DNA from: Caproiciproducens galactitolivorans
GTDB lineage: Bacteria > Bacillota > Clostridia > Oscillospirales > Acutalibacteraceae
DNA length: 64,000 nucleotides
Assembly (NCBI RefSeq): GCF_004768785.1
Contig: NZ_SRMQ01000001.1
Span: 124,001 to 188,000 of the forward strand
Reading direction: 5' to 3'
The notes beneath the pieces are model-generated. The model saw only the letters and a program-made list of their open reading frames with translations. It had not been told where the DNA came from and did not search any database. Position 1 is the first letter of the stretch. Every line of letters begins with the position of its first letter. Positions 1 through 64,000 of the stretch are shown here, piece after piece. Both the position numbers and the translations under genes were made by a program.

Positions 1-17
1 AAGGGTAAGGGAATTCT

Positions 18-650
18 ATGAGTAGTTTTTTTGCTAAAGGGCCGGACTATTTTGAACTGTTTAAGAAAGGGATCAATATTTCGTGCAAGGCTGCAAAAGT
101 GCTTCAGACCTCGTTTACGGACGGTCATATTGACAGGAATGAAATTGCCCAGCTGAAAGAGATTGAGCATGAGGGCGACCGGCATGTCCACTATTGTTCC
201 AACCTAATTGCCGATTCCTTTATTACGCCGCTGGATCGTTCCGACATGATGGCGATGGTTCGTGCAATCGAGGCAATCACCGACAGCATCGACGATATCG
301 GCAATCAGATTTATATGATGCACATTACCAAAGCAAGCGATTTTACGGTAAAAATGGTGGATTTGATCGTGAATTGCTGCGAAGGCCTGCAGGATCTGAT
401 GAATGAGTTTGAGCAGTATAAAAAGAATTATAAATCCATTAAGGAAAAAACTGTTTATGTTAACCATCTTGAAGAAGAGGGTGACGCGATTTTCAGCGAG
501 GCTATGCGGGCGCTCTTTGACCCCGAGAACAAGATGGAAATGATTGACGTGATCCGGTTGCAGAATCTTTACAACACCTTGGAAGATGCGCTGGATTACT
601 GCGAAGACGTTGCAGACATTGTGGAACAGATTATTATTTCAAACACCTGA
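18..650 (+). CDS. DUF47/PhoU-like phosphate transport accessory protein
   Basis: A 210-residue, all-helical, acidic soluble protein that matches the DUF47 (PhoU-related) family by its length and by the pattern near residue 50 (EHEGDRHVH) and residue 150 (EEEGDAI), the two repeated E..GD helices of PhoU-like folds. Members usually sit next to a Pit-type phosphate permease and modulate it at the membrane. The permease would be expected upstream, outside this window. The ATG follows a GGGAAT-like ribosome site. A hairpin terminator follows the gene, so it is probably the last gene of its operon. The family call is firm, the transport role is inferred. Confidence 0.85.
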   Translation: MSSFFAKGPDYFELFKKGINISCKAAKVLQTSFTDGHIDRNEIAQLKEIEHEGDRHVHYCSNLIADSFITPLDRSDMMAMVRAIEAITDSIDDIGNQIYMMHITKASDFTVKMVDLIVNCCEGLQDLMNEFEQYKKNYKSIKEKTVYVNHLEEEGDAIFSEAMRALFDPENKMEMIDVIRLQNLYNTLEDALDYCEDVADIVEQIIISNT

Positions 651-665
651 AATTGAATTCTCTGA

Positions 666-697
666 AGCTCACCTTTTGTTTGGGTGGGCTTTTCTTG
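666..697 (+). terminator. Intrinsic terminator after DUF47 gene
   Basis: Arms AGCTCACC and GGTGGGCT (one G-T pair) around a T-rich loop, followed by TTTTC. It separates the phosphate gene from thyX. Confidence 0.75.
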
Positions 698-721
698 CGC
701 TTTGGGTCCTTTTATTTTGTG

Positions 722-750
722 TTGAACACGTTACAATAGTTTGTTATAAT
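722..750 (+). promoter_or_regulatory. SigA-type promoter for thyX-tmk
   Basis: TTGAAC at 722-727 and TATAAT at 745-750 with a 17-base spacer, about 40 bases before the thyX start and directly after the preceding terminator. Confidence 0.75.
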
Positions 751-791
751 ACTAATATTACCGACTAAAAATGTAAAAAAGGGGCTATTTT

Positions 792-1562
792 ATGGCAAAG
801 GTAACATTGATTACATATACTCCAAATCCGGAAAAAACGGTTGCGCAGGCGGCAAAGCTCTGTTATTCTTCCGCTTCAATCGATACGATATCCGAAGGGC
901 TGACACAGGAAAAGACCGCCTCCTTTGTTGACATGCTTTCTGACATTGGGCATGAAAGTCCCTTTGAACATGCATCCTTTACCTTTGGAATCGAAGGGGT
1001 TTCCCGCTCCTTTTTGGCACAGATTACCCGCCACCGCATTGCTTCCTATAGTGTGCAAAGCCAGCGTTATGTTACGGAATCCCATTTTGAATATGTAATT
1101 CCTCCCGAAATTGAAGCAATTCCGGAAGCGAAGGCGGAGTTCCTTGCCGCCATGGAGGAGGACCAGCGCCACTACGAAAATCTGACCGCGCTGTTGAAGG
1201 AAAAGCATAAGAAAGAGCTGTTGGCGTCCGGTATGGATGAAAAGTTGGCCGATCGCGCCGCGCAGAAAAAATCCATTGAAGACGCGCGTTTTGTGCTCCC
1301 GAATGCGTGCAATACAAAAATGATCTGCACCTTTAACGTACGTTCGCTCCAGCATTTCTTTTCCCTGCGTTGCTGCAATCGCGCCCAGTGGGAAATTCGC
1401 AGTGTGGCTGTGGAGATGCTGCGTCTGGTACGCGGCGTGGCACCGCATCTGTTTAAGAACAGCGGCCCGGCATGTTTGACCGGACCTTGCCCGGAAGGGA
1501 AAATGTCTTGCGGAAAAATCAACGAGATACGAGAGTTTTTTAAGGGAATAGGGGAAAACTGA
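792..1562 (+). CDS. thyX: FAD-dependent thymidylate synthase ThyX
   Basis: ThyX makes dTMP from dUMP using methylenetetrahydrofolate, FAD and NADPH. The 256-residue protein carries the ThyX signature at residues 80-92: RHR (80-82), a serine and then SQR (90-92), the dUMP/FAD binding motif. The C-terminal part (NVRSLQHFFSLR) also matches the family. The start is ATG after an AAAGGGG site. Its stop codon overlaps the start of the thymidylate kinase gene by one base, so dTMP synthesis and its phosphorylation are translationally coupled. No classical thyA is present in the window. Confidence 0.97.
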   Translation: MAKVTLITYTPNPEKTVAQAAKLCYSSASIDTISEGLTQEKTASFVDMLSDIGHESPFEHASFTFGIEGVSRSFLAQITRHRIASYSVQSQRYVTESHFEYVIPPEIEAIPEAKAEFLAAMEEDQRHYENLTALLKEKHKKELLASGMDEKLADRAAQKKSIEDARFVLPNACNTKMICTFNVRSLQHFFSLRCCNRAQWEIRSVAVEMLRLVRGVAPHLFKNSGPACLTGPCPEGKMSCGKINEIREFFKGIGEN

Positions 1563-2230
1563 TGAATGGAAGATTAATCGCAATGGAAGGGCTGGACGGC
1601 AGCGGCAAGGCGACCCAGACCGCTCTGCTTTGCAAAGCCCTTGCGGAGCGGGGCATAGAGCTGCGCCGCATTTCCTTTCCGGATTACGACGAACCTTCGT
1701 CCGCTTTGGCGAAAATGTATCTGAACGGCGAATTCGGCTCGAATCCCAATGATGTTAACGCCTATGCCGCTTCTTCTTTTTACGCGGTTGACCGGTTTGC
1801 CAGCTATCGGCGTTTCTGGAAACAGGACTATCAGAACGGCGCTTTGATCATTGCCGACCGTTACACCACTTCCAATATCGTTTTCCAGCTTTCCAAATTG
1901 CCCAAAGAACGGTGGGATGATTTTATTGACTGGTTGCAAGATTTTGAATACAATAAGCTGGAGCTTCCCCGTCCGGATCTGACAATTTATCTGAGTATGC
2001 CGCTGAAGGTGTCCCAACGGCTGTTAACCGGCCGCTACCACGGGAACGAAGAGAAAAAGGATATCCATGAGAGCAATGAGTCCTATCTTGCAGCATGCCA
2101 TGAAAGCGCGGTTTATGCCGCGCAGCATTTGAATTGGAAGATTATCCGCTGCGCAGAAGGGGAAAAACCAAGGGCAGTAGAGGCAATTCATAAAGAGATT
2201 TTGCAAAAGGTCATGGAAGGATCGCAATAA
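1562..2230 (+). CDS. tmk: Thymidylate kinase (dTMP kinase)
   Basis: A 222-residue P-loop kinase that converts dTMP to dTDP. The P-loop (residues 10-18, GLDGSGKAT) has Ala where most dTMP kinases have the first Thr of GKTT. An ADRY motif near residue 98 and a VDRF motif near residue 75 fit the DR(Y/H) motifs of the family. It starts one base inside the thyX stop. This divergent form is common in Clostridia next to thyX. A general deoxynucleotide kinase cannot be excluded, but the thyX coupling supports dTMP. Confidence 0.88.
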   Translation: MNGRLIAMEGLDGSGKATQTALLCKALAERGIELRRISFPDYDEPSSALAKMYLNGEFGSNPNDVNAYAASSFYAVDRFASYRRFWKQDYQNGALIIADRYTTSNIVFQLSKLPKERWDDFIDWLQDFEYNKLELPRPDLTIYLSMPLKVSQRLLTGRYHGNEEKKDIHESNESYLAACHESAVYAAQHLNWKIIRCAEGEKPRAVEAIHKEILQKVMEGSQ

Positions 2231-2320
2231 AGAATTTTCGGGACAGATGGCAAAGATGCTCCTGGTTCCCAGAAAGGTGCGGTTACAAGCTGTCATTTGT
2301 GCTGTCTGGAGTGTTATGGT

Positions 2321-3202
2321 ATGATTTGTTTTGCCGATTGGGGGATGCGCCGGGAGCTTGCCCAAATATGGGAAACCTGCTTTCAGGAACCCTCGCGCCC
2401 GGCAAAGTACTTTTTAAATAATTGTTTTCGGCCCTGGGAATGCCTTGTTTATCTTACAACCAAGGGGATCGCGTCCGCACTTTACATGCTTCCCATTCAA
2501 ATTACTACGGATGGAAAGCCGGTTCAGGCGCATTATATCTATGCGGCGGCCACACTTCCCGCCTACCGCGGCCGCGGCTATATGGCGGCTCTTTTGGCTG
2601 CCGCCGCGCTGGTCGGCGTAAAGCGGGGGGATCAGTATTCGTCCGTGCTGCCGGCAACGCCGGATCTTTACCGCTTGTATGAAAAGTCCGACTATACTTC
2701 CTTTTTTAAAGTCAGCCATTATACTGTGTTACAGGAAACCATGCGAAAGCTTGCCGGTTCTGCCAGCCCGTCAAAGAATATTTTTGATTTTAAAGAATTA
2801 AATCTGCTTCGGAATAAAACCCTGCTTTCGCGGGCCGGAAATGTTTTATGGAGCGACGAAGCCTTTGCTTTCGCGCAGGGAATGGGAAGGGTTTACGGTG
2901 ACCGGATGATTTGCGCCCGAACCGGGAAAGAAGCAGCCTACGCTTTTTGCCGCCGAATGGAGGACGGTTCCTGCTTGATTTTGGAGCTGATGGCAAGCGG
3001 GAAGACAATGCGTAATTTGGCCGCCTGCATTCTTCATGAGATGCCGGCGCAGAAATATATCCTTCGCCTTCCGGCATTCAGTCCGCTGGGGCAGAAGGGA
3101 AGCGTTACGGATTTTGGCATGATTAAGCCAATCGGGGGCACAACGGTCCGTCAGATTGGGGCGGATACGGACATGCCCTACCTTGGACTTCCGCTTGATT
3201 AA
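2321..3202 (+). CDS. GNAT-family N-acetyltransferase (Eis-like)
   Basis: A protein of about 293 residues with an N-terminal GNAT fold. The acetyl-CoA loop reads LPAYRGRGYMAALL, matching the R/Q-x-x-G-x-G/A signature, and a second domain follows, as in two-domain Eis-like enzymes. The ATG at 2321 has a GGAG at 2308-2311 with good spacing; an upstream TTG at 2297 lacks one. The substrate cannot be read from sequence. It lies between tmk and a DJ-1 protein with no terminator, so it may be co-transcribed. Confidence 0.8.
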   Translation: MICFADWGMRRELAQIWETCFQEPSRPAKYFLNNCFRPWECLVYLTTKGIASALYMLPIQITTDGKPVQAHYIYAAATLPAYRGRGYMAALLAAAALVGVKRGDQYSSVLPATPDLYRLYEKSDYTSFFKVSHYTVLQETMRKLAGSASPSKNIFDFKELNLLRNKTLLSRAGNVLWSDEAFAFAQGMGRVYGDRMICARTGKEAAYAFCRRMEDGSCLILELMASGKTMRNLAACILHEMPAQKYILRLPAFSPLGQKGSVTDFGMIKPIGGTTVRQIGADTDMPYLGLPLD

Positions 3203-3221
3203 TCTTTGGGAGGGTTCTGTT

Positions 3222-3761
3222 ATGATTTATCTTTTTCTTGCAAATGGATTTGAAGAAATCGAGGCGTTGGCAACCGTTGATGTATTGCGCCGCGCAAGCT
3301 TGGATGTGGTTACTGTCGGCGTAGGCGGGAAAAGAATCACCGGTTCGCATAAAATCGAAGTGACCGTCGATGTGGAAGAAAAGGATGTTTCTTTCGACGG
3401 CCTGGATATGGTGATTTTACCGGGTGGCGTTCCGGGTACACCGAATCTGGAAAAATCAAAGGTTGTCCGGGAAGTGTTACGGCATTGCGAAGAACATAAG
3501 AAATATATTGCGGCGATCTGCGCGGCGCCTTCTATCCTTGGGCATATGGGTCTGTTGAAGGGGCATGCCGCGTGCTGTTTCCCGGGGTACGAAACGGAGC
3601 TGGACGCGCAAACTGTTTCCATGGATCCGGTTTGTGTCAGCGGAAAAATCATTACAGCGCGGGGCGCGGGCGTAGCGGTGGAGTTTGCCCTGGCTATCGT
3701 CGGGGAGCTGTTGGGCTCTGAAAAATCAAAGTCTCTTAGGAAGTCGATGCAATGTATATAA
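3222..3761 (+). CDS. DJ-1/PfpI family protein (YajL/ThiJ type)
   Basis: A 179-residue class I glutamine amidotransferase-like protein. The nucleophile elbow is AAICAAP with Cys100, and the nearby Glu at residues 11-14 (EEIEA) is the acid that tunes this cysteine in DJ-1. Family members are linked to deglycase, chaperone or redox-protection activities; the exact activity is not predictable. Translation starts at ATG 3222 after GGGAGGG. The gene overlaps the next one by 10 bases. Confidence 0.9.
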   Translation: MIYLFLANGFEEIEALATVDVLRRASLDVVTVGVGGKRITGSHKIEVTVDVEEKDVSFDGLDMVILPGGVPGTPNLEKSKVVREVLRHCEEHKKYIAAICAAPSILGHMGLLKGHAACCFPGYETELDAQTVSMDPVCVSGKIITARGAGVAVEFALAIVGELLGSEKSKSLRKSMQCI

Positions 3762-4354
3762 AGAACATCAAAGAAATAAAAATAAGTCTGCGCGCGCGTT
3801 ACCGGAAGTTTCGCAGCAGGCTGGGCGAAGACCAGAAAGCCGGGATGGATTCCAAAATCCAAAACCGGCTTCTTGCGCTACGGGAGTATACGGGCGCGGA
3901 GACCGTGTTTACTTATGTCAGCAAGCCGATCGAGGTTGATACAATCGCGTTGATCAAGACCGCGCTTGCCAGCGGGAAAAGGGTTGCGGCGCCAAGGTGC
4001 GTTCCGGATACATATGATATGGAATTTTTCTATATAACTTCCCTTGATGATCTGGAAAAAGGCAGCTTCGGCGTTTTGGAACCGTCTCCCTCCAAATGTC
4101 GAAAAGTGACGAATTTTTCAAAGGGGCTTTGTATCGTACCGGGTCTCAGCTTTGACTCTCAGGGGTATCGCCTTGGATACGGAAAGGGCTATTACGACCG
4201 TTTTCTTGCCGGGTTTGGCGGAACAACGGTCGGTATCTGCTATTCCGGCTGCGTGCAGTGGAATTTGCCCCACGGCTATTATGACAAACCCGTGGATATA
4301 TTAATTACGGAGAAGTATATTCGGAGGATGGTAAATCAAAGGGCAGGCGGCTGA
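3752..4354 (+). CDS. 5-formyltetrahydrofolate cyclo-ligase
   Basis: This enzyme converts 5-formyl-THF to 5,10-methenyl-THF with ATP, returning stored folate to the active one-carbon pool. At 200 residues the size is typical. The diagnostic phosphate/ATP loop GYGKGYYDR lies at residues 142-150, and the N-terminal basic helix (KISLRARYRKFR) is standard. It overlaps the DJ-1 gene by 10 bases and precedes mltG by about 25 bases, so the three are probably one transcript. Confidence 0.94.
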   Translation: MYIKNIKEIKISLRARYRKFRSRLGEDQKAGMDSKIQNRLLALREYTGAETVFTYVSKPIEVDTIALIKTALASGKRVAAPRCVPDTYDMEFFYITSLDDLEKGSFGVLEPSPSKCRKVTNFSKGLCIVPGLSFDSQGYRLGYGKGYYDRFLAGFGGTTVGICYSGCVQWNLPHGYYDKPVDILITEKYIRRMVNQRAGG

Positions 4355-4379
4355 AATGCATTTGTAGGAGGTTGTATCC

Positions 4380-5693
4380 ATGAGTGATGAGAGGGATCCC
4401 AACGGTTACCATCAGAAAAGGGTACAGAATTTTAAACTGAATATAAAGGACGAGGACTTTTACGCAACGCCGGGAGAAGATTATCCTTCCGCACCTGTGG
4501 GCAGAAGGGCGGACTCTCGGAATCGCGATGTGCTGCATAGTTACAGCGATCCCCGGGCGGCGCACCGGGCAAAGCTTTCGCAAAGTGAAGCCGCGATCCG
4601 CGCCGAACATGCGCACCAGGTTCGCAATTTGGAAAAGGGAAGGAAGAATAAGAATTTCTTCCGCTTTTTCTGGGTTATTATGGTACTTTTCACCTCCGTG
4701 CTGCTTGCGCAGTATATGATTACCGGAATTAACGACATGCTGGCAATCGGAAAGGAGAAGGTAAGCGTAACCGTCGAAATTCCCAAGAAAGCAACTTCCG
4801 AGCAGGTTGCCGGTATTTTAAAGAATGCCGGAGTGATCCGGGATGCGAATTTCTTCATGCTGTATTCCAAGCTGACCAAAGCGGATGGAAGCTATCGGAA
4901 CGGCAGTTATAAAATTGACACGAATTTGGATTATCAGGCGATTATTACGGCGCTGCAGTCTAATCTGAACCGCATCGACACAATTAAAGTCACCATTAAA
5001 GAAGGTATGAATGTCCTCGAAATGGCGGGACTGCTGGAAAAGCAGAATGTTTGCAGCGCAAAGGAGTTTCTTGCCATTGCCAATTCCGATCAGTTTGACA
5101 GCGGCTATGAAATCATTCAGGCGATCAGAAACGGAAAAGAACGGTATTACAAGCTGGAGGGCTACCTGTTCCCGGACACCTATGATTTTTATAGGGAAGA
5201 AGACCCGAAGAATGTGGTGAAAAAGCTCCTGAATAACTGTAGCAAAAAACTGACCAAGCAAATTCAGGATAAGGCGGCGGCGCAAAATATGTCGCTCGAT
5301 CAGGTAGTGACGCTGGCTTCCATGATTCAGGCCGAGGCGGCGGATAAAGAGGATATGTACAAGGTATCTTCGGTTTTCCACAACCGGCTTGCGAAGAAAG
5401 AGGGCGACCTTCAGCGCCTGCGTTCCGACCCAACTACCTATTATCCTTACCGTACAAAGGATGCGGTTCCGTCCGATCTGCGTTCCACTTATAAGAGCCG
5501 TTACGATACCTATACCATAAAGGGACTGCCGCCGGGTCCGATCTGCAATCCGGGAATGGATGCGATTGACGCAGCACTGAATCCGGCCAATACCAACTAC
5601 CTCTATTTCTGCCACGATAAGAACGGCAAGGCGTATTACGCCACAACGAATGCGAAGCATGAGGCGAATTTAAGGAAAGCAGGATTGAAATAA
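4380..5693 (+). CDS. mltG: Endolytic transglycosylase MltG (YceG-like)
   Basis: MltG cleaves nascent peptidoglycan strands at the membrane and sets glycan length. The 437-residue protein has a charged cytoplasmic segment (1-92), one transmembrane helix (about 94-115), a LysM-like segment and the catalytic YceG domain. The LEGYLFPDTY motif is at 259-268 and the likely catalytic Glu is E319 in MIQAEA. The long N-terminal cytoplasmic tail is typical of Gram-positive forms. ATG follows AGGAGG. Confidence 0.94.
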   Translation: MSDERDPNGYHQKRVQNFKLNIKDEDFYATPGEDYPSAPVGRRADSRNRDVLHSYSDPRAAHRAKLSQSEAAIRAEHAHQVRNLEKGRKNKNFFRFFWVIMVLFTSVLLAQYMITGINDMLAIGKEKVSVTVEIPKKATSEQVAGILKNAGVIRDANFFMLYSKLTKADGSYRNGSYKIDTNLDYQAIITALQSNLNRIDTIKVTIKEGMNVLEMAGLLEKQNVCSAKEFLAIANSDQFDSGYEIIQAIRNGKERYYKLEGYLFPDTYDFYREEDPKNVVKKLLNNCSKKLTKQIQDKAAAQNMSLDQVVTLASMIQAEAADKEDMYKVSSVFHNRLAKKEGDLQRLRSDPTTYYPYRTKDAVPSDLRSTYKSRYDTYTIKGLPPGPICNPGMDAIDAALNPANTNYLYFCHDKNGKAYYATTNAKHEANLRKAGLK

Positions 5694-5707
5694 TTGGAGG
5701 GGGAAAT

Positions 5708-6931
5708 TTGAAAGAAGAAAGCAATCGCGTTGAGCTGCTGTCGCCGGCCGGCGATACGGAACGGCTGGGCGCGGCCTTGGAATTTGGAGCGGACGCGGTT
5801 TATCTTGCCGGACAGGAGTTCGGTATGCGCACCGCCCCCTCCAATTTCAACCGGGAAGAGCTGCAGAAGGCTGTTCACTTAGCGCATGAGAAGAACGTTA
5901 AGGTATATCTTACCTGCAATACCGTACCCCATAACGAAGAACTTGCCCGCCTCCCGGACTTTCTGCGCTTTGCGCAGTCCGTCGGGGTGGACGCGCTGAT
6001 TATTGCGGATTTCGGCGTGCTGGCAATGGCAAAAACCTATGCGCCGGATGTGGTGGTTCATATGTCCACGCAGACGGGAGTTGCGAATTACGCCAGCGCG
6101 AACGAGCTGTACAATCTGGGCGCTTCGCGGGTTGTCCTTGCGCGGGAGCTGAATTTGGAAGAGATCGCGGAAATCCGCGCGAAAACGCCGAAGCAGCTGG
6201 AAATCGAGGCGTTTGTCCACGGCGCAATGTGCGTTTCCTTTTCCGGGCGCTGTCTTTTGTCCAGCTATCTGACCGGGCGCGACGCGAACCGCGGGGACTG
6301 CGCACAGCCCTGCCGCTGGGAGTATGCGCTGGTGGAATCCAAGCGGCCCGGGCAATATATGCCGGTTTTTGAAGACAAGAACGGCACCTATATTCTGAAT
6401 TCGAAGGATATGTGCATGATTGAGCATATTCCGGAGATGATTCAGGCCGGCGTAACCAGCTTGAAAATTGAAGGCAGGGCAAAATCCGCCTACTATGTGT
6501 CGGTCGTCACGAACGCATACCGGAATGCCATTGACGAATATTACCGCAATCCGAAGCAAAAACTCTCTCCGTGGATTGCGGAAGAACTGAATAAAATCAG
6601 CCACCGCGAATACAGCACCGGCTTCTATTTTGGGCACGAACCGGGCCAGGTTTATGAAAACGGTGGCTATGTGCGGGAGTATGACGTCATCGCGGTATGT
6701 GAGAAATACGAAGACGGCGTTGCGACGCTGTCCCAGCGGAACCGGTTTTTCAAAGGGGATACCGCCGACATTTTGGAAAAAGGGAAGAAACCCTATCTTC
6801 TTACGCTGGATGAGCTGTTTGACGAATACTGGAACCCGATCGGATCCGCCCCGCACGCGATGATGACCGTATATTTCAAAACGGATCATCCGATCGCAAA
6901 GGGCGCGATCCTGCGTAAAAAGCGCGTATAA
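5708..6931 (+). CDS. U32-family peptidase / tRNA or rRNA hydroxylation protein
   Basis: A 407-residue U32 protein. The family signature is seen as EAFVHGAMC (167-175) followed by GRC (180-182) and DCAQPC (197-202), whose cysteines probably bind an iron-sulfur cluster. Related proteins (TrhP/YrrO, RlhA) hydroxylate tRNA or rRNA uridine or cytidine, and older annotation calls them collagenase-like. Translation starts at TTG 5708 with a strong GGAGGGG site. Its position just after mltG matches a recurrent Firmicutes neighbourhood. Confidence 0.9.
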   Translation: MKEESNRVELLSPAGDTERLGAALEFGADAVYLAGQEFGMRTAPSNFNREELQKAVHLAHEKNVKVYLTCNTVPHNEELARLPDFLRFAQSVGVDALIIADFGVLAMAKTYAPDVVVHMSTQTGVANYASANELYNLGASRVVLARELNLEEIAEIRAKTPKQLEIEAFVHGAMCVSFSGRCLLSSYLTGRDANRGDCAQPCRWEYALVESKRPGQYMPVFEDKNGTYILNSKDMCMIEHIPEMIQAGVTSLKIEGRAKSAYYVSVVTNAYRNAIDEYYRNPKQKLSPWIAEELNKISHREYSTGFYFGHEPGQVYENGGYVREYDVIAVCEKYEDGVATLSQRNRFFKGDTADILEKGKKPYLLTLDELFDEYWNPIGSAPHAMMTVYFKTDHPIAKGAILRKKRV

Positions 6932-6943
6932 TTGCATAAAAAT

Positions 6944-6983
6944 CCTCCATATTGGGAATCCTACCCAATATGGGGGCTTTTTT
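6944..6983 (+). terminator. Intrinsic terminator overlapping the PBP ribosome site
   Basis: Perfect 13-base arms CCTCCATATTGGG and CCCAATATGGGGG followed by CTTTTTT. The 3' arm contains the only good Shine-Dalgarno (GGGGG) for the next gene, whose ATG starts at 6984 directly after the T tract. Confidence 0.85.
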
Positions 6984-8576
6984 ATGGAAAAAAGAACGGC
7001 AGTTTTTTTCGCTGCTATGATGATGTGTATGTTTCTGAGTATATTGAACATCTTTTCGATCTCCAGCGGCTCGCGGCTGGCGGCGACCGCCGACAACCAG
7101 AGCAGCTACAAATTGGTCCTCGCAAAAACGAGAGGTACGATTTATGACTGCCATAAAGTACCTTTCACAAGGTCGGGAAGCGAGTATGTGGCCGCGGTTT
7201 CGCCAAGCGTGGAAGGTGCCGCGGCGCTCAGCAAAACGCTGTCCGCCAAGGAAATGCAGGAAGTGTATCCGTCCCTGACTGCGGGCAAACCGTTTGCGCT
7301 GAAGCTTCTGAAAAACATTACCGCGCCCGGAATCGATGTGTTTCGCGTTAATAGCCGATACCATGAAAAGCAGCCGGCCGTGCATATTATCGGTTACCTG
7401 GACGGTACCGGAGCCGGCGCAACGGGGATCGAAAAGGCATTTAACGAGCAGCTTACAAAAAATCAGGGGGAAATATCCGTTACCTATCGGGTGGACGCCC
7501 TGAATCGGGTGCTGCAGGGGGAAAACAAAAAAATTAACGATACTTCCTATCTGGAAAACAGAGGGGTCGTCTTGACGCTTGATAGGAATATCCAGGACAT
7601 AGCGGAGAAAGCGGCTGAAAAGTACCTTACCAAGGGAGCGGTTGTCATTGCGGAGGTACCGTCCTGTAAAATCCGCGCCATGGTGAGCCTTCCGGCTTTT
7701 TCGCCGAGCCATCTTGCGGAAGCGCTGAAATCCAAGGATTCCCCGCTTATGAACCGCTGCCTTTCCGCTTACAACGTCGGTTCTGTTTTTAAGCTCGTTT
7801 CCGCCGCGGCCGCGCTGGAGTACGGCATATCGCCGGATACGCCCTACACCTGCACCGGCTCGATCAATGTGTACGGCGATTTGTGCCATTGCTTTAACGG
7901 GGAAAGCCATGGCGCCGAAACCATGAAGGAGGCGATGGCGCAGTCCTGTAATACCTACTTTATCAATATTATGCAAAAGGTGCCGCAGGCGCAGTTCCTT
8001 TTGATGGCACAGAACCTGGGCTTTGGGCACGCGTTCGAAATCGCGCCGGGAATAGCTTCTTCCGAAGGGAATCTGCCGACGCTGGAAAGCCTGAACATCC
8101 CGCGCGCTCTTGCGAATTTTTCCTTCGGACAGGGCGATCTTACCGCAACGCCCATGCAGATTACCGCGATGATCAATACCATTGCGAGCGGCGGGAAGTT
8201 TACGCCGCCGAGCGTGTATGAGGGCTTTGTGGACGAAAATCTGAAATATACGTCGAAAGCCTCGGAACAGAAAAGTGCGCCGATTCTTTCCGACAGAACC
8301 GTGGAATTGCTCCGCGATTTTATGAAGGAATCCGTTGAAACAGGAACCAGTAAAAAAGGCAAGCCGGAAAAAGGGGGGGCGGGTGCGAAGACTTCTACCG
8401 CACAGACCGGGAAATACGTAAAAAATGTGGAGGCGGTGGAATCCTGGTACGCGGGATTTTATCCTTATGACAACCCGAAATACGTGATTACCGTTTTCGC
8501 AGAAAGCGGCACTGGCGGCGGCGCAACCTGCGGCCCTGTATTTAAACAGATTGCCGACGAACTTGCTGAAAAATAA
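6984..8576 (+). CDS. Class B penicillin-binding protein (transpeptidase)
   Basis: A 530-residue membrane-anchored D,D-transpeptidase. It has an N-terminal signal-anchor (about residues 5-27), a dimerisation region (about 45-190) and a transpeptidase domain. Catalytic motifs are SVFK (Ser267, Lys270) and SCN (321-323). The third motif reads KTS (469-471) where KTG is usual. It resembles short SpoVD/PBP2-like proteins but lacks PASTA domains, so its exact role is open. Its ribosome site lies in the stem of the preceding terminator. The alaS T-box follows with its own promoter. Confidence 0.88.
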   Translation: MEKRTAVFFAAMMMCMFLSILNIFSISSGSRLAATADNQSSYKLVLAKTRGTIYDCHKVPFTRSGSEYVAAVSPSVEGAAALSKTLSAKEMQEVYPSLTAGKPFALKLLKNITAPGIDVFRVNSRYHEKQPAVHIIGYLDGTGAGATGIEKAFNEQLTKNQGEISVTYRVDALNRVLQGENKKINDTSYLENRGVVLTLDRNIQDIAEKAAEKYLTKGAVVIAEVPSCKIRAMVSLPAFSPSHLAEALKSKDSPLMNRCLSAYNVGSVFKLVSAAAALEYGISPDTPYTCTGSINVYGDLCHCFNGESHGAETMKEAMAQSCNTYFINIMQKVPQAQFLLMAQNLGFGHAFEIAPGIASSEGNLPTLESLNIPRALANFSFGQGDLTATPMQITAMINTIASGGKFTPPSVYEGFVDENLKYTSKASEQKSAPILSDRTVELLRDFMKESVETGTSKKGKPEKGGAGAKTSTAQTGKYVKNVEAVESWYAGFYPYDNPKYVITVFAESGTGGGATCGPVFKQIADELAEK

Positions 8577-8597
8577 GTCGCTATCTGCCAAATTTCA

Positions 8598-8626
8598 TTG
8601 ACAAGAGAAAGAATACAGTTTATAAT
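8598..8626 (+). promoter_or_regulatory. SigA promoter of the alaS T-box transcript
   Basis: Consensus TTGACA (8598-8603) and TATAAT (8621-8626) with exactly 17 bases between. Transcription would begin near 8633, at the start of the T-box leader. Confidence 0.9.
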
Positions 8627-8633
8627 CAAAATG

Positions 8634-8900
8634 AAATTCAATGTGCATTTTGGGTTGTTTTTAAGACGGCAGCCGGAATGTAATGGCGTTAAAGGGTACG
8701 AATGTGTCGGTTACTGCGAAAGAGAGGGGGTCCCTGGCTGAAAGATTCCTGCATTCCCCGGCGCTGGAGCCAACCCCAGCCCTGCGGCGACGAGCCGCGG
8801 CGTTCCCCGCGTTAAGGGATTCAAGCGGCGCGGCAGCGCAATTTGGGTGGTACCACGGATTTCTCCGTCCCATTGTGGATGGTGAAGTCTATTTTTTTTG
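8634..8900 (+). ncRNA. T-box riboswitch (tRNA-Ala) upstream of alaS
   Basis: The leader holds the invariant T-box antiterminator sequence GGGTGGTACCACGG at 8845-8858, an AGAGAGGGG stem I element near 8721 and a GGCTGAAAGATT element near 8736. A candidate specifier triplet GCT (Ala) lies at 8763-8765. A run of eight T at 8892-8899 ends the terminator form. Uncharged tRNA-Ala would stabilise the antiterminator and allow alaS expression. The class is certain, the specifier position is a best guess. Confidence 0.93.
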
Positions 8901-8960
8901 CGGCGCACCGAACAAAGATATCTATTATTTTGGCCTGAGAGGCGGAATGGAGTTATTGCA

Positions 8961-11591
8961 ATGAAATGGACTGGTTTGAACGAACTGCGTGAAAAATATC
9001 TGTCTTTTTTCGAATCGAAGGGGCATCTGCGCCTGCCAAGCTTTTCTTTGGTGCCGAAGGACGACAACAGCCTTTTGCTGATCAATTCCGGCATGGCACC
9101 GATGAAAAAATATTTTACCGGAGAGGTGACTCCGCCCCGCAAAAGGGTGACTACCTGCCAAAAATGCATCCGTACGCCGGATATTGAGCGCGTAGGCATT
9201 ACCGCGCGCCACGGCACGTTCTTTGAAATGCTCGGCAATTTTTCATTCGGCGATTATTTTAAGCATGAGGCGACCGCGTGGGCGTGGGAATTCTGCACGA
9301 AGGTTCTGGAAATGCCCGTTGACCGCCTTTGGGTCACCATTTATACCGATGACGACGAAGCGTACGAAATCTGGACAAAGGAAGTCGGCGTTGCCCCCGC
9401 CCACATTGTCCGTATGGGGAAAGAGGACAACTTCTGGGAGCATGGCTCCGGCCCCTGCGGCCCCTGTTCGGAAATCTATTTTGACCGCGGCGAACAGTAC
9501 GGCTGCGGTTCCCCAACCTGCGGCGTCGGCTGCGACTGCGACCGCTTTGTTGAGTTCTGGAACGTTGTGTTCTCCCAGTTTAACAGCGACGGCAAGGGAA
9601 ATTACCCGCCGATGGAGCACCCGAATATCGACACCGGCATGGGCTTGGAGCGCCTGGCCTGCATTATGCAGAATGTGGACAATCTGTTCCTTGTCGATAC
9701 CGTCCAGAATATTATGAAGCATATCTGCCGGATTGCGGATGTAAAATACGGTGACGACCCGAAAAAGGATATTTCCCTGCGCGTCATCACCGACCATATC
9801 CGCAGCACCACGTTCATGATTGGCGACGGCGTTATGCCTTCAAACGAGGGCAGGGGCTACGTCCTGCGCCGCCTGCTGCGCCGCGCCGCGCGCCATGGGC
9901 GTCTGCTCGGAATTCGCCGCACCTTCCTTTCCGAGGTTGCGAATACCGTCATTGATGAGAATAAGAACGCGTATCCGGAGCTGGATGAAAAACGCGCGAT
10001 GATCTTAAAGCTTATCAACGTGGAAGAGGAAAGCTTTGCGAAAACCATTGACCAGGGCCTTCAGCTCTTAAACACATATATTGAAAACGCCAAGTCCAAG
10101 GTGTTTTCCGGTGCGGACGCATTTCGCCTGAGCGATACCTACGGCTTCCCGATCGACCTGACGAAAGAGATCGTCGCGGAGCGCGGTATGACGGTTGACG
10201 AGGAAGAATTTAAGCGCCTGATGCTAGAACAGCGCGAACGCGCCCGCGCGGCAAGAAAGAACGCCGGTGCGGATGCATGGGAGGGCGAAAACGACATTCT
10301 GGAAGGTGTTCCGGAAACAGAATTCCTTGGGTACGGCCAGTTTGAAACAACAGCAAAGGTGACTGCCATTGTCCGCGATGGTGAACGCGTGGAATCCGCG
10401 ACGGCCGGCGATGAAATTGTGCTGGTGCTCGATAAAACAACGTTCTACGCGGAAAGCGGCGGGCAGATCGGCGATACCGGCACGATCGAGTCCGGCGACG
10501 CGATTCTGGAAATAAAGGACACAACCAAAAACCATGCGAAAAATTATCTCCATCACGCGGTGGTGTCCGCAGGGGAAGTCCGCGTTGGGGAAGAAGTTAA
10601 AGTATCCGTAAATAAGGAAAAGCGCCTTGCAATTATGCGGAACCATACGGCCGCGCACCTGCTTCAGGCGTCCCTGCGCAAGGCTCTGGGAGACCATGTG
10701 GAACAGGCCGGCCAGCTTGTCAATGAGAAGCATGTCCGTTTTGACTTTACCCATTTTTCCGCTTTGACAAAAGAAGAATTGCTGAAAGTGGAAGCGCTTG
10801 TCAATCAGGCGATTTTAAGCGGCATACCCGTGGAATGCCGCGAAATGGAGATTGAAGAGGCGAAAAAATTAGGCGCGATGGCGCTGTTCGGAGAAAAATA
10901 CGGAAAGATTGTCCGCGTAGTTTCCGCCGGCGATTTTTCGAAGGAATTCTGCGGAGGCACGCATATCGATAATACCGCGAAAATCGGCCTGTTCAAGATT
11001 GTATCGGAAAGCTCCGTTGCGGCCGGCGTACGCCGTATTGAGGGTGTTACGGGAACGGGCGTGCTTTCGCTTCTGAATTCAACCTTACAGGAGATTCATG
11101 AAGCAGCGGCGGCGCTGAAATTGAACAATCCCTCTGAACTTGTGCAGAGGGCAGGCCAGCTTACCGCCGAGCTGAAGGAAAAGGATAAAACGATCGAAGC
11201 CCTGAACGCGAAGCTGGCCGCAATCCGGATGGACAGCCTGCTGGCGGGCGCAAAGGACGTAAACGGCGTGAAGCTGGTTACGGCGGTCATTCCCGGTGCA
11301 CAGCCAGACGCCCTGCGCGCGATGTGCGACAAAGCGCGCGACTTTTCACCCAATATGGTAGCCGTACTGGCGGGAACGCACGACGGAAAGGCGAATATCG
11401 CCGCCTGCGTTGCAAAAGAAGCGCTGGCAAAGGGCGCGAACGCTGGGCAGATTGTGCGGCAGGTGGCACAGCTTGCGGGTGGAAACGGCGGCGGAAGGCC
11501 CGACAGCGCGATGGCTGGCGCAAAGGATCTTGCAAAATTGGACGAAGCGCTTGCCCAGGCAGAAAAAATAGTTGCCAATATGATTCATTAA
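8961..11591 (+). CDS. alaS: Alanyl-tRNA synthetase
   Basis: An 876-residue class II synthetase that charges tRNA-Ala. The N-terminal catalytic domain begins with the typical MKWTGLNELREKYLSFF. The editing domain carries the zinc motif HTAAH and the CGGTH motif, and a C-terminal C-Ala domain ends the protein with a GGGRPD motif. The ATG at 8961 follows GGAATGGAG; the open frame continues upstream but within the T-box leader. Expression should be controlled by the T-box. Confidence 0.98.
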   Translation: MKWTGLNELREKYLSFFESKGHLRLPSFSLVPKDDNSLLLINSGMAPMKKYFTGEVTPPRKRVTTCQKCIRTPDIERVGITARHGTFFEMLGNFSFGDYFKHEATAWAWEFCTKVLEMPVDRLWVTIYTDDDEAYEIWTKEVGVAPAHIVRMGKEDNFWEHGSGPCGPCSEIYFDRGEQYGCGSPTCGVGCDCDRFVEFWNVVFSQFNSDGKGNYPPMEHPNIDTGMGLERLACIMQNVDNLFLVDTVQNIMKHICRIADVKYGDDPKKDISLRVITDHIRSTTFMIGDGVMPSNEGRGYVLRRLLRRAARHGRLLGIRRTFLSEVANTVIDENKNAYPELDEKRAMILKLINVEEESFAKTIDQGLQLLNTYIENAKSKVFSGADAFRLSDTYGFPIDLTKEIVAERGMTVDEEEFKRLMLEQRERARAARKNAGADAWEGENDILEGVPETEFLGYGQFETTAKVTAIVRDGERVESATAGDEIVLVLDKTTFYAESGGQIGDTGTIESGDAILEIKDTTKNHAKNYLHHAVVSAGEVRVGEEVKVSVNKEKRLAIMRNHTAAHLLQASLRKALGDHVEQAGQLVNEKHVRFDFTHFSALTKEELLKVEALVNQAILSGIPVECREMEIEEAKKLGAMALFGEKYGKIVRVVSAGDFSKEFCGGTHIDNTAKIGLFKIVSESSVAAGVRRIEGVTGTGVLSLLNSTLQEIHEAAAALKLNNPSELVQRAGQLTAELKEKDKTIEALNAKLAAIRMDSLLAGAKDVNGVKLVTAVIPGAQPDALRAMCDKARDFSPNMVAVLAGTHDGKANIAACVAKEALAKGANAGQIVRQVAQLAGGNGGGRPDSAMAGAKDLAKLDEALAQAEKIVANMIH

Positions 11592-11635
11592 GACTATAAT
11601 GGTTTTTGTTGTATTGTTACAAAAGGAGGTATCAT

Positions 11636-11974
11636 ATGGACTGCGTATTTTGCAAAATAGCGAATGGGGAAATACCGAGCAATAAAGCGTACGAAGACGA
11701 CAAAGTGCTTGCGTTCTACGATCTTGACCCACAGGCTCCGGTGCATATATTGATTATCCCAAAGGAGCATATCCAGTCTGTGGAAGAAATAACCCCGCAG
11801 AACAGCGCGGTTGTCGCCCGTATCTTTGAAGTCGCGGCAAAGCTGGCGAAGGAAAAGAACCTGACGGACGGATTCCGTGTAGTCAGCAATGTTGGAAAAG
11901 ACGGCGGCCAGAGTGTTCCTCATCTGCATTTCCACCTGCTGGGCGGTCGCTCGATGAAGTGGCCTCCGGGCTGA
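11636..11974 (+). CDS. HIT-family protein (histidine triad hydrolase)
   Basis: A 112-residue nucleotide-binding protein of the Hint/HinT branch. The triad motif HLHFHLL lies near the C terminus, preceded by GQSVP. Hint enzymes hydrolyse AMP-lysine-type phosphoramidates. The ATG at 11636 follows a perfect AAAGGAGG. It lies 44 bases after alaS, whose adenylate chemistry makes a housekeeping link plausible, but the physiological substrate is unknown. Confidence 0.94.
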   Translation: MDCVFCKIANGEIPSNKAYEDDKVLAFYDLDPQAPVHILIIPKEHIQSVEEITPQNSAVVARIFEVAAKLAKEKNLTDGFRVVSNVGKDGGQSVPHLHFHLLGGRSMKWPPG

Positions 11975-12011
11975 TTCTTCGATGATTTTATTTCTGAAAG
12001 GTCGATAAACA

Positions 12012-12560
12012 ATGGGTGAATATTATAAGATGACGATTGCGGGCTGTGAACGGAGCCTTCCGATCTGTCCGATCAGCGACACGCTTGACATCGCGGGCTT
12101 TGTTATGCTCGGCGATGTAGAGATTACTGAGAAGGCTGCCGCGGCGCTCCTTGCAAAATGCCCCGAGCATGATGTGGTGGTTACCGCAGAAACAAAAGGA
12201 ATCCCGCTTTGTTATGAAATGGCGCGCCAGGGCTGTCGGCGCTATATCGTAGCGCGCAAGAGCGTTAAGGCGTATATGCGCAATCCGATTCATGTTGAGG
12301 TGAAATCGATCACAACCGACCATGTGCAGAAGCTGTATCTTGCCGAGGATGACTATAAAGGCTTGAACGGCAAACGTGTGCTGATTGTGGACGACGTAAT
12401 CAGCACGGGGGAATCCCTTGCCGCCATGGAAGACCTCGTCCGGCAGTTCGGCGGTAAGATTGTAGGCCGCGCCTGTGTACTGGCCGAGGGCGACGCGAAG
12501 GACAGGGACGATATTATTTATCTGGAACCCCTGCCTCTCTTCTTTAAAGACAAGAAGTAA
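12012..12560 (+). CDS. Purine (adenine-like) phosphoribosyltransferase family protein
   Basis: A 182-residue type I phosphoribosyltransferase. The PRPP-binding loop VLIVDDVISTGES is intact. The flexible and hood regions resemble adenine phosphoribosyltransferase, although the N terminus diverges from classical Apt. It likely converts a purine base plus PRPP to the nucleotide. A weak GAAAGG site precedes the ATG. The exact base specificity cannot be read. Confidence 0.82.
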   Translation: MGEYYKMTIAGCERSLPICPISDTLDIAGFVMLGDVEITEKAAAALLAKCPEHDVVVTAETKGIPLCYEMARQGCRRYIVARKSVKAYMRNPIHVEVKSITTDHVQKLYLAEDDYKGLNGKRVLIVDDVISTGESLAAMEDLVRQFGGKIVGRACVLAEGDAKDRDDIIYLEPLPLFFKDKK

Positions 12561-12665
12561 TCTTTGCATGCCGTCTGCTGTTTGGAATCTTGACGGCAAA
12601 GCTCCTGATCGGAATGGTTGCTTTTGGAGACGGAAACGGACTATTTCAAATTCGGAGGAATGTAT

Positions 12666-14888
12666 ATGAAGCGGCCGCTTGTGTTGGTGGGTTTTTGTTA
12701 TCTGCTGACGCTGGCGGCCGCCGTCTATTTTGGCGCGAACATATCGATACTTCTGGCGTGCGTTGCAATTCTGGGTTTCATCGTGGCAATGTTTGAGCCG
12801 AAACTGCGCGCAACGGGTATCTTTCCCATCGCGTTTCTGACCATATCGGTTGCGTTCGGAAGCTTTTACGGCTTCCATAAAACCGTTATGGAACCGGTGC
12901 AGGCGCTTGCTGGAAAAGACGTGGTCGTTGAGGGAACCGTTTGCGAGCTGCCGGCAAAAGCGTACGGACGTTTTTATTATGTGACGGAAGTAAACAGCAT
13001 TTCCGGAAAGAAAGTGGAACACCCGTTTAAAATCCGGTTTTCCGCGCACAATGCGTTGAATGTGGAACCCTACTCGAATGTAGAGGGGAAGGTGCATTTG
13101 TTTCTGCCGAATGGCGGGGAAGGCTATTCCTCCCGTTCCTACTATGCTTCAAAGGGAATCCCCCTGTTTGCTTTCCTGTATGAATACGAAGGGGTGAAGG
13201 TAAGCCCGCCCACGCGAAAACCGCCGTATTATTATGCCCTCCGGCTGCGGTCGGCACTTCTGAAATCGGTTCGCTCCATCCTACCGCCGGATGAAGCCGG
13301 ACTTATAAACGGCGTTTTGTTCGGCGATACGGCCGGATTGCCCCAGCAGGTTACCGATGATTTCCGAACCATTGGAATTTCCCATATCCTGTCTGTTTCG
13401 GGCTTGCATATGACGACAATGGCACAGCTTATTTTGATGCTTTTGCTGTTCTTGAAAGTTCCGAAGCGGGTTGCCTCTGTAATCGCCTGCGCGGGGGTCG
13501 TCTGTTTTATGGCGGTTACCTGTTTTGTCCCTTCCGTTACCCGCAGCGGGATTATGTGCCTTCTCTATCTGGGGGGGATGGTGGTTTCCCGCCGCCCGGA
13601 TTCGCTGAATTCCCTGGGAATCGCGGTTTTGCTGATTAGTCTTGGAAATCCGTATGCGGCTGCGGATGTGGGGCTTCTGCTCTCCTTTGCCGCTACACTT
13701 GGGCTTGTTTTATACTCCGGGAAAACAGCAGCTTTTCTGAATGTAAAGCTTGACCGTATCCCGAAAATTTCACCGCTGGTCCGAGGGGTCAACGGGATTC
13801 TTGCCACTACCGTATGGGCGGTGCTGTTCACTCTCCCGATTATCATTTTTGCCTTCGGAAGAGTTTCCCTCGCAGCGCCTGCCGCAAATTTACTGGAACT
13901 GGTTCCTTCCACATTGATGATGAATTTTTCCGCCATCGCTGCCGTTATGAATTTGCTCAGCCCTAAGTCGTTTCTGGCAATGCCGTTTGCGCTGGCGGCG
14001 GGGCTTTTGGCAAAATTCATGCTTTCCTGCGCATATTGGCTTGCACAGCTTCCGTTTGCGAGCGTTTCCGCGTCCGGGGGCTTTATCCTGCTTTGGCTTG
14101 CTGGGACCATCCTGCTTCTTGCGTCCGCTATGCTGATGAAACAAAGCAGGCGCCTTTACCGCAATGTCGCCCTGCTTTCGGCAATTCTGCTTTTCACCGG
14201 GGTTTTGTCCCATCAGGTTTTCCTTCGCGATGTGACACGCCTTGCGGTGCTGGATGTTGGCAGTACGGAATCGGTTGTCTTAACACGCAACGGGCGTGCG
14301 GCGGTTTTCGGCTGCGGCGGATTTTCTTCCGGCCCGATCAAAAGCTATTTGCAAAGCGAAGGGGTTACCCGGCTGGACTGCCTTCAGCCGCTAACGCTGT
14401 CGGACGAGGAATCGAAAAACGCGGCGGAGCTGATCCGAGCATTTTTCCCGCGCAGGGTGCTGATCCAAAGTGATGGGCTGATTGACGGCTTTTTGCAAAA
14501 AGAATTGCCGAATGCCGCGGAAGTTTCCACATTTCACTTGACCGCCCGCTTGCATTTGTGGGACAATACAGAAGTGGACGCACAATGGAGCGGAAAAGCC
14601 TGTACGGCGCGTATTTCGACAGGCGGGGTGTCCGTCCTTATTTGTCCGGGGGACAACCTTTCCGAACTGCCGCCACAATGGCTTGATGCTGATGTTGTGG
14701 TTACAAATTCCATGCTGCTGCAAATGGAGCTATTGAATCCGGTTTGCTGTGTGCTTTCTATGGATCAGGAAGACCTGTCCAAAGCGGGTAAAAGTCTGAA
14801 CGGTAAAAATACCGTAATTACCGGCGGTGCGGGAAATATTGTTTTTGAAATACAGGAAAATCGAACCGTTAAACTGAGGAGGGAGTAA
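12666..14888 (+). CDS. comEC: ComEC/Rec2-like DNA uptake channel with degenerate C-terminal domain
   Basis: A 740-residue polytopic membrane protein: an N-terminal OB-like (DUF4131) part with two helices, then the Competence domain with ISHILSVSGLHM and many transmembrane helices, then a C-terminal metallo-beta-lactamase-like domain. In that last domain the opening LDVGSTESVVL replaces the usual LDVGQGD, and the expected HxHxDH metal motif is absent, so nuclease activity is unlikely. The ATG at 12666 has GGAGG seven bases upstream. It would carry single-stranded DNA into the cell. holA follows at once. Confidence 0.9.
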   Translation: MKRPLVLVGFCYLLTLAAAVYFGANISILLACVAILGFIVAMFEPKLRATGIFPIAFLTISVAFGSFYGFHKTVMEPVQALAGKDVVVEGTVCELPAKAYGRFYYVTEVNSISGKKVEHPFKIRFSAHNALNVEPYSNVEGKVHLFLPNGGEGYSSRSYYASKGIPLFAFLYEYEGVKVSPPTRKPPYYYALRLRSALLKSVRSILPPDEAGLINGVLFGDTAGLPQQVTDDFRTIGISHILSVSGLHMTTMAQLILMLLLFLKVPKRVASVIACAGVVCFMAVTCFVPSVTRSGIMCLLYLGGMVVSRRPDSLNSLGIAVLLISLGNPYAAADVGLLLSFAATLGLVLYSGKTAAFLNVKLDRIPKISPLVRGVNGILATTVWAVLFTLPIIIFAFGRVSLAAPAANLLELVPSTLMMNFSAIAAVMNLLSPKSFLAMPFALAAGLLAKFMLSCAYWLAQLPFASVSASGGFILLWLAGTILLLASAMLMKQSRRLYRNVALLSAILLFTGVLSHQVFLRDVTRLAVLDVGSTESVVLTRNGRAAVFGCGGFSSGPIKSYLQSEGVTRLDCLQPLTLSDEESKNAAELIRAFFPRRVLIQSDGLIDGFLQKELPNAAEVSTFHLTARLHLWDNTEVDAQWSGKACTARISTGGVSVLICPGDNLSELPPQWLDADVVVTNSMLLQMELLNPVCCVLSMDQEDLSKAGKSLNGKNTVITGGAGNIVFEIQENRTVKLRRE

Positions 14889-14889
14889 C

Positions 14890-15939
14890 TTGCCGGAAAT
14901 CACCGAAGCAGAACTGAAAAAACAAATAGAAAAGTCCAATTTTTCCAGGTTGTATTTTTTGCATGGCCAAGAGAAATATCTGCTTGCCCTTTATGCGAAG
15001 AAATTAATAGCCAAGGCAGGCGGAACCGCTTTTCCGGATTTTAACCTTCAGCGGTTCGGCGATACCGCTTCCATCGATGAAATCGCCTCCGCTGTGGAGG
15101 CTCTCCCGTTCATGGCGGATCGTAAATGCGTTGCCGTGTCCGACTTGAACGTGGAAGGCCTGCGGGCGCAGGAAAGCGCAAAGCTGGAAGAACTGGTGAA
15201 AAGCATACCGGATTCCACGGTGCTGGTCTTTTATCTGCCTTCTGTTGAAATCGATTATAAGGCCAATAAAAAATGGAAGAAGTTTATTGCGCTTGCTAAT
15301 GAAGCGGGTGTTACGGTTCATATTGGCAAGCGTTCCACCTCGGAGCTTGAAAAGGCGTTGTGTTCCGCGGCTGCAAAACGCGGCTGTGAACTCTCGCGGC
15401 AGAATGCAGGGCGGATCATCCGCTCCTGCGGAAATTCTATGCAGACGCTTTTTAACGAGCTGGACAAGCTGTGCGCCTACGTGCAGGAAGGGGAAATAAC
15501 CACTCAGACAATTGATCGGATCGTCGTAAAAAACCTGGAAGCGAGGGTCTATGATTTATCAAAAGCGATTGTTTCGGCCGATTACGACAGGGCCTATAAG
15601 GTGCTGGATCTTTTGTTTCAGCAGAATGAGGAGCCGGTGTCCGTTCTAGCGGTCCTATCCTCCGCATATGTCGATATGTACCGTGTCCGGATGTCCGTTC
15701 AAGGGGGCTTTGGCGTAACAGAACCAGCAAAGCATTTCGATTACGCTCGCAAGGAATTCCGGCTTACCAATGCGGAACGCGATGCCGCGCGGCTGACGAC
15801 CTCCATACTTCGGCAGAGCCTGCAGGCGCTTCTGAACGCCGATACCGCGTTGAAAAGCGCGCGCGGCGACCGGCGGATCGTTATGGAAAAACTGATTGCG
15901 GAGTTATTGTTAATCGCAGAAAAGGAGCGGGTGGGTTGA
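14890..15939 (+). CDS. holA: DNA polymerase III subunit delta
   Basis: A 349-residue clamp-loader subunit that opens the sliding clamp. It shows the family start FSRLYFLHGQEKYLL, a degenerate AAA+ region with FNELDKLCAY near residue 190 and the C-terminal collar. Translation starts at TTG 14890 after GAGGAGGG. It follows comEC by one base and overlaps the RNase M5 gene by four, a common comEC-holA order in Firmicutes. Confidence 0.94.
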   Translation: MPEITEAELKKQIEKSNFSRLYFLHGQEKYLLALYAKKLIAKAGGTAFPDFNLQRFGDTASIDEIASAVEALPFMADRKCVAVSDLNVEGLRAQESAKLEELVKSIPDSTVLVFYLPSVEIDYKANKKWKKFIALANEAGVTVHIGKRSTSELEKALCSAAAKRGCELSRQNAGRIIRSCGNSMQTLFNELDKLCAYVQEGEITTQTIDRIVVKNLEARVYDLSKAIVSADYDRAYKVLDLLFQQNEEPVSVLAVLSSAYVDMYRVRMSVQGGFGVTEPAKHFDYARKEFRLTNAERDAARLTTSILRQSLQALLNADTALKSARGDRRIVMEKLIAELLLIAEKERVG

Positions 15940-16532
15940 TTAAAATCAAGGAAGCGGTTATTGTTGAGGGAAAGTATGATAAAATCAAGCTGTCGTCGAT
16001 TATAGACGGCCTGATTATTGAAACGAACGGCTTTCAGATTTTTAAAAATAAAAAACAGCTTGATATGATCCGCCGTCTTGCGGATGCGCGCGGCCTTTTG
16101 GTTTTGACCGACAGCGACTCCGCAGGTTTTCTAATACGCAATTACCTTTCCGGAGCAGTCAGCCCGGAGAAGATCAAGCATGCTTATATTCCCGATATCC
16201 TTGGCAAGGAAAAGCGGAAGGAAAAGCCCTCCCAGGAGGGAAAGCTCGGGGTAGAGGGCGTACCCGCCCAAGTGCTTGTCGACGCTTTGCGGCGCGCCGG
16301 GGTCACCTGCGATTCGGATGAAAAACCGGCGGGACGTAAAATTACAAAGATAGATCTTTATCTTGCGGGACTTTCCGGCGGGGAAAATAGTGCGCAGAGG
16401 AGAGCCGTTTTGCTCAAAGAGCTGAACTTGCCCGAACATCTGGCACCCAATTCCATGCCGGACGTATTGAACAGTATTCTCACGTATGATGCGTTTTGCT
16501 GCCTGATCGACAAACTTTTTAAAAAATTATAA
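15936..16532 (+). CDS. rnmV: Ribonuclease M5 (5S rRNA maturation)
   Basis: A 198-residue Toprim protein. The metal-binding residues are visible as VEGK (Glu11) and DSDSAG (Asp59, Asp61). RNase M5 trims precursor 5S rRNA on the ribosome and is restricted to Gram-positive bacteria. It starts with TTG overlapping the holA stop and has a GGAGCGGG site. The C-terminal half differs from B. subtilis RnmV, but the length and Toprim layout agree. Confidence 0.9.
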   Translation: MIKIKEAVIVEGKYDKIKLSSIIDGLIIETNGFQIFKNKKQLDMIRRLADARGLLVLTDSDSAGFLIRNYLSGAVSPEKIKHAYIPDILGKEKRKEKPSQEGKLGVEGVPAQVLVDALRRAGVTCDSDEKPAGRKITKIDLYLAGLSGGENSAQRRAVLLKELNLPEHLAPNSMPDVLNSILTYDAFCCLIDKLFKKL

Positions 16533-16539
16533 AATAGGG

Positions 16540-16569
16540 TTGACATGATCATATGGATGATGATATAAT
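16540..16569 (+). promoter_or_regulatory. Promoter of tRNA-Leu
   Basis: TTGACA at 16540-16545 and TATAAT at 16564-16569, 18-base spacer, 15 bases before the mature tRNA. Confidence 0.85.
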
Positions 16570-16584
16570 ACTCCTTGCTGAGTC

Positions 16585-16669
16585 GCGCGAGTGCTGGAAT
16601 TGGCAGACAGGCACGTTTGAGGGGCGTGTGTTGCATGACGTATGGGTTCAAGTCCCATCTCGCGCACCA
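16585..16669 (+). tRNA. tRNA-Leu (GAG)
   Basis: An 85-base class II tRNA. Acceptor arms GCGCGAG and CTCGCGC pair perfectly, the T-loop reads GGTTCAAGTCC, and CCA is encoded. The anticodon stem CACGT/GCGTG encloses loop TTGAGGG, giving anticodon GAG. The extended variable arm fits leucine. Confidence 0.95.
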
Positions 16670-16678
16670 AACAAAAAA

Positions 16679-16730
16679 GCCGCATGGATACTGAGAAAAT
16701 CAGTTGTTCATGTGGCTTCCTTTATTTTTT
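16679..16730 (+). terminator. Terminator after tRNA-Leu
   Basis: Arms GCCGCATG and CATGTGGC around an inner small hairpin, followed by a T-rich tail, ten bases after the tRNA CCA end. Confidence 0.8.
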
Positions 16731-16773
16731 GTCTTCGCCTGAATTTACAGGTGTATGTCCACCGTTTTGAACA

Positions 16774-16810
16774 TAAAAAAGGTTGAGAGGGTTTTAAAAA
16801 CCCACTCAAC
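16774..16810 (-). terminator. Terminator for the small minus-strand gene
   Basis: Near-perfect hairpin with GTTGAG/CTCAAC outer arms and GGGTTTT/AAAACCC inner arms. Read on the minus strand it ends in CTTTTTT, and it lies downstream of the 84-residue gene. Confidence 0.7.
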
Positions 16811-16860
16811 GCTGTTTTGTGACTTCTTTATGATGGTAGCTGATTGTAAGTGGACAGAAG

Positions 16861-17115
16861 CTAAAAGGGCAAAGGGATCAAAACCGGCTTATACTTACAC
16901 GAACCGACTGTGTGCAGGGGAAGAGCATCTATACTTTCATAATCCTTTCGAAATCCGTTTTTAGACAAACCATCGAAATGCAGAAAGGCAGGATGTATGT
17001 ACGTATTGTCTACTTGCCTTGGAACAATGTTAAACTCAATATACTCCATATTATCTTTTTCAATTTCCGATAACTTTCTTTTCACAGAGTCAAGGCTTAC
17101 CAATATCTTTTGCAT
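16861..17115 (-). CDS. Small protein of unknown function (84 aa)
   Basis: I do not recognise this protein. It is soluble and mixed charged, with a helical start (KILVSLDSVKRKLSEIEKD) and a proline- and aromatic-containing C-terminal half. It is likely real: the ATG has an AAAGGAAG site at the right distance, and a terminator follows on the same strand. It stands alone between a tRNA gene and a CmpB-like gene, so context suggests no function. Confidence 0.6.
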   Translation of the reverse strand: MQKILVSLDSVKRKLSEIEKDNMEYIEFNIVPRQVDNTYIHPAFLHFDGLSKNGFRKDYESIDALPLHTVGSCKYKPVLIPLPF

Positions 17116-17314
17116 TTACAACACTTCCTTTCTATTAAACGATCGATTATACAATCATCTACCACGATTAAATTATAGTGGATGCCCAGTATTTTTTCAA
17201 TAGCGAAGAAAATCGAAAAAAAGGATGTTTTGCAAAATAAGGCTGCTTGAGAAAATATTTTTCAAATTTTATTCGGAACCGTTTCAATCGCATTGGAGTA
17301 TATTGCTATATAGG

Positions 17315-17349
17315 AAATCCGCCCCAAGTGATTGAGGGGCGGATTTTTA
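17315..17349. terminator. Hairpin downstream of the CmpB-like gene
   Basis: Arms AAATCCGCCCC and GGGGCGGATTT with a ten-base loop. On the + strand it is followed by TTTTT; on the - strand the T run is short. It probably ends the CmpB-like transcript. Confidence 0.6.
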
Positions 17350-17355
17350 CGGGTC

Positions 17356-17736
17356 TTACTCTGCTATGTGCTTTTCGCATAATGCGCAGATTCCCATTGC
17401 CGGAATGGTAAGCAGGCACCAAAGCATGGAGAAAGGAACGCAGATTTGTCCCATTATATTGAGAGGCATGGAGGAATAATCCCACACGTCCATTTTTAAT
17501 GCGACGTTTACAATCATACCGATGACGAATTCTACCGCTGTGATAATCGCTGAGCCTACAAAACATTTTACCGACATAGGTTTCGCTTTCATGTCATGGT
17601 TGCATACGCGGTTGATTAAGCACAGGCAGATTCCTCCGGCAGCGGCCATAGAGATATCCGTTTTGCCTCTGCAAAGGATTTCCAATGCGGGATAAATCGT
17701 TCCTCCCGTAAAAAAAAGCAATGCATTTTTTTTCAT
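17356..17736 (-). CDS. Putative membrane protein of the CmpB (DUF1113) family
   Basis: A 126-residue protein with about four hydrophobic segments. The C-terminal half matches the ABC_trans_CmpB pattern: a conserved WDYS, then NIMGQIC and FSMLW. The family is annotated as putative ABC-type permease, but no ATPase partner is nearby, so the transport role is unproven. It is shorter than many members, which carry extra N-terminal helices. It is divergent from the GGDEF-EAL gene. Confidence 0.75.
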   Translation of the reverse strand: MKKNALLFFTGGTIYPALEILCRGKTDISMAAAGGICLCLINRVCNHDMKAKPMSVKCFVGSAIITAVEFVIGMIVNVALKMDVWDYSSMPLNIMGQICVPFSMLWCLLTIPAMGICALCEKHIAE

Positions 17737-17911
17737 CCTATATCACCCCGTTTGGTTTTCTAATCGAATTGTTTGCAGGGTGGATGAATTTATGCATTTT
17801 TGCTTAAATTTTAAGGCGGCAGGCCGATAATATTTATAATACGATATTTGATAAATAATTATGGATGTAAATAGTCGAAAGAATTGATTATAAATAGAAG
17901 TGGGTGATTGC

Positions 17912-20155
17912 ATGTCAAAAAAAAATAAAATGATGGTTGCAGTCACTATACTTATTCTATTGCTGCTTTTGTCAGGCGCAGGGCTTGTTTACAAAGTTCA
18001 AAGCCTTCTCACATCCGATGCCCTGTCGATGATTCAGGAAATTTCCGCGCAAGGGGCAAACGCGGTACATGTATCGATTACGGAAAATTTGGATTTTCTG
18101 AGAACTCTTTCCGATCAGGAGGAGTTTTTAAAATCGAATGATACCTTAGAGCAAATCCGCGCGCTTTCCAAAGGAGCAGAACGAAGAAATTTTACAAGGA
18201 TTTATTTTGCGGATAAAACCGGCCGGGTGGTTACCAATGATGGAAAAACCGTAAGATTGGACAAACAAAAATATTTTCAGCAGGCCATGAAAGGAAATGC
18301 GAATGTTTCCTTCGGCCAGACCGATCTTTTTGATGTTGACCGTAAGGTGATTACGTATGCCGTTCCGGTTATCCGGTCTCATGCCGTTTACGGGGTTATC
18401 GCCGCAACGGCTGATAACGGAAATCTTGGAATACTGGACGGCATTGCCACCGGGCCGGATCGTTCCTTTTTTCTTTTATCCTCGGACGGTTCCGTGATTT
18501 CCAGAAGTGCCGGCGAAGACAGTTTCCAAAATTTTTTTCAATATTTCAGAAAACAATCGAATCCGAAAGAACTGGAAAGGATTCAGAGGGATTTCCAGCA
18601 GGATCGGCCTGGAAACGGCCTGTTAACTGTGGATGGTACGGCTAATTTGATGGGGTATAGTGCGATTCAGGGTACCGACGGCTGGATTCTTGCTGTCACA
18701 GCGGAAGAGAATACGTTTCAGTCGCAGGCGGGTAAAGTCCTGTTCATGAGTGAAATACTCGTCGCTTTTTTAATTTTGATATGTATTGCTTGTGCAATTA
18801 GTTTTTTAAAATTTAAAAAGAATACTTATGAAGCAAAGCTGCACCAGGAAGAAGAAATCAATCATTTTATTTATAGTGATGCGTTAACCGATCTGCCGAA
18901 CCGAAAAGGGGTGAAAAAAAATATAAGGGAATGGTTTGAGTGCACCAAGTGCAAAACAGGCGGAGCTTTTTTTCTTGATGTGGATAATTTCCGTTCCGTA
19001 AACAATACGTTTGGGAATGATGTGGGGGACGAATTCCTTGCTGCCGCCGCTTCACGCTTGGCGATGCTTACCGGGAAGAATAACATTATCGGAAGAATCG
19101 GCGGCGATGAATATGCCTTGTTTATCTCGAATATCAGTACAAACGCCCAGTTGGAGGATTTCGCGAAAAAGATCGTCGAACTCTTTAAAAAGCCTTTTCT
19201 GGTTCGGAAAAATGTTATCCAGTTAACCTGCAGCATTGGCGCTGTCCTCTTTAATTACAGCGAGGTTGTCAAGGAAAATAAGTTTGACGATATCATTAAC
19301 CGCGGGGAGTTTGTGCTGCAGGAGGCAAAAAAGAACTCAAAGGGAAGCTATGAAATCTACAACGACCAGTATGGGATGTCCATTGAGCGACGCTTCCAAA
19401 TGCTTTCAGAGCTGAAATTGTCCATCTACAATAAGGAATTGGTCTGCTATTATCAGCCGCAGTACGACTATGATAAAAAAGCCGTCGTCGGCTTTGAATC
19501 TTTGGCCCGCTGGAACAGCAAGAAATTTGGAATGGTTCCTCCGCTTCAGTTTATCGAGCTGGCCGAGGAAACCGGATTCATTAAGCAGTTGGGGCGTTTC
19601 ATGATCAACCAAGCCTTTGCTTTTGCAAAAAGCATAAGTGACCCCGGCATTTGTGTATCCTTTAATGCTTCGCCGATTGAGTTAATGCAGGCGGATTTTA
19701 CGGATTATGTAATCGAGCGTTTCTGCTATTACGAGCTGGAGCCGGAGAGCGTGGCGATTGAAATTACAGAGTCCTGCTTGATTGAATCGTTTGATGATGT
19801 GGTAAAAAAACTGAAAATCCTCACGGATTGCGGCATCAGCATCTATCTGGATGATTTCGGAACCGGCTTTTCTTCGCTTTCTTACTTAAAGGAACTGCCG
19901 ATCCATGCGGTGAAAATCGATAAAAGCTTTATTGACAACATCGTTTCCGATAGGGTAAGGAGAGACATTGTTGATATGATCATCCGGCTGGCGCATCGCC
20001 TGAATCTGAAGGTGATTGCCGAGGGAGTGGAAACAAAGGAGCAGGCGCAGTGTATTTCCGAATGCGGATGCAACCTAATTCAGGGGTACTACATCAGCAA
20101 GCCTGTCCCGGGCGAAGAGGCCATTGCTTTCCTTGATGAGCTGAAAACCGGATAA
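17912..20155 (+). CDS. Membrane sensor diguanylate cyclase/phosphodiesterase (GGDEF-EAL)
   Basis: A 747-residue cyclic-di-GMP protein. Transmembrane helices at about 9-29 and 281-300 enclose an extracellular Cache-like sensor domain. The GGDEF domain follows with intact GGDEY at 397-401. The EAL domain starts at ESL (529-531) and keeps DDFGTG (647-652) and the EGVE motif, so both synthesis and breakdown could be active. The ATG at 17912 is preferred over a GTG four codons earlier. It stands alone, with a terminator after it. Confidence 0.93.
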   Translation: MSKKNKMMVAVTILILLLLLSGAGLVYKVQSLLTSDALSMIQEISAQGANAVHVSITENLDFLRTLSDQEEFLKSNDTLEQIRALSKGAERRNFTRIYFADKTGRVVTNDGKTVRLDKQKYFQQAMKGNANVSFGQTDLFDVDRKVITYAVPVIRSHAVYGVIAATADNGNLGILDGIATGPDRSFFLLSSDGSVISRSAGEDSFQNFFQYFRKQSNPKELERIQRDFQQDRPGNGLLTVDGTANLMGYSAIQGTDGWILAVTAEENTFQSQAGKVLFMSEILVAFLILICIACAISFLKFKKNTYEAKLHQEEEINHFIYSDALTDLPNRKGVKKNIREWFECTKCKTGGAFFLDVDNFRSVNNTFGNDVGDEFLAAAASRLAMLTGKNNIIGRIGGDEYALFISNISTNAQLEDFAKKIVELFKKPFLVRKNVIQLTCSIGAVLFNYSEVVKENKFDDIINRGEFVLQEAKKNSKGSYEIYNDQYGMSIERRFQMLSELKLSIYNKELVCYYQPQYDYDKKAVVGFESLARWNSKKFGMVPPLQFIELAEETGFIKQLGRFMINQAFAFAKSISDPGICVSFNASPIELMQADFTDYVIERFCYYELEPESVAIEITESCLIESFDDVVKKLKILTDCGISIYLDDFGTGFSSLSYLKELPIHAVKIDKSFIDNIVSDRVRRDIVDMIIRLAHRLNLKVIAEGVETKEQAQCISECGCNLIQGYYISKPVPGEEAIAFLDELKTG

Positions 20156-20163
20156 AAGATTAA

Positions 20164-20207
20164 ACTGCAGAGCAGCTTTGTGTATTTTGCTCTGTAGTTT
20201 TTTTTTA
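20164..20207 (+). terminator. Terminator after GGDEF-EAL gene
   Basis: Arms ACTGCAGAGCA and TGCTCTGTAGT followed by a run of nine T. Confidence 0.85.
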
Positions 20208-20294
20208 TTTTGTGTTATAATCTGTTGTAGAAATGATTTTTAATACAGTTTATAAAAATAAATTATTTTTTTATTTAAGGAAAGGGAGATTGAA

Positions 20295-21047
20295 ATGAAA
20301 ATCATCAGCGCACCGGATTACCAAAGCATGAGCAGAAAAGCGGCGAATATCATATCTGCTCAAGTGATTCTGTTCCCCCATTCGGTTTTGGGCCTTGCAA
20401 CCGGTTCCACGCCGCTGGGTGTTTACAGCCAGCTTGCGGAATGGTACAAAAAGGGAGATATCGATTTTTCCAAAGTTCACACGGTTAATTTGGATGAATA
20501 CTGCGGTTTGGCTCCCGACCATGAGCAGAGCTACCGCTACTATATGAATACGAACTTTTTCCAACATGTAAACATCCCATTAGAAAACACAAACGTTCCC
20601 AACGGGTTGGCAAAGGATATTGAAGCGGAATGCAAACGTTATGACCATGTAATCAACAGCCTTGGCGGAATCGATTTACAGCTTTTGGGAATCGGCCATA
20701 CCGGCCACATCGGTTTTAATGAGCCGGATTCCGATTTTGACAAAACCACACACAGCGTCAGACTCACACAAAAGACCATTGATGCGAATTCCCGTTTTTT
20801 TGAAAAGCCCGAGGATGTCCCTCACTATGCGATCACAATGGGCATTAAAGCGATTATGCAGGCAAAAAAGATATTGCTGATAGCAAACGGGGAAAGTAAA
20901 GCGGATATTTTGTACCGTTCCCTTTTCGGGCCGATAACGCCGGAAGTTCCCGCTTCTATTCTTCAGCTTCACAATGATTTAACGGTGGTTGCCGACGAAG
21001 CAGCGTTGAAGATGATCCGGGAGAAAAATCCTTCCGCGATCGGCTGA
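20295..21047 (+). CDS. nagB: Glucosamine-6-phosphate deaminase
   Basis: A 250-residue enzyme that converts glucosamine-6-phosphate to fructose-6-phosphate and ammonia. It shows LATGSTPLG (34-42), the active-site NLDEYCGL with Asp67 and Glu68, and GHIGFNEP (137-144). It has the normal short bacterial length. AAAGGGAGA precedes the ATG. It is monocistronic, with a hairpin terminator after it; nagA is not adjacent. Confidence 0.97.
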   Translation: MKIISAPDYQSMSRKAANIISAQVILFPHSVLGLATGSTPLGVYSQLAEWYKKGDIDFSKVHTVNLDEYCGLAPDHEQSYRYYMNTNFFQHVNIPLENTNVPNGLAKDIEAECKRYDHVINSLGGIDLQLLGIGHTGHIGFNEPDSDFDKTTHSVRLTQKTIDANSRFFEKPEDVPHYAITMGIKAIMQAKKILLIANGESKADILYRSLFGPITPEVPASILQLHNDLTVVADEAALKMIREKNPSAIG

Positions 21048-21064
21048 TCAGCCAGAAGTTTTAC

Positions 21065-21094
21065 AGAGCGAACTCCGGTTCGCTCTTAATTTTT
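21065..21094 (+). terminator. Terminator after nagB
   Basis: Arms AGAGCGAAC and GTTCGCTCT with a three- to four-base loop, followed by TAATTTTT. Confidence 0.8.
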
Positions 21095-21143
21095 GGAATA
21101 ATTTATGGTATAATAAATTAACATGAAGAAGGGAAGATGAACA

Positions 21144-22520
21144 TTGAGCTTTGGAAATAAAATATTAAATTACCGTGAGGATATACTGAAAGATTTGGCG
21201 GAGCTGGTTGCTATTCCCTCTGTCCAATCAAAGCCGGAGGAGGGAATGCCGTTCGGCAGGGAAGTGGCAAGGGTCATGGACGCGTTTGCAAATATGGCGG
21301 ATCGGATGGGCTTTGTAACGAAAAATGTCGGAGGGTATGCCGGCCACGCAGAATACGGCGAAGGAGACGAGGTTGCGGCTGTTGTTGCGCATCTCGATAT
21401 TGTTCCGGAAGGGGAAGGTTGGGACACCGACCCGTTTACGCTTACAAAAAAAGGAAACCTGTATTTCGGGCGCGGCACCGCGGACGACAAGGGCGCGGCA
21501 ATTGTCGCTCTTTACTGTTTAAAAGTCCTGAAAGATGAAAATATTAAGGGAAAACGCCGTCTTCGCGTCATTTTCGGCGGCGGGGAAGAAACAAGCAGCA
21601 ATGATCTGGAAATGTATCTGAAATCGGAACAGATGCCGGTTATGGCCTTTACGCCGGATTCCGATTACGGTATCTGCAACCGCGAAAAGGGAATCATGCG
21701 CCTGACGATTTCCACAAAAAGCGACAGCTCCGTTATAAAGAAATTTACTGCCGGAACGGTCGTCAATGCCGTACCGTCCAAAGCGGCGGCGGAGATTCTC
21801 TGCACGGAAGATGTCTTCCGGAAATTGCAGGAGGCTGCGAAAACAACGCCCGGCGATTTCCATGTGGAGCGGACGGCGGACGGTGCGAAAATCACCTCCG
21901 CCGGAAAAGCGTCGCATGCCATGCAACCGCAGGAAGGATTTAATGCCGCAACCCATTTAATGAAGCTTCTCGGCGTCGTTTTTAAAGCAGAGGAGCTGGG
22001 TACGCTCGTTCGGTTTGTTAATACAAAGATCAGTACGGAGCTTTACGGCGAATCCCTTGGCATTTCGCAGCGGGATAAAGAATCCGGTCCGCTTACTTTC
22101 AATGTTGGTCTCGTAAATATAGGGGAGGGCGAGGATTCGATCGGAATTGATATTCGCTATCCTGTTACCGGAGATGGAGAGGGGATATTTGCAAAGATCG
22201 CAAAAAATGCCGCAGGTTTTGGCTTGAAATGCGAATGGCAAACACATTCTAAGCCTCTTTTCCTTCCGGAGGACAATCCGTTCATTTCCCTTTTGAAGGA
22301 TTCGTATGCCGAGATCACCGGGAATCCGGCGGATCTATACGCTACCGGGGGCGGCACGTATGCGCGTGCATTTGAAGGCCGCGCCGTGGCGTTCGGTCCT
22401 TTCTTCCCGGACGAAGCAGATCGCCGGCTGCACAATACGAACGAAAACATTGACATTGACCGCTTTATGGTGCATGCGCAGATTTGCCTGGAGGCAATGT
22501 ATCGCATGTTTACAAAATAA
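21144..22520 (+). CDS. pepV: M20 family dipeptidase (PepV-like)
   Basis: A 458-residue metallo-dipeptidase. Zinc-binding motifs are VVAHLDIVPEG and GRGTADDKG, with the catalytic Glu in GGGEETSSND and a late H in the final domain, matching PepV/PepT-like cytosolic dipeptidases. It starts at TTG 21144, because the ATG seven bases earlier is out of frame and soon stops. The GAAGGGA site supports this start. Single-gene transcript. Confidence 0.93.
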   Translation: MSFGNKILNYREDILKDLAELVAIPSVQSKPEEGMPFGREVARVMDAFANMADRMGFVTKNVGGYAGHAEYGEGDEVAAVVAHLDIVPEGEGWDTDPFTLTKKGNLYFGRGTADDKGAAIVALYCLKVLKDENIKGKRRLRVIFGGGEETSSNDLEMYLKSEQMPVMAFTPDSDYGICNREKGIMRLTISTKSDSSVIKKFTAGTVVNAVPSKAAAEILCTEDVFRKLQEAAKTTPGDFHVERTADGAKITSAGKASHAMQPQEGFNAATHLMKLLGVVFKAEELGTLVRFVNTKISTELYGESLGISQRDKESGPLTFNVGLVNIGEGEDSIGIDIRYPVTGDGEGIFAKIAKNAAGFGLKCEWQTHSKPLFLPEDNPFISLLKDSYAEITGNPADLYATGGGTYARAFEGRAVAFGPFFPDEADRRLHNTNENIDIDRFMVHAQICLEAMYRMFTK

Positions 22521-22618
22521 GCTGGTGGATTATAGGAGAATACGATAACCGAATTCTGTAAAAAGGGGCGTTCTTTTCCTCTCTCCTGGGTAAAAATGTG
22601 TGTATCGTATGTGAAAAG

Positions 22619-22657
22619 GGCTGACAACGTCTTTCAGACGGCGTCAGCCTGTTTTTT
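22619..22657 (+). terminator. Terminator after pepV
   Basis: Arms GGCTGAC and GTCAGCC with an inner GTC/GAC pair, followed by TGTTTTTT. Confidence 0.8.
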
Positions 22658-22676
22658 CCATAATATGTAAGAAAAA

Positions 22677-22706
22677 AGAGCCGCCAAAAAACTTGGCGGT
22701 TCTTTT
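22677..22706 (-). terminator. Terminator of the HD-domain gene
   Basis: Arms GAGCCGCCAA and TTGGCGGTTC. On the - strand the stem is followed by CTCTTTTTTC; a T run on the + strand makes it bidirectional. It touches the stop codon of the gene. Confidence 0.75.
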
Positions 22707-23221
22707 TAATAGGACTCGGTTACAGAAGAAATTCGTAAAATTTCAGCGATGGAGCAAAATTTGTCCGAAAAGCTGACGATGTAAGCTTCCTTATATTTTG
22801 GAAATTTCACCGTCAACGGCCACATGTGCTTTACAATAATATCTTTTTCCAACTCATTCAGCAGGAAATGTTTTTCCGCGTTTGCAAGGGCGGTAAGCGG
22901 ATGCTTAAAGCCGTGCAACCCTATTGGATTTTTTGTATTATGCCAGTCATATAGAAAAAAGTCATGCAGAAGCGCGCCCCGAATGATGCTTCGGTAATCA
23001 ACTTGCAGATTTAGCTTACGGCAAATCCAGAAGCTGAGGTAGGCCACGGAAATGCTGTGTTTTAAACAGGAAACATCCGCATGCTGTATGAAAGTATCCA
23101 TCAACTGCACATCGTCGGAATTCAATAATTCCTCTGCACAGCTTTTAAAAAACTGTTTTTCCTCTGCCGTTAGTTTCAGATTGCTCATCTCCGATTTTGT
23201 ACTAGTATAATCATAAATCAT
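22706..23221 (-). CDS. HD-domain phosphohydrolase-like protein
   Basis: A 171-residue protein with an HD domain: a first His in CLKHSISVAYLSF and the HD pair in GALLHDFFLYDW, then a conserved HPL motif in GFKHPLTAL and a final Asp in SFSDKFC. It is typical of small clostridial HD proteins of unknown substrate (often annotated as phosphohydrolase). Start assignment is uncertain: the first ATG lacks a good ribosome site, and a second ATG at 23188 has a GGAG that is too close. Confidence 0.8.
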   Translation of the reverse strand: MIYDYTSTKSEMSNLKLTAEEKQFFKSCAEELLNSDDVQLMDTFIQHADVSCLKHSISVAYLSFWICRKLNLQVDYRSIIRGALLHDFFLYDWHNTKNPIGLHGFKHPLTALANAEKHFLLNELEKDIIVKHMWPLTVKFPKYKEAYIVSFSDKFCSIAEILRISSVTESY

Positions 23222-23295
23222 TTTTGCGCATATAGCAAGGGGGGGATAACAAACTTTCCATAAATATGCCGTTATTGTCAGGGAGAGGGTTGCAA

Positions 23296-23553
23296 TTAAT
23301 TATCCTCCAATTTGCTTGACAGTTTCTCCATACAATCGCGGCAAATATTGCGGCCTTTAAACGATATAACGTCGTTCATACTGTTACAAAAAACACATGC
23401 AGGCTCGTATTTTTGAAGAATAATCCTGCCGTCGTCATCGACAAAAATTTGAAGCGGATCTTTTTCTTTTATATTAAGAGTCATTCTGAGTTCTTTCGGC
23501 GACACAATTCGACCTAATTCGTCAACTTTACGAATAATACCTGTCGATTTCAT
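23296..23553 (-). CDS. AbrB/SpoVT-type regulator with zinc ribbon
   Basis: An 85-residue transition-state regulator. Residues 1-50 form the swapped-hairpin DNA-binding domain (STGIIRKVDELGRIVSPKELR, with Ser where Ile or Leu is usual before PKE). Residues 54-77 hold two CxxC pairs (CVFC and CRDC), which probably bind zinc and replace the usual dimerising tail. GGTGATGATAAAGG precedes the ATG. It has its own consensus promoter. Such proteins are often control genes of sporulation or stationary phase. Confidence 0.88.
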   Translation of the reverse strand: MKSTGIIRKVDELGRIVSPKELRMTLNIKEKDPLQIFVDDDGRIILQKYEPACVFCNSMNDVISFKGRNICRDCMEKLSSKLEDN

Positions 23554-23597
23554 CCTTTATCATCACCTTTCTTTTCAGCTTCCTCATCTATGACAAA

Positions 23598-23626
23598 ATT
23601 ATAGTATATTTTTCCAATTATGTCAA
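23598..23626 (-). promoter_or_regulatory. Promoter of the AbrB-type regulator
   Basis: On the - strand TTGACA (23626-23621) and TATAAT (23603-23598) are 17 bases apart, about 45 bases before the ATG. Confidence 0.85.
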
Positions 23627-23709
23627 TTATTTGCATACCGAAAAAATTAATTTTATGTGCTAACCCGAAATTCTTTCGAATAGATATAAAAGAGACTAAA
23701 TAGGGAAGG

Positions 23710-24297
23710 GTGAGTGCGCTGCTGAACTACATATGGGCGGGACTCATTATTATCAGCATTATCTGCGCCGTAGTAACCGGAAGAGTCCCCCAACTTTCCG
23801 CCGCAGTTATGAGCGGCGCGTCTGGAGCGGTTGAGCTGATCATCGCGATGACGGGAATGATGTGCGCATGGACCGGTTTGATGAAAATTGCGGATGAGGG
23901 CGGGATTACTCGAATTTTGTCCAAGCTTCTGCGTCCGGTTATGCGGCGGCTTTTCCCGGATTGCGAAGAGGAAAGCCCGGCAATAAAAGCGATTTGCATG
24001 AATATAACGGCGAACTTTCTCGGGCTTGGAAACGCGGCCACGCCGATGGGCATTGCCGCCATGAAGGAACTGGCGAAACGGAACCCGACCCAAACCGCGG
24101 ACAATTCCATGGCGATGTTTGTGGTGATTAACGCCGCGTCCATCCAACTGATTCCAACCTTTATGGGGACTCTGCGGGCAAAGTACGGCTCCCCTGCTCC
24201 GTTTGATATTTTGCCGGCAGTATGGCTTACTTCTGTCTGCGCGCTGGTTGTGGGGATTACTGTGGCAAAGCTTTTGGAGGGAAGGTCAAGTGGATAA
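23710..24297 (+). CDS. spmA: Spore maturation protein A
   Basis: A 195-residue integral membrane protein with a nucleoside-recognition (Gate) domain. SpmA with SpmB is needed for core dehydration of the spore. Typical segments are VVTGRVPQLS at the start and the conserved ATPMGIAAMKEL region near the middle. Translation appears to begin at GTG 23710 after GGGAAG. It overlaps spmB by eight bases. Confidence 0.93.
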   Translation: MSALLNYIWAGLIIISIICAVVTGRVPQLSAAVMSGASGAVELIIAMTGMMCAWTGLMKIADEGGITRILSKLLRPVMRRLFPDCEEESPAIKAICMNITANFLGLGNAATPMGIAAMKELAKRNPTQTADNSMAMFVVINAASIQLIPTFMGTLRAKYGSPAPFDILPAVWLTSVCALVVGITVAKLLEGRSSG

Positions 24298-24811
24298 GTT
24301 AGGTGCTTACGCTATACCCGCCACGGTCTTCCTGATTGTGCTTTTTGGGCTGATGCGCGGCGTGCCGCTGTTCGACACCTTTGTTGCAGGGGCGAAAGAA
24401 GGCTTGTCGTCGACAATTTCCATCCTGCCGTCCCTCATCGGGTTGATGATGGCGGTCGCTATGCTAAACGCCTCCGGCGCGCTGGATATCCTTTCCTCGA
24501 TGTTTTCCCCGGTCGCGAAATTTTTGGGGCTTCCGCCCCAGGTGATGCCGCTTGTGCTGATCAAACCGATTTCGGGAAGCGGTTCCACCGCTGTTTTGGC
24601 ACAAATTTTCCAGGATTGCGGGACGGAAAGCTTTGCGGGCCGTGTTGCTTCGGTCATGTCTGGCTCTACGGAAACGACTTTTTACGCAATTGCGGTCTAC
24701 TTCGGCGCAGTCGGTATTAAGAAAACCCGCCACACCATTCCCGCCGCGGTAACGGCGGATTTTACGGCCTTCGTCGTATCGGCCTTGTCGGTACGCTTAT
24801 TTTTTCAATAA
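24290..24811 (+). CDS. spmB: Spore maturation protein B
   Basis: A 173-residue membrane protein, partner of SpmA. The conserved KPISGSGSTAVL and SVMSGSTETTFYA motifs of the family are present. The start is GTG 24290, with GGAGGGAAGG just upstream, inside the end of spmA, so the pair is translationally coupled. A feoB gene begins 12 bases after the stop. Confidence 0.95.
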   Translation: MDKLGAYAIPATVFLIVLFGLMRGVPLFDTFVAGAKEGLSSTISILPSLIGLMMAVAMLNASGALDILSSMFSPVAKFLGLPPQVMPLVLIKPISGSGSTAVLAQIFQDCGTESFAGRVASVMSGSTETTFYAIAVYFGAVGIKKTRHTIPAAVTADFTAFVVSALSVRLFFQ

Positions 24812-24823
24812 AAAGGATGCACT

Positions 24824-26668
24824 ATGAATCGTCAGTCATTTCATTATGTTGTCGCGCTCGTCGGAAATCCAAACTGCGGAAAAACGACGCTATTTAATGC
24901 CTTAACCGGCTCGACGGCTACGGTTGGAAATTGGCCCGGCGTAACCGTTGAGAGAAAAAGCGGTACGGTGTGCTATCACAATGATACGCTGGAAATTGTG
25001 GATCTTCCGGGGATTTATTCGCTGGTTCCCTATTCGCCGGAGGAGGCGATTGCCGGGAATTTTCTGAATAATAAACCGGATTTAATTATCAATATTGTGG
25101 ACGCCTCCAATCTTGAACGTAATCTTTACCTGACCACGCAGTTAATGGAACTGCATATCCCCATGGTAATTGCATTGAACATGATGGATGTGGTGAAAAG
25201 GCGGGGGGATTTCATTGACTGCGCTATTCTTTCCAAGCTATTAAACGTAGAAACCATCCCGGTTGCCGCCTCAAAAGGAGAGGGGCTGTCCGAATTGCTC
25301 AGGGCGGCGGCCAGCGCGGTAAAAAAAACGGCGGTTTATCCTACGGTAAAAAAGCCGGTCGGCAGTCGCGACCCAGAAACGGCGCTTGCAGACGCCCGTT
25401 ATCGGTACATAGGAGAACTTACGCAGAAAGCGGTGAAAAAGCACAGCGCCTCGAAAAAAAGCGTGTCGGAAAAGATTGATGCTGTGGCAACCAACCGCTA
25501 TTTGGCTATTCCGGTGTTTCTTCTGCTGATTCTGGCGATTTTTTATATTACATTCGGCCCGGTAGGGTCTTTTTTGGTGCGCTGTGTGGATGCTTTTCTT
25601 ACGGGCTGGCTTTCGCCGCTTACCGATTCCGCTTTAACGGCAATCGGTGCCTCCGTAGGGGTGCGAAGCTTGATTCTGGATGGTATTCTGGCCGGCGTTG
25701 GCGCCGTGCTGAAGTTCCTGCCGCAGATTCTCCTCCTGTTCCTGCTTCTGTCCCTTTTGGAGGACAGCGGCTATATGGCGCGCGCCGCTTTTATTATGGA
25801 CGCGCCCATGCGGAAAATCGGGCTTTCCGGCCGGGCGTTTGTGCCGCTGCTGATGGGCTTTGGCTGTACTGTGCCGGCGGTAATGGGTACGCGCATTCTG
25901 GAAAACGAGAAAGACAGGCGCTTAACGATTCTGATTCTGCCGTTCATGTCCTGCAGCGCCAAGATGCCGGTTTACTCCCTGTTTATTTCTTCGTTTTTCG
26001 CCGACTGTCGGCCAATTGCCATGCTTTTGATTTATTTTTCAGGCATGGTGATGGGGTTGTTATCTGCGCTGCTGTTTAAAAACAGTATCCTGAAAGGGGA
26101 ACCCGCGCCGTTTGTAATGGAATTGCCGGACTACCGGTTCCCGACTGCACAAACGGTTTGGCTGCAGGTAGAGCGGCGTATCCGGGATTTTTTGCAAAAA
26201 GCGGGAACAACTATATTTGTCGCGACGGTGGTTATCTGGCTGTTGCAGAGGTTCACCGTCGGTTTGAGGATGACCTCGGACAGTTCATGCAGCATCCTTG
26301 CGGAAGTGGGCAGGAGGATTGCTCCGCTGTTTGCGCTTTGCGGTTTTGGCGATTGGAAATCCGCCGTATCCCTTCTCGCCGGACTCATTTCCAAGGAATC
26401 GGTGATCAGCACGATGAGCGTGCTTTACTCGGGGAAGCTGGAGATCGCCCTTCAATCGAATTTTACGCCGCTGAGCGCGTGCTCTTTTCTGATTTTTGTC
26501 CTCTTTTACACACCGTGCGTTACTGCTCTGGCAGCTGTTCGCCGGGAAAGCGGCAGTTTACGATGGATGGCCCTTTCGGCCGCCTATCAGTTTGCCGCTG
26601 CCTGGTACCTTTCTGCCATGTTCTACCAGTGTGCGCTCCTTATTCAGCATTTACAGAATTGCATATAA
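24824..26668 (+). CDS. feoB: Ferrous iron transport protein B (FeoB), first copy
   Basis: A 614-residue membrane GTPase for Fe2+ uptake. The G domain has GNPNCGKTT (14-22), the switch TVGNWPGVTVE, DLPGIYSL and NMMD. Gate helices and the Cys-containing core follow. At 614 residues it is shorter than the second FeoB of this window (717) and has no feoA next to it. It begins 12 bases after spmB and appears to be in the spore-maturation transcript, an unusual place for an iron transporter. A strong terminator follows. Confidence 0.93.
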   Translation: MNRQSFHYVVALVGNPNCGKTTLFNALTGSTATVGNWPGVTVERKSGTVCYHNDTLEIVDLPGIYSLVPYSPEEAIAGNFLNNKPDLIINIVDASNLERNLYLTTQLMELHIPMVIALNMMDVVKRRGDFIDCAILSKLLNVETIPVAASKGEGLSELLRAAASAVKKTAVYPTVKKPVGSRDPETALADARYRYIGELTQKAVKKHSASKKSVSEKIDAVATNRYLAIPVFLLLILAIFYITFGPVGSFLVRCVDAFLTGWLSPLTDSALTAIGASVGVRSLILDGILAGVGAVLKFLPQILLLFLLLSLLEDSGYMARAAFIMDAPMRKIGLSGRAFVPLLMGFGCTVPAVMGTRILENEKDRRLTILILPFMSCSAKMPVYSLFISSFFADCRPIAMLLIYFSGMVMGLLSALLFKNSILKGEPAPFVMELPDYRFPTAQTVWLQVERRIRDFLQKAGTTIFVATVVIWLLQRFTVGLRMTSDSSCSILAEVGRRIAPLFALCGFGDWKSAVSLLAGLISKESVISTMSVLYSGKLEIALQSNFTPLSACSFLIFVLFYTPCVTALAAVRRESGSLRWMALSAAYQFAAAWYLSAMFYQCALLIQHLQNCI

Positions 26669-26671
26669 GAA

Positions 26672-26697
26672 CCCCGGTACAACCCGGGGCTTTTTTT
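26672..26697 (+). terminator. Terminator after spmA-spmB-feoB
   Basis: CCCCGG and CCGGGG arms with a six-base loop, followed by C and seven T, three bases after the feoB stop. Confidence 0.9.
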
Positions 26698-26780
26698 ACG
26701 TAAAATACGCGTACATGACGATAATTATAGCGTAAAATATTTCCAAGCTCAACAATTGTTAAGTTTTTGTCAAGCAAATA

Positions 26781-26809
26781 TTGCATATTGCATTGCAAAT
26801 TGCTATAAT
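26781..26809 (+). promoter_or_regulatory. Promoter of coaX
   Basis: TTGCAT (26781-26786) and TATAAT (26804-26809) with a 17-base spacer, 33 bases before the coaX ATG. Confidence 0.75.
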
Positions 26810-26842
26810 TGCAAAAGAAAAAGTAAAAAGCGGGGAATAATT

Positions 26843-27607
26843 ATGATTTTAGCTCTGGATATCGGCAATACAAACATTACGATTGGCGTTTACGATGAGA
26901 AAAAGCTTCTTTTTGTGTCTCGAATGGCAACCGATTGCTCCCGCATGGAGGATCAGTATGCGATCGAGCTTCGCGATATCTTGGATATTTACGGAATATC
27001 GCTGAGGGACATTGCCGGGGCTGTAATCAGTTCCGTGGTGCCCCCGCTTACCAATTACATCATCAGGGCCGTCCAGCGACTGACGCATGTGAACCCCATC
27101 TGCGTGGGGCCGCATACGAAAACAAATTTGAGAACCGATATCCAAAACCCGGAAAGTACGGGAGCGGATTTGATTGCCGGATGCGTTGCTGCGGCGGAGA
27201 TGTTTGATGGTCCCTGCATTATTCTCGACATGGGTACTGCCACGACGTTCGTTGTTCTGAGCAGGGAGAAAACCATGCTGGGTGGCGCGATCGTCCCCGG
27301 CGTGGGGATCTCAATGGATGCCTTGACGCGGCGTACCGCGCAGCTTCCGAGCATCAGCCTGGAAGCGCCGGAAAATGTGATCGGGAAGAACACAATCGAA
27401 TGTATGCAGTCGGGAATTATCCTGGGTACCGCCTGCATGATTGACGGCATGATTGAACGGATGGAGGAGGAGCTCGGAGAAAAATGCGAGGTTGTCGCCA
27501 CAGGCGGCTTGTCCCGGGAAATTATTCCGCATTGCAGACGAAGCATCCGTTTCTGTGACACGCTTCTTCTTGAGGGCCTTCGGATTATTTATGAGATGAA
27601 CAGATAG
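26843..27607 (+). CDS. coaX: Type III pantothenate kinase
   Basis: A 254-residue ASKHA-fold kinase for the first step of coenzyme A synthesis. The phosphate motif DIGNTNITIGV lies at residues 5-15, the middle has the TGADLIAGCVAA and DMGTATTF motifs, and the end has VVATGGLSREI. The ATG at 26843 follows GCGGGGA; an upstream in-frame start is unlikely because it would precede the promoter. Single gene between terminators. Confidence 0.96.
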   Translation: MILALDIGNTNITIGVYDEKKLLFVSRMATDCSRMEDQYAIELRDILDIYGISLRDIAGAVISSVVPPLTNYIIRAVQRLTHVNPICVGPHTKTNLRTDIQNPESTGADLIAGCVAAAEMFDGPCIILDMGTATTFVVLSREKTMLGGAIVPGVGISMDALTRRTAQLPSISLEAPENVIGKNTIECMQSGIILGTACMIDGMIERMEEELGEKCEVVATGGLSREIIPHCRRSIRFCDTLLLEGLRIIYEMNR

Positions 27608-27645
27608 TGAAAAACAGCGCCGTGCGTTTACACAGCGCTGTTCCT
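27607..27645 (-). terminator. Terminator between coaX and the convergent aminotransferase
   Basis: Arms AACAGCGC and GCGCTGTT. On the - strand it ends in TTTTTC; on the + strand a TTTTTT run follows after a short gap, so it may act in both directions. Confidence 0.75.
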
Positions 27646-27660
27646 GTACTTTTTTGTCTG

Positions 27661-28839
27661 TTATTTGTGATATTTTTCTACAATGTCTTTTACCGCGTCG
27701 ATCACATACTGTACTTCTTCGTCGCTCATGGTTGGGTAGAGCGGCAGAGAAATCAGACGTTCAAAATGCTTTTCCGCGTTCGGGAAATCACCCTTCTTGA
27801 ACCCGTAGCGGCTAGTGTAGGCGCTCATATAGGTTACCGGGATAAAGTGTACGCTGGTTCCGACGTTGCGCTCGTTCAGCTCCGTAATGAACCGGTCGCG
27901 GTCAATGGTAAGCAATTCGGGAACAATACGGATGACGTACAGATGCCAGCAGTGCGTGGTGTAGTCGGGAACAAACGGCGGGTCAATCGCGTCGATTTTA
28001 TCGAATTCCCTCTGATAGACTTCCGCGATTTTCAAACGGGCGGCCTGCATTTCGTCCATGCGGGCGAGCTGCTTCAAGCCAAGCGCGGCCTGAATGTCAA
28101 ACATATTGTATTTGAAGCCCGCCTCACAGATATCGTATTGCCATGTGCCGCCCTTCGCGTAACGGTTCCATGCATTTTTGCTCATACCCTGTCCGGAGAA
28201 AATCCTTGCCTTGTCTGCGATTTCCTCGTTGTCGGTAACGAGCATGCCGCCGTCGCCGGTGGTAAGGTTTTTCGTGGCGTAAAAGCTGTAGGAAGCCGCG
28301 CCTTGCAGCCCGTTGCCGATCATTCTGCCCTTGTAACGGCTGCACAGCGCGTGTGCAGCGTCCTCGGAAACGAACAAGCCGTGTTTGTCTGCAATTTCAT
28401 AAATCCGGTCAAGGTCGCAGACCTGTCCGCTGTAATGTACTGGCACAATGGCTTTTGTTTTCGGCGTAATTTTCTTTTCGATTTCATCCGGGTCAATGCA
28501 GGCTGTTTTATAGTCTACATCGGCGAAGACCGGCGTTGCCCCCGTATGGATGATTGTGTTTGCGGTGGAGGCAAAGGTCATTGGGGTGGTGATTACTTCA
28601 TCGCCCGGGCCGATGCCCTTTGCAAGCAGCGCCACATGCAGCGCCGCGGTGCAGGAGTTCATGGCGACGGCGTACTTGGCGCCGACGAATTGTGCAAACT
28701 GCTTTTCAAATTCGTTTGTGCGCGGCCCTTTGGCAATCCATCCGGATTTTAAAGTATCAACCATCTCGTTGATTTCAAGGTCGGTAATATTGGGTAGATT
28801 GTATGGAATAAATTTTTCTCTTTTTATGAAACTTCCCAT
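27661..28839 (-). CDS. DegT/DnrJ/EryC1/StrS-type sugar aminotransferase
   Basis: A 392-residue PLP enzyme that aminates a keto sugar nucleotide. The PLP lysine is K190 in SFYATKN, with the family GDGG just after and a SED (158-160) motif for PLP pairing. It starts with IPYNLPNITD, as in ArnB/PseC-like members. It is transcribed away from the WbpA/B/D/E/I-like cluster on the other side of a 317-base gap that holds divergent promoters. It may make a second amino sugar for the same polysaccharide. Substrate unknown. Confidence 0.9.
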   Translation of the reverse strand: MGSFIKREKFIPYNLPNITDLEINEMVDTLKSGWIAKGPRTNEFEKQFAQFVGAKYAVAMNSCTAALHVALLAKGIGPGDEVITTPMTFASTANTIIHTGATPVFADVDYKTACIDPDEIEKKITPKTKAIVPVHYSGQVCDLDRIYEIADKHGLFVSEDAAHALCSRYKGRMIGNGLQGAASYSFYATKNLTTGDGGMLVTDNEEIADKARIFSGQGMSKNAWNRYAKGGTWQYDICEAGFKYNMFDIQAALGLKQLARMDEMQAARLKIAEVYQREFDKIDAIDPPFVPDYTTHCWHLYVIRIVPELLTIDRDRFITELNERNVGTSVHFIPVTYMSAYTSRYGFKKGDFPNAEKHFERLISLPLYPTMSDEEVQYVIDAVKDIVEKYHK

Positions 28840-29070
28840 GATTTAACCTCTTTTTCGATTTTCGATTCTCAGGTTGTGCTTGTACAATAAAAATCATGCT
28901 CTGTGATCGGTATTTTTAAATTTCCCATCCCATTCACCTTGCGGATTTTTCCGTAAGCGACACGATTATTATAATACAAACAAGGCCCTGCTTAATCAGA
29001 TTAGACAATAAATCAAACTAAATCATAATACGATTGATATTTAAAGTCAACTATATTGGTGCGTAAAATA
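28840..29070. other. Divergent intergenic region, no gene seen
   Basis: AT-rich spacer between the divergent aminotransferase and the acetyltransferase genes. I see no open frame with a ribosome site. It contains the minus-strand promoter area and short AT-rich partial repeats (TTAATCAGATTAG near 28993), but no clear operator. Confidence 0.5.
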
Positions 29071-29099
29071 TTGACTAAAAGACGTGTTGGTTATATAAT
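29071..29099 (+). promoter_or_regulatory. Promoter of the UDP-ManNAc3NAcA cluster
   Basis: TTGACT (29071-29076) and TATAAT (29094-29099), 17-base spacer, 57 bases before the first gene of the cluster. Confidence 0.85.
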
Positions 29100-29156
29100 G
29101 TACAAGTTATAACAGGATAATTTTTTTGATAAGTTTAGGTAAAGAATGGTGTTCAA

Positions 29157-29738
29157 ATGAGTGAAACAAAGGGCTTTTTTGCGCATCCGAGCGCTTGCGT
29201 GGATGATGGCGCGGAAATCGGGTCCGGTACGAAAATCTGGCATTTCTGCCATATCAGCAGCGGTTGCAAAATTGGCGAAAACTGTACTGTGGGGCAAAAT
29301 GTATTTGTTGCACCAGGTACAAAAATCGGAAATAACTGTAAAATACAAAATAATGTATCCATCTACGAAGGCGTTGAATTAGGCGATTTTGTCTTTTGCG
29401 GTCCTTCCATGGTGTTTACCAATGTTCAGCGCCCGCGGTGCAAATATCCACAGCGCGGCGCGGCTTTTTATGCACATACGCCTATTGGAGAGGGTGCGAG
29501 CATCGGGGCGAATGCAACCATTGTCTGCGGCCACCGCATCGGGAAAAATGCGTTTATTGCAGCCGGCAGCGTGGTAACCAAGGACGTGCCCGATTATGCC
29601 ATTATGATGGGGGTTCCCGCCCGTCAGAATGGCTGGGCCTGCGAATGCGGGGAAAAGCTTGGCGAGGACTTAGTCTGCCCGAAATGCGGAAGAAAATATC
29701 GGAAGACGGAAAACGGTCTTCAGGAGGAAACAAAATAA
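29157..29738 (+). CDS. WbpD-like N-acetyltransferase with C-terminal zinc ribbon
   Basis: A 193-residue left-handed beta-helix acyltransferase. Hexapeptide repeats fill residues 1-150 (GAEIGSGTKIWHFCHI is typical of WbpD/WlbB). This family acetylates the 3-amino group of UDP-GlcNAc3NA using acetyl-CoA. Residues 160-183 add a four-cysteine ribbon (CECG and CPKC) that is not part of the catalytic fold. The stop abuts the start of the aminotransferase, forming a coupled pair with the next gene. Confidence 0.9.
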   Translation: MSETKGFFAHPSACVDDGAEIGSGTKIWHFCHISSGCKIGENCTVGQNVFVAPGTKIGNNCKIQNNVSIYEGVELGDFVFCGPSMVFTNVQRPRCKYPQRGAAFYAHTPIGEGASIGANATIVCGHRIGKNAFIAAGSVVTKDVPDYAIMMGVPARQNGWACECGEKLGEDLVCPKCGRKYRKTENGLQEETK

Positions 29739-30866
29739 ATGAAAAAGATAGAATTTAATGACCTTGGCGCACAATACCGCCATTTAAAGGATGATATCGA
29801 TAAGGGGATTGCCGAAGTGCTCAGCGACTGCCACTTCATTTCCGGCCCGCAGACGGTGGAACTTGAACAAGAGCTTTGCAAATATACTGGCCGGAAATAC
29901 TGCATCAGCACCAGCAACGGAACGGACTCTCTGCTTATGCCGCTGATGGCAAAGGGAATCGGCCCTGGGGACGCAGTTTTCGTACCGCCCTTTACCTTTT
30001 TCGCCACCGCAGAGGTAGCGAGCCTTTTAGGCGCGACACCCGTATTCTGCGACGTGGAAGAGGATACCTTCAATATGGACCCGAAATGCCTTGAAAAAGA
30101 GGTGGAAAGGGTTGTAAAAGAGGGTAAACTAAAACCGAAGGCAGTCATTGCGGTCGACCTGTTTGGCCAGCCTGCGGCTTTTCCAGAAATTGAACCGATC
30201 TGTAAGAAATACGGCCTGACGCTGATTGAGGATGCCGCGCAGGGATTCGGCGGCCGGATTCAAGACAAGAAGGCGTGCAGCTTCGGCGATTTCTCCGCCA
30301 CAAGCTTTTTCCCGGCAAAAGCGCTGGGCTGCTATGGCGACGGCGGAGCCGTTTTTACGGACGATGAAGAACAGGCGGCTCTGCTGAAGTCCATCCGCGT
30401 TCACGGCAAAGGCTCTTTTAAATATGAAAACGTGCGCATTGGCTTAAATGCAAGGCTGGATACCCTTCAGGCGGCGATCCTTCTCCCGAAGCTGCGTGCG
30501 TTTGATGCGGAAACAGAGCACCGCAACTGGGCGGCACAGCGCTATTCCAGCCAGTTAAAGGATAAATTTCAGGTTCCGGTTGTACGGGACGGATATTTTT
30601 CCAGCTTTGGATATTATACTCTTAAAGCGGAAAGCGAGGAACAGCGCACCAAAATCATGGCGGCGCTGGAGGCGGCGGGAATTCCATCCATCATTTACTA
30701 TCCGAAGCCGCTGCATCTGCAAAAGGTTTATGAGCCCCTCGGTTATAAAGAAGGGGACATGCCTGTAAGCGAAAAGCTTTGCAAGACAGTATTCAGTCTT
30801 CCTATGCATGGTTATATAACAGAGGATGTTATCGATTATATCTGCAAAACCCTGCGAAATATCTGA
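29739..30866 (+). CDS. WbpE-like UDP-sugar aminotransferase
   Basis: A 375-residue DegT-family PLP enzyme. The PLP lysine is K194 in SFFPAKALGCYGDGG, a pattern typical of WbpE/WlbC rather than of the other aminotransferase in this window. It transfers an amino group to C3 of the 3-keto UDP-GlcNAcA made by the WbpB-like oxidase. CAGGAGGA precedes the ATG. It sits directly after the WbpD-like gene and 18 bases before the dehydrogenase gene. Confidence 0.92.
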   Translation: MKKIEFNDLGAQYRHLKDDIDKGIAEVLSDCHFISGPQTVELEQELCKYTGRKYCISTSNGTDSLLMPLMAKGIGPGDAVFVPPFTFFATAEVASLLGATPVFCDVEEDTFNMDPKCLEKEVERVVKEGKLKPKAVIAVDLFGQPAAFPEIEPICKKYGLTLIEDAAQGFGGRIQDKKACSFGDFSATSFFPAKALGCYGDGGAVFTDDEEQAALLKSIRVHGKGSFKYENVRIGLNARLDTLQAAILLPKLRAFDAETEHRNWAAQRYSSQLKDKFQVPVVRDGYFSSFGYYTLKAESEEQRTKIMAALEAAGIPSIIYYPKPLHLQKVYEPLGYKEGDMPVSEKLCKTVFSLPMHGYITEDVIDYICKTLRNI

Positions 30867-30884
30867 AGATGAGGAGAAATACAA

Positions 30885-32204
30885 ATGTCCAGTATGAAAG
30901 AAGAATTAATGAATAAAATTCAGAACAAAACCGCGGTTGTCGGAATCGTTGGCCTTGGCTACGTTGGGCTTCCGTTGGCGGTCGAGTTCGCAAAGGCCGG
31001 CTACAAGACCATCGGCTTCGACGTGCAGTCCAAAAAGGTCGACGCCGTCAATGCCGGGCACAACTATATCGGCGATATTGTCGGCGATACCTTGAAAGAA
31101 GTCGTTGAGAGCGGCGCCCTTTCCGCAACCAGCGATTTTGCCTTTATTAAAGATGTTGACGCGGTGGCAATTGCCGTACCAACCCCGCTGGACAAATACC
31201 AGCAGCCGGACATAAGCTATGTAAAGGGCTCTACGGAATCTGTTGCGAAATATCTGCACAAGGGCATGGTCGTTGTGCTGGAGTCCACAACCTATCCCGG
31301 CACAACCGAGGAACTGTTAAAGCCGATTCTTGAAACAAGCGGGCTGAAATGCGGCGAGGATTTCTACCTTGCGTTCTCGCCGGAGCGTGTTGACCCAGGC
31401 AACAAGCAGTATAAGACAAAGAATACGCCGAAGGTGGTCGGCGGCGTTGGCAAGGACGGCACGGAAATAGCGGCCGCTTTATACCGCAATGTGCTTGAAG
31501 GTGGCGTTTTCGAGGTTTCTTCCCCGGCGGTTGCCGAAATGGAGAAGCTTCTGGAAAACACATACCGCAATATCAATATCGGATTGGCGAATGAAATGGC
31601 CATCATCTGCCACCGCATGGGCATTAACGTTTGGGAGGTAATCGATGCCGCCAAGACAAAGCCGTACGGCTTCCAGGCATTCTATCCGGGACCGGGGCTC
31701 GGCGGCCATTGCATTCCGCTCGACCCGTTCTATCTTTCCTGGAAGGCCCGCGAGTTTGATTATCACACCCGCCTGATTGAAACCTCCGGCGAAATCAACA
31801 CCAGCATGCCGGAATATGTCGTTGACCGTTGCATGAAAGTGCTCAACCGCAAGAAAATAGCGATGAACGGTGCGAAGGCGCTGGTTCTCGGCGTTGCATA
31901 CAAAGCAGATATCGATGATTACCGCGAAAGCCCGGCGTTAAATGTAATTGATCATTTAATTCAGGAAGGCGCCGAAACCAAGTTTTATGATCCGTATATT
32001 CCGGAATACAAGCATAAAGGCGTTGTTCACACCGGTGAAAAGGAATTGACGGATGAGCTGCTGAAAGAGGCGGATATCGTCATCATCTGCACAGCGCATG
32101 CCTGCTTCGATTACAACCGGATTCAGAAGCTTTCCAAAGCAGTATTCGACACCAGGAACGCGATGAAGGATGTACAGGATCGTTCCAATATTGAGCTTTT
32201 ATAA
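30885..32204 (+). CDS. wbpA: UDP-N-acetyl-D-glucosamine 6-dehydrogenase (WbpA-like)
   Basis: A 439-residue nucleotide-sugar dehydrogenase that oxidises UDP-GlcNAc to UDP-GlcNAcA. The Rossmann motif GLGYVGLP begins near residue 23, and the catalytic cysteine lies in GGHCIPLDP. The C-terminal domain has the KADIDDYRESPA motif. The closely placed WbpB/D/E/I homologues favour UDP-GlcNAc rather than UDP-Glc as substrate. GAGGAGAAA precedes the ATG. Confidence 0.92.
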   Translation: MSSMKEELMNKIQNKTAVVGIVGLGYVGLPLAVEFAKAGYKTIGFDVQSKKVDAVNAGHNYIGDIVGDTLKEVVESGALSATSDFAFIKDVDAVAIAVPTPLDKYQQPDISYVKGSTESVAKYLHKGMVVVLESTTYPGTTEELLKPILETSGLKCGEDFYLAFSPERVDPGNKQYKTKNTPKVVGGVGKDGTEIAAALYRNVLEGGVFEVSSPAVAEMEKLLENTYRNINIGLANEMAIICHRMGINVWEVIDAAKTKPYGFQAFYPGPGLGGHCIPLDPFYLSWKAREFDYHTRLIETSGEINTSMPEYVVDRCMKVLNRKKIAMNGAKALVLGVAYKADIDDYRESPALNVIDHLIQEGAETKFYDPYIPEYKHKGVVHTGEKELTDELLKEADIVIICTAHACFDYNRIQKLSKAVFDTRNAMKDVQDRSNIELL

Positions 32205-32212
32205 ACCCATTT

Positions 32213-32248
32213 ACCCCCGTTTCTTGTAAGTGACGGGGGCATTTTGTG
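32213..32248 (+). terminator. Hairpin terminator inside the sugar cluster
   Basis: Arms ACCCCCGT and ACGGGGG with a T-rich loop, followed by CATTTTG. It is weak enough to allow read-through to the oxidase gene. Confidence 0.6.
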
Positions 32249-32319
32249 TTGTGTCCGCCCGGTTTGTAATGGCGAAAGAACGATATGCATTAAGATTGAT
32301 AAAGAAAAGGAGACCCGAT

Positions 32320-33420
32320 ATGGAAAAACTTCGTTTTGCCCTGATAGGATGCGGAAGAATTTCAAAGAACCACATAGCCGCAGCAGTTGCAAATTCAGAT
32401 ACGATGGAATTGGCGGTCGTCTGCGACCCGGTATTGGAGAATGCGGAGAAGAAGGCAAAGGATTATCAGGAAGCCGCCGGTACAAAGCCGGCAGTCTATG
32501 CCGATTATAAAAAAGCTTTGGAGGAGCAGAAAATCGATTGCTGTGCCATTGCGACCGAAAGCGGATACCATGCAGAAATCGCGCTTTACTGCATTCGCCA
32601 CGGCAAGAACATACTGGTTGAAAAGCCCATGGCTTTAAGCACCGCCGATGCGGAACAGATGATCCGCGAAGCAAAGGAGCATGGCGTTACTCTCGGCGTC
32701 TGCCATCAGAACCGCTTTAACGAGCCGGTTCAGGAGCTGCATAAAGCCATTGAAGACGGCCGCTTCGGCAAGCTGGTAAACGGTACCGCGCGCATTCTTT
32801 GGAACCGCGGCATGCCGTATTATGAGCAGGCCCCTTGGCGCGGAACCTGGGCGCAGGATGGCGGCACGCTGATGAACCAGTGCATTCATGACATCGATCT
32901 GCTCCAATGGTGCCTTGGCGGCGAACCGGAAACAATTATGGCCATGACAGGGAACTACCTGCGCGATATTCAGGCGGAGGATTTCGGAAGCATTCTGATC
33001 CGCTTTAAGAACGGCACAATTGGGATTGTAGAAGGCACCGCCTGCGTATATCCGAAAAATCTGGAGGAAACTCTCTCCATTTTCGGCGCAACCGGCACCG
33101 TGGTCATCGGCGGCATTGCCGTGAACCGTATCGAGACTTGGAATTTTGAAACACCTGCCGAGCAGGATGAGCATATCTCCGCCCTTTCCGGCAAAGACCC
33201 GAAGGATGTTTACGGCAGCGGGCACAATATGCTGTACGCCGATTATATTCGCGCTGTTCATACGCACACCGATCCGCTGGTCAGCGGAACCGAAGCCATC
33301 AAGGCCATGAAGATCATTCTTGCGGCTTATAAGTCGCAGAAAACCGGTCAGCCGGTTGCGTTCGACGGACTCAGCTTTTCCACGCTGGACATGGACAATT
33401 CCGACGTCCGTTATCATTGA
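32320..33420 (+). CDS. WbpB-like Gfo/Idh/MocA oxidoreductase
   Basis: A 366-residue NAD-dependent sugar oxidase. The N-terminal Rossmann motif is IGCGRISKNH, the EKPMAL motif with its conserved Lys follows near residue 97, and GGTLMNQCIHDIDLL gives the catalytic His. In this gene set it should oxidise C3 of UDP-GlcNAcA. The ATG at 32320 has AAAAGGAG eight bases upstream; the longer open frame begins before this site. Confidence 0.92.
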   Translation: MEKLRFALIGCGRISKNHIAAAVANSDTMELAVVCDPVLENAEKKAKDYQEAAGTKPAVYADYKKALEEQKIDCCAIATESGYHAEIALYCIRHGKNILVEKPMALSTADAEQMIREAKEHGVTLGVCHQNRFNEPVQELHKAIEDGRFGKLVNGTARILWNRGMPYYEQAPWRGTWAQDGGTLMNQCIHDIDLLQWCLGGEPETIMAMTGNYLRDIQAEDFGSILIRFKNGTIGIVEGTACVYPKNLEETLSIFGATGTVVIGGIAVNRIETWNFETPAEQDEHISALSGKDPKDVYGSGHNMLYADYIRAVHTHTDPLVSGTEAIKAMKIILAAYKSQKTGQPVAFDGLSFSTLDMDNSDVRYH

Positions 33421-33435
33421 TACGGGGGAATTGGA

Positions 33436-34512
33436 ATGAAAATCGTTACCGTTGTCGGCGCAAGGCCGCAGTTTATCAAGGCTTCGGTAGTTTCCGCGGC
33501 GCTTCAAAAGAATTGTACGGAGGTATTGGTTCATACCGGTCAGCATTATGACCATAATATGTCCGACGTGTTTTTCGAGGAGCTTGGTATTCCGAAGCCG
33601 GCCTATAATCTGGGCGTGGGTTCCGGTTCGCACGGCCGCCAGACCGGCGAAATGCTGATGAGAATCGAGGATGTCCTGCTGAAAGAAAAACCGGATGTCC
33701 TGCTGGTTTACGGCGATACCAATTCGACGCTCGCGGGCGCGCTTGCGGCTTCCAAGCTGCACATTCCGGTTGCCCATGTGGAAGCCGGGCTGCGTTCCTA
33801 CAATATGCGCATGCCCGAGGAGCAGAACCGCGTGTTAACCGACCATATATCCACGTGGCTTTTCTGCCCGACGCAGACCGCGGCGGAGAATCTGAAAAAA
33901 GAGGGAATCACAAAGGGCGTAAGCATCAGCGGAGACGTGATGCTGGATTCCGTTCTCCACTTTTTAAAGGTGGCGCAGAATAACCCGGAGAAAACCGCTA
34001 TTTTCGACCGGCTTCAAATACAGCCGAAAAAATACCGCCTTGCCACGCTGCACCGGGCGGAAACAACTGACGGCGGGCTGGACGCCATCATCCGTATTTT
34101 CAACGCGTTTGAAAAACTCCCCCAGCTTGTCGTTCTGCCGATTCATCCAAGGACAAGGCCGCTCGCGGAAGAAGCAATTGCAAAGTGCGGCTTCCGGAAC
34201 ATTAAGCTGATCGATCCGGTAGGCTACCTTGAAATGCTTCTTCTCACCTCAAACGCCTGCCAGGTTATGACCGATTCCGGAGGGCTCCAAAAGGAAGCAT
34301 GGTTCATGGAAGTGCCGTGTATCACGCTCCGGCAGGAAACCGAATGGGTGGAAACGCTCAACGGGAACTGGAATGTACTGGCAAAGCTTACGACCGAGGA
34401 CATTTACGAGAAAGCGATGCATACTGTTCCGGAACCGGCCGCCCGCGGTCAGATGCCGTTCGGCGACGGAAAAGCGTCTGAAAAAATTGCGGCTGCATTG
34501 CTGAACGGCTAG
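33436..34512 (+). CDS. wecB: UDP-GlcNAc(3NAcA) 2-epimerase (WecB/WbpI family)
   Basis: A 358-residue non-hydrolysing 2-epimerase. It opens with KIVTVVGARPQFIKA and has HTGQHYD, the active-site HVEAGLRS and TDSGGLQKEA motifs. In this cluster the WbpI role (UDP-GlcNAc3NAcA to UDP-ManNAc3NAcA) is more likely than UDP-ManNAc formation, because all upstream enzymes are present. GGGGGAATTGG precedes the ATG, 15 bases after the oxidase gene. Confidence 0.93.
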   Translation: MKIVTVVGARPQFIKASVVSAALQKNCTEVLVHTGQHYDHNMSDVFFEELGIPKPAYNLGVGSGSHGRQTGEMLMRIEDVLLKEKPDVLLVYGDTNSTLAGALAASKLHIPVAHVEAGLRSYNMRMPEEQNRVLTDHISTWLFCPTQTAAENLKKEGITKGVSISGDVMLDSVLHFLKVAQNNPEKTAIFDRLQIQPKKYRLATLHRAETTDGGLDAIIRIFNAFEKLPQLVVLPIHPRTRPLAEEAIAKCGFRNIKLIDPVGYLEMLLLTSNACQVMTDSGGLQKEAWFMEVPCITLRQETEWVETLNGNWNVLAKLTTEDIYEKAMHTVPEPAARGQMPFGDGKASEKIAAALLNG

Positions 34513-34548
34513 TTTCGAATCCTTTTTTCTGAATGCAAGGGGTTATGT

Positions 34549-35787
34549 ATGAATATTATTTATATCAATCATTATGCTGGCTCCACTCAGCACGGCATGG
34601 AATTCCGACCGTATTTTATGGCGAAGCGATGGGCCGCGGCGGGGCATAACGTTACAATCGTTGCCAGCTCCTATTCTCACCTGCGTACGAAGAATCCGGA
34701 TATGCAGGGGAACGACACCATGGAGCAAATGCTGGACGGCGTGCGTTATTTTTGGATAGCCGGCCCGGAATACCACGGGAACGGCGTAGGACGCATTAAA
34801 AATATGCTTTCGTTTTTGCACGGGCTTTACAAATACGGTGATGAAATTGCGGCGCAGGGGAAGCCGGATGCGGTAATTGCGTCTTCCACCTATCCGCTGG
34901 ACATTTATCCCGCGCATAAGCTCGCGAAAAAATACGGCGCTATGCTGATTTACGAGGTGCACGACCTTTGGCCGCTCAGCCCGATTGAGCTTGGCGGCAT
35001 GAGCCCGTACCATCCCTATATTATGGTAATGCAGGCGGCGGAAAATTACTGCTATAAGCACAGCGATTATGTGGTTTCGCTGCTCCCGAACGCCAAAGGG
35101 CATATGGTGGAGCATGGCCTGAAGCCTGAAAAATTCATCTGTATTCCAAACGGGATTATTAAAGCGGACTGGGAAAAGCCGATGGCGAACCCGCCGGTGT
35201 ATTACGATAAGCTGAAAAAGTATCATGACGAGGGCTATTTCCTCATCGGCTATACCGGCGCGCACGGAATTGCCAATGCACTGGACAGCTTTGTCGAAGC
35301 GGGGGAAATGCTTCGGGAAGAGAAGATCAAGCTACTCCTGATCGGCCCCGGCCCCGAACGGGAACGGCTGATTCAAAAGGTGAAAGACAGAGATCTGGGC
35401 GAAACAGTAGAACTGCTGGAGCCGGTAAAACGCGGCCAGATTCCGGAGCTTTTACACCAGATGGACGCGCTTTATGTTGGCCTGCAAAGACAGCCCCTGT
35501 TCCGTTTCGGTGTAAGCCCGAATAAGCTCATGGACTACATGATGGCGGCGAAGCCGGTTATCTTTGCTATTGAAGCGGGCAACGATATGGTTGCGGATGC
35601 AAACTGCGGTATTTCCATCCCGCCGGAGGACAGCGAAGCGATTGCCGAAGCCGCGCGCAAGCTCGCGTCCTTATCCAAGGAGGAGCTTAGCGCCATGGGC
35701 GAGCGGGGGAAAAGGTATATCCTCGAGAACAACGAATACGACGTTCTTTCGCAGAAATTCCTGGATGTCTTTTCCATGCCGTATTAA
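34549..35787 (+). CDS. Glycosyltransferase family 4 (WbpH-like)
   Basis: A 412-residue GT-B glycosyltransferase. The N-terminal acceptor domain begins MNIIYINHYAGSTQHGMEFR, and the donor domain has the FRFGVSPNKLMDYMMAAKP segment with the usual E/K region. It probably adds the sugar made by the preceding five enzymes to a lipid carrier-linked acceptor. GGGGTT precedes the ATG. A bidirectional hairpin ends the cluster. Confidence 0.88.
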   Translation: MNIIYINHYAGSTQHGMEFRPYFMAKRWAAAGHNVTIVASSYSHLRTKNPDMQGNDTMEQMLDGVRYFWIAGPEYHGNGVGRIKNMLSFLHGLYKYGDEIAAQGKPDAVIASSTYPLDIYPAHKLAKKYGAMLIYEVHDLWPLSPIELGGMSPYHPYIMVMQAAENYCYKHSDYVVSLLPNAKGHMVEHGLKPEKFICIPNGIIKADWEKPMANPPVYYDKLKKYHDEGYFLIGYTGAHGIANALDSFVEAGEMLREEKIKLLLIGPGPERERLIQKVKDRDLGETVELLEPVKRGQIPELLHQMDALYVGLQRQPLFRFGVSPNKLMDYMMAAKPVIFAIEAGNDMVADANCGISIPPEDSEAIAEAARKLASLSKEELSAMGERGKRYILENNEYDVLSQKFLDVFSMPY

Positions 35788-35837
35788 ATGATAGCTTTTC
35801 AACTATGCGTATTTGATTTCCTATACGATTGCAGCGA

Positions 35838-35868
35838 AAAAGGGCGGCCGGACGGCTGCCCTTTTTTC
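35838..35868. terminator. Bidirectional terminator after the glycosyltransferase
   Basis: Arms AAGGGCGGCC and GGCTGCCCTT with flanking A and T runs on both sides, between convergent genes. Confidence 0.85.
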
Positions 35869-36432
35869 TTATATTCCCAGTTCGGTCATTTTGTCGCGCA
35901 GCTTGATGAAGTCATCAAAAGCGGCAGGTTTGTTGCCTGGGTTTCGTAAAAGCGCGGCGGGATGAAGGGTCGCCATCATCCAAACGCTGTTTTTCTCAAA
36001 AAACATACCATGCTCCTTGGTGATTTTTATATCCGGCTTTATCAGCCTCATCGCGGCGATTCGTCCAAGACAGACAATGATCTTCGGACGTATCAGCGCC
36101 ACTTGGTTACGCAGCCACTTAATGCAGACGTCCTGTTCTTCCGGCAGCGGATCCCGATTTTGCGGCGGCCTGCATTTCACAATATTCGCTATGTAAATAT
36201 TGGAATGCCGGTCAAGATCGATCGCCGCAAGCATTTTATCAAGCAGCTGGCCGCTTCTGCCGACAAACGGCTCCCCTTGTAAGTCTTCATTTTCGCCGGG
36301 TCCTTCTCCAACAAAAAGGACTTTTGCCTGCTCGTTTCCAATACCGAATACCAGGTTGGTTCTTTTTTCGCACAGCCCGCATTCGTGGCATTGTAAACAC
36401 GCGGATTTCAATTCTTCCCAGTTATCGTACAA
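35869..36432 (-). CDS. Uracil-DNA glycosylase, family 4 (4Fe-4S)
   Basis: A 187-residue DNA repair enzyme that removes uracil. The N-terminal cysteines (C18 and C21 in CGLC), a third Cys in VKCRPPQNR and a fourth in DVCIKWL form the 4Fe-4S set of family 4. The active-site motif is GEGPGENEDLQGEPFVG and the HPAALLRNP motif is near the end. Translation begins at TTG with GAAGGGTGG upstream. Convergent to the sugar cluster. Confidence 0.92.
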   Translation of the reverse strand: MYDNWEELKSACLQCHECGLCEKRTNLVFGIGNEQAKVLFVGEGPGENEDLQGEPFVGRSGQLLDKMLAAIDLDRHSNIYIANIVKCRPPQNRDPLPEEQDVCIKWLRNQVALIRPKIIVCLGRIAAMRLIKPDIKITKEHGMFFEKNSVWMMATLHPAALLRNPGNKPAAFDDFIKLRDKMTELGI

Positions 36433-36692
36433 AATGTATTGCCACCCTTCGTTTTTATAGATTTATTATAACATTTAAATCGGAAATGAAACAGCAGAAA
36501 ATCTTTGCTGTTAAAAATATGGATTTTCTAATTTTTATTTTAATGAAAGCTTTTTGAATAGCAATAATTGTGAAAGTATCAAGAACTATTGGCTGTGATT
36601 CTATTTTTTGTAAATATAGCTTTTACAAATTATAGAAACGGCCCAAGGCCGGGATTTTTCACTTGAACCGTTCGATCGAAAATAAAAAAGGG
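36433..36692. other. Intergenic region before the SRP RNA, no gene seen
   Basis: AT-rich spacer between the uracil-DNA glycosylase start and the SRP RNA promoter. It should contain the minus-strand promoter of the glycosylase. I see no open frame with a ribosome site. Confidence 0.5.
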
Positions 36693-36721
36693 TTGTCTTT
36701 TTTGCAGGGATCGTTTATAAT
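36693..36721 (+). promoter_or_regulatory. Promoter of SRP RNA
   Basis: TTGTCT (36693-36698) and TATAAT (36716-36721), 17-base spacer. Confidence 0.75.
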
Positions 36722-36734
36722 ATATTGGCTGGTA

Positions 36735-36925
36735 TAAAAGCAAGGCAGATGCGTGCAATAGGATATGCAGGCGGGCGGGCTCTGTACGGCAGGGTACCGT
36801 GAACCATGTCAGGCGGGGAACCGAGCAGCATTAAGCGGATTTCCCTGTGCGATACAGGCGGTCTGGTCGTCTGCATATCCTAGTGCATGATATACCGTTT
36901 TCAACGGTCTGTCTTGCTTTCAATT
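36735..36925 (+). ncRNA. ffs: Signal recognition particle RNA (4.5S-like)
   Basis: The domain IV core is clear: GTGAACC (36800-36806), GTCAGG (36809-36814), a CGG-GGAA-CCG tetraloop hairpin and AGCAGC (36825-36830). Long flanking arms pair (ATAGGATATGCAG near 36758 with CTGCATATCCTA near 36871). An outer pairing (AGCAAGGCAGA with TCTGTCTTGCT) suggests limits near 36738 and 36921; these ends are approximate. It binds Ffh for membrane-protein targeting. It directly precedes dnaX, as in many Firmicutes. No clear Alu-domain is seen. Confidence 0.88.
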
Positions 36926-36945
36926 TGTTTAAAGGCGGTGTTCGC

Positions 36946-38571
36946 TTGTATCAGGTTCTGTACAGAAAATGGAGGCCCAAGGTGTTTGCCGACGTTGTCG
37001 GCCAGCTGCAGGTAACCGTTACGCTGAAAAATGAACTGATGGCCGGACGTATCGCGCACGCCTATCTGTTTACCGGTTCAAGGGGAACGGGGAAAACCAC
37101 CTGCGCCAAAATTTTGGCAAAAGCGGTAAACTGCCTGCACCCTGTGAACGGGGATCCCTGCGGGGAGTGCGAGATATGCCGCGGAGTGGAAAGCGGTTCC
37201 GTCATGGATATTGTGGAAATAGACGCCGCCAGCAACAACGGTGTGGACAATATCCGTTCACTCCGTGAAGAAGCAAATTTTACTCCTGCCGCCGCAAAAT
37301 ACAGGGTATATATCATTGACGAGGTGCATATGCTTTCCGCCGGTGCATTTAACGCGTTGCTGAAAATACTGGAGGAACCGCCCGTCCACGTCATCTTTAT
37401 CCTTGCGACGACGGAGGTGCATAAGCTGCCGGCTACGATCCTTTCGCGCTGCCAGCGCTTTGATTTCCATCGTATTCCGCCAGAGGACAGCGCGGATCGT
37501 CTTATTTACGTTACGCAGCAGGAGGGCGCGGAGCTTGACCGGCAGGCCGCTCTTTTGATTGCCCGGCTTGCGGACGGCGCTATGCGCGACGCGCTTTCGC
37601 TCTTGGATCAATGCCTTGGCCGGAGCAAGCAGATTACCGTTGAAGTCGTAAATGAAACCGCCGGACTCGTCGGTAGGGAGCACCTTTTTGAATTGACCGA
37701 TGCGATCAAAACAAAGGATTCCGGCCGCGCGCTGGAAATCATTGATCAGCTTCACAATGCATCCAAGGATATGGCAAGGCTGTGCGAGGAGATGTCTTCC
37801 CATCTCCGCAATTTGATGCTCATAAAGACCACAAAGGATGCGCGCGGGATGATCGTTGTGTCCGATGCGGAATACGAAAGCCTGACAAAACAGGCGCTTT
37901 CCATGCCGCTTTCGGCTATCCTGCACGGGTTGGACACTATGCAGTCCGCGCTGGAAAAAATGTACCGCGGCGGCGACCGGCGCATTGAGTTCGAAATGGC
38001 GATGATACGCCTTTGCGCGCCGGAGCTGGACACCTCGCCGGAGGCGCTGATACGGCGCATAGAGGCTTTGGAAAGCGGTGTGGTAAGATCCGCAAGGATC
38101 GGTTTACCACAGAAGCCGAATGAAAAAAAGGCAGCTCCAAACGGTGTGCCTGCGGATTTGCAGGAGAAATCCATACCGGCAGAGAAGGCGGAAGAAAACG
38201 AAAAAACTGCTTCCCTGCTTCTGCAGAAGTCTGTGCAGGAGCTTCAGGAAAACGCGCAACCTTTGGCGGAATGGCCGGAAGTGCTGCAGATATTAAAGAA
38301 TTACTCCCATGTTACCGCAACCGCTTTTAATGGTTCAACCGCGTACATCAGCGGATCCTATGTGCTGATTGATGCCCCGAATGAAATCGCGTTCCGGCTT
38401 CTTCGGGAACAGACCCAGCGTGACCATATGCGCCGCGCGATTCAGCAGGTGACGGGGAAGGTGTATAATTTAGGACCATATAAAGGCCGGAAAGCGGAAA
38501 AGACAACGGATCCGCTCGCGGAGCTTGCCGGATTAGCGGAAAGCGAAGGAATTCCGGTCATTAAGAAATAA
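36946..38571 (+). CDS. dnaX: DNA polymerase III subunit gamma/tau
   Basis: A 541-residue clamp-loader ATPase. Domain I holds GSRGTGKTT (Walker A, near residue 45), a four-Cys zinc module (CLHPVNGDPCGECEIC), IIDEVHML (Walker B) and the sensor TTE. The tail after about residue 365 is charged and variable. TTG 36946 is chosen because the coding match starts MYQVLYRKWRP and AAAGGCGG lies just upstream; upstream frame overlaps the SRP RNA. It heads the dnaX-ybaB-recR operon. Confidence 0.96.
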   Translation: MYQVLYRKWRPKVFADVVGQLQVTVTLKNELMAGRIAHAYLFTGSRGTGKTTCAKILAKAVNCLHPVNGDPCGECEICRGVESGSVMDIVEIDAASNNGVDNIRSLREEANFTPAAAKYRVYIIDEVHMLSAGAFNALLKILEEPPVHVIFILATTEVHKLPATILSRCQRFDFHRIPPEDSADRLIYVTQQEGAELDRQAALLIARLADGAMRDALSLLDQCLGRSKQITVEVVNETAGLVGREHLFELTDAIKTKDSGRALEIIDQLHNASKDMARLCEEMSSHLRNLMLIKTTKDARGMIVVSDAEYESLTKQALSMPLSAILHGLDTMQSALEKMYRGGDRRIEFEMAMIRLCAPELDTSPEALIRRIEALESGVVRSARIGLPQKPNEKKAAPNGVPADLQEKSIPAEKAEENEKTASLLLQKSVQELQENAQPLAEWPEVLQILKNYSHVTATAFNGSTAYISGSYVLIDAPNEIAFRLLREQTQRDHMRRAIQQVTGKVYNLGPYKGRKAEKTTDPLAELAGLAESEGIPVIKK

Positions 38572-38597
38572 AGAAGACAAGCAGGAGGAGTTTTGAT

Positions 38598-38948
38598 ATG
38601 AAAGCAAGATTGCCACAAGGTTACGGTGGGGGCGGAGCTGCCAATTTACAGCAGTTAGCGCGTCAGGCCCAAAAGATTCAGGAAGATATGGATCGGATAA
38701 CGGCGGAGCTGGAAGTGAAGGAATATTCCGCGACAGCCGGCGGCGACGCTGTGAAAGCAACCGTAACCGGTAAGATGGAAGTAAAATCCATCGATATTAA
38801 ACCCGAGGTTGTTGACCCGGAAGACGTTGAAATGCTTTCCGATCTGGTGATCGCCTCTGTAAACGAGGCGCTTCGTGCGGCTGCAGCGGACAAGGCGCGG
38901 AGTATGGAGAAAATTTCAGGCGGCATTAATATGCCGGGGATGTTCTAA
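38598..38948 (+). CDS. YbaB/EbfC nucleoid-associated protein
   Basis: A 116-residue DNA-binding protein with the family core: [16 protein letters not shown] helix, then the strand-rich [16 protein letters not shown] segment and a C-terminal helix. It forms tweezer-like dimers on DNA. It lies between dnaX and recR in the usual order, with GGAGGAG before the ATG. Confidence 0.95.
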
Positions 38949-38953
38949 GTCCT

Positions 38954-39556
38954 ATGCCGACGTATAATGTAGCGCCGCTTTCACGCTTAATTGAGCAGTT
39001 CGAGCGCTTGCCCGGAATCGGGCACAAGAGCGCACAGCGGTTGGCGTATTATGTCCTGGGGCTTTCCAAAGAGGAAGCGCAGAGTTTCTCCGATGCCATT
39101 ATGGACGCGCATGAAAAAATTCATTACTGTAAGGAATGCTGTAACCTGACCGATCAGGAGCTTTGCCCCATTTGCCGCAATGAGACGCGGGATCAGTCTA
39201 TTATTTGTGTGGTGGAAGACCCGCGGGATGTGATTGCGCTGGAACGCACGAATGAGTTTAACGCCACCTATCATGTTTTGCACGGAACGATTTCGCCGCT
39301 GAACGGGATTGGCCCCGATCAGCTGTGCATTAAGGAGCTCTTGGCAAGAGTCAATGACGGTAAGGTAAAGGAAGTCATAATGGCCACGAATCCTACGGTA
39401 GAGGGCGAGGCAACAGCAATGTACATTTCCCGCCTTTTAAAGCCACTTGGTGTAAAGGTTACACGGCTTGCTTACGGGATTCCCGTGGGCGGGGATCTGG
39501 AATATGCCGATGAAGTCACGCTTTCCCGCGCAATAGAAGGGCGGAGCGAAATCTAG
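38954..39556 (+). CDS. recR: Recombination protein RecR
   Basis: A 200-residue recombination mediator working with RecO/RecF. It has a helix-hairpin-helix ([13 protein letters not shown]), the zinc finger with CKECCNL and CPIC, and a Toprim domain (VVEDPRD, then [12 protein letters not shown]). Its ATG lies five bases after the ybaB stop. Complete length. Confidence 0.97.
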
Positions 39557-39568
39557 TTTACATAATAC

Positions 39569-39597
39569 TTGACTTTTTTTCGTGCCTGTGTTATGCT
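39569..39597 (+). promoter_or_regulatory. Promoter of smpB
   Basis: TTGACT (39569-39574) and TATGCT (39592-39597) with 17 bases between. Confidence 0.7.
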
Positions 39598-39625
39598 CAT
39601 ATTCCGGTAAGAATGGAGGCTTTTT

Positions 39626-40093
39626 ATGCCCAAAGAAAATTTAAAAACATTAGCGCAAAATAAAAAAGCCTTTCATGATTATTTTGTTGAAGAAAGTATG
39701 GAGGCTGGTATTGAGCTGCGCGGTACGGAAGTGAAGTCGCTCCGTAAAGGGCAGGTTAATTTGAAAGATGCATGGTGCTCGATTGTAAAGGGTGAGCTTT
39801 TAGTAAACGGAATGCATATCAGCCCATATGAGCAGGGAAATATTTTTAATCAGGATCCGATGCGCGTTCGCCGGTTGCTGATGCACAAGCGGGAGATTAT
39901 GCGTCTGTTTGGTTTGGTAAAGCAGGACGGGTATTCTTTGATTCCGCTGTCGGTTTATTTGAAAGGCTCCATTGTGAAGGTACAGGTGGGGCTTTGTAAG
40001 GGCAAAAAACTGTACGATAAGCGTGCCGTTATGGCGGCAAAGGCGGCGAAGCGCGATATTGACCGTGCGCTCAAAGAGAAAAACAGAGGATAA
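39626..40093 (+). CDS. smpB: SsrA-binding protein SmpB
   Basis: A 155-residue partner of tmRNA in ribosome rescue. Conserved [21 protein letters not shown]-type segment (read in parts) and the C-terminal basic tail [14 protein letters not shown] are present. Its gene precedes ssrA by 57 bases, the classical pair. GAATGGAGG precedes the ATG. Confidence 0.97.
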
Positions 40094-40150
40094 GGCGTAT
40101 TTTTCGTTGCATTTACGTAGAATAGAATCAAAATCGATTCTGTTTATAAT

Positions 40151-40497
40151 GGGGATGTAAAGGTTTCGACGGGGATTGTGAGCCTTAGTAAGCGAGTAGC
40201 GGTGCGGGACCGCTATAAAATCCGCAATTTAAAAAATAAACGACAACAATACAGTTGCGTACGCAGCCTAATTAGGCTGCCGTCTTTACCGGGAATACCG
40301 CGGCCCGGATAAAGGCGTCGATTAGCGGTGAACGTGACCGAAGAACGCCTTTACTTTGGTCTTGATTGAAAGGCTACTGAACCGCAGAGCCTGCCTTTGG
40401 GCGCTGCGCGGAGGGAATGTAAAATCAAAGGCTACACTCGTAGAAAGCTTTGGTAAGCGATTTTCGGACACGAGTTCGACTCTCGTCATCTCCACCA
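40151..40497 (+). ncRNA. ssrA: Transfer-messenger RNA (tmRNA)
   Basis: The 5' end GGGGATGTAAAGGTTTCGAC and the 3' end GTTCGACTCTCGTCATCTCCACCA form the tRNA-like domain. The tag frame at 40242-40268 reads DNNTVAYAA and ends with TAA at 40269. The stop lies in a GCAGCC/GGCTGC hairpin, as usual. The resume codon appears to be GAC, giving a tag A-DNNTVAYAA after the tRNA-borne Ala. The 3' end also served as an integration site (see the remnant element downstream). Confidence 0.96.
40484..40496 (+). repeat. attL-like core in the ssrA 3' end
   Basis: CGTCATCTCCACC of the tmRNA 3' end recurs exactly at 42780-42792. With the mobile-gene remnants between them, the two copies look like attachment sites of an old integration. 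Confidence 0.65.
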
Positions 40498-40502
40498 AAT
40501 CA

Positions 40503-40549
40503 AAAACCCGCATGAGTGCTGAAAAATCCAGTATTCATGCGGGTTTTGC
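40503..40549 (+). terminator. Terminator after tmRNA
   Basis: Perfect 13-base arms AAAACCCGCATGA and TCATGCGGGTTTT. It begins six bases after the tmRNA CCA. Confidence 0.85.
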
Positions 40550-40682
40550 TATATATTACATCGGAATAGTTCAGAATAAAAAAGTGCCATAACGAACATT
40601 TTAAGTAAGCGTTTTGATAGGCGTTGTAGGCGAAAAAATAAGAGCGTCAAGTTTCAATTTGGTGTTCTTAACCATTTTGAGT

Positions 40683-40930
40683 TTAAGGCTCATATGTACC
40701 AATTTTCATTTCCATTACTTTTTCTTTATAAACGCCTGCAACTTCTTTGAAAAGAGGCCCAGCCTGTAGCTTTTCTGCTTCAATCGCTGCGTTGGCAATG
40801 GCTTCGTCTTTTTTCTTCCATACTTTACCTGGATCCATTGATGAAAACCATCGCATTTTTCCATTGATTTTTTCTTTGCACAGCTTGATTGCTCAAAGGA
40901 GTTCCGACTTCCCAATTTTGGGGCGTCCAC
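40683..40930 (-). pseudogene. Integrase-like gene remnant
   Basis: Read on the - strand with one frameshift near 40815 (a T run), the region gives CDGFHQWIQVKYGRKK and then DEAIANAAIEAEKLQAG followed by PLFKEVAGVYKEKV and a stop. This resembles the N-terminal arm and start of the core-binding domain of a tyrosine recombinase. The catalytic domain is missing. Its place next to the ssrA 3' end supports an integrase origin, but the assignment rests on a short fragment. Confidence 0.5.
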
Positions 40931-41143
40931 CTTACATTAATGAGCAAGGTAAAAAGCAGCCATGCATTGCAATGACCCGTGATGGATTCATGTTTCTAGT
41001 AATTGGGCTACAGAGGAAAGAAAGCGGCGGCAATCAAGGAAGCCTACATAAAACAGTTTAACGAAATGGAAGCCTTTATTCGAACGCTTGTTACAACCCG
41101 TAAGGAGTTTCCACTTCTTACGGATATGGTATCGATGTTTTAA
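40890..41143 (+). pseudogene. Rha-family phage regulatory protein remnant
   Basis: Joined across three frames the fragments read CSKEFRLPNFGAST, YINEQGKKQPCIAMTRDGFMFLV and GYRGKKAAAIKEAYIKQFN (given in parts), then MEAFIRTLVTTRKEFPLLT, which is the Rha regulator pattern of temperate phages. At least two frameshifts (near 40935 and 41012) break it, and the DNA-binding start is lost. Clear phage footprint, not functional. Confidence 0.7.
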
Positions 41144-41460
41144 GAAAAACAGAATGGCTTAAGACAAAAGAAGTCTATTATTGGGAAGGTATTGATACAC
41201 ATGGATTTGCTATTTTAGATGAAGCACGCAGTTTTCTCCCACAAATTAAATCAATACTGATGGATGAGACAACGTTGCTTTCTCATCGCAATTTATGGTG
41301 TGTAGAGGAAAAACCGTTCCATGGACAGCTAAATCGACTGACAGATGATGAATACCGACTTTTTTTATGCTTCAGGGTAATGTATGGCGATATGGCGTCC
41401 GATTAGAGCTAGAAAGAATTTCTTTTTCTTATGTGGAAAAAGTAGTGAAACGAATCATTA
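41125..41460 (+). pseudogene. JetD (DUF2220) C-terminal remnant, Wadjet-type
   Basis: The translated fragment runs YGIDVLRKTEWLKTKEVYYW, EGIDTHGFAILDEARSFLP, DETTLLSHRNLW and, after a frameshift near 41365 in a T run, YGVRLELERISFSYVEKV. The YW-x-G/E-x-IDTHGFAIL and MD-x-TLL-x-HR-x-LW motifs are those of the Toprim-like nuclease domain of JetD, the DNA-cleaving part of the Wadjet anti-plasmid system. JetA, JetB and JetC are not present, and the N-terminal domain is missing. Confidence 0.7.
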
Positions 41461-41550
41461 TTAGCACTCGGCAATTTAGGCCGTTTGCCATTGCTGTAGT
41501 AAAAAACGAAACATTCGCGGAATGCGGGTGCGAACCTAATCTTACCGAAA

Positions 41551-41585
41551 ATACCCTGTATCTCTTTATCAGAGATGCAGGGTAT
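41551..41585. repeat. Long hairpin in the decayed element
   Basis: Arms ATACCCTG-ATCTCT and AGAGAT-CAGGGTAT with a five-base loop and one mismatch. It may be an old terminator of the JetD-region transcript. Confidence 0.5.
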
Positions 41586-41730
41586 TTGATACATAACACA
41601 ACATAAAAGCTATGATTTGTGTTTTCCAACCATCGGTGGAATTATAGGTAAATTATAGAATTTTGTAGTAAGGTGTCGTTGAATTAATTGGAATATAATA
41701 CTATAATGGAAAAATATTGAAGGAGAGAAA

Positions 41731-42081
41731 TGGGCCTGCGCCGCATGGCTTGGGCTCTTAATATATTTCTTCAATACCGTGACGCGAAAAATGGTCGGAA
41801 CATTCCTAGCTGTTGCGTTTGTATTGTTGGACATTATGATTTCCAACGAATGGACGCCGGGGGCCTATGCCTTTTCGCCCATAACTCTTGCTCAGCTTTC
41901 GTCTTTATCGGGTATGAACCAACGGTATGGAATTACGCTGACCTATGCGTCTAAATTTTTTGTCATATCTCTTTGTGTGCTCATTGCACTCTGCACAAGC
42001 AGCGGACATTTTGAAAAATTGTATCAACGCCTTAGACGAAAGTTTGCAAAGAGTAATTTTGTACGGAGAAAGGAGATATGA
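41731..42081 (+). pseudogene. Truncated ABC transporter permease fragment
   Basis: An in-frame hydrophobic stretch beginning WACAAWLGLLIYFFNTV and ending at a TGA that overlaps the start of the ATPase pseudogene. It resembles the C-terminal end of an ABC permease: two to three hydrophobic segments and a basic tail (LRRKFAK). No proper start is present, so it is probably a 5'-truncated gene. Confidence 0.5.
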
Positions 42082-42083
42082 CG

Positions 42084-42726
42084 ATGGATGATAGTATTAT
42101 TTCAGTTAGAAATATTAGTAAAAAATTCGAAGAACAATATGTTTTAAAGAACATTAATGTAGAATTCCATAAAGGGAATATTTATGGCTTGATGCCGGAA
42201 CGGTTCCAGTAAAACCGTTCTGCTGAAGACAATCTGCGGTTTTGTTCCCCCCACCGAGGGAGATGTATTTGTCTGGAACAAGCATGTGGGACGGGATGTG
42301 GATTTTCCCGATAGCTTAGGTTTTGTTATTGAATCGCCGGGATTTTTGCCAATGGATTCCGGATTAAAAAACTTGAAATATCTTGCTTCAATCAAGCAAG
42401 GAATAGGGGCGGATCGTATTTGGGAGTGTATGGAGCTTGTCGGCCTTGACCCGAACAGCCGCAAGCCTGTCGGCAAATATTCTCTTGGAATGCGTCAGCG
42501 TTTGGGTATTGCACAGGCGATTATGGAAAATCCAGAAATTTTAATTTTGGATGAACCGATGAACGGCTTGGATAATCATGGCGTGGAAGACATACGATCT
42601 TTACTGCTTGGTTTGAAAAAGGAGGGAAAAACCATTATAATTGCGAGCCATAGCGCCGAGGACATTGACATCCTATGCGACGCCGTTTATGAGATGGATG
42701 CCGGAATGATTCGTCTCGTAAGATGA
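42084..42726 (+). pseudogene. Frameshifted ABC transporter ATPase
   Basis: The start (DDSIISVRNISKKFEEQYVLK) and the rest (GRNGSSKTVLLKTICGF, later YSLGMRQRLGIAQAI and LILDEPMNGLD) are in different frames. A single missing base near 42196, within the Walker A loop, separates them; the predicted product stops after IYGLMPERFQ. Walker A, signature and Walker B are otherwise intact, so the damage is recent or is a sequence error. It overlaps the permease fragment, as an operon would. Confidence 0.75.
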
Positions 42727-42773
42727 TTTTTTGCACCTTCCATTCTATTTTATGTACATCGAAAGAAGCGCGA

Positions 42774-42792
42774 GCCTCCCGTCATCTCCACC
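42774..42792 (+). repeat. attR-like degenerate copy of the ssrA 3' end
   Basis: GCCTCCCGTCATCTCCACC matches GACTCTCGTCATCTCCACC of the tmRNA 3' end at 17 of 19 positions, with the last 13 identical. It lies just after the ABC remnant and marks the far end of the decayed element. Confidence 0.65.
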
Positions 42793-43167
42793 TTCTTCCT
42801 TTGGTAATGTTTGATTGATGAAATTCCTTTACTTCAGAGAAAATAGCGGTATAATAGGTTGGTAATACATCGTTTGAGAGAAATAAGTGTTGGAAAAGAA
42901 ATTGCGATTCTGAAAAACTTTTTTTCGATAGTAACCATCTTTTACGTATTATATCAATATCCTTTTCTGCGGATTATATGTGTATATTTTAAAAAAAGGA
43001 AATATAGACTGGATGCATTTGAATTATAATGGAAAAAGCGGATATCAAGAGGATATCCGCTTTTCAATCTATTTACTTGTTGTTCGTTTTTTATTCATTA
43101 CTCCGAGATATAATAGGAATAATCGTTTGAAATGCAAGGCTGAAAATTTGAAATAGGAGAATTAAAA
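42793..43167. other. Intergenic region, no gene seen
   Basis: AT-rich 375-base spacer between the element end and dedA. It holds one terminator-like hairpin (43034-43065, arms AAAAGCGGATATC and GATATCCGCTTTT) and a few -10-like TATAAT sequences. No open frame with a ribosome site is visible. Confidence 0.5.
43034..43065. terminator. Symmetric hairpin upstream of dedA
   Basis: Perfect arms AAAAGCGGATATC and GATATCCGCTTTT, flanked by A and T runs; it could stop transcription on either strand. Confidence 0.65.
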
Positions 43168-43824
43168 TTGGATTTTAGTACAATTGTGGATCTTTTTCTT
43201 CATCTGGACCAGCACTTGTCCATATTGATTAACCAGTATAATACATGGGCTTATGTCTTTCTATTTATTACCATATTTATTGAAACCGGTCTAGTCATCA
43301 CGCCCTTTCTTCCAGGGGATTCGCTTTTGTTTGCCGCGGGTGCAATTGCGGCTACGGGCGGGCCGATCAACATTCCGCTCATTATTCTGTTGCTCTATAT
43401 TGCCGCGATTTCAGGGGATACCTTAAATTACCATATCGGCCATATGCTGCGGAAAAAAGTTCAGAAGCGTGAAAAAATCCCCTTGGTGAGCACAGAGAAT
43501 ATTGATAAGGCGCAGAATTTTTTCATTAAGCATGGTGGAAAAACGATCACAATTGCACGGTTTGTCCCGATTATCCGTACCTTTGCTCCGTTTGTTGCGG
43601 GGGCAAGTAAAATGCCTTACCGAAAATTCCTGATGTATAATGTAATCGGCGGCATCACATGGGTATCCCTGCTCTTTGGTTTCGGCTATTTTTTTGGAAA
43701 CATCGGCTATGTAAAAGAGCATTTCAGCCTTGTGATCGTTGCAATTATCGGAATTTCCGTTGTCCCTGTACTTGCAGTATATATCAATAATAAATTGAAA
43801 ATGAAAAGGGGAAGCATGGATTAA
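43168..43824 (+). CDS. DedA-family (SNARE-associated) membrane protein
   Basis: A 218-residue polytopic membrane protein of the DedA/VTT family. It has the conserved FIETGLVITPFLPGD-like segment near residue 36 and the FVPIIRTFAPFVAGASKMPYRKF re-entrant motif (in parts) near residue 130. DedA proteins act in lipid-carrier recycling and membrane homeostasis, and some flip undecaprenyl phosphate or phosphatidylethanolamine. The start is TTG 43168 after AGGAGA. Monocistronic with a strong hairpin after it. Confidence 0.92.
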   Translation: MDFSTIVDLFLHLDQHLSILINQYNTWAYVFLFITIFIETGLVITPFLPGDSLLFAAGAIAATGGPINIPLIILLLYIAAISGDTLNYHIGHMLRKKVQKREKIPLVSTENIDKAQNFFIKHGGKTITIARFVPIIRTFAPFVAGASKMPYRKFLMYNVIGGITWVSLLFGFGYFFGNIGYVKEHFSLVIVAIIGISVVPVLAVYINNKLKMKRGSMD

Positions 43825-43874
43825 TCCCTTTTTTGCCGTCTGCAGAATGTCCGCGGGATAGCAACAGATACGGC

Positions 43875-43921
43875 AAACAAATACGGGCCAGACGCCATAA
43901 ACCGCCGGCCCGTATTTGTTT
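43875..43921. terminator. Bidirectional terminator after dedA
   Basis: 15-base arms AAACAAATACGGGCC and GGCCCGTATTTGTTT. Confidence 0.85.
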
Positions 43922-43934
43922 CATTTAAAGGGAG

Positions 43935-43969
43935 GTGCGCACTATCCGTAAAAAACGGATGGTGCGCAC
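43935..43969. repeat. Perfect GTGCGCAC hairpin without T tract
   Basis: Arms GTGCGCAC-ATCCGT and ACGGAT-GTGCGCAC separated by five A, one mispaired base on each side. GTGCGCAC is itself palindromic. No T run follows on either strand, so this is not a plain terminator. It lies between dedA and the end of the hydrogenase operon. Confidence 0.65.
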
Positions 43970-44087
43970 ATGTGGTAATTATGGATTAAAGGTGTAATCC
44001 AATTTATTACAAAGCCTGGAAATTCCTATCACAAATGTGATTATGACTGTGTGTGCAATCATATGAATTCCCGCTTTATAAGCAGGT

Positions 44088-44441
44088 TTATTCTGTGTGC
44101 GCTTCGCAGCGCACTTCATGGTTTTTTTGCTCCAAGTGGTTTTTAAAGCATTTTTCAATGATTCCCTCCGGGAATTTCAGCATGGATACCCCGCAATCCT
44201 GCAGCTCGCGGAACAGCTCCGGATTCACGAAGCTCGCGACGGAGAAAGGGGTAATGCAAGCCATGGATTTTTTTCGAAGATAATCGTTATAGCTGATCTT
44301 CCGGCAAGGATACTCAATGTTCAGATTCTCTACATCTTCAATAAACAGCGTGTCGGAAAAATCACAAATGCCAAGATTGAGACCGGGGAAACTCTTCCCG
44401 GAAACCGCATGGTAGTAATTGCATAATTTACAGTCCAGCAT
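44088..44441 (-). CDS. Unknown protein in the hydrogenase operon (117 aa)
   Basis: I do not recognise a family. The protein begins MLDCKLCNYY, a CxxC pair, and has four further cysteines at about residues 26, 46, 62 and 83. No signal peptide or transmembrane helix is seen, so it is probably cytoplasmic and may bind metal. It lies 23 bases after the group-B-like hydrogenase gene on the same strand, with a strong AAAGGAGGG site, and is likely translated from the same mRNA. Role may be accessory to that enzyme. Confidence 0.7.
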   Translation of the reverse strand: MLDCKLCNYYHAVSGKSFPGLNLGICDFSDTLFIEDVENLNIEYPCRKISYNDYLRKKSMACITPFSVASFVNPELFRELQDCGVSMLKFPEGIIEKCFKNHLEQKNHEVRCEAHTE

Positions 44442-44464
44442 AGGAAATATCCCTCCTTTATGTA

Positions 44465-45883
44465 CTATCTCACTTTGACGGATTCTTTTACCCCGCGGGT
44501 GGCCTGTTTTGCGAAGCTTTCAATTCGCATCCTGTTTTTCGCGGGTTGATTCAGGCTGATACAGGCGGCCCCGCCGACACAGCCTCCAACACAGGCCATC
44601 CCTTCGATAAAGTTTTCCACCAACTTCCCTTTGGAAGCTTTCAGAAGGGCGGCGCGGCACTCTTCCAACCCGTCGCAGACCGCCGGGTTTACCTGAAAAT
44701 CAATATTTTTTTCTTCCAGGGCATGAAAAACAGCCTCTGTTACGCCTCCGTTTCTTGCAAATATTCTGCCGAAGTAGGAAGCGTCGTTTAGCTCGCTTTC
44801 CTCCAGTTCTTCCAGATGGATGTCCAAACCACCGAACATGGCCTGAAGTTCTTCAAAAGTGATTACACAGTCAACCACGCCTTGCAGTTCTTCTTTTTGA
44901 AATTCCATCTTTTTGGCGATGCATGGGCCGATGAATACCACTTTTGCGGTTTGATCCCGCTGTTTGATCAGCCTCGCGATTTGCACCATGGGAGAAGGAT
45001 TGCTCGATATATGCTCCTTCAAGTCGGGAAAATTGGATTGAATAAACTGAACGAACGCGGGGCAGCAGGAAGTCGTGAGGAATCCTTTTTCAGCGAGTTC
45101 CTCTGCTTCTTTATCTGCGACAATGTCCGCGCCGAGTGCGGCTTCCACTACCTTGTCAAAACCGATTTTTTTCAGACCGGTTACAATCTGCCCGATGCTC
45201 GCATAGGAAAACTGGCTTGCAATGGCAGGCGCAATAGCGGCGTAAACCCGGTAATTTTTTCCGTGATCGGAATCCCGTATCATCTTCATGGCATTCAAAA
45301 CATAGGATTTATCCGCAATTGCGCCAAACGGGCATTGGCGGACGCACGCGCCGCAGCGCACACATTTGTTTATATCGATTTTCGCTTTGTTTTGCTCATC
45401 CATAGAGATGGCATTCGCCTTGCAGGCGCTGATGCAGGGGCGTTCTTGTTCCGTAATGGCGTGATAAGGACATGAACGCATACATTGACCGCATCCCTTG
45501 CATTTTTCATGGTCGATAACCGCTTTATGGTTTACAAAGGTAATTGCGCCTGCGGGGCACACGTTTTGGCAGCGGTGAGCAATGCACCCCTGGCAGGTAT
45601 CCGTAACGGTAAAGCGTTTTGTTGGGCATTCCTCGCAGGCGACATCAAGTACTTCCACAATATTTTTGTTATTTGGATTGCCGCCCATGGCCAGCTTTAC
45701 CCGTTCTTCTATGATGGCCCGTTCCCGGTAAATGCAGCAACGCATGGTTGCTTTCGGTCCCGGGATGATTTTGCGGGGTATCTCATATAAATTTGCGTTA
45801 AGCTCGTCTTTTGCCGCGAGCCGGATAACTTCTTTCAGAACCCTGTACTTCAGTTTCTGTACATTGGAATTAAATTGCAACAT
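44465..45883 (-). CDS. [FeFe] hydrogenase, group-B-like
   Basis: A 472-residue iron-only hydrogenase homologue. Residues 128-185 contain ferredoxin-type clusters (CKGCGQC, CVRCGAC). The H-cluster motifs are TSCCPAF (C273, C274), IGPCIAKK (C321) and GMACVGGC (C431, C435). The relay cysteine equivalent to C. pasteurianum C299 is present as C273, so catalysis is possible. TSCCPAF and MACVGGC instead of TSCCPGW and MACPGGC point to group B. It is the second gene of a minus-strand operon with a small thioredoxin-like gene before and a Cys-containing gene after it. Confidence 0.88.
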   Translation of the reverse strand: MLQFNSNVQKLKYRVLKEVIRLAAKDELNANLYEIPRKIIPGPKATMRCCIYRERAIIEERVKLAMGGNPNNKNIVEVLDVACEECPTKRFTVTDTCQGCIAHRCQNVCPAGAITFVNHKAVIDHEKCKGCGQCMRSCPYHAITEQERPCISACKANAISMDEQNKAKIDINKCVRCGACVRQCPFGAIADKSYVLNAMKMIRDSDHGKNYRVYAAIAPAIASQFSYASIGQIVTGLKKIGFDKVVEAALGADIVADKEAEELAEKGFLTTSCCPAFVQFIQSNFPDLKEHISSNPSPMVQIARLIKQRDQTAKVVFIGPCIAKKMEFQKEELQGVVDCVITFEELQAMFGGLDIHLEELEESELNDASYFGRIFARNGGVTEAVFHALEEKNIDFQVNPAVCDGLEECRAALLKASKGKLVENFIEGMACVGGCVGGAACISLNQPAKNRMRIESFAKQATRGVKESVKVR

Positions 45884-45945
45884 ATCACATTCCCTTCCAT
45901 AAACCCGGTGGCGCCGATTGTTTAGTAATTATAAATTCTGACGTC

Positions 45946-46194
45946 TCAAAGGTTGATCGGCTGCAAAATATAGGTTCCGAACACATTTTCCAAGTTGTCT
46001 TTTGAAACATATCCCGTCAAGTATTCACCGATTTTTACCGGTACGCCAGAGTTTGTAAAATCTCCCGTGCAAAGCGAAGCGCTTAGGGAAACCTTGTTTT
46101 CAAGGTGATGTTTCTGGATCAGCCGCCGAAATCCTTTCAAGATATCCAATGATTTTAGTTGGGATGATTTTTCGATGTAAACCTCAATGTTCAT
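45946..46194 (-). CDS. Small thioredoxin-like [2Fe-2S]-type protein lacking ligands
   Basis: An 82-residue protein. The pattern VSLSASLCTGDFTNSGVPVKIGEYL fits the thioredoxin-like [2Fe-2S] domain (seen in parts), where C-x-x-x-x-C and later C-x-x-x-C ligands are expected. Only one cysteine is left, so a cluster is unlikely. The ATG at 46194 follows GTGGAG. It is the first gene of the minus-strand hydrogenase operon, 62 bases before the hydrogenase gene. It may be a structural partner rather than an electron carrier. Confidence 0.6.
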   Translation of the reverse strand: MNIEVYIEKSSQLKSLDILKGFRRLIQKHHLENKVSLSASLCTGDFTNSGVPVKIGEYLTGYVSKDNLENVFGTYILQPINL

Positions 46195-46428
46195 AAAAAC
46201 ACTCCACTTCCTAAGTCCCAAGTTCAAAAGCTCTGACAATCTTGTAACAAAACATAGCATGTCGGAAACAGACCGTCAACGAAATTTGCTTTAATTTTGC
46301 TAATTTGAAATTTTAAAAGCCGAAAGTATGCCGCCAAATCGTCATTCGTGCCCGATGAACAGTAGATTTTTTGCTGTTTTTCTTTTTGTTTTTTTTGTAA
46401 AAAACGTCTAAAAATAAAAACCATATTT

Positions 46429-46457
46429 ATTATAGTAACACTTTGTACTTGCATAAA
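46429..46457 (-). promoter_or_regulatory. Putative promoter of the minus-strand hydrogenase operon
   Basis: TATAAT on the - strand (46434-46429), preceded by GTTAC. The -35 (TTTATG at 46457-46452) is poor, suggesting that an activator or another sigma factor is used. The area overlaps a sequence partly similar to the candidate guide RNA at 50830-50853. Confidence 0.45.
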
Positions 46458-46622
46458 GATTATTGTTTTTTATTTTGCTTCGCTGTGACAAAACGTTATA
46501 ATAATTTGATACCCAAAAATTCATACAGGGAAGAATAAATATGTTCTTCATATTTGCACAAAAGATTGTAAAGATTCACAAAAATAGAATAGGACATATA
46601 GATGTTTTCACAATTTATATCG

Positions 46623-46651
46623 TTGTTTTTCGGAATAGTTTGTGATATGAT
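46623..46651 (+). promoter_or_regulatory. Putative promoter of the sensory hydrogenase operon
   Basis: TTGTTT (46623-46628) and TATGAT (46646-46651) with a 17-base spacer, about 120 bases before the ATG. Confidence 0.6.
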
Positions 46652-46773
46652 AGAAAAAACGAGACAAAGGTTCGCCTCCGATCAAATGAATATGCTTTTT
46701 GCCCGCGCAACGTTGTGGGACGAAATCCATCGCTTGCATCGGAACGGCTGCCTGCCCTGTGGAGCGTTATTTC

Positions 46774-48501
46774 ATGGAAGGAATCATTGGTTTAAATAAA
46801 TCGGATTGTAAAAATTGTTATAAATGCATTCGCAATTGCCCGGTAAAATCGATAGCCTATCGGGATGAGCAGATACAGATTCTCGGGGATGAGTGCATCT
46901 ATTGCGGGAATTGTTTGCTGGTTTGCCCGCAAAATGCGAAATATATCAATAGTGATCTTCCGAAAGTGAAAAAAGCGATTGAAGCAGGGGAGAAGCTGTA
47001 TGTATCTCTGGCTCCGTCCTATATTGCCGCATTTCCCCAGACGGGGATTCTGAAAATGTCGGCGGCGTTAAAGCAATTGGGATTTACCCATGTGGAGGAA
47101 ACAGCGATCGGCGCCGAACAGGTGACACGCGAATATGAAAAATTGATCCGAAAGCATAAAATGCAGAATATTATAACTTCGGCCTGTCCCTCGATCAATC
47201 TGCTTATCGAAAAAAATTATCCCTTACTTACTTCCCAGCTTGCGCCGGTTGTAACGCCGGTGATAGCGCATGCGCGTATGATCAAACAGATTTACGGCGT
47301 TCGGGCGAAAGTTGTGTTTATCGGTCCCTGTATATCGAAAAAATATGAATGCCTTGACCCCGTCAACGGCAATCTGCTGTTTTCCGCTCTGACATTCGAC
47401 GAGCTGCAAAATTGGTTCCAGGAGGAAAATGTGGATTTTTCGCAGGAGGACCAAAACAGCCGGGCGATGGCAAATACCCTGCCCCGCTATTATCCGGCGC
47501 CGGGGGGCATTATAAAAAATCTTAACCGGAAGGAACGCGCGGCGTATGAGTGTCTGAGCGTTGACGGGGTGGACCGCTGTATTGAGGTGCTGGATTCCAT
47601 TCAGCGGGACAAACTTTCCGGCTATTTCCTAGAGCTGAATGCCTGCGCGGGCGGCTGTTTGGGCGGCCCGATTTTAAGATCCATGAATATCAGCTTCCTG
47701 CTTTCAAAAAATGTGCTGGTTCGCAATGTGAAGCGTGTGAATGAAGCGCCTCCGGCCCTTACGGAGGGCGTTTCCTTGCAGTTTATGAGAAAGCATCGAA
47801 GCCGCACCGTAAAGCGGAAATCGATTGATGAAAAGAAAATTCGGGAAATATTGGCGTCTACGGGAAAAACTTCTCCCGAAAAGGAACTGAACTGTGGCTG
47901 CTGCGGATATAATACCTGCCGCGAAAAAGCGATTGCCGTGCTTCAGGGAAAAGCAAATATTAACATGTGTATCCCCTATATGCGCGATCTGGCGGAAAGT
48001 ATGTCCAACACGGTTGTGGAAAATACCCCGACCGGTATTTTGATGATTAACAGCCAATTGAATATTGAACAATACAATCCGGCCGCAGCGAAATTACTAA
48101 ACCTCAGCGAAGAAGCCGTCGGCCGCCCGGTCAGCAGCGTCCTCTCAAGTAAAGATTTTGAGAAGGTTCTGAACAGCGGGAAAAATATTCTCAATCATAA
48201 ACAGGCTTACCATTCGCTCGGCTTGGTTTTAGAGCAGACAGTAGTTCTTGTGCGTAATGCGCAGACGTTGTTTGTGCTTTTGAAGGACATTACGCAGGAA
48301 GAAAAAATGCTGGAAAAGCACCGGAAGGTTACGGAAGAAACGGCGGCATTCGCAAAAGAGGTAGTGAATAAACAAATGCGCATCGTGCAGGAGATTACAA
48401 ATCTTCTTGGGGAAACTACGTGCGAAACGAAAGTGGCCTTATTGCAGCTTACCAAAAATATCGTTTCGGAAAAGGACGCTGAAAATGTACATAAAGATTG
48501 A
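46774..48501 (+). CDS. Sensory-type [FeFe]-hydrogenase homologue with PAS domain (HydS-like)
   Basis: A 575-residue protein in the order: two ferredoxin clusters (CKNCYKC at 12-18 with C22; CIYCGNC at 41-47 with C51), H-cluster domain (TSACPS with C138; IGPCISKK with C186; NACAGGC with C291, C295), a four-Cys module (C374, C376/377, C382, C399), a PAS domain (about 410-505) and a short coiled coil. The relay cysteine of catalytic hydrogenases is Ala137. This fits the putative H2-sensing group C type. Start ATG 46774 with GTGGAG. It overlaps the phosphatase gene by 17 bases. Confidence 0.88.
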   Translation: MEGIIGLNKSDCKNCYKCIRNCPVKSIAYRDEQIQILGDECIYCGNCLLVCPQNAKYINSDLPKVKKAIEAGEKLYVSLAPSYIAAFPQTGILKMSAALKQLGFTHVEETAIGAEQVTREYEKLIRKHKMQNIITSACPSINLLIEKNYPLLTSQLAPVVTPVIAHARMIKQIYGVRAKVVFIGPCISKKYECLDPVNGNLLFSALTFDELQNWFQEENVDFSQEDQNSRAMANTLPRYYPAPGGIIKNLNRKERAAYECLSVDGVDRCIEVLDSIQRDKLSGYFLELNACAGGCLGGPILRSMNISFLLSKNVLVRNVKRVNEAPPALTEGVSLQFMRKHRSRTVKRKSIDEKKIREILASTGKTSPEKELNCGCCGYNTCREKAIAVLQGKANINMCIPYMRDLAESMSNTVVENTPTGILMINSQLNIEQYNPAAAKLLNLSEEAVGRPVSSVLSSKDFEKVLNSGKNILNHKQAYHSLGLVLEQTVVLVRNAQTLFVLLKDITQEEKMLEKHRKVTEETAAFAKEVVNKQMRIVQEITNLLGETTCETKVALLQLTKNIVSEKDAENVHKD

Positions 48502-49150
48502 CGCTTACGGCGAATGCATTCAAAAGTACGGCGAGGAGCTTTGCGGAGATCAGGTGAAAATTATCCGGAATCCATCCGGCGTCACCGCCATCCTTGCCGA
48601 CGGACTCGGCGGCGGGACGAAAGCAAGCCTGCTGACCTCATTTACCGCGAAAATAATGGAAACCATGTGCAAAAGCGGGGTGCCCATCGGCCAGGCCGCC
48701 GATATGATCGTTGAATTCCAGCCGGAAACCGGGGAACAGGACAGCGCTCACAAGGTACCTTTTACGCTGATACAAATTCCTTTCAATGGAATGATGCATG
48801 TGGAGCAGTTTGAAACACCGGATGTCATTCTGCTGCGCCGCGGCAAGCCGGTTCCAATGCACGTAAGCTGCAGGGGCTTGCGGGGAAAGACCCTCCGCAG
48901 CGGGGTAATGTCCATAAAGCAGGCGGATACGGTGATTGCGGTTGGCAGCGGCATGCTGAGCGTCGGCGCGAAAAGGAATCTGAAAAACGGCTGGCGACTG
49001 GAAACCCTTTCGGCCTATATGCAGAACGCCTACCATCCCCGGGCGTCAGCCGAGCATTTGGTTCGGCTCCTTCTGAATGCGGGGAATTCGCTTTCCTTCG
49101 GAAAGCCGGAAAAGGATTTATCCGCGATGGTTTTCCGTCTGGGAACCTAG
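48485..49150 (+). CDS. SpoIIE/PP2C-like serine phosphatase
   Basis: A 221-residue PPM-family protein. The metal-binding start is VTAILADGLGGGTKAS, matching the DG-x-G-x-G motif of SpoIIE/RsbU phosphatases, and a late VIAVGSGML segment stands where the second acidic metal motif (often DG) is expected, with Gly-Ser-Gly instead. It starts inside the end of the HydS-like gene, so the two are translationally coupled. In known group C loci such a phosphatase is proposed to transmit the H2 signal. The phosphoprotein target is unknown. Confidence 0.85.
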   Translation: MYIKIDAYGECIQKYGEELCGDQVKIIRNPSGVTAILADGLGGGTKASLLTSFTAKIMETMCKSGVPIGQAADMIVEFQPETGEQDSAHKVPFTLIQIPFNGMMHVEQFETPDVILLRRGKPVPMHVSCRGLRGKTLRSGVMSIKQADTVIAVGSGMLSVGAKRNLKNGWRLETLSAYMQNAYHPRASAEHLVRLLLNAGNSLSFGKPEKDLSAMVFRLGT

Positions 49151-49199
49151 TGGCTTCCGGTGCTATTACATACTTTTGCTTTGAAACAGGAATACGGTT

Positions 49200-50726
49200 A
49201 TGACGTTTAAGACATTGGTGCTGCAAATCTATAAACCGACGAGACAGAAAAAAGAGCTGATGGATACGGCGCTCCTGCGCTATTCGCAGGCCTTCCAGTT
49301 TCTGATGGATCGGTACCGTAAGGAACTTGAGGAACTGGCTGAATCGAAAAGTGCGATCACACAGCGGATCTTGTTCAATTTGATCGACAAAGAAACAGCG
49401 AAAAAATTGAATGATTATGATGTACAGCCGTTCAAGGATTCTTTGAAAATAGAATTCGCCGCCGTTTCGGCTTCCTATATTGCTCAGAAGCGGAAAAATC
49501 CAAGTGCGAGGTATCCTCTCCTGTTTCTGGACGATACCCGTTTTGCTTCCGAGATTGCGGACTGTATCCGTCAATTTGACGGCGTGCGGATTCCACCGCA
49601 AATCTTTGCGTATCGCTGCTCAAAGCTGATCAGCCAAAAGGGAAATCTGCGTTCCCTCTATTTCGGACGGTATGCGATGAACCGCAATTACTGTTTGCTT
49701 TATGATGAATTCAAAGACCGGTTTTACGCAAAGCTGTACCTTTTGAACAGAAAGGAAAGCATTCCGGTCGGAAACTGGGCAAGCGGCCTGTGTTTAAAAT
49801 ACGTTTGGGCGGGTATGCCACCGCTGATTCCTAAGCCCGGCAGGCGAAGCTATATCGTCGTCCCGTTGGCTTTTGGGAAAAGGCAGTATGCCGACTTGAA
49901 GAAAACCCTTGAAAACCCCGGTATGCTTCACTCCGCCCGTTTGGTGAAAAGGGAAAGAAGATACTATTTAATGATCAATATGGAATGCGGCCAAAGGGAC
50001 GCTTTAACGGTGGCGACAACAATGGGGGTCGCTCGCAATATGCCCGGCGGATTGCATTACACCGTTTGCGGGGAAAACGGGGAAATTCAGGAAAACGGCA
50101 GAATCTGCGTGGCACCGAATAAAGAGGATTTGTTTCATCTGGCCAATAAAATAGTAGGCTTCGCGGAAAATTACCGTTCGCAGGTGGTGATGGAGGCAAA
50201 TGGGGGAAGAAACGACCAGTTGCCGCTCCTGCCTGAAGAGGCCTTGTCGGCCGACCAATACGGGGCTCTTGTAAAATTACTAAAGTATAAGCTTCCGGAA
50301 AGAGGGTTGCCGGCGCCAATTGAAGTAAGCGCGAACGGCCTTTTCCATACCTGCCCCGCCTGCGGGAAAAGAACCCGGCGCAATCTGGTATCATCGGAGC
50401 TTTTTATCTGCATTTACTGCGGGTACGCGTCGGAATTGGAATGGATCGGCAGCGAGAGCCTTGCGAAAAGGCTTGAGCAGTACCACCACGATAAAATACC
50501 GCTTTCCATCCGAAAAACAGAAGACGGGCTTCTTTGCTTCAACAAAGTCCTTGGCTTTGAATGCCTGCTTCCGCAAGGGGGAACGGATTATACGCCTGTA
50601 TATGATAGGCTTAGGCAGTTTCTCGAGAATATGGATGGTGAATTTATCGACGATCCGAAAAAATATGCTGTTTGGAGAAAACTTTTTTATGCAGCAAATC
50701 TGAAAGAAGCCGTCCGCTTCTGTTGA
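49200..50726 (+). CDS. TnpB-like protein with inactivated RuvC site (TldR-like candidate)
   Basis: A 508-residue OrfB/TnpB-fold protein. The N-terminal region (1-260) has the YKPTRQKKELMDTALLRY-type start (in parts) of TnpB. RuvC-I reads GVARN (276-280), with Ala278 where Asp is required. RuvC-II keeps a Glu (VVMEANG, E332). The zinc ribbon is CPAC (385-388) and CIYC (404-407). RuvC-III, usually DRDxNAA, reads ELEW (412-415). A tail of about 85 residues follows. No transposase TnpA or transposon ends are seen. It lies 49 bases after the phosphatase, same strand, with only a weak ACAGGA site. DNA cleavage is unlikely; RNA-guided binding is possible. Confidence 0.8.
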   Translation: MTFKTLVLQIYKPTRQKKELMDTALLRYSQAFQFLMDRYRKELEELAESKSAITQRILFNLIDKETAKKLNDYDVQPFKDSLKIEFAAVSASYIAQKRKNPSARYPLLFLDDTRFASEIADCIRQFDGVRIPPQIFAYRCSKLISQKGNLRSLYFGRYAMNRNYCLLYDEFKDRFYAKLYLLNRKESIPVGNWASGLCLKYVWAGMPPLIPKPGRRSYIVVPLAFGKRQYADLKKTLENPGMLHSARLVKRERRYYLMINMECGQRDALTVATTMGVARNMPGGLHYTVCGENGEIQENGRICVAPNKEDLFHLANKIVGFAENYRSQVVMEANGGRNDQLPLLPEEALSADQYGALVKLLKYKLPERGLPAPIEVSANGLFHTCPACGKRTRRNLVSSELFICIYCGYASELEWIGSESLAKRLEQYHHDKIPLSIRKTEDGLLCFNKVLGFECLLPQGGTDYTPVYDRLRQFLENMDGEFIDDPKKYAVWRKLFYAANLKEAVRFC

Positions 50727-50740
50727 TGATTTTTGCTTTG

Positions 50741-50890
50741 GATGCATTAGCTACCGCATCATGCTTCCGCGTATGTGGCGTAATCCCCTATGCAGAGCAT
50801 TTCCGCTGAGCGGAGACGGCTGAGCCGTTCAAGTGTAGCTATTTACTATATGGCCCGCTTAAAACGCAGATGTTGAGAGCGGGCTTTTTT
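50741..50890 (+). ncRNA. Candidate guide RNA downstream of the TnpB-like gene
   Basis: Within 15 bases of the TnpB-like stop begins a row of hairpins: GATGC/GCATC (50741-50760), ATGCT/AGCAT (50761-50800), TCCGC/GCGGA (50802-50814) and ACGGC/GCCGT (50816-50828). TAGCTAC in the first loop (50748-50754) is complementary to GTAGCTA at 50835-50841, a possible pseudoknot. A terminator follows. The layout (hairpins, pseudoknot, short unpaired stretch) recalls omega RNAs of TnpB. The candidate guide would lie in 50830-50853. Prediction by eye only. Confidence 0.45.
50853..50890 (+). terminator. Terminator of the sensory hydrogenase-TnpB-like unit
   Basis: Arms GCCCGCT and AGCGGGC with an 18-base loop, followed by six T. 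Confidence 0.85.
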
Positions 50891-50924
50891 CTAAAGTTGG
50901 ATATGAAAAAATTTTGTTGGTGCA

Positions 50925-50953
50925 TTGACAATTGTGTAAAAAAATAGTATAAT
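50925..50953 (+). promoter_or_regulatory. Promoter of the four-tRNA cluster
   Basis: Consensus TTGACA (50925-50930) and TATAAT (50948-50953), 17-base spacer, 23 bases before the first tRNA. Confidence 0.92.
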
Positions 50954-50976
50954 TATAAATACCGCTGAAAAACTAT

Positions 50977-51053
50977 GGGAGTATAGCTCAGCTGGTTAGA
51001 GCACCTGCCTTACAAGCAGGGGGTCATAGGTTCGAGTCCTATTGTTCCCACCA
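50977..51053 (+). tRNA. tRNA-Val (TAC)
   Basis: 77 bases with encoded CCA. Acceptor GGGAGTA pairs with TGTTCCC. The anticodon loop CTTACAA gives TAC. Confidence 0.96.
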
Positions 51054-51059
51054 TGGAAT

Positions 51060-51136
51060 GGCTCGGTAGTTCAGCTGGTTAGAACGCTAGCCTGTCACGC
51101 TAGAGGTCGTCGGTTCGATCCCGATCCGAGTCGCCA
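51060..51136 (+). tRNA. tRNA-Asp (GTC)
   Basis: 77 bases with encoded CCA and discriminator G. Acceptor GGCTCGG pairs with CCGAGTC. Anticodon loop CTGTCAC gives GTC. Confidence 0.96.
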
Positions 51137-51139
51137 AAT

Positions 51140-51215
51140 GCCTCTGTAGCTCAGTTGGTAGAGCAGGGGACTGAAAATCCCCGTGTCGGTGGTTCGATTC
51201 CGCCCGGAGGCACCA
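51140..51215 (+). tRNA. tRNA-Phe (GAA)
   Basis: 76 bases with encoded CCA. Acceptor GCCTCTG pairs with CGGAGGC. Anticodon stem GGGGA/TCCCC holds loop CTGAAAA, anticodon GAA. Confidence 0.96.
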
Positions 51216-51220
51216 AATAC

Positions 51221-51296
51221 GCGAACGTAGCTCATCTGGTAGAGCGCCACCTTGCCAAGGTGGAGGTAGCGAGTTCGAGCCTCGTCGTTCGCTCCA
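51221..51296 (+). tRNA. tRNA-Gly (GCC)
   Basis: 76 bases with encoded CCA (TCCA). Anticodon stem CCACC/GGTGG holds loop TTGCCAA, anticodon GCC. Confidence 0.96.
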
Positions 51297-51315
51297 GCAG
51301 AGTAAGCCTGCGGAA

Positions 51316-51348
51316 AAACGCTCCTCACACGGTGGGGAGCGTTTTTCT
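51316..51348 (+). terminator. Terminator of the tRNA cluster
   Basis: Arms AAACGCTCC and GGAGCGTTT, followed by a T run. Confidence 0.85.
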
Positions 51349-51401
51349 GTTCGTGCGAAACTCCATGCTGCGGGGGAATTTAAAAAATTTTACTCAAATG
51401 C

Positions 51402-51430
51402 TTGACATTTCCAGTTAGCACGAGTAAACT
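51402..51430 (+). promoter_or_regulatory. Promoter of the feo operon
   Basis: TTGACA (51402-51407) and TAAACT (51425-51430), 17-base spacer. An operator-like palindrome covers the spacer and the -10. Confidence 0.75.
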
Positions 51431-51431
51431 G
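51412..51431 (+). promoter_or_regulatory. feo operator-like site 1 (imperfect palindrome)
   Basis: CAGTTAGC and GTAAACTG half-sites around ACGA, lying on the spacer and -10 of the feo promoter. The half-site resembles those of sites 3 and 4 and the DtxR/IdeR consensus (TTAGGTTAGCC). Confidence 0.6.
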
Positions 51432-51439
51432 TAATAAGC

Positions 51440-51463
51440 GGAGGTTAGTGTACGCTTACCTCC
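51440..51463 (+). promoter_or_regulatory. feo operator-like site 2
   Basis: Palindrome with arms GGAGGTTAG and CTTACCTCC around TGTACG, ten bases after the -10. Confidence 0.55.
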
Positions 51464-51479
51464 ATATAAAAACGGCGAG

Positions 51480-51497
51480 AGTTAGCCGGAGCTAACT
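51480..51497 (+). promoter_or_regulatory. feo operator-like site 3
   Basis: Perfect palindrome with arms AGTTAGC and GCTAACT around CGGA, just before the ribosome site of the first feoA. Confidence 0.65.
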
Positions 51498-51513
51498 AAA
51501 AGGAGTGATCGAA

Positions 51514-51801
51514 ATGCCGGAAGAACAGGCTGTACTGCATACGCTTTATAAGGGGAAGAATCCCCCTTCCGCATCCATTTCAGGCATGATACCTTTAAAT
51601 ATGGTACGTCCGGGGACAGAAGTATCCGTACATTCCATTCGCGGGAAGGACGAAACAAGGCGTTTTTTGGAAAGCCTTGGGTTTGTCGAGGACGCTGCTG
51701 TTACCGTAATAACCGAATTGGGCGGGAATCTCATCGTGAATGTGAAAGGAACCCGCGTTGCAATTAGTAAAGCAATGGCGAGCCGTGTTTATGCGGTTTA
51801 A
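51514..51801 (+). CDS. feoA: FeoA-domain protein, first copy
   Basis: A 95-residue small protein with an SH3-like FeoA domain in residues 27-95 (MIPLNMVRPGTEV, then LGFVEDAAVTVI). It has an extra N-terminal segment of about 25 residues compared with the second FeoA. FeoA works with FeoB in Fe2+ uptake. The ATG at 51514 follows AAAAGGAG. First gene of the operon and downstream of three operator-like palindromes. Confidence 0.9.
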   Translation: MPEEQAVLHTLYKGKNPPSASISGMIPLNMVRPGTEVSVHSIRGKDETRRFLESLGFVEDAAVTVITELGGNLIVNVKGTRVAISKAMASRVYAV

Positions 51802-51835
51802 TACGCTGCAAAATATTATTGGGAGGAAGCAGAGC

Positions 51836-52060
51836 ATGAAAACCTTAAAAGAAGCAAAATGTGGCCAAACGGTAACGGTCAGAAAACTGACCGGAGAAGG
51901 TGCGCTGAAACGCAGGATTATGGACATGGGGATCACGAAGGGCGCTGAAATTTTTATCCGCAAGGTCGCCCCTTTGGGGGATCCGATCGAAGTAAGTGTT
52001 CGAGGATATGAGCTTACCATCCGGAAATCGGAAGCGGAAAATATTCTACTTGCAGAATAG
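51836..52060 (+). CDS. feoA: FeoA-domain protein, second copy
   Basis: A 74-residue typical FeoA (MKTLKEAKCGQTVTVRKL, then RRIMDMGITKGAEIFIRKVAP in parts). The ATG at 51836 has GGGAGGA upstream. Two tandem FeoA proteins followed by FeoB are common in Clostridia. A further palindrome lies between this gene and feoB. Confidence 0.95.
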   Translation: MKTLKEAKCGQTVTVRKLTGEGALKRRIMDMGITKGAEIFIRKVAPLGDPIEVSVRGYELTIRKSEAENILLAE

Positions 52061-52085
52061 TGGATTTCCCTATTTTTTGGATACA

Positions 52086-52107
52086 TTAGTTAGCTTTAGC
52101 TAACTAA
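52086..52107 (+). promoter_or_regulatory. feo operator-like site 4, before feoB
   Basis: Perfect palindrome with nine-base arms TTAGTTAGC and GCTAACTAA around TTTA, inside the operon between feoA and feoB. The strongest match of the four to a DtxR-family box. Confidence 0.65.
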
Positions 52108-52125
52108 CAATAAGGAGGAAAATAG

Positions 52126-54279
52126 ATGAAACTCAGAATTGCTTTAGTCGGTAATCCGAATTGCGGCAAAACTACGATGTTTAACGACCTGACAGGTTCG
52201 AGCCAATACGTTGGAAACTGGCCGGGTGTTACGGTTGAAAAGAAAGAAGGGAAAATGAAGGGACACAAAGGCGTCTTTATTACCGACTTGCCCGGTATTT
52301 ACTCTTTATCCCCCTATACGTTGGAGGAGGTTGTCAGCCGTAACTATCTGATGCATGAAAATCCGGATGCAATCATTAACCTGGTGGACGCAACGAATTT
52401 GGAACGCAATCTATATTTGACGACGCAGGTTGTGGAACTGGGTATTCCGGTTGTTCTTGCCTTGAACATGATTGACTTGGTTCAGAAAAACGGTGATAAA
52501 ATCGATACCCAGGCGCTGAGCGCCGCGCTGGGCTGCGAAGTTGTGGAAACCTCCGCTTTGAAGGGCGAAGGCTCTATGCAGGCGGCGGAGATGGCAATTG
52601 CTCTGGCAAAGGCGAGAGAGAAAACAGAGCCCCGGCATCGCTTCAGCGCATCCGTGGAGACCGCTTTGGAGGAAATCACAAAGCTTACTTCCGGGTTATT
52701 TTCCTCCGAGCAACAGCGGTGGTATGCGATCAAGCTCTTTGAGCGCGACGCAAAAGTAATGGAAGCCCTGAATTTGCCGCAGGACATAAAAGACAATCTG
52801 GAATCGATTGTTCAGGAAGCGGAAAAAGAACTGGACGACGATAGTGAGAGTATTATCACAAACGAACGTTACATATACATTGCGGAACTGATGAAAAAAT
52901 GTGTTTACAAAAGGCACAGTAGAATGACAACTTCGGATAAAATCGACCGGATCGTAACAAACCGCTGGCTTGCCCTTCCGATCTTTACTCTTGTTATGTT
53001 TATTGTATATTATGTTTCGATTTCATGGCTTGGCGCGATCGTAACCGACTGGACAAACGATACCTTGTTCGGCGAATGGATACAGCCTTCTGTCAGCGGC
53101 TGGATGGCCAATATTGGGGCTGCCGAATGGCTGAACGGATTGGTGGTAGACGGAATTATCGGTGGCGTCGGCGCGGTTCTCGGTTTTGTACCGCAGATGT
53201 TTATTCTGTTTTTCTTCCTTTCAATTTTGGAAGATTGCGGTTATATGGCCCGTGTGGCGTTTATTATGGACCGTATTTTCCGTAAATTCGGCCTTTCCGG
53301 AAAAAGCTTCATCCCGATGCTGATTTCCTCCGGTTGTGGAGTGCCCGGAATTATGGCGACAAAGACCATCGAAAACGAAAAAGACCGCCGGATGACAATT
53401 ATGACAACGACATCCATTCCCTGCAGCGCAAAACTGCCGATTATTGCGCTGATTGGCGGCGCAATGTTCCCGGATATTGTCTGGCTTGCACCCGCCATGT
53501 ATTTCATGGGTATTTTTGCGATCGTTATTTCCGGTATTATGCTGAAAAAGACCAGAATGTTTGCCGGAGCCCCCGCGCCGTTTGTAATGGAGCTCCCACA
53601 GTACCATGTTCCCGCCCCAAAGGGCGTGCTGATCCACATGTGGGAACGCGGGAAAGCGTTTGTCATTAAAGCGGGAACAGTTATCTTTGTGGCCTGCGGT
53701 GTGATCTGGTTCCTTTCCAACTTCGGATTTTCGGATGGCGGCTTCGGTATGATCGAAGAAAACGCCAGCTTGCTTGCGGTGATCGGCCGATTTATTGCTC
53801 CGGTATTCTCACCGCTGGGCTTCGGCAACTGGCAGGCGGCGGTTGCTACGGTTTCCGGCCTTGTGGCGAAGGAAAACGTTGTGGGCACCTTTGGTGTGCT
53901 GTTTGGCTTAGGCGGCGATGTTGCTGAGGATGACGCCGGTTTGTTAAAGCAAATCGCGGTTATGTTCCCCTATGGTTCGGCCGCGCTTTCCTTCCTGGTA
54001 TTCAATCTTTTCTGCGCCCCTTGCTTTGCGGCAATCGGTGCGATGAAGCGTGAAATGGCAAGCTCGCAATGGACCTGGTTCGCTTTGGGGTATCAAACGT
54101 TCTTCGCCTATTCGGTCGCTTTGATGATCCATCAGTTCGGCGGCCTTCTCTTTGGCGGCGTAAACTTCGGAACCGGCTCTGTAGCCGCACTGATTGTTTT
54201 AGCGGTAATGCTTTACCTCTTGTTCCGCCCGAACCCGCAGGCCAGGCTGAAGAACCTCTCCGCCGAAGTGGCAGCATAA
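52126..54279 (+). CDS. feoB: Ferrous iron transport protein B (FeoB), second copy
   Basis: A 717-residue Fe2+ transporter with an intracellular G domain (GNPNCGKTT near residue 8, then GNWPGVTVE, DLPGIYSL, NMID) and a membrane domain with two Gate repeats and the CGVPGIMATKT segment. It has the full length of typical FeoB. AAGGAGGAAAA precedes the ATG. It belongs to the feoA-feoA-feoB-Cys-rich gene operon. Confidence 0.98.
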   Translation: MKLRIALVGNPNCGKTTMFNDLTGSSQYVGNWPGVTVEKKEGKMKGHKGVFITDLPGIYSLSPYTLEEVVSRNYLMHENPDAIINLVDATNLERNLYLTTQVVELGIPVVLALNMIDLVQKNGDKIDTQALSAALGCEVVETSALKGEGSMQAAEMAIALAKAREKTEPRHRFSASVETALEEITKLTSGLFSSEQQRWYAIKLFERDAKVMEALNLPQDIKDNLESIVQEAEKELDDDSESIITNERYIYIAELMKKCVYKRHSRMTTSDKIDRIVTNRWLALPIFTLVMFIVYYVSISWLGAIVTDWTNDTLFGEWIQPSVSGWMANIGAAEWLNGLVVDGIIGGVGAVLGFVPQMFILFFFLSILEDCGYMARVAFIMDRIFRKFGLSGKSFIPMLISSGCGVPGIMATKTIENEKDRRMTIMTTTSIPCSAKLPIIALIGGAMFPDIVWLAPAMYFMGIFAIVISGIMLKKTRMFAGAPAPFVMELPQYHVPAPKGVLIHMWERGKAFVIKAGTVIFVACGVIWFLSNFGFSDGGFGMIEENASLLAVIGRFIAPVFSPLGFGNWQAAVATVSGLVAKENVVGTFGVLFGLGGDVAEDDAGLLKQIAVMFPYGSAALSFLVFNLFCAPCFAAIGAMKREMASSQWTWFALGYQTFFAYSVALMIHQFGGLLFGGVNFGTGSVAALIVLAVMLYLLFRPNPQARLKNLSAEVAA

Positions 54280-54307
54280 GTAAATATGGAAAGAGGTATG
54301 ATTGATT

Positions 54308-54487
54308 ATGTTGCAATGGCTTGCAGCAAACGCGGCAACAATTATTATTTGTGCTATTCTAGGAATTTTGTTTGTAAGGGCAATCTGTTATCTTCACAAA
54401 ACCCGGAAAAACGGGGGATGCGCCGGGTGCGGAGGATGTAGTGGTGACTGTTGCCATTGCGCTCAGGCATTTCGTAAACAGAAATAG
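54308..54487 (+). CDS. FeoB-associated Cys-rich membrane protein
   Basis: A 59-residue protein with one transmembrane helix (about 6-26) and a Cys-rich tail (CAGCGGCSGDCCHC). It is the usual small partner gene after clostridial feoB (FeoB-associated Cys-rich family). ATG 54308 has GGAAAGAGGT upstream. It may bind metal at the inner face of the membrane. Confidence 0.9.
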   Translation: MLQWLAANAATIIICAILGILFVRAICYLHKTRKNGGCAGCGGCSGDCCHCAQAFRKQK

Positions 54488-54612
54488 GGAAAATACATTC
54501 TGCTGTTTCCCGGATTCCGGGCAACAGCAGCTTTTTATGTTATTCAGGCGTGAGTCGGTGAACCCAGTTGCTTTCTTGAAAAAGAGAATTATAGAAAAGA
54601 TGCGGAGTAAGA

Positions 54613-54648
54613 AAAACGGAGAACAGGACGATCTGTTCTCCGTTTTTG
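54613..54648. terminator. Terminator of the feo operon
   Basis: Perfect arms AAAACGGAGAACAG and CTGTTCTCCGTTTT around GACGAT; symmetrical, so it also serves the convergent gene. Confidence 0.9.
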
Positions 54649-54652
54649 TATA

Positions 54653-55207
54653 TTACGGTATGATTTCGTCTTTATTAAAGCATTGACCGTCAGAAGCCAA
54701 ACAGATTCCTTCCTTTGTTTTAATCAAATCAAAATCAATTGATTCAATGTGGAATCCGGAGCGTTCCAGCAGGTTTATCAAATGCTCTCGATCCTTTCCA
54801 AGTCTTCCTAAGTAGACGCACTCAAGCCCGCTGTCCAGCGCGTCGGCAATATCATCCCGGAAGCCGTGGTATTCATTGTACAGCATGCGGTAAGCTCTGT
54901 AAGCCATAACCGTTTCCATTAAATATTCCCTTGATACATTTCGAAGCGTAGATTCCCGGTTCTGGTTGCTTATTAAAGAATTAACATCATTGTAGGAGTT
55001 GTATTCCACATAGTATTTTCCCTGATATTTTGTGACGGAAACGCTGCATTTTTTCCCGTCCTTCAAATAATAAAAGACCACACAAGGCACATTATCCCTT
55101 GATTTTGTTTCCAGTACATCGTAACCGGGGTCACCCTGCCCGAAACCGACGATATGGCGGATGGTTCCGTTGTCCGGTACCTTAAGTCTGTTTATATACT
55201 GAGCCAT
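54653..55207 (-). CDS. Unknown conserved-looking protein (184 aa)
   Basis: I do not recognise this protein. It has a beta-rich first half (VVFYYLKDGKKCSVSVTKYQGKYYVEY read in parts) and a helical second half, no signal peptide, no transmembrane helix. A perfect AAGGAGGA site precedes its ATG, and it ends at the feo terminator, so it is a real gene. It is convergent with the feo operon and stands alone. Confidence 0.7.
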   Translation of the reverse strand: MAQYINRLKVPDNGTIRHIVGFGQGDPGYDVLETKSRDNVPCVVFYYLKDGKKCSVSVTKYQGKYYVEYNSYNDVNSLISNQNRESTLRNVSREYLMETVMAYRAYRMLYNEYHGFRDDIADALDSGLECVYLGRLGKDREHLINLLERSGFHIESIDFDLIKTKEGICLASDGQCFNKDEIIP

Positions 55208-55291
55208 TTTTATCCTCCTTGCATCTTGGTTATATATTTATTATATAACGCTGTATTTTGTCTGTAAATGGAGAATTTTGTTACTATATTT

Positions 55292-57016
55292 CTAAGAAGA
55301 AAACTGACTGCAGTAAAGATCTGCATAATAGCCTTTTTTTTTCAGCAGTTCTTCATGGGTGCCGCTTTCGACGATACGGCCTTGATGCATAACGAGAATT
55401 AAGGCCGCGTTCCGGATGGTGGAAAGCCGATGAGCGATGACAAAGCTGGTCCGGCCCGCTGTAAGTCGGGTAAAAGCCTTCTGGATTTTCATTTCGGTGT
55501 AGGTATCGATATTGCTCGTGGCTTCGTCCAGAATCAGCATGGGCGGGTTGGCCAGCATTACGCGGGCGATGGTAAGCAGCTGTTTTTGCCCCTCCGAAAT
55601 ATTTTCGCCGTCCGCCGAGATTTCCGTATCGTACCCTTTCTCAAGTTTTCGGATAAAGCTGTCGGCGCCGGCTTCTTTTGCCGCCGCGACGATTTCCTGC
55701 ATGGAAGCGTTGGGCTTCGCATATGCGATATTGTCGCGGATCGTGCCGTCAAAAAGCCAGGTGTCCTGCAGGACCATGCCGAACCTCGCCCGAAGGCTGC
55801 TGCGGGTCAGGTTACGGATATCGGTTCCGTCAATACGAATGCTGCCCTTGTCTACATCATAAAACCGCATCAGCAGGTTTACCAGAGTTGTCTTTCCGGC
55901 GCCGGTTTTTCCCACTATCGCTATGCTGCTGCCCGGCTTCACATCCAGATTGAAATCTTCAATCAGATGCTGCCCTGGCTGATAGGCAAAGGAAACATGT
56001 TCAAATTCCACATGTCCGCCGCACGATTCCAGGGAAACCGCGTTGGGTGCGCTGGGCGGCTCCGGCGGCAAATCCAGAATATGAAAAATACGCTGGGCGG
56101 ACGCAACGGCGGACTGCATCTGCGTGAGTACGTTTGTAATATCATTGAATGGCTTTGCAAAAATCACCGTGAAAATCAGGAAGCTGGAAATGCCCCCCGC
56201 TGTAAGGTGCCCGTAAATAGCCGCAATACTGCCGCAAACGCCTACTACCGTGTAAGCGAGATTATTGATCACACGGGTTGACGGGTTGGACAGCGATGAG
56301 ATAAACTGCGATTTTACGCCGGCTTCATATAGTCCGGCGTTAATCTTCCGGAATTGCTCGATGGCCCTTTTGTCATACAAAAAGGCTTTTACGATTTTCT
56401 GTCCCTCAATCATTTCTTCCGCATACCCGTTCAGATCCCCCAGGTATTTTGCCTGTTCGCGGAAAAGGTTCTGCGACCGATTCGTAATGAACCGCGCGGT
56501 AAAGAAGGAGGCCGGAGCGGAAAGCACAACAATCACGGTCATGGCCGGATTCAGGTAAAGCATGAACACAATGGATCCCAGGATGGTTACGATTCCTTGC
56601 AGCAGCGCCATAAAGCCTTGTAGCAAACCGTCCGAAACGGTGTCCGCGTCGTTGATAAAACGGCTGATGGTGTCCCCATGGGCGTTTTGGTCGTAAAATT
56701 TGAGCGGTAGAACCGAGAGTTTGTCAAAAAGCGATTCCCGAAGCCGGTTTACCGTATAGTAGGAGATACGGTTGGTTAGGTAATTCAGCAGCCAAAGGAA
56801 AAAGCTGTTGCACAGGTAAACGGCCAGCAAAAGGCAAAGGGAGTAAAAGACCTCTTTGGCGCCGTTCCCCGCGGCCATATCGTCTATGGCGCGGCCGATG
56901 ATGAGCGGGGCGAACAGCATACCGGTTACGCTGATCAGCGCGCTGAAGGCGGAGAAAAAAATCAGCTTTTTGTATTCGCCCACATACTCCAAAATTCTTC
57001 GAATGGTTTGTTTCAT
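55292..57016 (-). CDS. ABC exporter half-transporter, subunit with canonical Walker B
   Basis: A 574-residue type IV ABC exporter: six transmembrane helices (about 1-320) and an ATPase. Walker A is GKTGAGKTT, Walker B ends LILDEATS with the catalytic Glu, but the signature reads ISEGQ instead of LSGGQ. Its neighbour has the reverse pattern, so the two form a heterodimer with one active and one degenerate ATP site, as in BmrCD/LmrCD. Its start overlaps the end of the partner gene by four bases. Confidence 0.92.
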   Translation of the reverse strand: MKQTIRRILEYVGEYKKLIFFSAFSALISVTGMLFAPLIIGRAIDDMAAGNGAKEVFYSLCLLLAVYLCNSFFLWLLNYLTNRISYYTVNRLRESLFDKLSVLPLKFYDQNAHGDTISRFINDADTVSDGLLQGFMALLQGIVTILGSIVFMLYLNPAMTVIVVLSAPASFFTARFITNRSQNLFREQAKYLGDLNGYAEEMIEGQKIVKAFLYDKRAIEQFRKINAGLYEAGVKSQFISSLSNPSTRVINNLAYTVVGVCGSIAAIYGHLTAGGISSFLIFTVIFAKPFNDITNVLTQMQSAVASAQRIFHILDLPPEPPSAPNAVSLESCGGHVEFEHVSFAYQPGQHLIEDFNLDVKPGSSIAIVGKTGAGKTTLVNLLMRFYDVDKGSIRIDGTDIRNLTRSSLRARFGMVLQDTWLFDGTIRDNIAYAKPNASMQEIVAAAKEAGADSFIRKLEKGYDTEISADGENISEGQKQLLTIARVMLANPPMLILDEATSNIDTYTEMKIQKAFTRLTAGRTSFVIAHRLSTIRNAALILVMHQGRIVESGTHEELLKKKGYYADLYCSQFSS

Positions 57017-58761
57017 TGCAAAGCCTCCTCGCTGGAAAGCTGTGACAAACAGATTTCCCGATAGACAGCGCAGTTTTGAAAGAGTTCGCTGTGAGGGCCG
57101 TTTCCAACGATTTTACCGTCCTCAAATACAAGGATCCGGTCCGCGTCCTTTACGGCCCCTACGCGCTGCGATACCAGCAGGACGGTTTGTGTGCGGCTGT
57201 TTTTTCGGATTGCCTTGCGCATTTTGGCTTCCGTAAGAAAATCAAGCGCGCTGGAAGCGTCGTCTAGGATGAGGATTTCCGGATTGGAAACCAGAGCCCG
57301 GGCGATGGTCAGCCTTTGGCGCTGTCCGCCGGAAAGATTGCTTCCGCCGCGCTGTATGGGAAAATCGTATCCCTGCGGGAGGGTCTGGATAAATTCATCT
57401 GCCTGCGCGGTTACGGCGGCGGCCCGCACCGCTTGCATATCCGCCTTTTCATTGCCCCAGCGGATGTTTTCCGTTATGGTGCCGGAAAAGAGGAGCGCGT
57501 GCTGCGGTACAAAACCGATCTTTCCGCGCAGCTGGGCAATCGGATACTGCTTAACCGGGATTCCGTCCACAAGGATGACGCCGGACGTTGCATCGTAAAA
57601 CCGGGCGATCAGGTTTACAAACGTGGATTTCCCCGAGCCGGTGCCGCCGATGATTCCAACGGTTTCCCCTCTGTGGATGGTTACGTCGATGTGTTCCAGC
57701 GCGCGGTCCCCGGTTGGATTATACCCGAAGGAAACGCCGCAGAACTCCACCGCGGGTGCGGAAGGATCCTCCTTGACGCTCTCCGCCGGATTCTCCATGT
57801 CCGGCTGAACGTCCATGATTTCATTGATCCTTGCGGCAGACGCGATGGATTTTGTAAGAAGGATAATTAAATTGGATACGACCATCAGGGCGAGCAGAAT
57901 TTGGTTGGCATAATTGATAAACGCGATGATCTGTCCCTGGGAAAGCCGTCCTGTGCGGATATGGATGTTTCCCTGCCAAAGGATTACGACGATAATGAAA
58001 TTGACGGCCATGGAGGTAAGAGGATTGAACAGCGAAGAAATGCGTCCGATTGCAAGGCCGTTATCCATCAGATCGTTGTTCGCCGTGCGAAAGCGTTTTG
58101 TTTCCACTTGGGTTTTTGAAAAAGCGCGGATAACGCGGATTCCGGATAAATTTTCCCGGAGGATGACGGCAAGCCCGTCTAGCTTTTTTTGATAGGAACG
58201 GTAGAGCGGAGAAGCATTTTTTGTAATGAAATAAATGATCGCGGCCAAAACTGGCGTTGCGGCCAGCAAAATAAGGGCGAGCTGATAGTCCAGAAAGAAG
58301 GACATAATAATCGACCCGATACAGATAAACGGTGCCCGGATCATTAGGCGGATCATCATGGCAACCATTTGCTGCAGCTGGTTGATATCGTTTGTGATCC
58401 GGTTCGTGAGCGTAGGTGTGCCGAAGTGATCCGCCTGCAAATAGGAAAAAGACAAAATATGTTCAAACACCGCATTGCGCAAATCCGTCCCGAACCCTTG
58501 GGACGCACGGGAGGCCAGGAACTGGCAGACCAGCGCGCAGCCGTAGCCGCAGAGCGCCATACCGGCCATCAGGCCGCCTGTTCTTAAAACATACCCGGTA
58601 TCGCGCTGTCCGACGCCGTTGTTAATCATCGAAGCCATTATCGTAGGCAGAAGAAGTTCGAAAATGGCTTCCATAAATTTAAATATGGGCCCGATAATGC
58701 ATTCTTTTTTATATTTTTTTAAGTACATCGCAAGTCTAAGCAAGCGCAATCCCTCCATCAC
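57013..58761 (-). CDS. ABC exporter half-transporter, subunit with degenerate Walker B
   Basis: A 582-residue ABC exporter with N-terminal transmembrane domain and C-terminal ATPase. Walker A is GGTGSGKST, signature is intact LSGGQ, but Walker B reads LILDDASS, with Asp in place of the catalytic Glu. It complements the partner (ISEGQ, DEATS), so the complex has one hydrolysing site. It is the first gene of a two-gene minus-strand operon, divergent from a LysR regulator gene, which could control it. Confidence 0.92.
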   Translation of the reverse strand: MMEGLRLLRLAMYLKKYKKECIIGPIFKFMEAIFELLLPTIMASMINNGVGQRDTGYVLRTGGLMAGMALCGYGCALVCQFLASRASQGFGTDLRNAVFEHILSFSYLQADHFGTPTLTNRITNDINQLQQMVAMMIRLMIRAPFICIGSIIMSFFLDYQLALILLAATPVLAAIIYFITKNASPLYRSYQKKLDGLAVILRENLSGIRVIRAFSKTQVETKRFRTANNDLMDNGLAIGRISSLFNPLTSMAVNFIIVVILWQGNIHIRTGRLSQGQIIAFINYANQILLALMVVSNLIILLTKSIASAARINEIMDVQPDMENPAESVKEDPSAPAVEFCGVSFGYNPTGDRALEHIDVTIHRGETVGIIGGTGSGKSTFVNLIARFYDATSGVILVDGIPVKQYPIAQLRGKIGFVPQHALLFSGTITENIRWGNEKADMQAVRAAAVTAQADEFIQTLPQGYDFPIQRGGSNLSGGQRQRLTIARALVSNPEILILDDASSALDFLTEAKMRKAIRKNSRTQTVLLVSQRVGAVKDADRILVFEDGKIVGNGPHSELFQNCAVYREICLSQLSSEEALQ

Positions 58762-58863
58762 TTTCTGGATTTATTATAATCCAGACGGATCCATATGAAA
58801 AATACTTGTTTTTGTGGTAATATATATAAAAAATGTATGGAATCAGTTTTAGGGGGAAGGGGT

Positions 58864-59742
58864 ATGAATTTAAAACAGTTGAAATATTTTATGGCGATTG
58901 CGGAAGAGCGGCAGATCACCGCCGCCGCAAAAAAACTGCATATTGCACAGCCGCCGCTCAGCTATCAGCTTAGTCTGCTGGAACAGGAGCTCGGCGTAAC
59001 CTTGATTAAGCGTGGCCCCCGTAATGCGGAGCTTACCGACGCGGGCAAGCTCTTGTATAAACGTGCCGAACAAATACTGAGCATGACTTCGTCTGCGGTG
59101 CGTGAAGTGGAAAACTACGGGAAGGGCCTGCACGGTGTGCTGTCGCTTGGGGCCGTATCTTCCTCCGGCGGGGTTGTGCCGAATCTCCGTATGCAGGAAT
59201 TCGCGAAGCATTACCCCGATATTCGGTTTGAGATTCATGAGGGAAATACCTTTGCGATTATTGAAATGCTGGAAAAAGGCATTGTGGATTTAGGTATTGT
59301 GCGCACACCTTTCCAGTATGATCGGTTTCATTGTCGTTATTCTGCCTTGGAACCAATGGCAGCGGTTATGACCAAAGACCTTGCCTGCGGCCAAGGAGAA
59401 TCCGGCATTACGCTTGAGGAATTAAAAAACAAGCCGCTGATTATTTACCGGCGGTTTGAAGCGCTGATTCAGGAAGCCTTTGCTGAGGAGGGGCTGACCC
59501 CTTTTATCTGTTGTCTTAATGACGATGCCCGTACAACGTACACCTGGGCGCGCAAGGGCTTCGGGATTGGAATTATACCAAAATCCGCTTTGCAGGTGCT
59601 GAATCCGGATCAGCTCATCTGCAAGGATATTTTAAATGAGAAGCTTCGGACACAAGTGGCGGTAATCTGGGAGAAAAAACGGTATCTGTCCCCTTTGGCG
59701 CAGCGATTTGTAAGCTTTTTTGAGGACAGCGTGGACTGGTAA
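58864..59742 (+). CDS. LysR-family transcriptional regulator
   Basis: A 292-residue LTTR. The N-terminal winged helix has MNLKQLKYFMAIAEERQITAAAKKLHIAQPPLS (seen in parts), and the effector domain follows with two alpha/beta subdomains. The ATG at 58864 is preceded by a GGGGGAAGGGG site. It is divergent from the ABC exporter operon, and the shared region of about 100 bases could hold sites for both. The effector is unknown. Confidence 0.95.
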   Translation: MNLKQLKYFMAIAEERQITAAAKKLHIAQPPLSYQLSLLEQELGVTLIKRGPRNAELTDAGKLLYKRAEQILSMTSSAVREVENYGKGLHGVLSLGAVSSSGGVVPNLRMQEFAKHYPDIRFEIHEGNTFAIIEMLEKGIVDLGIVRTPFQYDRFHCRYSALEPMAAVMTKDLACGQGESGITLEELKNKPLIIYRRFEALIQEAFAEEGLTPFICCLNDDARTTYTWARKGFGIGIIPKSALQVLNPDQLICKDILNEKLRTQVAVIWEKKRYLSPLAQRFVSFFEDSVDW

Positions 59743-59753
59743 TAGACCATGAC

Positions 59754-59806
59754 AAAAAGGGACATCGGCGGGCAAGTGTATTGCCTGCCGATGTCCCTTT
59801 TTTATT
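59754..59806 (+). terminator. Terminator after the LysR gene
   Basis: Arms near 20 bases long (AAAAGGGACATCGGC start and GCCGATGTCCCTTTT end) with a short loop and a T run. Confidence 0.9.
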
Positions 59807-59838
59807 TTATTTCGTTTCTATTTTGATAATTCCATTTG

Positions 59839-59892
59839 CCCGCGCATGGCACCCGGATGCCCTTCGAGGGCATTTCCTTTCGCTTGCGCGGG
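59839..59892. repeat. Nested hairpin without T tract
   Basis: Outer arms CCCGCGCA and TGCGCGGG and an inner ATGCCC/GGGCAT hairpin with a TTCG loop. It lies between the LysR terminator and the stop of the cytidylate-kinase-like gene. It may be a small structured element; no gene is seen. Confidence 0.5.
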
Positions 59893-59903
59893 AATGTTGT
59901 AAT

Positions 59904-60560
59904 TTATTCAGCTTCCGTTTCCCTTTTGTTGAAGTCCGGGCCGAATTTCAGCTTGGCGCATTCAATAATTAAGCGAATGCAGTTATCGTCCCCTAGCCGT
60001 TCACTATTTAAGCAAAGGTCAAAGTTTTCGGGGTTGTTCCAGTTTCTTCCGGTGTAATACTTGTAGAACTCTGCACGATAGCGGTCTATTTTTTCAATGC
60101 GGGATTCCGCTTCCTTTTCCGAACATCCCATAAGATCCATAACGGCTTTTACACAGAATTTTTGGGACGCCTGAATATTTACGCTCAATACGTTAGGATA
60201 ATCCTTCAGGATAAAGTCTGCGGCGCGGCCCATAACGACGAAGGACTCCTTTTCCGTCAGGCTGCGGAGAACCTTTGCCTGATAATTAAAGAGGTTTTCG
60301 TCCGAAGTGAAACCGTTTTGCTCTGGCTTCAGAACATCGCCCAAATGGCTGCTTCTCCGGATGTTTTTAAATAACAGAAGCGATTTTTTCACCCGTTCGT
60401 CGGCCTGGCCGAAAAGCGCTTCGTTGATTCCGCTTTCAATTGAGGCAAGCTGCAGCAATTCCCTGTCTACAAAGTCGATGTTCAATTTATCGGCCAATTT
60501 CTGCCCGATGCGGCGGCCGCCGCTTCCATATCCTCGTGCGATCGTTATTGCATAGTTCAT
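59904..60560 (-). CDS. Cytidylate kinase-like family protein
   Basis: A 218-residue P-loop kinase-like protein. The start ITIARGYGSGGRRIGQKLA is the phosphate loop of the AAA_26/cytidylate kinase-like family (GYGSGG instead of GPSGSGKS), and DRELLQLA follows. It is not the essential Cmk, since the loop lacks the canonical Lys. Substrate unknown. GGAGGAATC precedes the ATG. It stands alone. Confidence 0.85.
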   Translation of the reverse strand: MNYAITIARGYGSGGRRIGQKLADKLNIDFVDRELLQLASIESGINEALFGQADERVKKSLLLFKNIRRSSHLGDVLKPEQNGFTSDENLFNYQAKVLRSLTEKESFVVMGRAADFILKDYPNVLSVNIQASQKFCVKAVMDLMGCSEKEAESRIEKIDRYRAEFYKYYTGRNWNNPENFDLCLNSERLGDDNCIRLIIECAKLKFGPDFNKRETEAE

Positions 60561-60859
60561 AAAAGATTCCTCCTGTAAGTGAAATACTGCTCCGTTATTT
60601 AATACTATTATCAGTATAAATGATATTAAAATTTTGTCAATATTTCATAATGAATTTGATTAACAGAATTTGAGAAGCCGGGAAATGTTTTTGTGAGAAA
60701 AAGCCCGTGTGCAGGCCATCATGGGGGGATTTTACCGGAACCCGGTTTGTAAATGGGCTGTTTATTATAATAATTCAAAATAAATCAATTTACAACTGTT
60801 TATGATTCCATAAAATTAGGAAATACTAGTCCTATAAACTGACATTTGAGGTAGTGAAA

Positions 60860-62389
60860 TTGAGGTACTGTGGTTTTTCTTCAAATATTTCAGAAAATTT
60901 AAGACAAATAAAGAATACAATCGGCAACGATCTGGATTTTGTTGTCCGTGTTTTTAATATTCTATCGGATCAGCGCATTTTGAAATGTGCGGTTGTTTAT
61001 ATAAATGAAATGGCGGATAAAAGTAAACTGAACAGCTTATCCGTCGAGTTGAACGAAACGATCCTGTCGGAAACATGGGACGGGCTGTCAGTCGAAGACT
61101 GCTTTGTAAAATTAAAAACCTCCCTGTTGTGCCAGGTGAAGGTTTCCGTAAAGGCCGACATCGAAACCCTGTACGACGAAGTGCTGTCCGGCAATACCAT
61201 CCTGCTGGTGGACGGGATGAACCAATTTTTGCTTCTATATACCAGCGGGACAGAAGGCAGGGCAATAGGGGAAACAACCTCGCAAACGGTTATCCGTGGG
61301 CCTAAAGAAGCATTTACGGAAAATTTAAATACAAATATCTCGCGAATCCGAAGAATTGTCAAGGATAAATCCCTCAAAATCGAAAAAATGTCCCTTGGGG
61401 AGAAAACTAAGACCAAGATTGCGATTTTATATCTGGAAGGAATAGCAAAAGAAGAAATCCTGAACGAGCTCCGGGCAAGGCTGAATAAGATTAAGGTGGA
61501 CAGTATTCTCGACAGCGGATATATTGAGGAATACATTAAGGATGATCCGAATTCCGTCTTTCCCGAATTCCTCAATTCTGAAAGGCCGGATACGGTATCG
61601 GCAAACCTGCTGGAAGGGAAAGTGGCGATTTTTGTGGAGGGTTCGCCCTATGCGTTAACGGTTCCAGCTTTATTTATTGATTTTCTACAGGTGAGTGAGG
61701 ATTATTACCACCATTATATTATTTCTTCCTTTATCCGTTTTGTGCGGTACCTTGCCTTACTGCTTACTTTGGTTGTTCCGGCATTATATATTGCTTTGAC
61801 TACGTTTCATCAGGAAATGATACCCACTACTTTACTGGTCAGTATAGCGGCGCAGCGAGAGGGCGTTCCGTTTCCCGCTTTTGCGGAAGCTTTTCTGATG
61901 GAAATTATTTTTGAAATCCTGCGAGAAGCGGGCATTCGGATGCCCAGGGCGGTCGGCTCCGCAATTTCAATTGTCGGCGCATTGGTCCTTGGCCAGGCTG
62001 CAGTTCAGGCTGGAATCATATCCGCTTTTATCGTGATTATTGTATCCATTACAGCCATCGCCAGTTTTGCTATCCCGAATTATGAATTGTCTAATGCGAT
62101 CCGGTTAATCCGATTTGCTTTTATGATTTTGTCCGCTTGTTTTGGCTTGTTTGGCATTTTTATTTGTTTTGTTATATTAATCCTGCACTTAAGCAAGCTA
62201 AAATCCTTTGGGGTTCCTTATTTGACTCCATTTGCGCCTGCAGAGGCAATTGGAAATAGAGATGCAGTAGTTCGTTTTCCAATGTGGAAAATGAAATACC
62301 GGCCGCATGTCATGGTTGGCGCCGAGTCCGTCAGGGTGCAAATAGACCCGCCTTTAACAGATAAAAGAAAGGATCAGGAAATTTTTTGA
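60860..62389 (+). CDS. Spore germination protein GerA family (GerXA)
   Basis: A protein of about 509 residues and the A subunit of a germinant receptor in the inner spore membrane. The N-terminal cytosolic domain (about 1-290) is followed by five transmembrane helices with the PRAVGSAISIVGALVLGQAAV segment (in parts). TTG 60860 has GAGG nine bases upstream; a GTG two codons earlier is also possible. First gene of a ger operon. Confidence 0.95.
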   Translation: MRYCGFSSNISENLRQIKNTIGNDLDFVVRVFNILSDQRILKCAVVYINEMADKSKLNSLSVELNETILSETWDGLSVEDCFVKLKTSLLCQVKVSVKADIETLYDEVLSGNTILLVDGMNQFLLLYTSGTEGRAIGETTSQTVIRGPKEAFTENLNTNISRIRRIVKDKSLKIEKMSLGEKTKTKIAILYLEGIAKEEILNELRARLNKIKVDSILDSGYIEEYIKDDPNSVFPEFLNSERPDTVSANLLEGKVAIFVEGSPYALTVPALFIDFLQVSEDYYHHYIISSFIRFVRYLALLLTLVVPALYIALTTFHQEMIPTTLLVSIAAQREGVPFPAFAEAFLMEIIFEILREAGIRMPRAVGSAISIVGALVLGQAAVQAGIISAFIVIIVSITAIASFAIPNYELSNAIRLIRFAFMILSACFGLFGIFICFVILILHLSKLKSFGVPYLTPFAPAEAIGNRDAVVRFPMWKMKYRPHVMVGAESVRVQIDPPLTDKRKDQEIF

Positions 62390-62412
62390 ACCGGGTACCG
62401 GGGGAGACATTT

Positions 62413-63609
62413 ATGAAATTAAAAAAAATATTTGCTATTCTTCTTTCGGTTGCATTGTGTTTGGGCTTGACCGGGTGTTGGAACAGCCGGGAATTGAATA
62501 CGTTGGCTTTTGCCACCTCCTTGGGACTTGATAAAACCGATAAGGGTATTCTTATGACCGTACAGGTGTTTAATCCAAGGGCGATCGCTTCCCAAAAGAC
62601 AGTAAATGAAACGTACGTTATCATTTATACGCAAGAGGGGAAAGATATTATGGAAATGGTGCGAAGAATGATTACCCAAAGTCCCAGAAAGATTAATGTT
62701 ACCCATCTTCAGACCGTTATATTCGGGGAAGAGTTTGCCAAGGAGGGGATTGGTCCGGCTTTGGATTTTTTTTCACGCGAGCATCAGTTTCGAACGGATA
62801 TTTATTTTACCGTTGCTTACGATTCCACAGCGAATCAAATCCTGAGAACTCAGTCCAAACTGGATGCAAACCCCTCGAACAACCTGTTTTCCTCCATAAA
62901 GTCATCGGATCAAATCTGGGCGGGAAGTAAGTCCGTAAAAATAATTGAATTAATTAATTCCATTATATCGGATGGAAAGGAGGCGGTGGTTACAGGGGTG
63001 GAAATTACCTCCCGTCGTCCGGGTAGAGATACCCTAGGTGAATTGGAGAAAATGGAGGATGACCCGATTCGAGTAAGAAATCTGGCGTTTTTTAAAGGGG
63101 ATAAATTTGCGGGGTGGCTAGATGAGGATGAGTGCAAGGGATACAATTATTTGATGGGAAATGTTTGGGATACCGTAGGCTATGTTGAAGCCCCAGAAAT
63201 TGGAAAAATAACAACAGAGATAACCAATATGGAAGCGGATCGGAATGTGGAATTGGTAAATGGAAAGCCGGTCATCCATGTATCTTTAAAATTTCGAAGC
63301 AACATTGAAAATGTAACGGGAACATTAGATATTTCAAAGGTAGAAAATCTGCGAAAAATCGAAATGCTATGTGAGAAAAAATTAAAAAAGCAATGCCTGA
63401 AATCGCTTGCACACACAAAAGAGTACGGCAGCGACATTTTTGGCTTTGGGGAACTAATCCATCGGAAATACCCCAGCTACTGGAAAACTGTTAAAGAGAA
63501 TTGGAGCGAAGAGTATAAGCAAGTTCCGGTAGACTTGAAGATTGACTATGAAATCCAAAGAACAGGTACGTTAGGAAATACCTTTTTTAAAGGAGGAAGC
63601 AAAAAATGA
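62413..63609 (+). CDS. Spore germination lipoprotein GerC family (GerXC)
   Basis: A 398-residue lipoprotein. The signal peptide ends in LTGC (Cys at about residue 22) and is followed by WNSRELN, the conserved start of GerXC proteins. It is the third receptor subunit, tethered to the outer side of the inner spore membrane. The ATG at 62413 has GGGGGAGA upstream, 23 bases after the gerA stop. It overlaps the next small gene by four bases. Confidence 0.95.
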   Translation: MKLKKIFAILLSVALCLGLTGCWNSRELNTLAFATSLGLDKTDKGILMTVQVFNPRAIASQKTVNETYVIIYTQEGKDIMEMVRRMITQSPRKINVTHLQTVIFGEEFAKEGIGPALDFFSREHQFRTDIYFTVAYDSTANQILRTQSKLDANPSNNLFSSIKSSDQIWAGSKSVKIIELINSIISDGKEAVVTGVEITSRRPGRDTLGELEKMEDDPIRVRNLAFFKGDKFAGWLDEDECKGYNYLMGNVWDTVGYVEAPEIGKITTEITNMEADRNVELVNGKPVIHVSLKFRSNIENVTGTLDISKVENLRKIEMLCEKKLKKQCLKSLAHTKEYGSDIFGFGELIHRKYPSYWKTVKENWSEEYKQVPVDLKIDYEIQRTGTLGNTFFKGGSKK

Positions 63610-63845
63610 AAGTTGCCTGTATGGTATTTGTAATCCTTCTGGCGATTTTTCTATCGATTCGTGATATACCGGAGATGAAACGACAAAAATCATACAAGGA
63701 AATGGCTGTTTATGTAATTATACTATTCCTTGGTGTCATGCTTACGATCTTAAAAGCGAATGGGGCAGATCTTCCCAATCCTGCAGATGTTGTTGTTGCG
63801 GTTAATTCACCGTTTGTTGCCATGCTAAAAGGCGTTTTGGAGTGA
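63606..63845 (+). CDS. Small membrane protein in the ger operon (79 aa)
   Basis: A 79-residue protein with two hydrophobic helices (about 3-19 and 35-50) and a short tail (NPADVVVAVNSPFV). ATG overlaps the gerC stop, and AAAGGAGGAAG precedes it. Such small genes sit between C and B subunits in clostridial ger operons and resemble the GerD-like/GerXD small partners, but I cannot name it firmly. Confidence 0.75.
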   Translation: MKVACMVFVILLAIFLSIRDIPEMKRQKSYKEMAVYVIILFLGVMLTILKANGADLPNPADVVVAVNSPFVAMLKGVLE

Positions 63846-63850
63846 TATAA

Positions 63851-64000
63851 TTGGACAAAGTAAAAATAAATAACCACCAGGTTTTTTCATTGGTTGCGGA
63901 TTATACCATTGGGACAACCATCCTTTCTATAATTTCGGGCGTCGCGGAGTATGCCGCTCAGGACGCCTGGATCGTTGCACTGATTACACCATTGATGGGC
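63851..64000 (+). CDS. Spore germination protein GerB family, truncated by window end
   Basis: The first 50 residues (from MDKVKINNHQVFSLVADYTIGTT) begin like GerXB proteins of the APC-like transporter family. TTG start with GGAG upstream, overlapping the end of the operon. The gene runs off the window. It completes the A-C-small-B order of the receptor operon. Confidence 0.85.
   Translation, partial: MDKVKINNHQVFSLVADYTIGTTILSIISGVAEYAAQDAWIVALITPLMG

What the first reader, a model, noticed from the sequence alone, without database searches (positions are those of the whole stretch)
49200..50726. Nuclease-dead TnpB-like protein attached to a hydrogen-sensing operon
Seen: OrfB/TnpB layout with CPAC and CIYC zinc ribbon, but RuvC-I Asp is Ala278 and RuvC-III DRD is E412-L-E414, while the RuvC-II Glu is kept. 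No TnpA, no transposon ends. Known: TldR proteins are TnpB homologues that lost RuvC acids and act as RNA-guided repressors. Inference: this is a domesticated, perhaps RNA-guided regulator co-transcribed (49-base gap) with the H2-sensor HydS homologue and its phosphatase. I know of no described TldR of hydrogenase genes.
Basis: partly seen in the sequence, partly recalled or inferred. Interest (0 to 1): 0.88.

Follow-up and report, generated by a model that had tools for sequence, protein, structure and literature searches.

The report
Hydrogen-sensor operon carries RNA-guided regulator
Some anaerobic clostridia appear to have turned a transposon's RNA-guided DNA cutter into a non-cutting regulator that sits in a hydrogen-sensor operon and whose short guide RNA matches DNA near hydrogenase genes.

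Summary
The 508-aa ORF at 49200-50726 is a distant TnpB/Cas12f homologue with a zinc ribbon and RuvC residues A278/E332/E414 instead of D/E/D. Nine genomes in three families carry a homologue. The RuvC-I Asp is gone in all nine, and in all eight readable loci hydS lies two genes upstream. It looks like an omega-RNA: covarying stems, an exposed 9-12-nt tail, then a terminator hairpin (three folded). The tail's start matches DNA next to ACC[A/G]: the hydA/hydS intergenic region (6-7 nt in four genomes, 5 in a fifth; longest invariant block) and a double inverted site before hydBCA in G397 (10 and 9 nt). In G557 the tail begins with G, not U, and both sites of an identically spaced double element carry G too. 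Best explanation: a domesticated, RNA-guided, non-cutting regulator of hydrogenase genes, a new TldR-like clade. RNA binding, DNA binding, direction of regulation and H2 control are untested. Poor fits: G305, G313, and G557's sites are not beside a hydrogenase.

The parts
49200..50726 (+). Nuclease-dead TnpB-like protein, 508 aa (A278/E332/E414; zinc ribbon 385-407; ~29 aa shorter between RuvC-I and RuvC-II than phage J2-1 TnpB; C-terminal extension)
   Evidence: dN/dS about 0.15
50740..50839 (+). Scaffold of the conserved structured RNA (closing stem P1, then P2, P3 and a fourth hairpin), omega-RNA-like
   Evidence: no Rfam match
50840..50851 (+). Proposed guide: unpaired 3' tail UAUUUACUAUAU between P1 and the terminator hairpin
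50852..50890 (+). Terminator-like hairpin plus T run that would end the RNA
   Evidence: z -3.7; not listed by the simple scan
48485..49150 (+). PP2C/SpoIIE-like protein with a DGLGGG motif; start codon inferred
   Evidence: (SpoIIE 5e-4, below cut-off)
46774..48501 (+). HydS-type [FeFe] hydrogenase with a PAS domain; TSACP motif
   Evidence: PMC10055695 passages; start codon inferred from homologues
46416..46429 (+). Proposed target AAAAACCATATTTA: ACCA at 46420-46423, 6-nt seed match TATTTA at 46424-46429
   Evidence: longest invariant run of the intergenic alignment
44465..45883 (-). [FeFe] hydrogenase HydA (TIGR04105, 582 bits), divergent from hydS; likely regulated gene (inference)
45946..46260 (-). 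Small ORF upstream of hydA, conserved in the four window-type relatives (likely start near 46197, inferred)
   Evidence: no Pfam hit; homologues in L010-L013
44088..44441 (-). 117-aa ORF downstream of hydA, conserved in the four window-type relatives

Best explanation
A TnpB was captured by a hydrogen-sensor operon in this bacterial order, lost cutting, and kept its guide-RNA machinery. The 3' end of the transcript gives a ~100-nt scaffold RNA with a guide of 9-12 nt, cut short by a terminator. The protein-RNA complex recognises ACC[A/G] followed by a target that matches the first 6 to 10 guide bases. It binds near hydrogenase genes (hydA/hydS in the window's group, hydBCA in G397) and acts there as a roadblock repressor, less likely as an activator. 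HydS and the middle gene's product, made from the same operon, would tune its level or activity to H2. Shown by sequence: lost catalytic acids, conserved operon, conserved RNA, tail/site matches. Inferred: RNA binding, DNA binding, repression, H2 control.
For: hydS two genes upstream in 8 of 8 readable loci in three families. RNA model R1: one hit in each of the 9 protein-bearing genomes (its own training set); among 31 further genomes the best E is 0.022, five lie between 0.02 and 0.1, and only up to 95 candidates per genome were scored. Model R2, built from five RNAs only, finds the four distant ones beside the gene at 9e-22, 7e-21, 2e-8 and 2e-4. Covariation: 12 of 22 pairs with double changes against 5.7 in shuffles, 0 of 500 reaching it; slid versions at most 4. 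AAAAACCATATTTA is the longest invariant run (14 nt; next 7) in the five-genome intergenic alignment. G397: 10- and 9-nt matches upstream of hydBCA; shuffles reach 10 nt in 7 of 5000 and two sites of 9 nt in 0 of 5000; CCNNATTAAATAA occurs once in that genome. G557: both ACCA-GATTAA sites carry the G that starts its own tail, 0 of 5000 local shuffles, with the same 30-bp inverted spacing as in G397. dN/dS about 0.15 in four pairs.
Against: G305's tail mismatches the site at base 6, and G313 has no ACCR+6 match in its 20-kb locus; one lies upstream of its NuoE-type operon. G557's pair lies between an ORF without Pfam match and a YcxB-like gene, none was seen upstream of its hydS, and no NuoE was found there. 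G313's tail matches window-type loci rather than its own. The window's 20 kb holds two further ACCR+TATTTA sites, by coordinates inside ORFs. ACC[A/G] was read off the sites themselves; counted naively it gives 13 five-nt matches while other tetramer classes reach 12. Window-type shuffle counts (9 to 25 of 5000) are therefore post hoc. AAAACCRTATTWA is at chance level genome-wide. One covariation measure, further pair types, was reached by 40 of 500 shuffles. The missing 29 aa could weaken RNA binding. The structure model is poor (pLDDT 47).
Confidence: 0.7

Rival explanations
1. The conserved DNA sites are operators of an ordinary protein regulator; the AT-rich RNA tail resembles them by chance, and the TnpB-like protein does something else with its RNA.
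For: The G397 and G557 double sites are inverted repeats around a similar spacer, as a dimeric regulator would like. Tail and sites are AT-rich. Window-type matches are only 5-7 nt.
Against: In G557 the tail and both sites share the same differing base, and G397 has a 10-nt match. Window-type sites are single. ACC precedes the match on the side where a TnpB TAM lies (TAM placement recalled).
Confidence: 0.15
2. The protein keeps RNA binding but not DNA targeting: the downstream RNA is a 3' UTR element for autoregulation or stability, or a scaffold within the HydS pathway.
For: The stretch between RuvC-I and RuvC-II is shortened in the eight aligned homologues relative to the two TnpBs. The guide is very short.
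Against: The tail as well as the scaffold is conserved and matches intergenic DNA. TldR guides of 6 nt suffice (PMC13418256 section 5).
Confidence: 0.1
3. A decaying, immobilised transposon gene that happens to sit beside hydS.
For: The gene is rare (5 of 394 order genomes), and one copy (G370) carries two stops and a contig end.
Against: dN/dS about 0.15, the same neighbour hydS in three families, open full-length frames in 8 of 9, and an RNA with more invariant columns than the coding end.
Confidence: 0.03
4. Still a nuclease, with Glu414 replacing the RuvC-III Asp.
For: E414 is kept in the five window-type proteins and in G397.
Against: The RuvC-I Asp is gone in all nine (A, S, G or V); position 414 is P, R or Q in G313, G370 and G557.
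Confidence: 0.02

Closest known systems
TldR, TnpB-like nuclease-dead repressors (fliC- and csrA-linked clades; PMC13418256: passages and sections 5 and 11 read)
   Same: TnpB homologue without RuvC nuclease function, guide RNA beside the gene, linked to a non-transposon gene, guides as short as 6 nt suffice
   Different: Linked to hydS and hydrogenase-gene sites, not flagellin; shortened RuvC; no experiment yet. Whether the RNA scaffolds are related was not tested
TnpB of Pseudoalteromonas phage J2-1 and of a P. spongiae plasmid
   Same: Best matches in the phage and plasmid collections (25-26% identity)
   Different: D-E-D kept; 29 more residues between RuvC-I and RuvC-II; no hydS among the annotated neighbours shown
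Sensory [FeFe] hydrogenase HydS of Thermotoga maritima (PMC10055695, passages read)
   Same: Hydrogenase domain plus PAS domain; Ala at the proton-transfer Cys position; assumed to regulate another hydrogenase
   Different: No TnpB-like gene is mentioned in the passages I read; role called unclear there
Cas12f, and the non-cutting Cas12m (PMC11013384: start of abstract in a search listing only)
   Same: Related RuvC/zinc-ribbon sequence; Cas12m acts by targeted binding
   Different: No array-like repeats in 44000-51000 around the window gene

Membership tests
TldR | Homologous to TnpB | tested here: met
   Profile hits to Cas12f/TnpB-type chains 8e-9 to 3e-7; 99.8% to a TnpB pair over 392 columns
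TldR | RuvC catalytic acids lost | tested here: met
   RuvC-I A/S/G/V and RuvC-III E/P/R/Q in the nine homologues
TldR | Guide RNA encoded next to the gene | tested here: met
   Conserved structured RNA directly downstream in 9 of 9; by sequence only, binding not tested
TldR | Guide matches a TAM-flanked site at a regulated gene | tested here: inconclusive
   Strong in G397; strong match but no hydrogenase beside it in G557; 6-7 nt in four window-type genomes; 5 of 6 in G305; none within 20 kb in G313; G370 not testable
TldR | Not part of a mobile transposon; linked to a host gene | tested here: met
   hydS neighbour in 8 of 8 readable loci; no TnpA among 14 scanned window proteins
TldR | Represses transcription through RNA-guided DNA binding | not testable with these tools
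   Needs an experiment
TnpB nuclease | D-E-D catalytic triad | tested here: not met
   A278/E332/E414
Cas12f | CRISPR array | tested here: inconclusive
   No array-like repeats in 44000-51000; the rest of the genome was not tested
HydS (sensory [FeFe] hydrogenase) | Hydrogenase domain plus PAS domain, altered proton-transfer Cys | tested here: met
   Pfam domains; TSACP motif against PMC10055695 passages. H2 sensing itself not tested

The most novel reading that the evidence does not exclude
A gas-sensing signalling pathway that ends in an RNA-guided transcription factor: HydS and its partner gate a dead-TnpB complex whose fixed 9-12-nt guide finds hydrogenase promoters, so that hydrogen controls hydrogenase expression through RNA-guided DNA binding.
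Probability: 0.4. Interest if true: 0.93.

Novelty: new variant of a known kind. Interest (0 to 1): 0.85.

Why it matters
How HydS passes on its signal is open (its physiological role is called unclear in PMC10055695, passages read). A possible DNA-binding effector in the same operon gives it a testable output. It would also be an RNA-guided regulator of core energy metabolism, kept across three bacterial families, with an RNA that matches no Rfam family. A text search for TldR plus hydrogenase found 0 papers; searches combining TnpB, hydrogenase and related terms listed none on this topic by title (15 of 19 listed). That library holds open-licence papers only, and the paper I recall as the original TldR description is not in it.

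Tried and rejected
Rfam matched nothing at the RNA. The folding z-score of the window RNA (50740-50856) is unremarkable (-0.42); covariation, not energy, carries the case.

A wider regulon was looked for. AAAACCRTATTWA occurs in 26 of 30 genomes, about as often as its reversed control; of the 30 loci read most sites lie inside predicted ORFs, and the site that recurs beside the same genes is the hydA/hydS one. CCNNATTAAATAA: 8 of 15 genomes, none in G557. NuoE-type operons of the window genus show no CCRTATT directly upstream. The idea that guides and sites co-vary beyond base ~6 within the window group was dropped after comparison by hand: the window's tail fits some relatives' sites better than their own tails do. 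Viral contigs: no relative. Phages and plasmids: only partial, distant matches. The sigma-70 scan gives no convincing promoter at the hydA/hydS site, so 'roadblock' is inference.

Full report
What is there. The ORF at 49200-50726 encodes a 508-aa protein. Single-protein HMM matches to TnpB-type models are weak. A profile of eight family members matches solved Cas12f and TnpB-type chains at 8e-9 to 3e-7 and aligns with two TnpBs that keep D-E-D over 392 columns. In the alignment with those two, the RuvC-I Asp is Ala278, the RuvC-II Glu is kept as Glu332 and the RuvC-III Asp is Glu414. About 29 residues between RuvC-I and RuvC-II are missing as well (54 versus 83 in J2-1). From memory, TnpB carries a basic helix near the RNA there; that is recalled, not tested.

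How widespread. Genomes with a match, window included: 3 of 300 in the family draw, 4 of 11 in the genus, 5 of 394 in the order draw. In the families of two distant hits: 3 of 87 (one of the three, G616, is a 118-residue partial match that I did not examine and do not count) and 2 of 4. The distinct set is nine genomes: G000 (window), G025 (matches Caproiciproducens faecalis AGMB10547 by contig and place), G300 (matches Amazonia massiliensis), G305, G247 (another genus), G313 and G370 (family f9), G397 and G557 (family f13). Identity to the window protein runs from 57% to 25% (G370 not included). RuvC-I is A, S, G or V; RuvC-III is E, P, R or Q; in G557 the RuvC-II Glu is lost too. dN/dS is 0.14 to 0.16 in four pairs; the fifth, window-G247, was saturated.

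Neighbourhood. In the five window-type genomes the order is hydA (divergent), hydS, PP2C-like gene, TnpB-like gene. In G313, G397 and G557, hydS (54, 41 and 44% identity) and one further gene precede the TnpB-like gene. G370's contig ends inside the gene. That is 8 of 8 readable loci. The middle gene matches the window PP2C-like protein in the five and in G313 (30%) but not in the two f13 genomes, where Pfam finds nothing in the one scanned (G397). The DGxGxG-type motif is plain in the window protein and not in G313, G397 or G557 (by eye). The close PP2C type (53% or more) was found in 3 of 300 family genomes, the same three that carry the TnpB-like gene; the other matches among 87 genomes are 26-33% identical and sit in mostly longer frames.

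The RNA. Directly downstream of the gene lies a stretch with more invariant columns than the coding end: 72 of 107 against 131 of 317 in five genomes, and 9 of 130 further on. It recurs in the other four genomes. Consensus: closing stem P1, P2, P3 and a fourth hairpin in single folds. 93.9% of cells pair; 12 of 22 pairs show double changes (shuffle mean 5.7, none of 500 reaching it; slid controls at most 4); the measure 'further pair types' is weaker (40 of 500). The structure was derived from the same alignment, which favours it over slid versions. A model from the five window-type RNAs finds the distant four at the expected places. A model from all nine gives one hit in each of the nine genomes and nothing better than E 0.022 in 31 others. 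After P1 an unpaired tail leads into a terminator-like hairpin in the three folded: 12 nt in the window, 11 in G397, 9 in G313. This is the layout of a TnpB omega-RNA with a short guide (layout recalled).

What the tail matches. In the hydA/hydS intergenic alignment of the five window-type genomes the longest invariant run is AAAAACCATATTTA, 14 nt, the next being 7. It holds TATTTA, the first six tail bases in four of the five; G305 differs at base six. G303, a relative whose contig breaks inside hydS and in which no TnpB-like gene was found, has the site too. In G397 the region upstream of hydBCA-hydS has two inverted sites, ACCG-TATTAAATAA and ACCG-TATTAAATA, matching the tail UAUUAAAUAA over 10 and 9 nt; shuffles reach 10 nt in 7 of 5000 and two such sites in none. 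G557's tail begins GAUUAA. I scanned its locus with a pattern that allowed T or G there; both hits carry G and form the same inverted pair at the same 30-bp spacing. Dinucleotide shuffles of the local region never gave two such sites in 5000. In the cross-table the six guides that begin TATTT (five window-type and G313's) give identical rows and hit the window-type loci only; G397's hits its own locus and two sites in G313; G557's hits its own only.

Against. G557's pair is not beside a hydrogenase gene and its hydS upstream region shows none. G313 lacks a full seed match in its 20 kb, though ACCA-TATTTA lies upstream of its NuoE-type operon, and 4-5 of 6 seed bases match upstream of its hydS and of an iron-containing alcohol dehydrogenase. 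The ACC[A/G] context was chosen from the data; a plain count over tetramers does not single it out (13 versus up to 12). No promoter was established at the site. The protein model is too poor to use.

Mechanism. A known precedent works with guides as short as 6 nt and a guide RNA in the same cassette (PMC13418256, section 5 read, passages, section 11). By analogy I infer binding without cutting near hydrogenase genes and probable repression, with HydS and the middle gene's product as likely inputs. None of this has been measured.

Known or new. It meets the TldR features that sequence can test, with the target feature inconclusive. Its partner and its proposed targets differ from those in the TldR text I read. 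I file it as a new variant of a known kind.

Noticed in passing
L048 4914-4936 and 6513-6536: G313 carries ACCATATT-type sites upstream of an iron-containing alcohol dehydrogenase (Pfam) and of hydS, hinting at a small redox regulon; both depart from its own 6-nt seed.
   Followed up: partly
L049 5203-5952: In G370 the TnpB-like gene has two in-frame stops and a contig end while the RNA beside it is intact: sequencing error, decay, or RNA kept without protein.
   Followed up: partly
L051 8259-9284 and L050 10593-11627: In family f13 the middle gene shows no similarity to the PP2C-like protein and no PP2C motif by eye; it may be a pseudo-phosphatase or another protein.
   Followed up: partly
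window 49156-49183 and 50713-50740: An imperfect 28-nt direct repeat (71%) brackets the TnpB-like gene, possibly chance, possibly a remnant of insertion.
   Followed up: no
window 45946-46260: A small unnamed ORF before hydA is conserved in the four window-type relatives.
   Followed up: partly
L008 3314-4765: A TnpB with D-E-D motifs in Pseudoalteromonas phage J2-1 has no annotated gene in the record.
   Followed up: partly
L050 17235-17275: The G557 double site shares its central spacer with the G397 one but lies in a long intergenic stretch with no obvious target gene; it may drive an unannotated transcript.
   Followed up: partly
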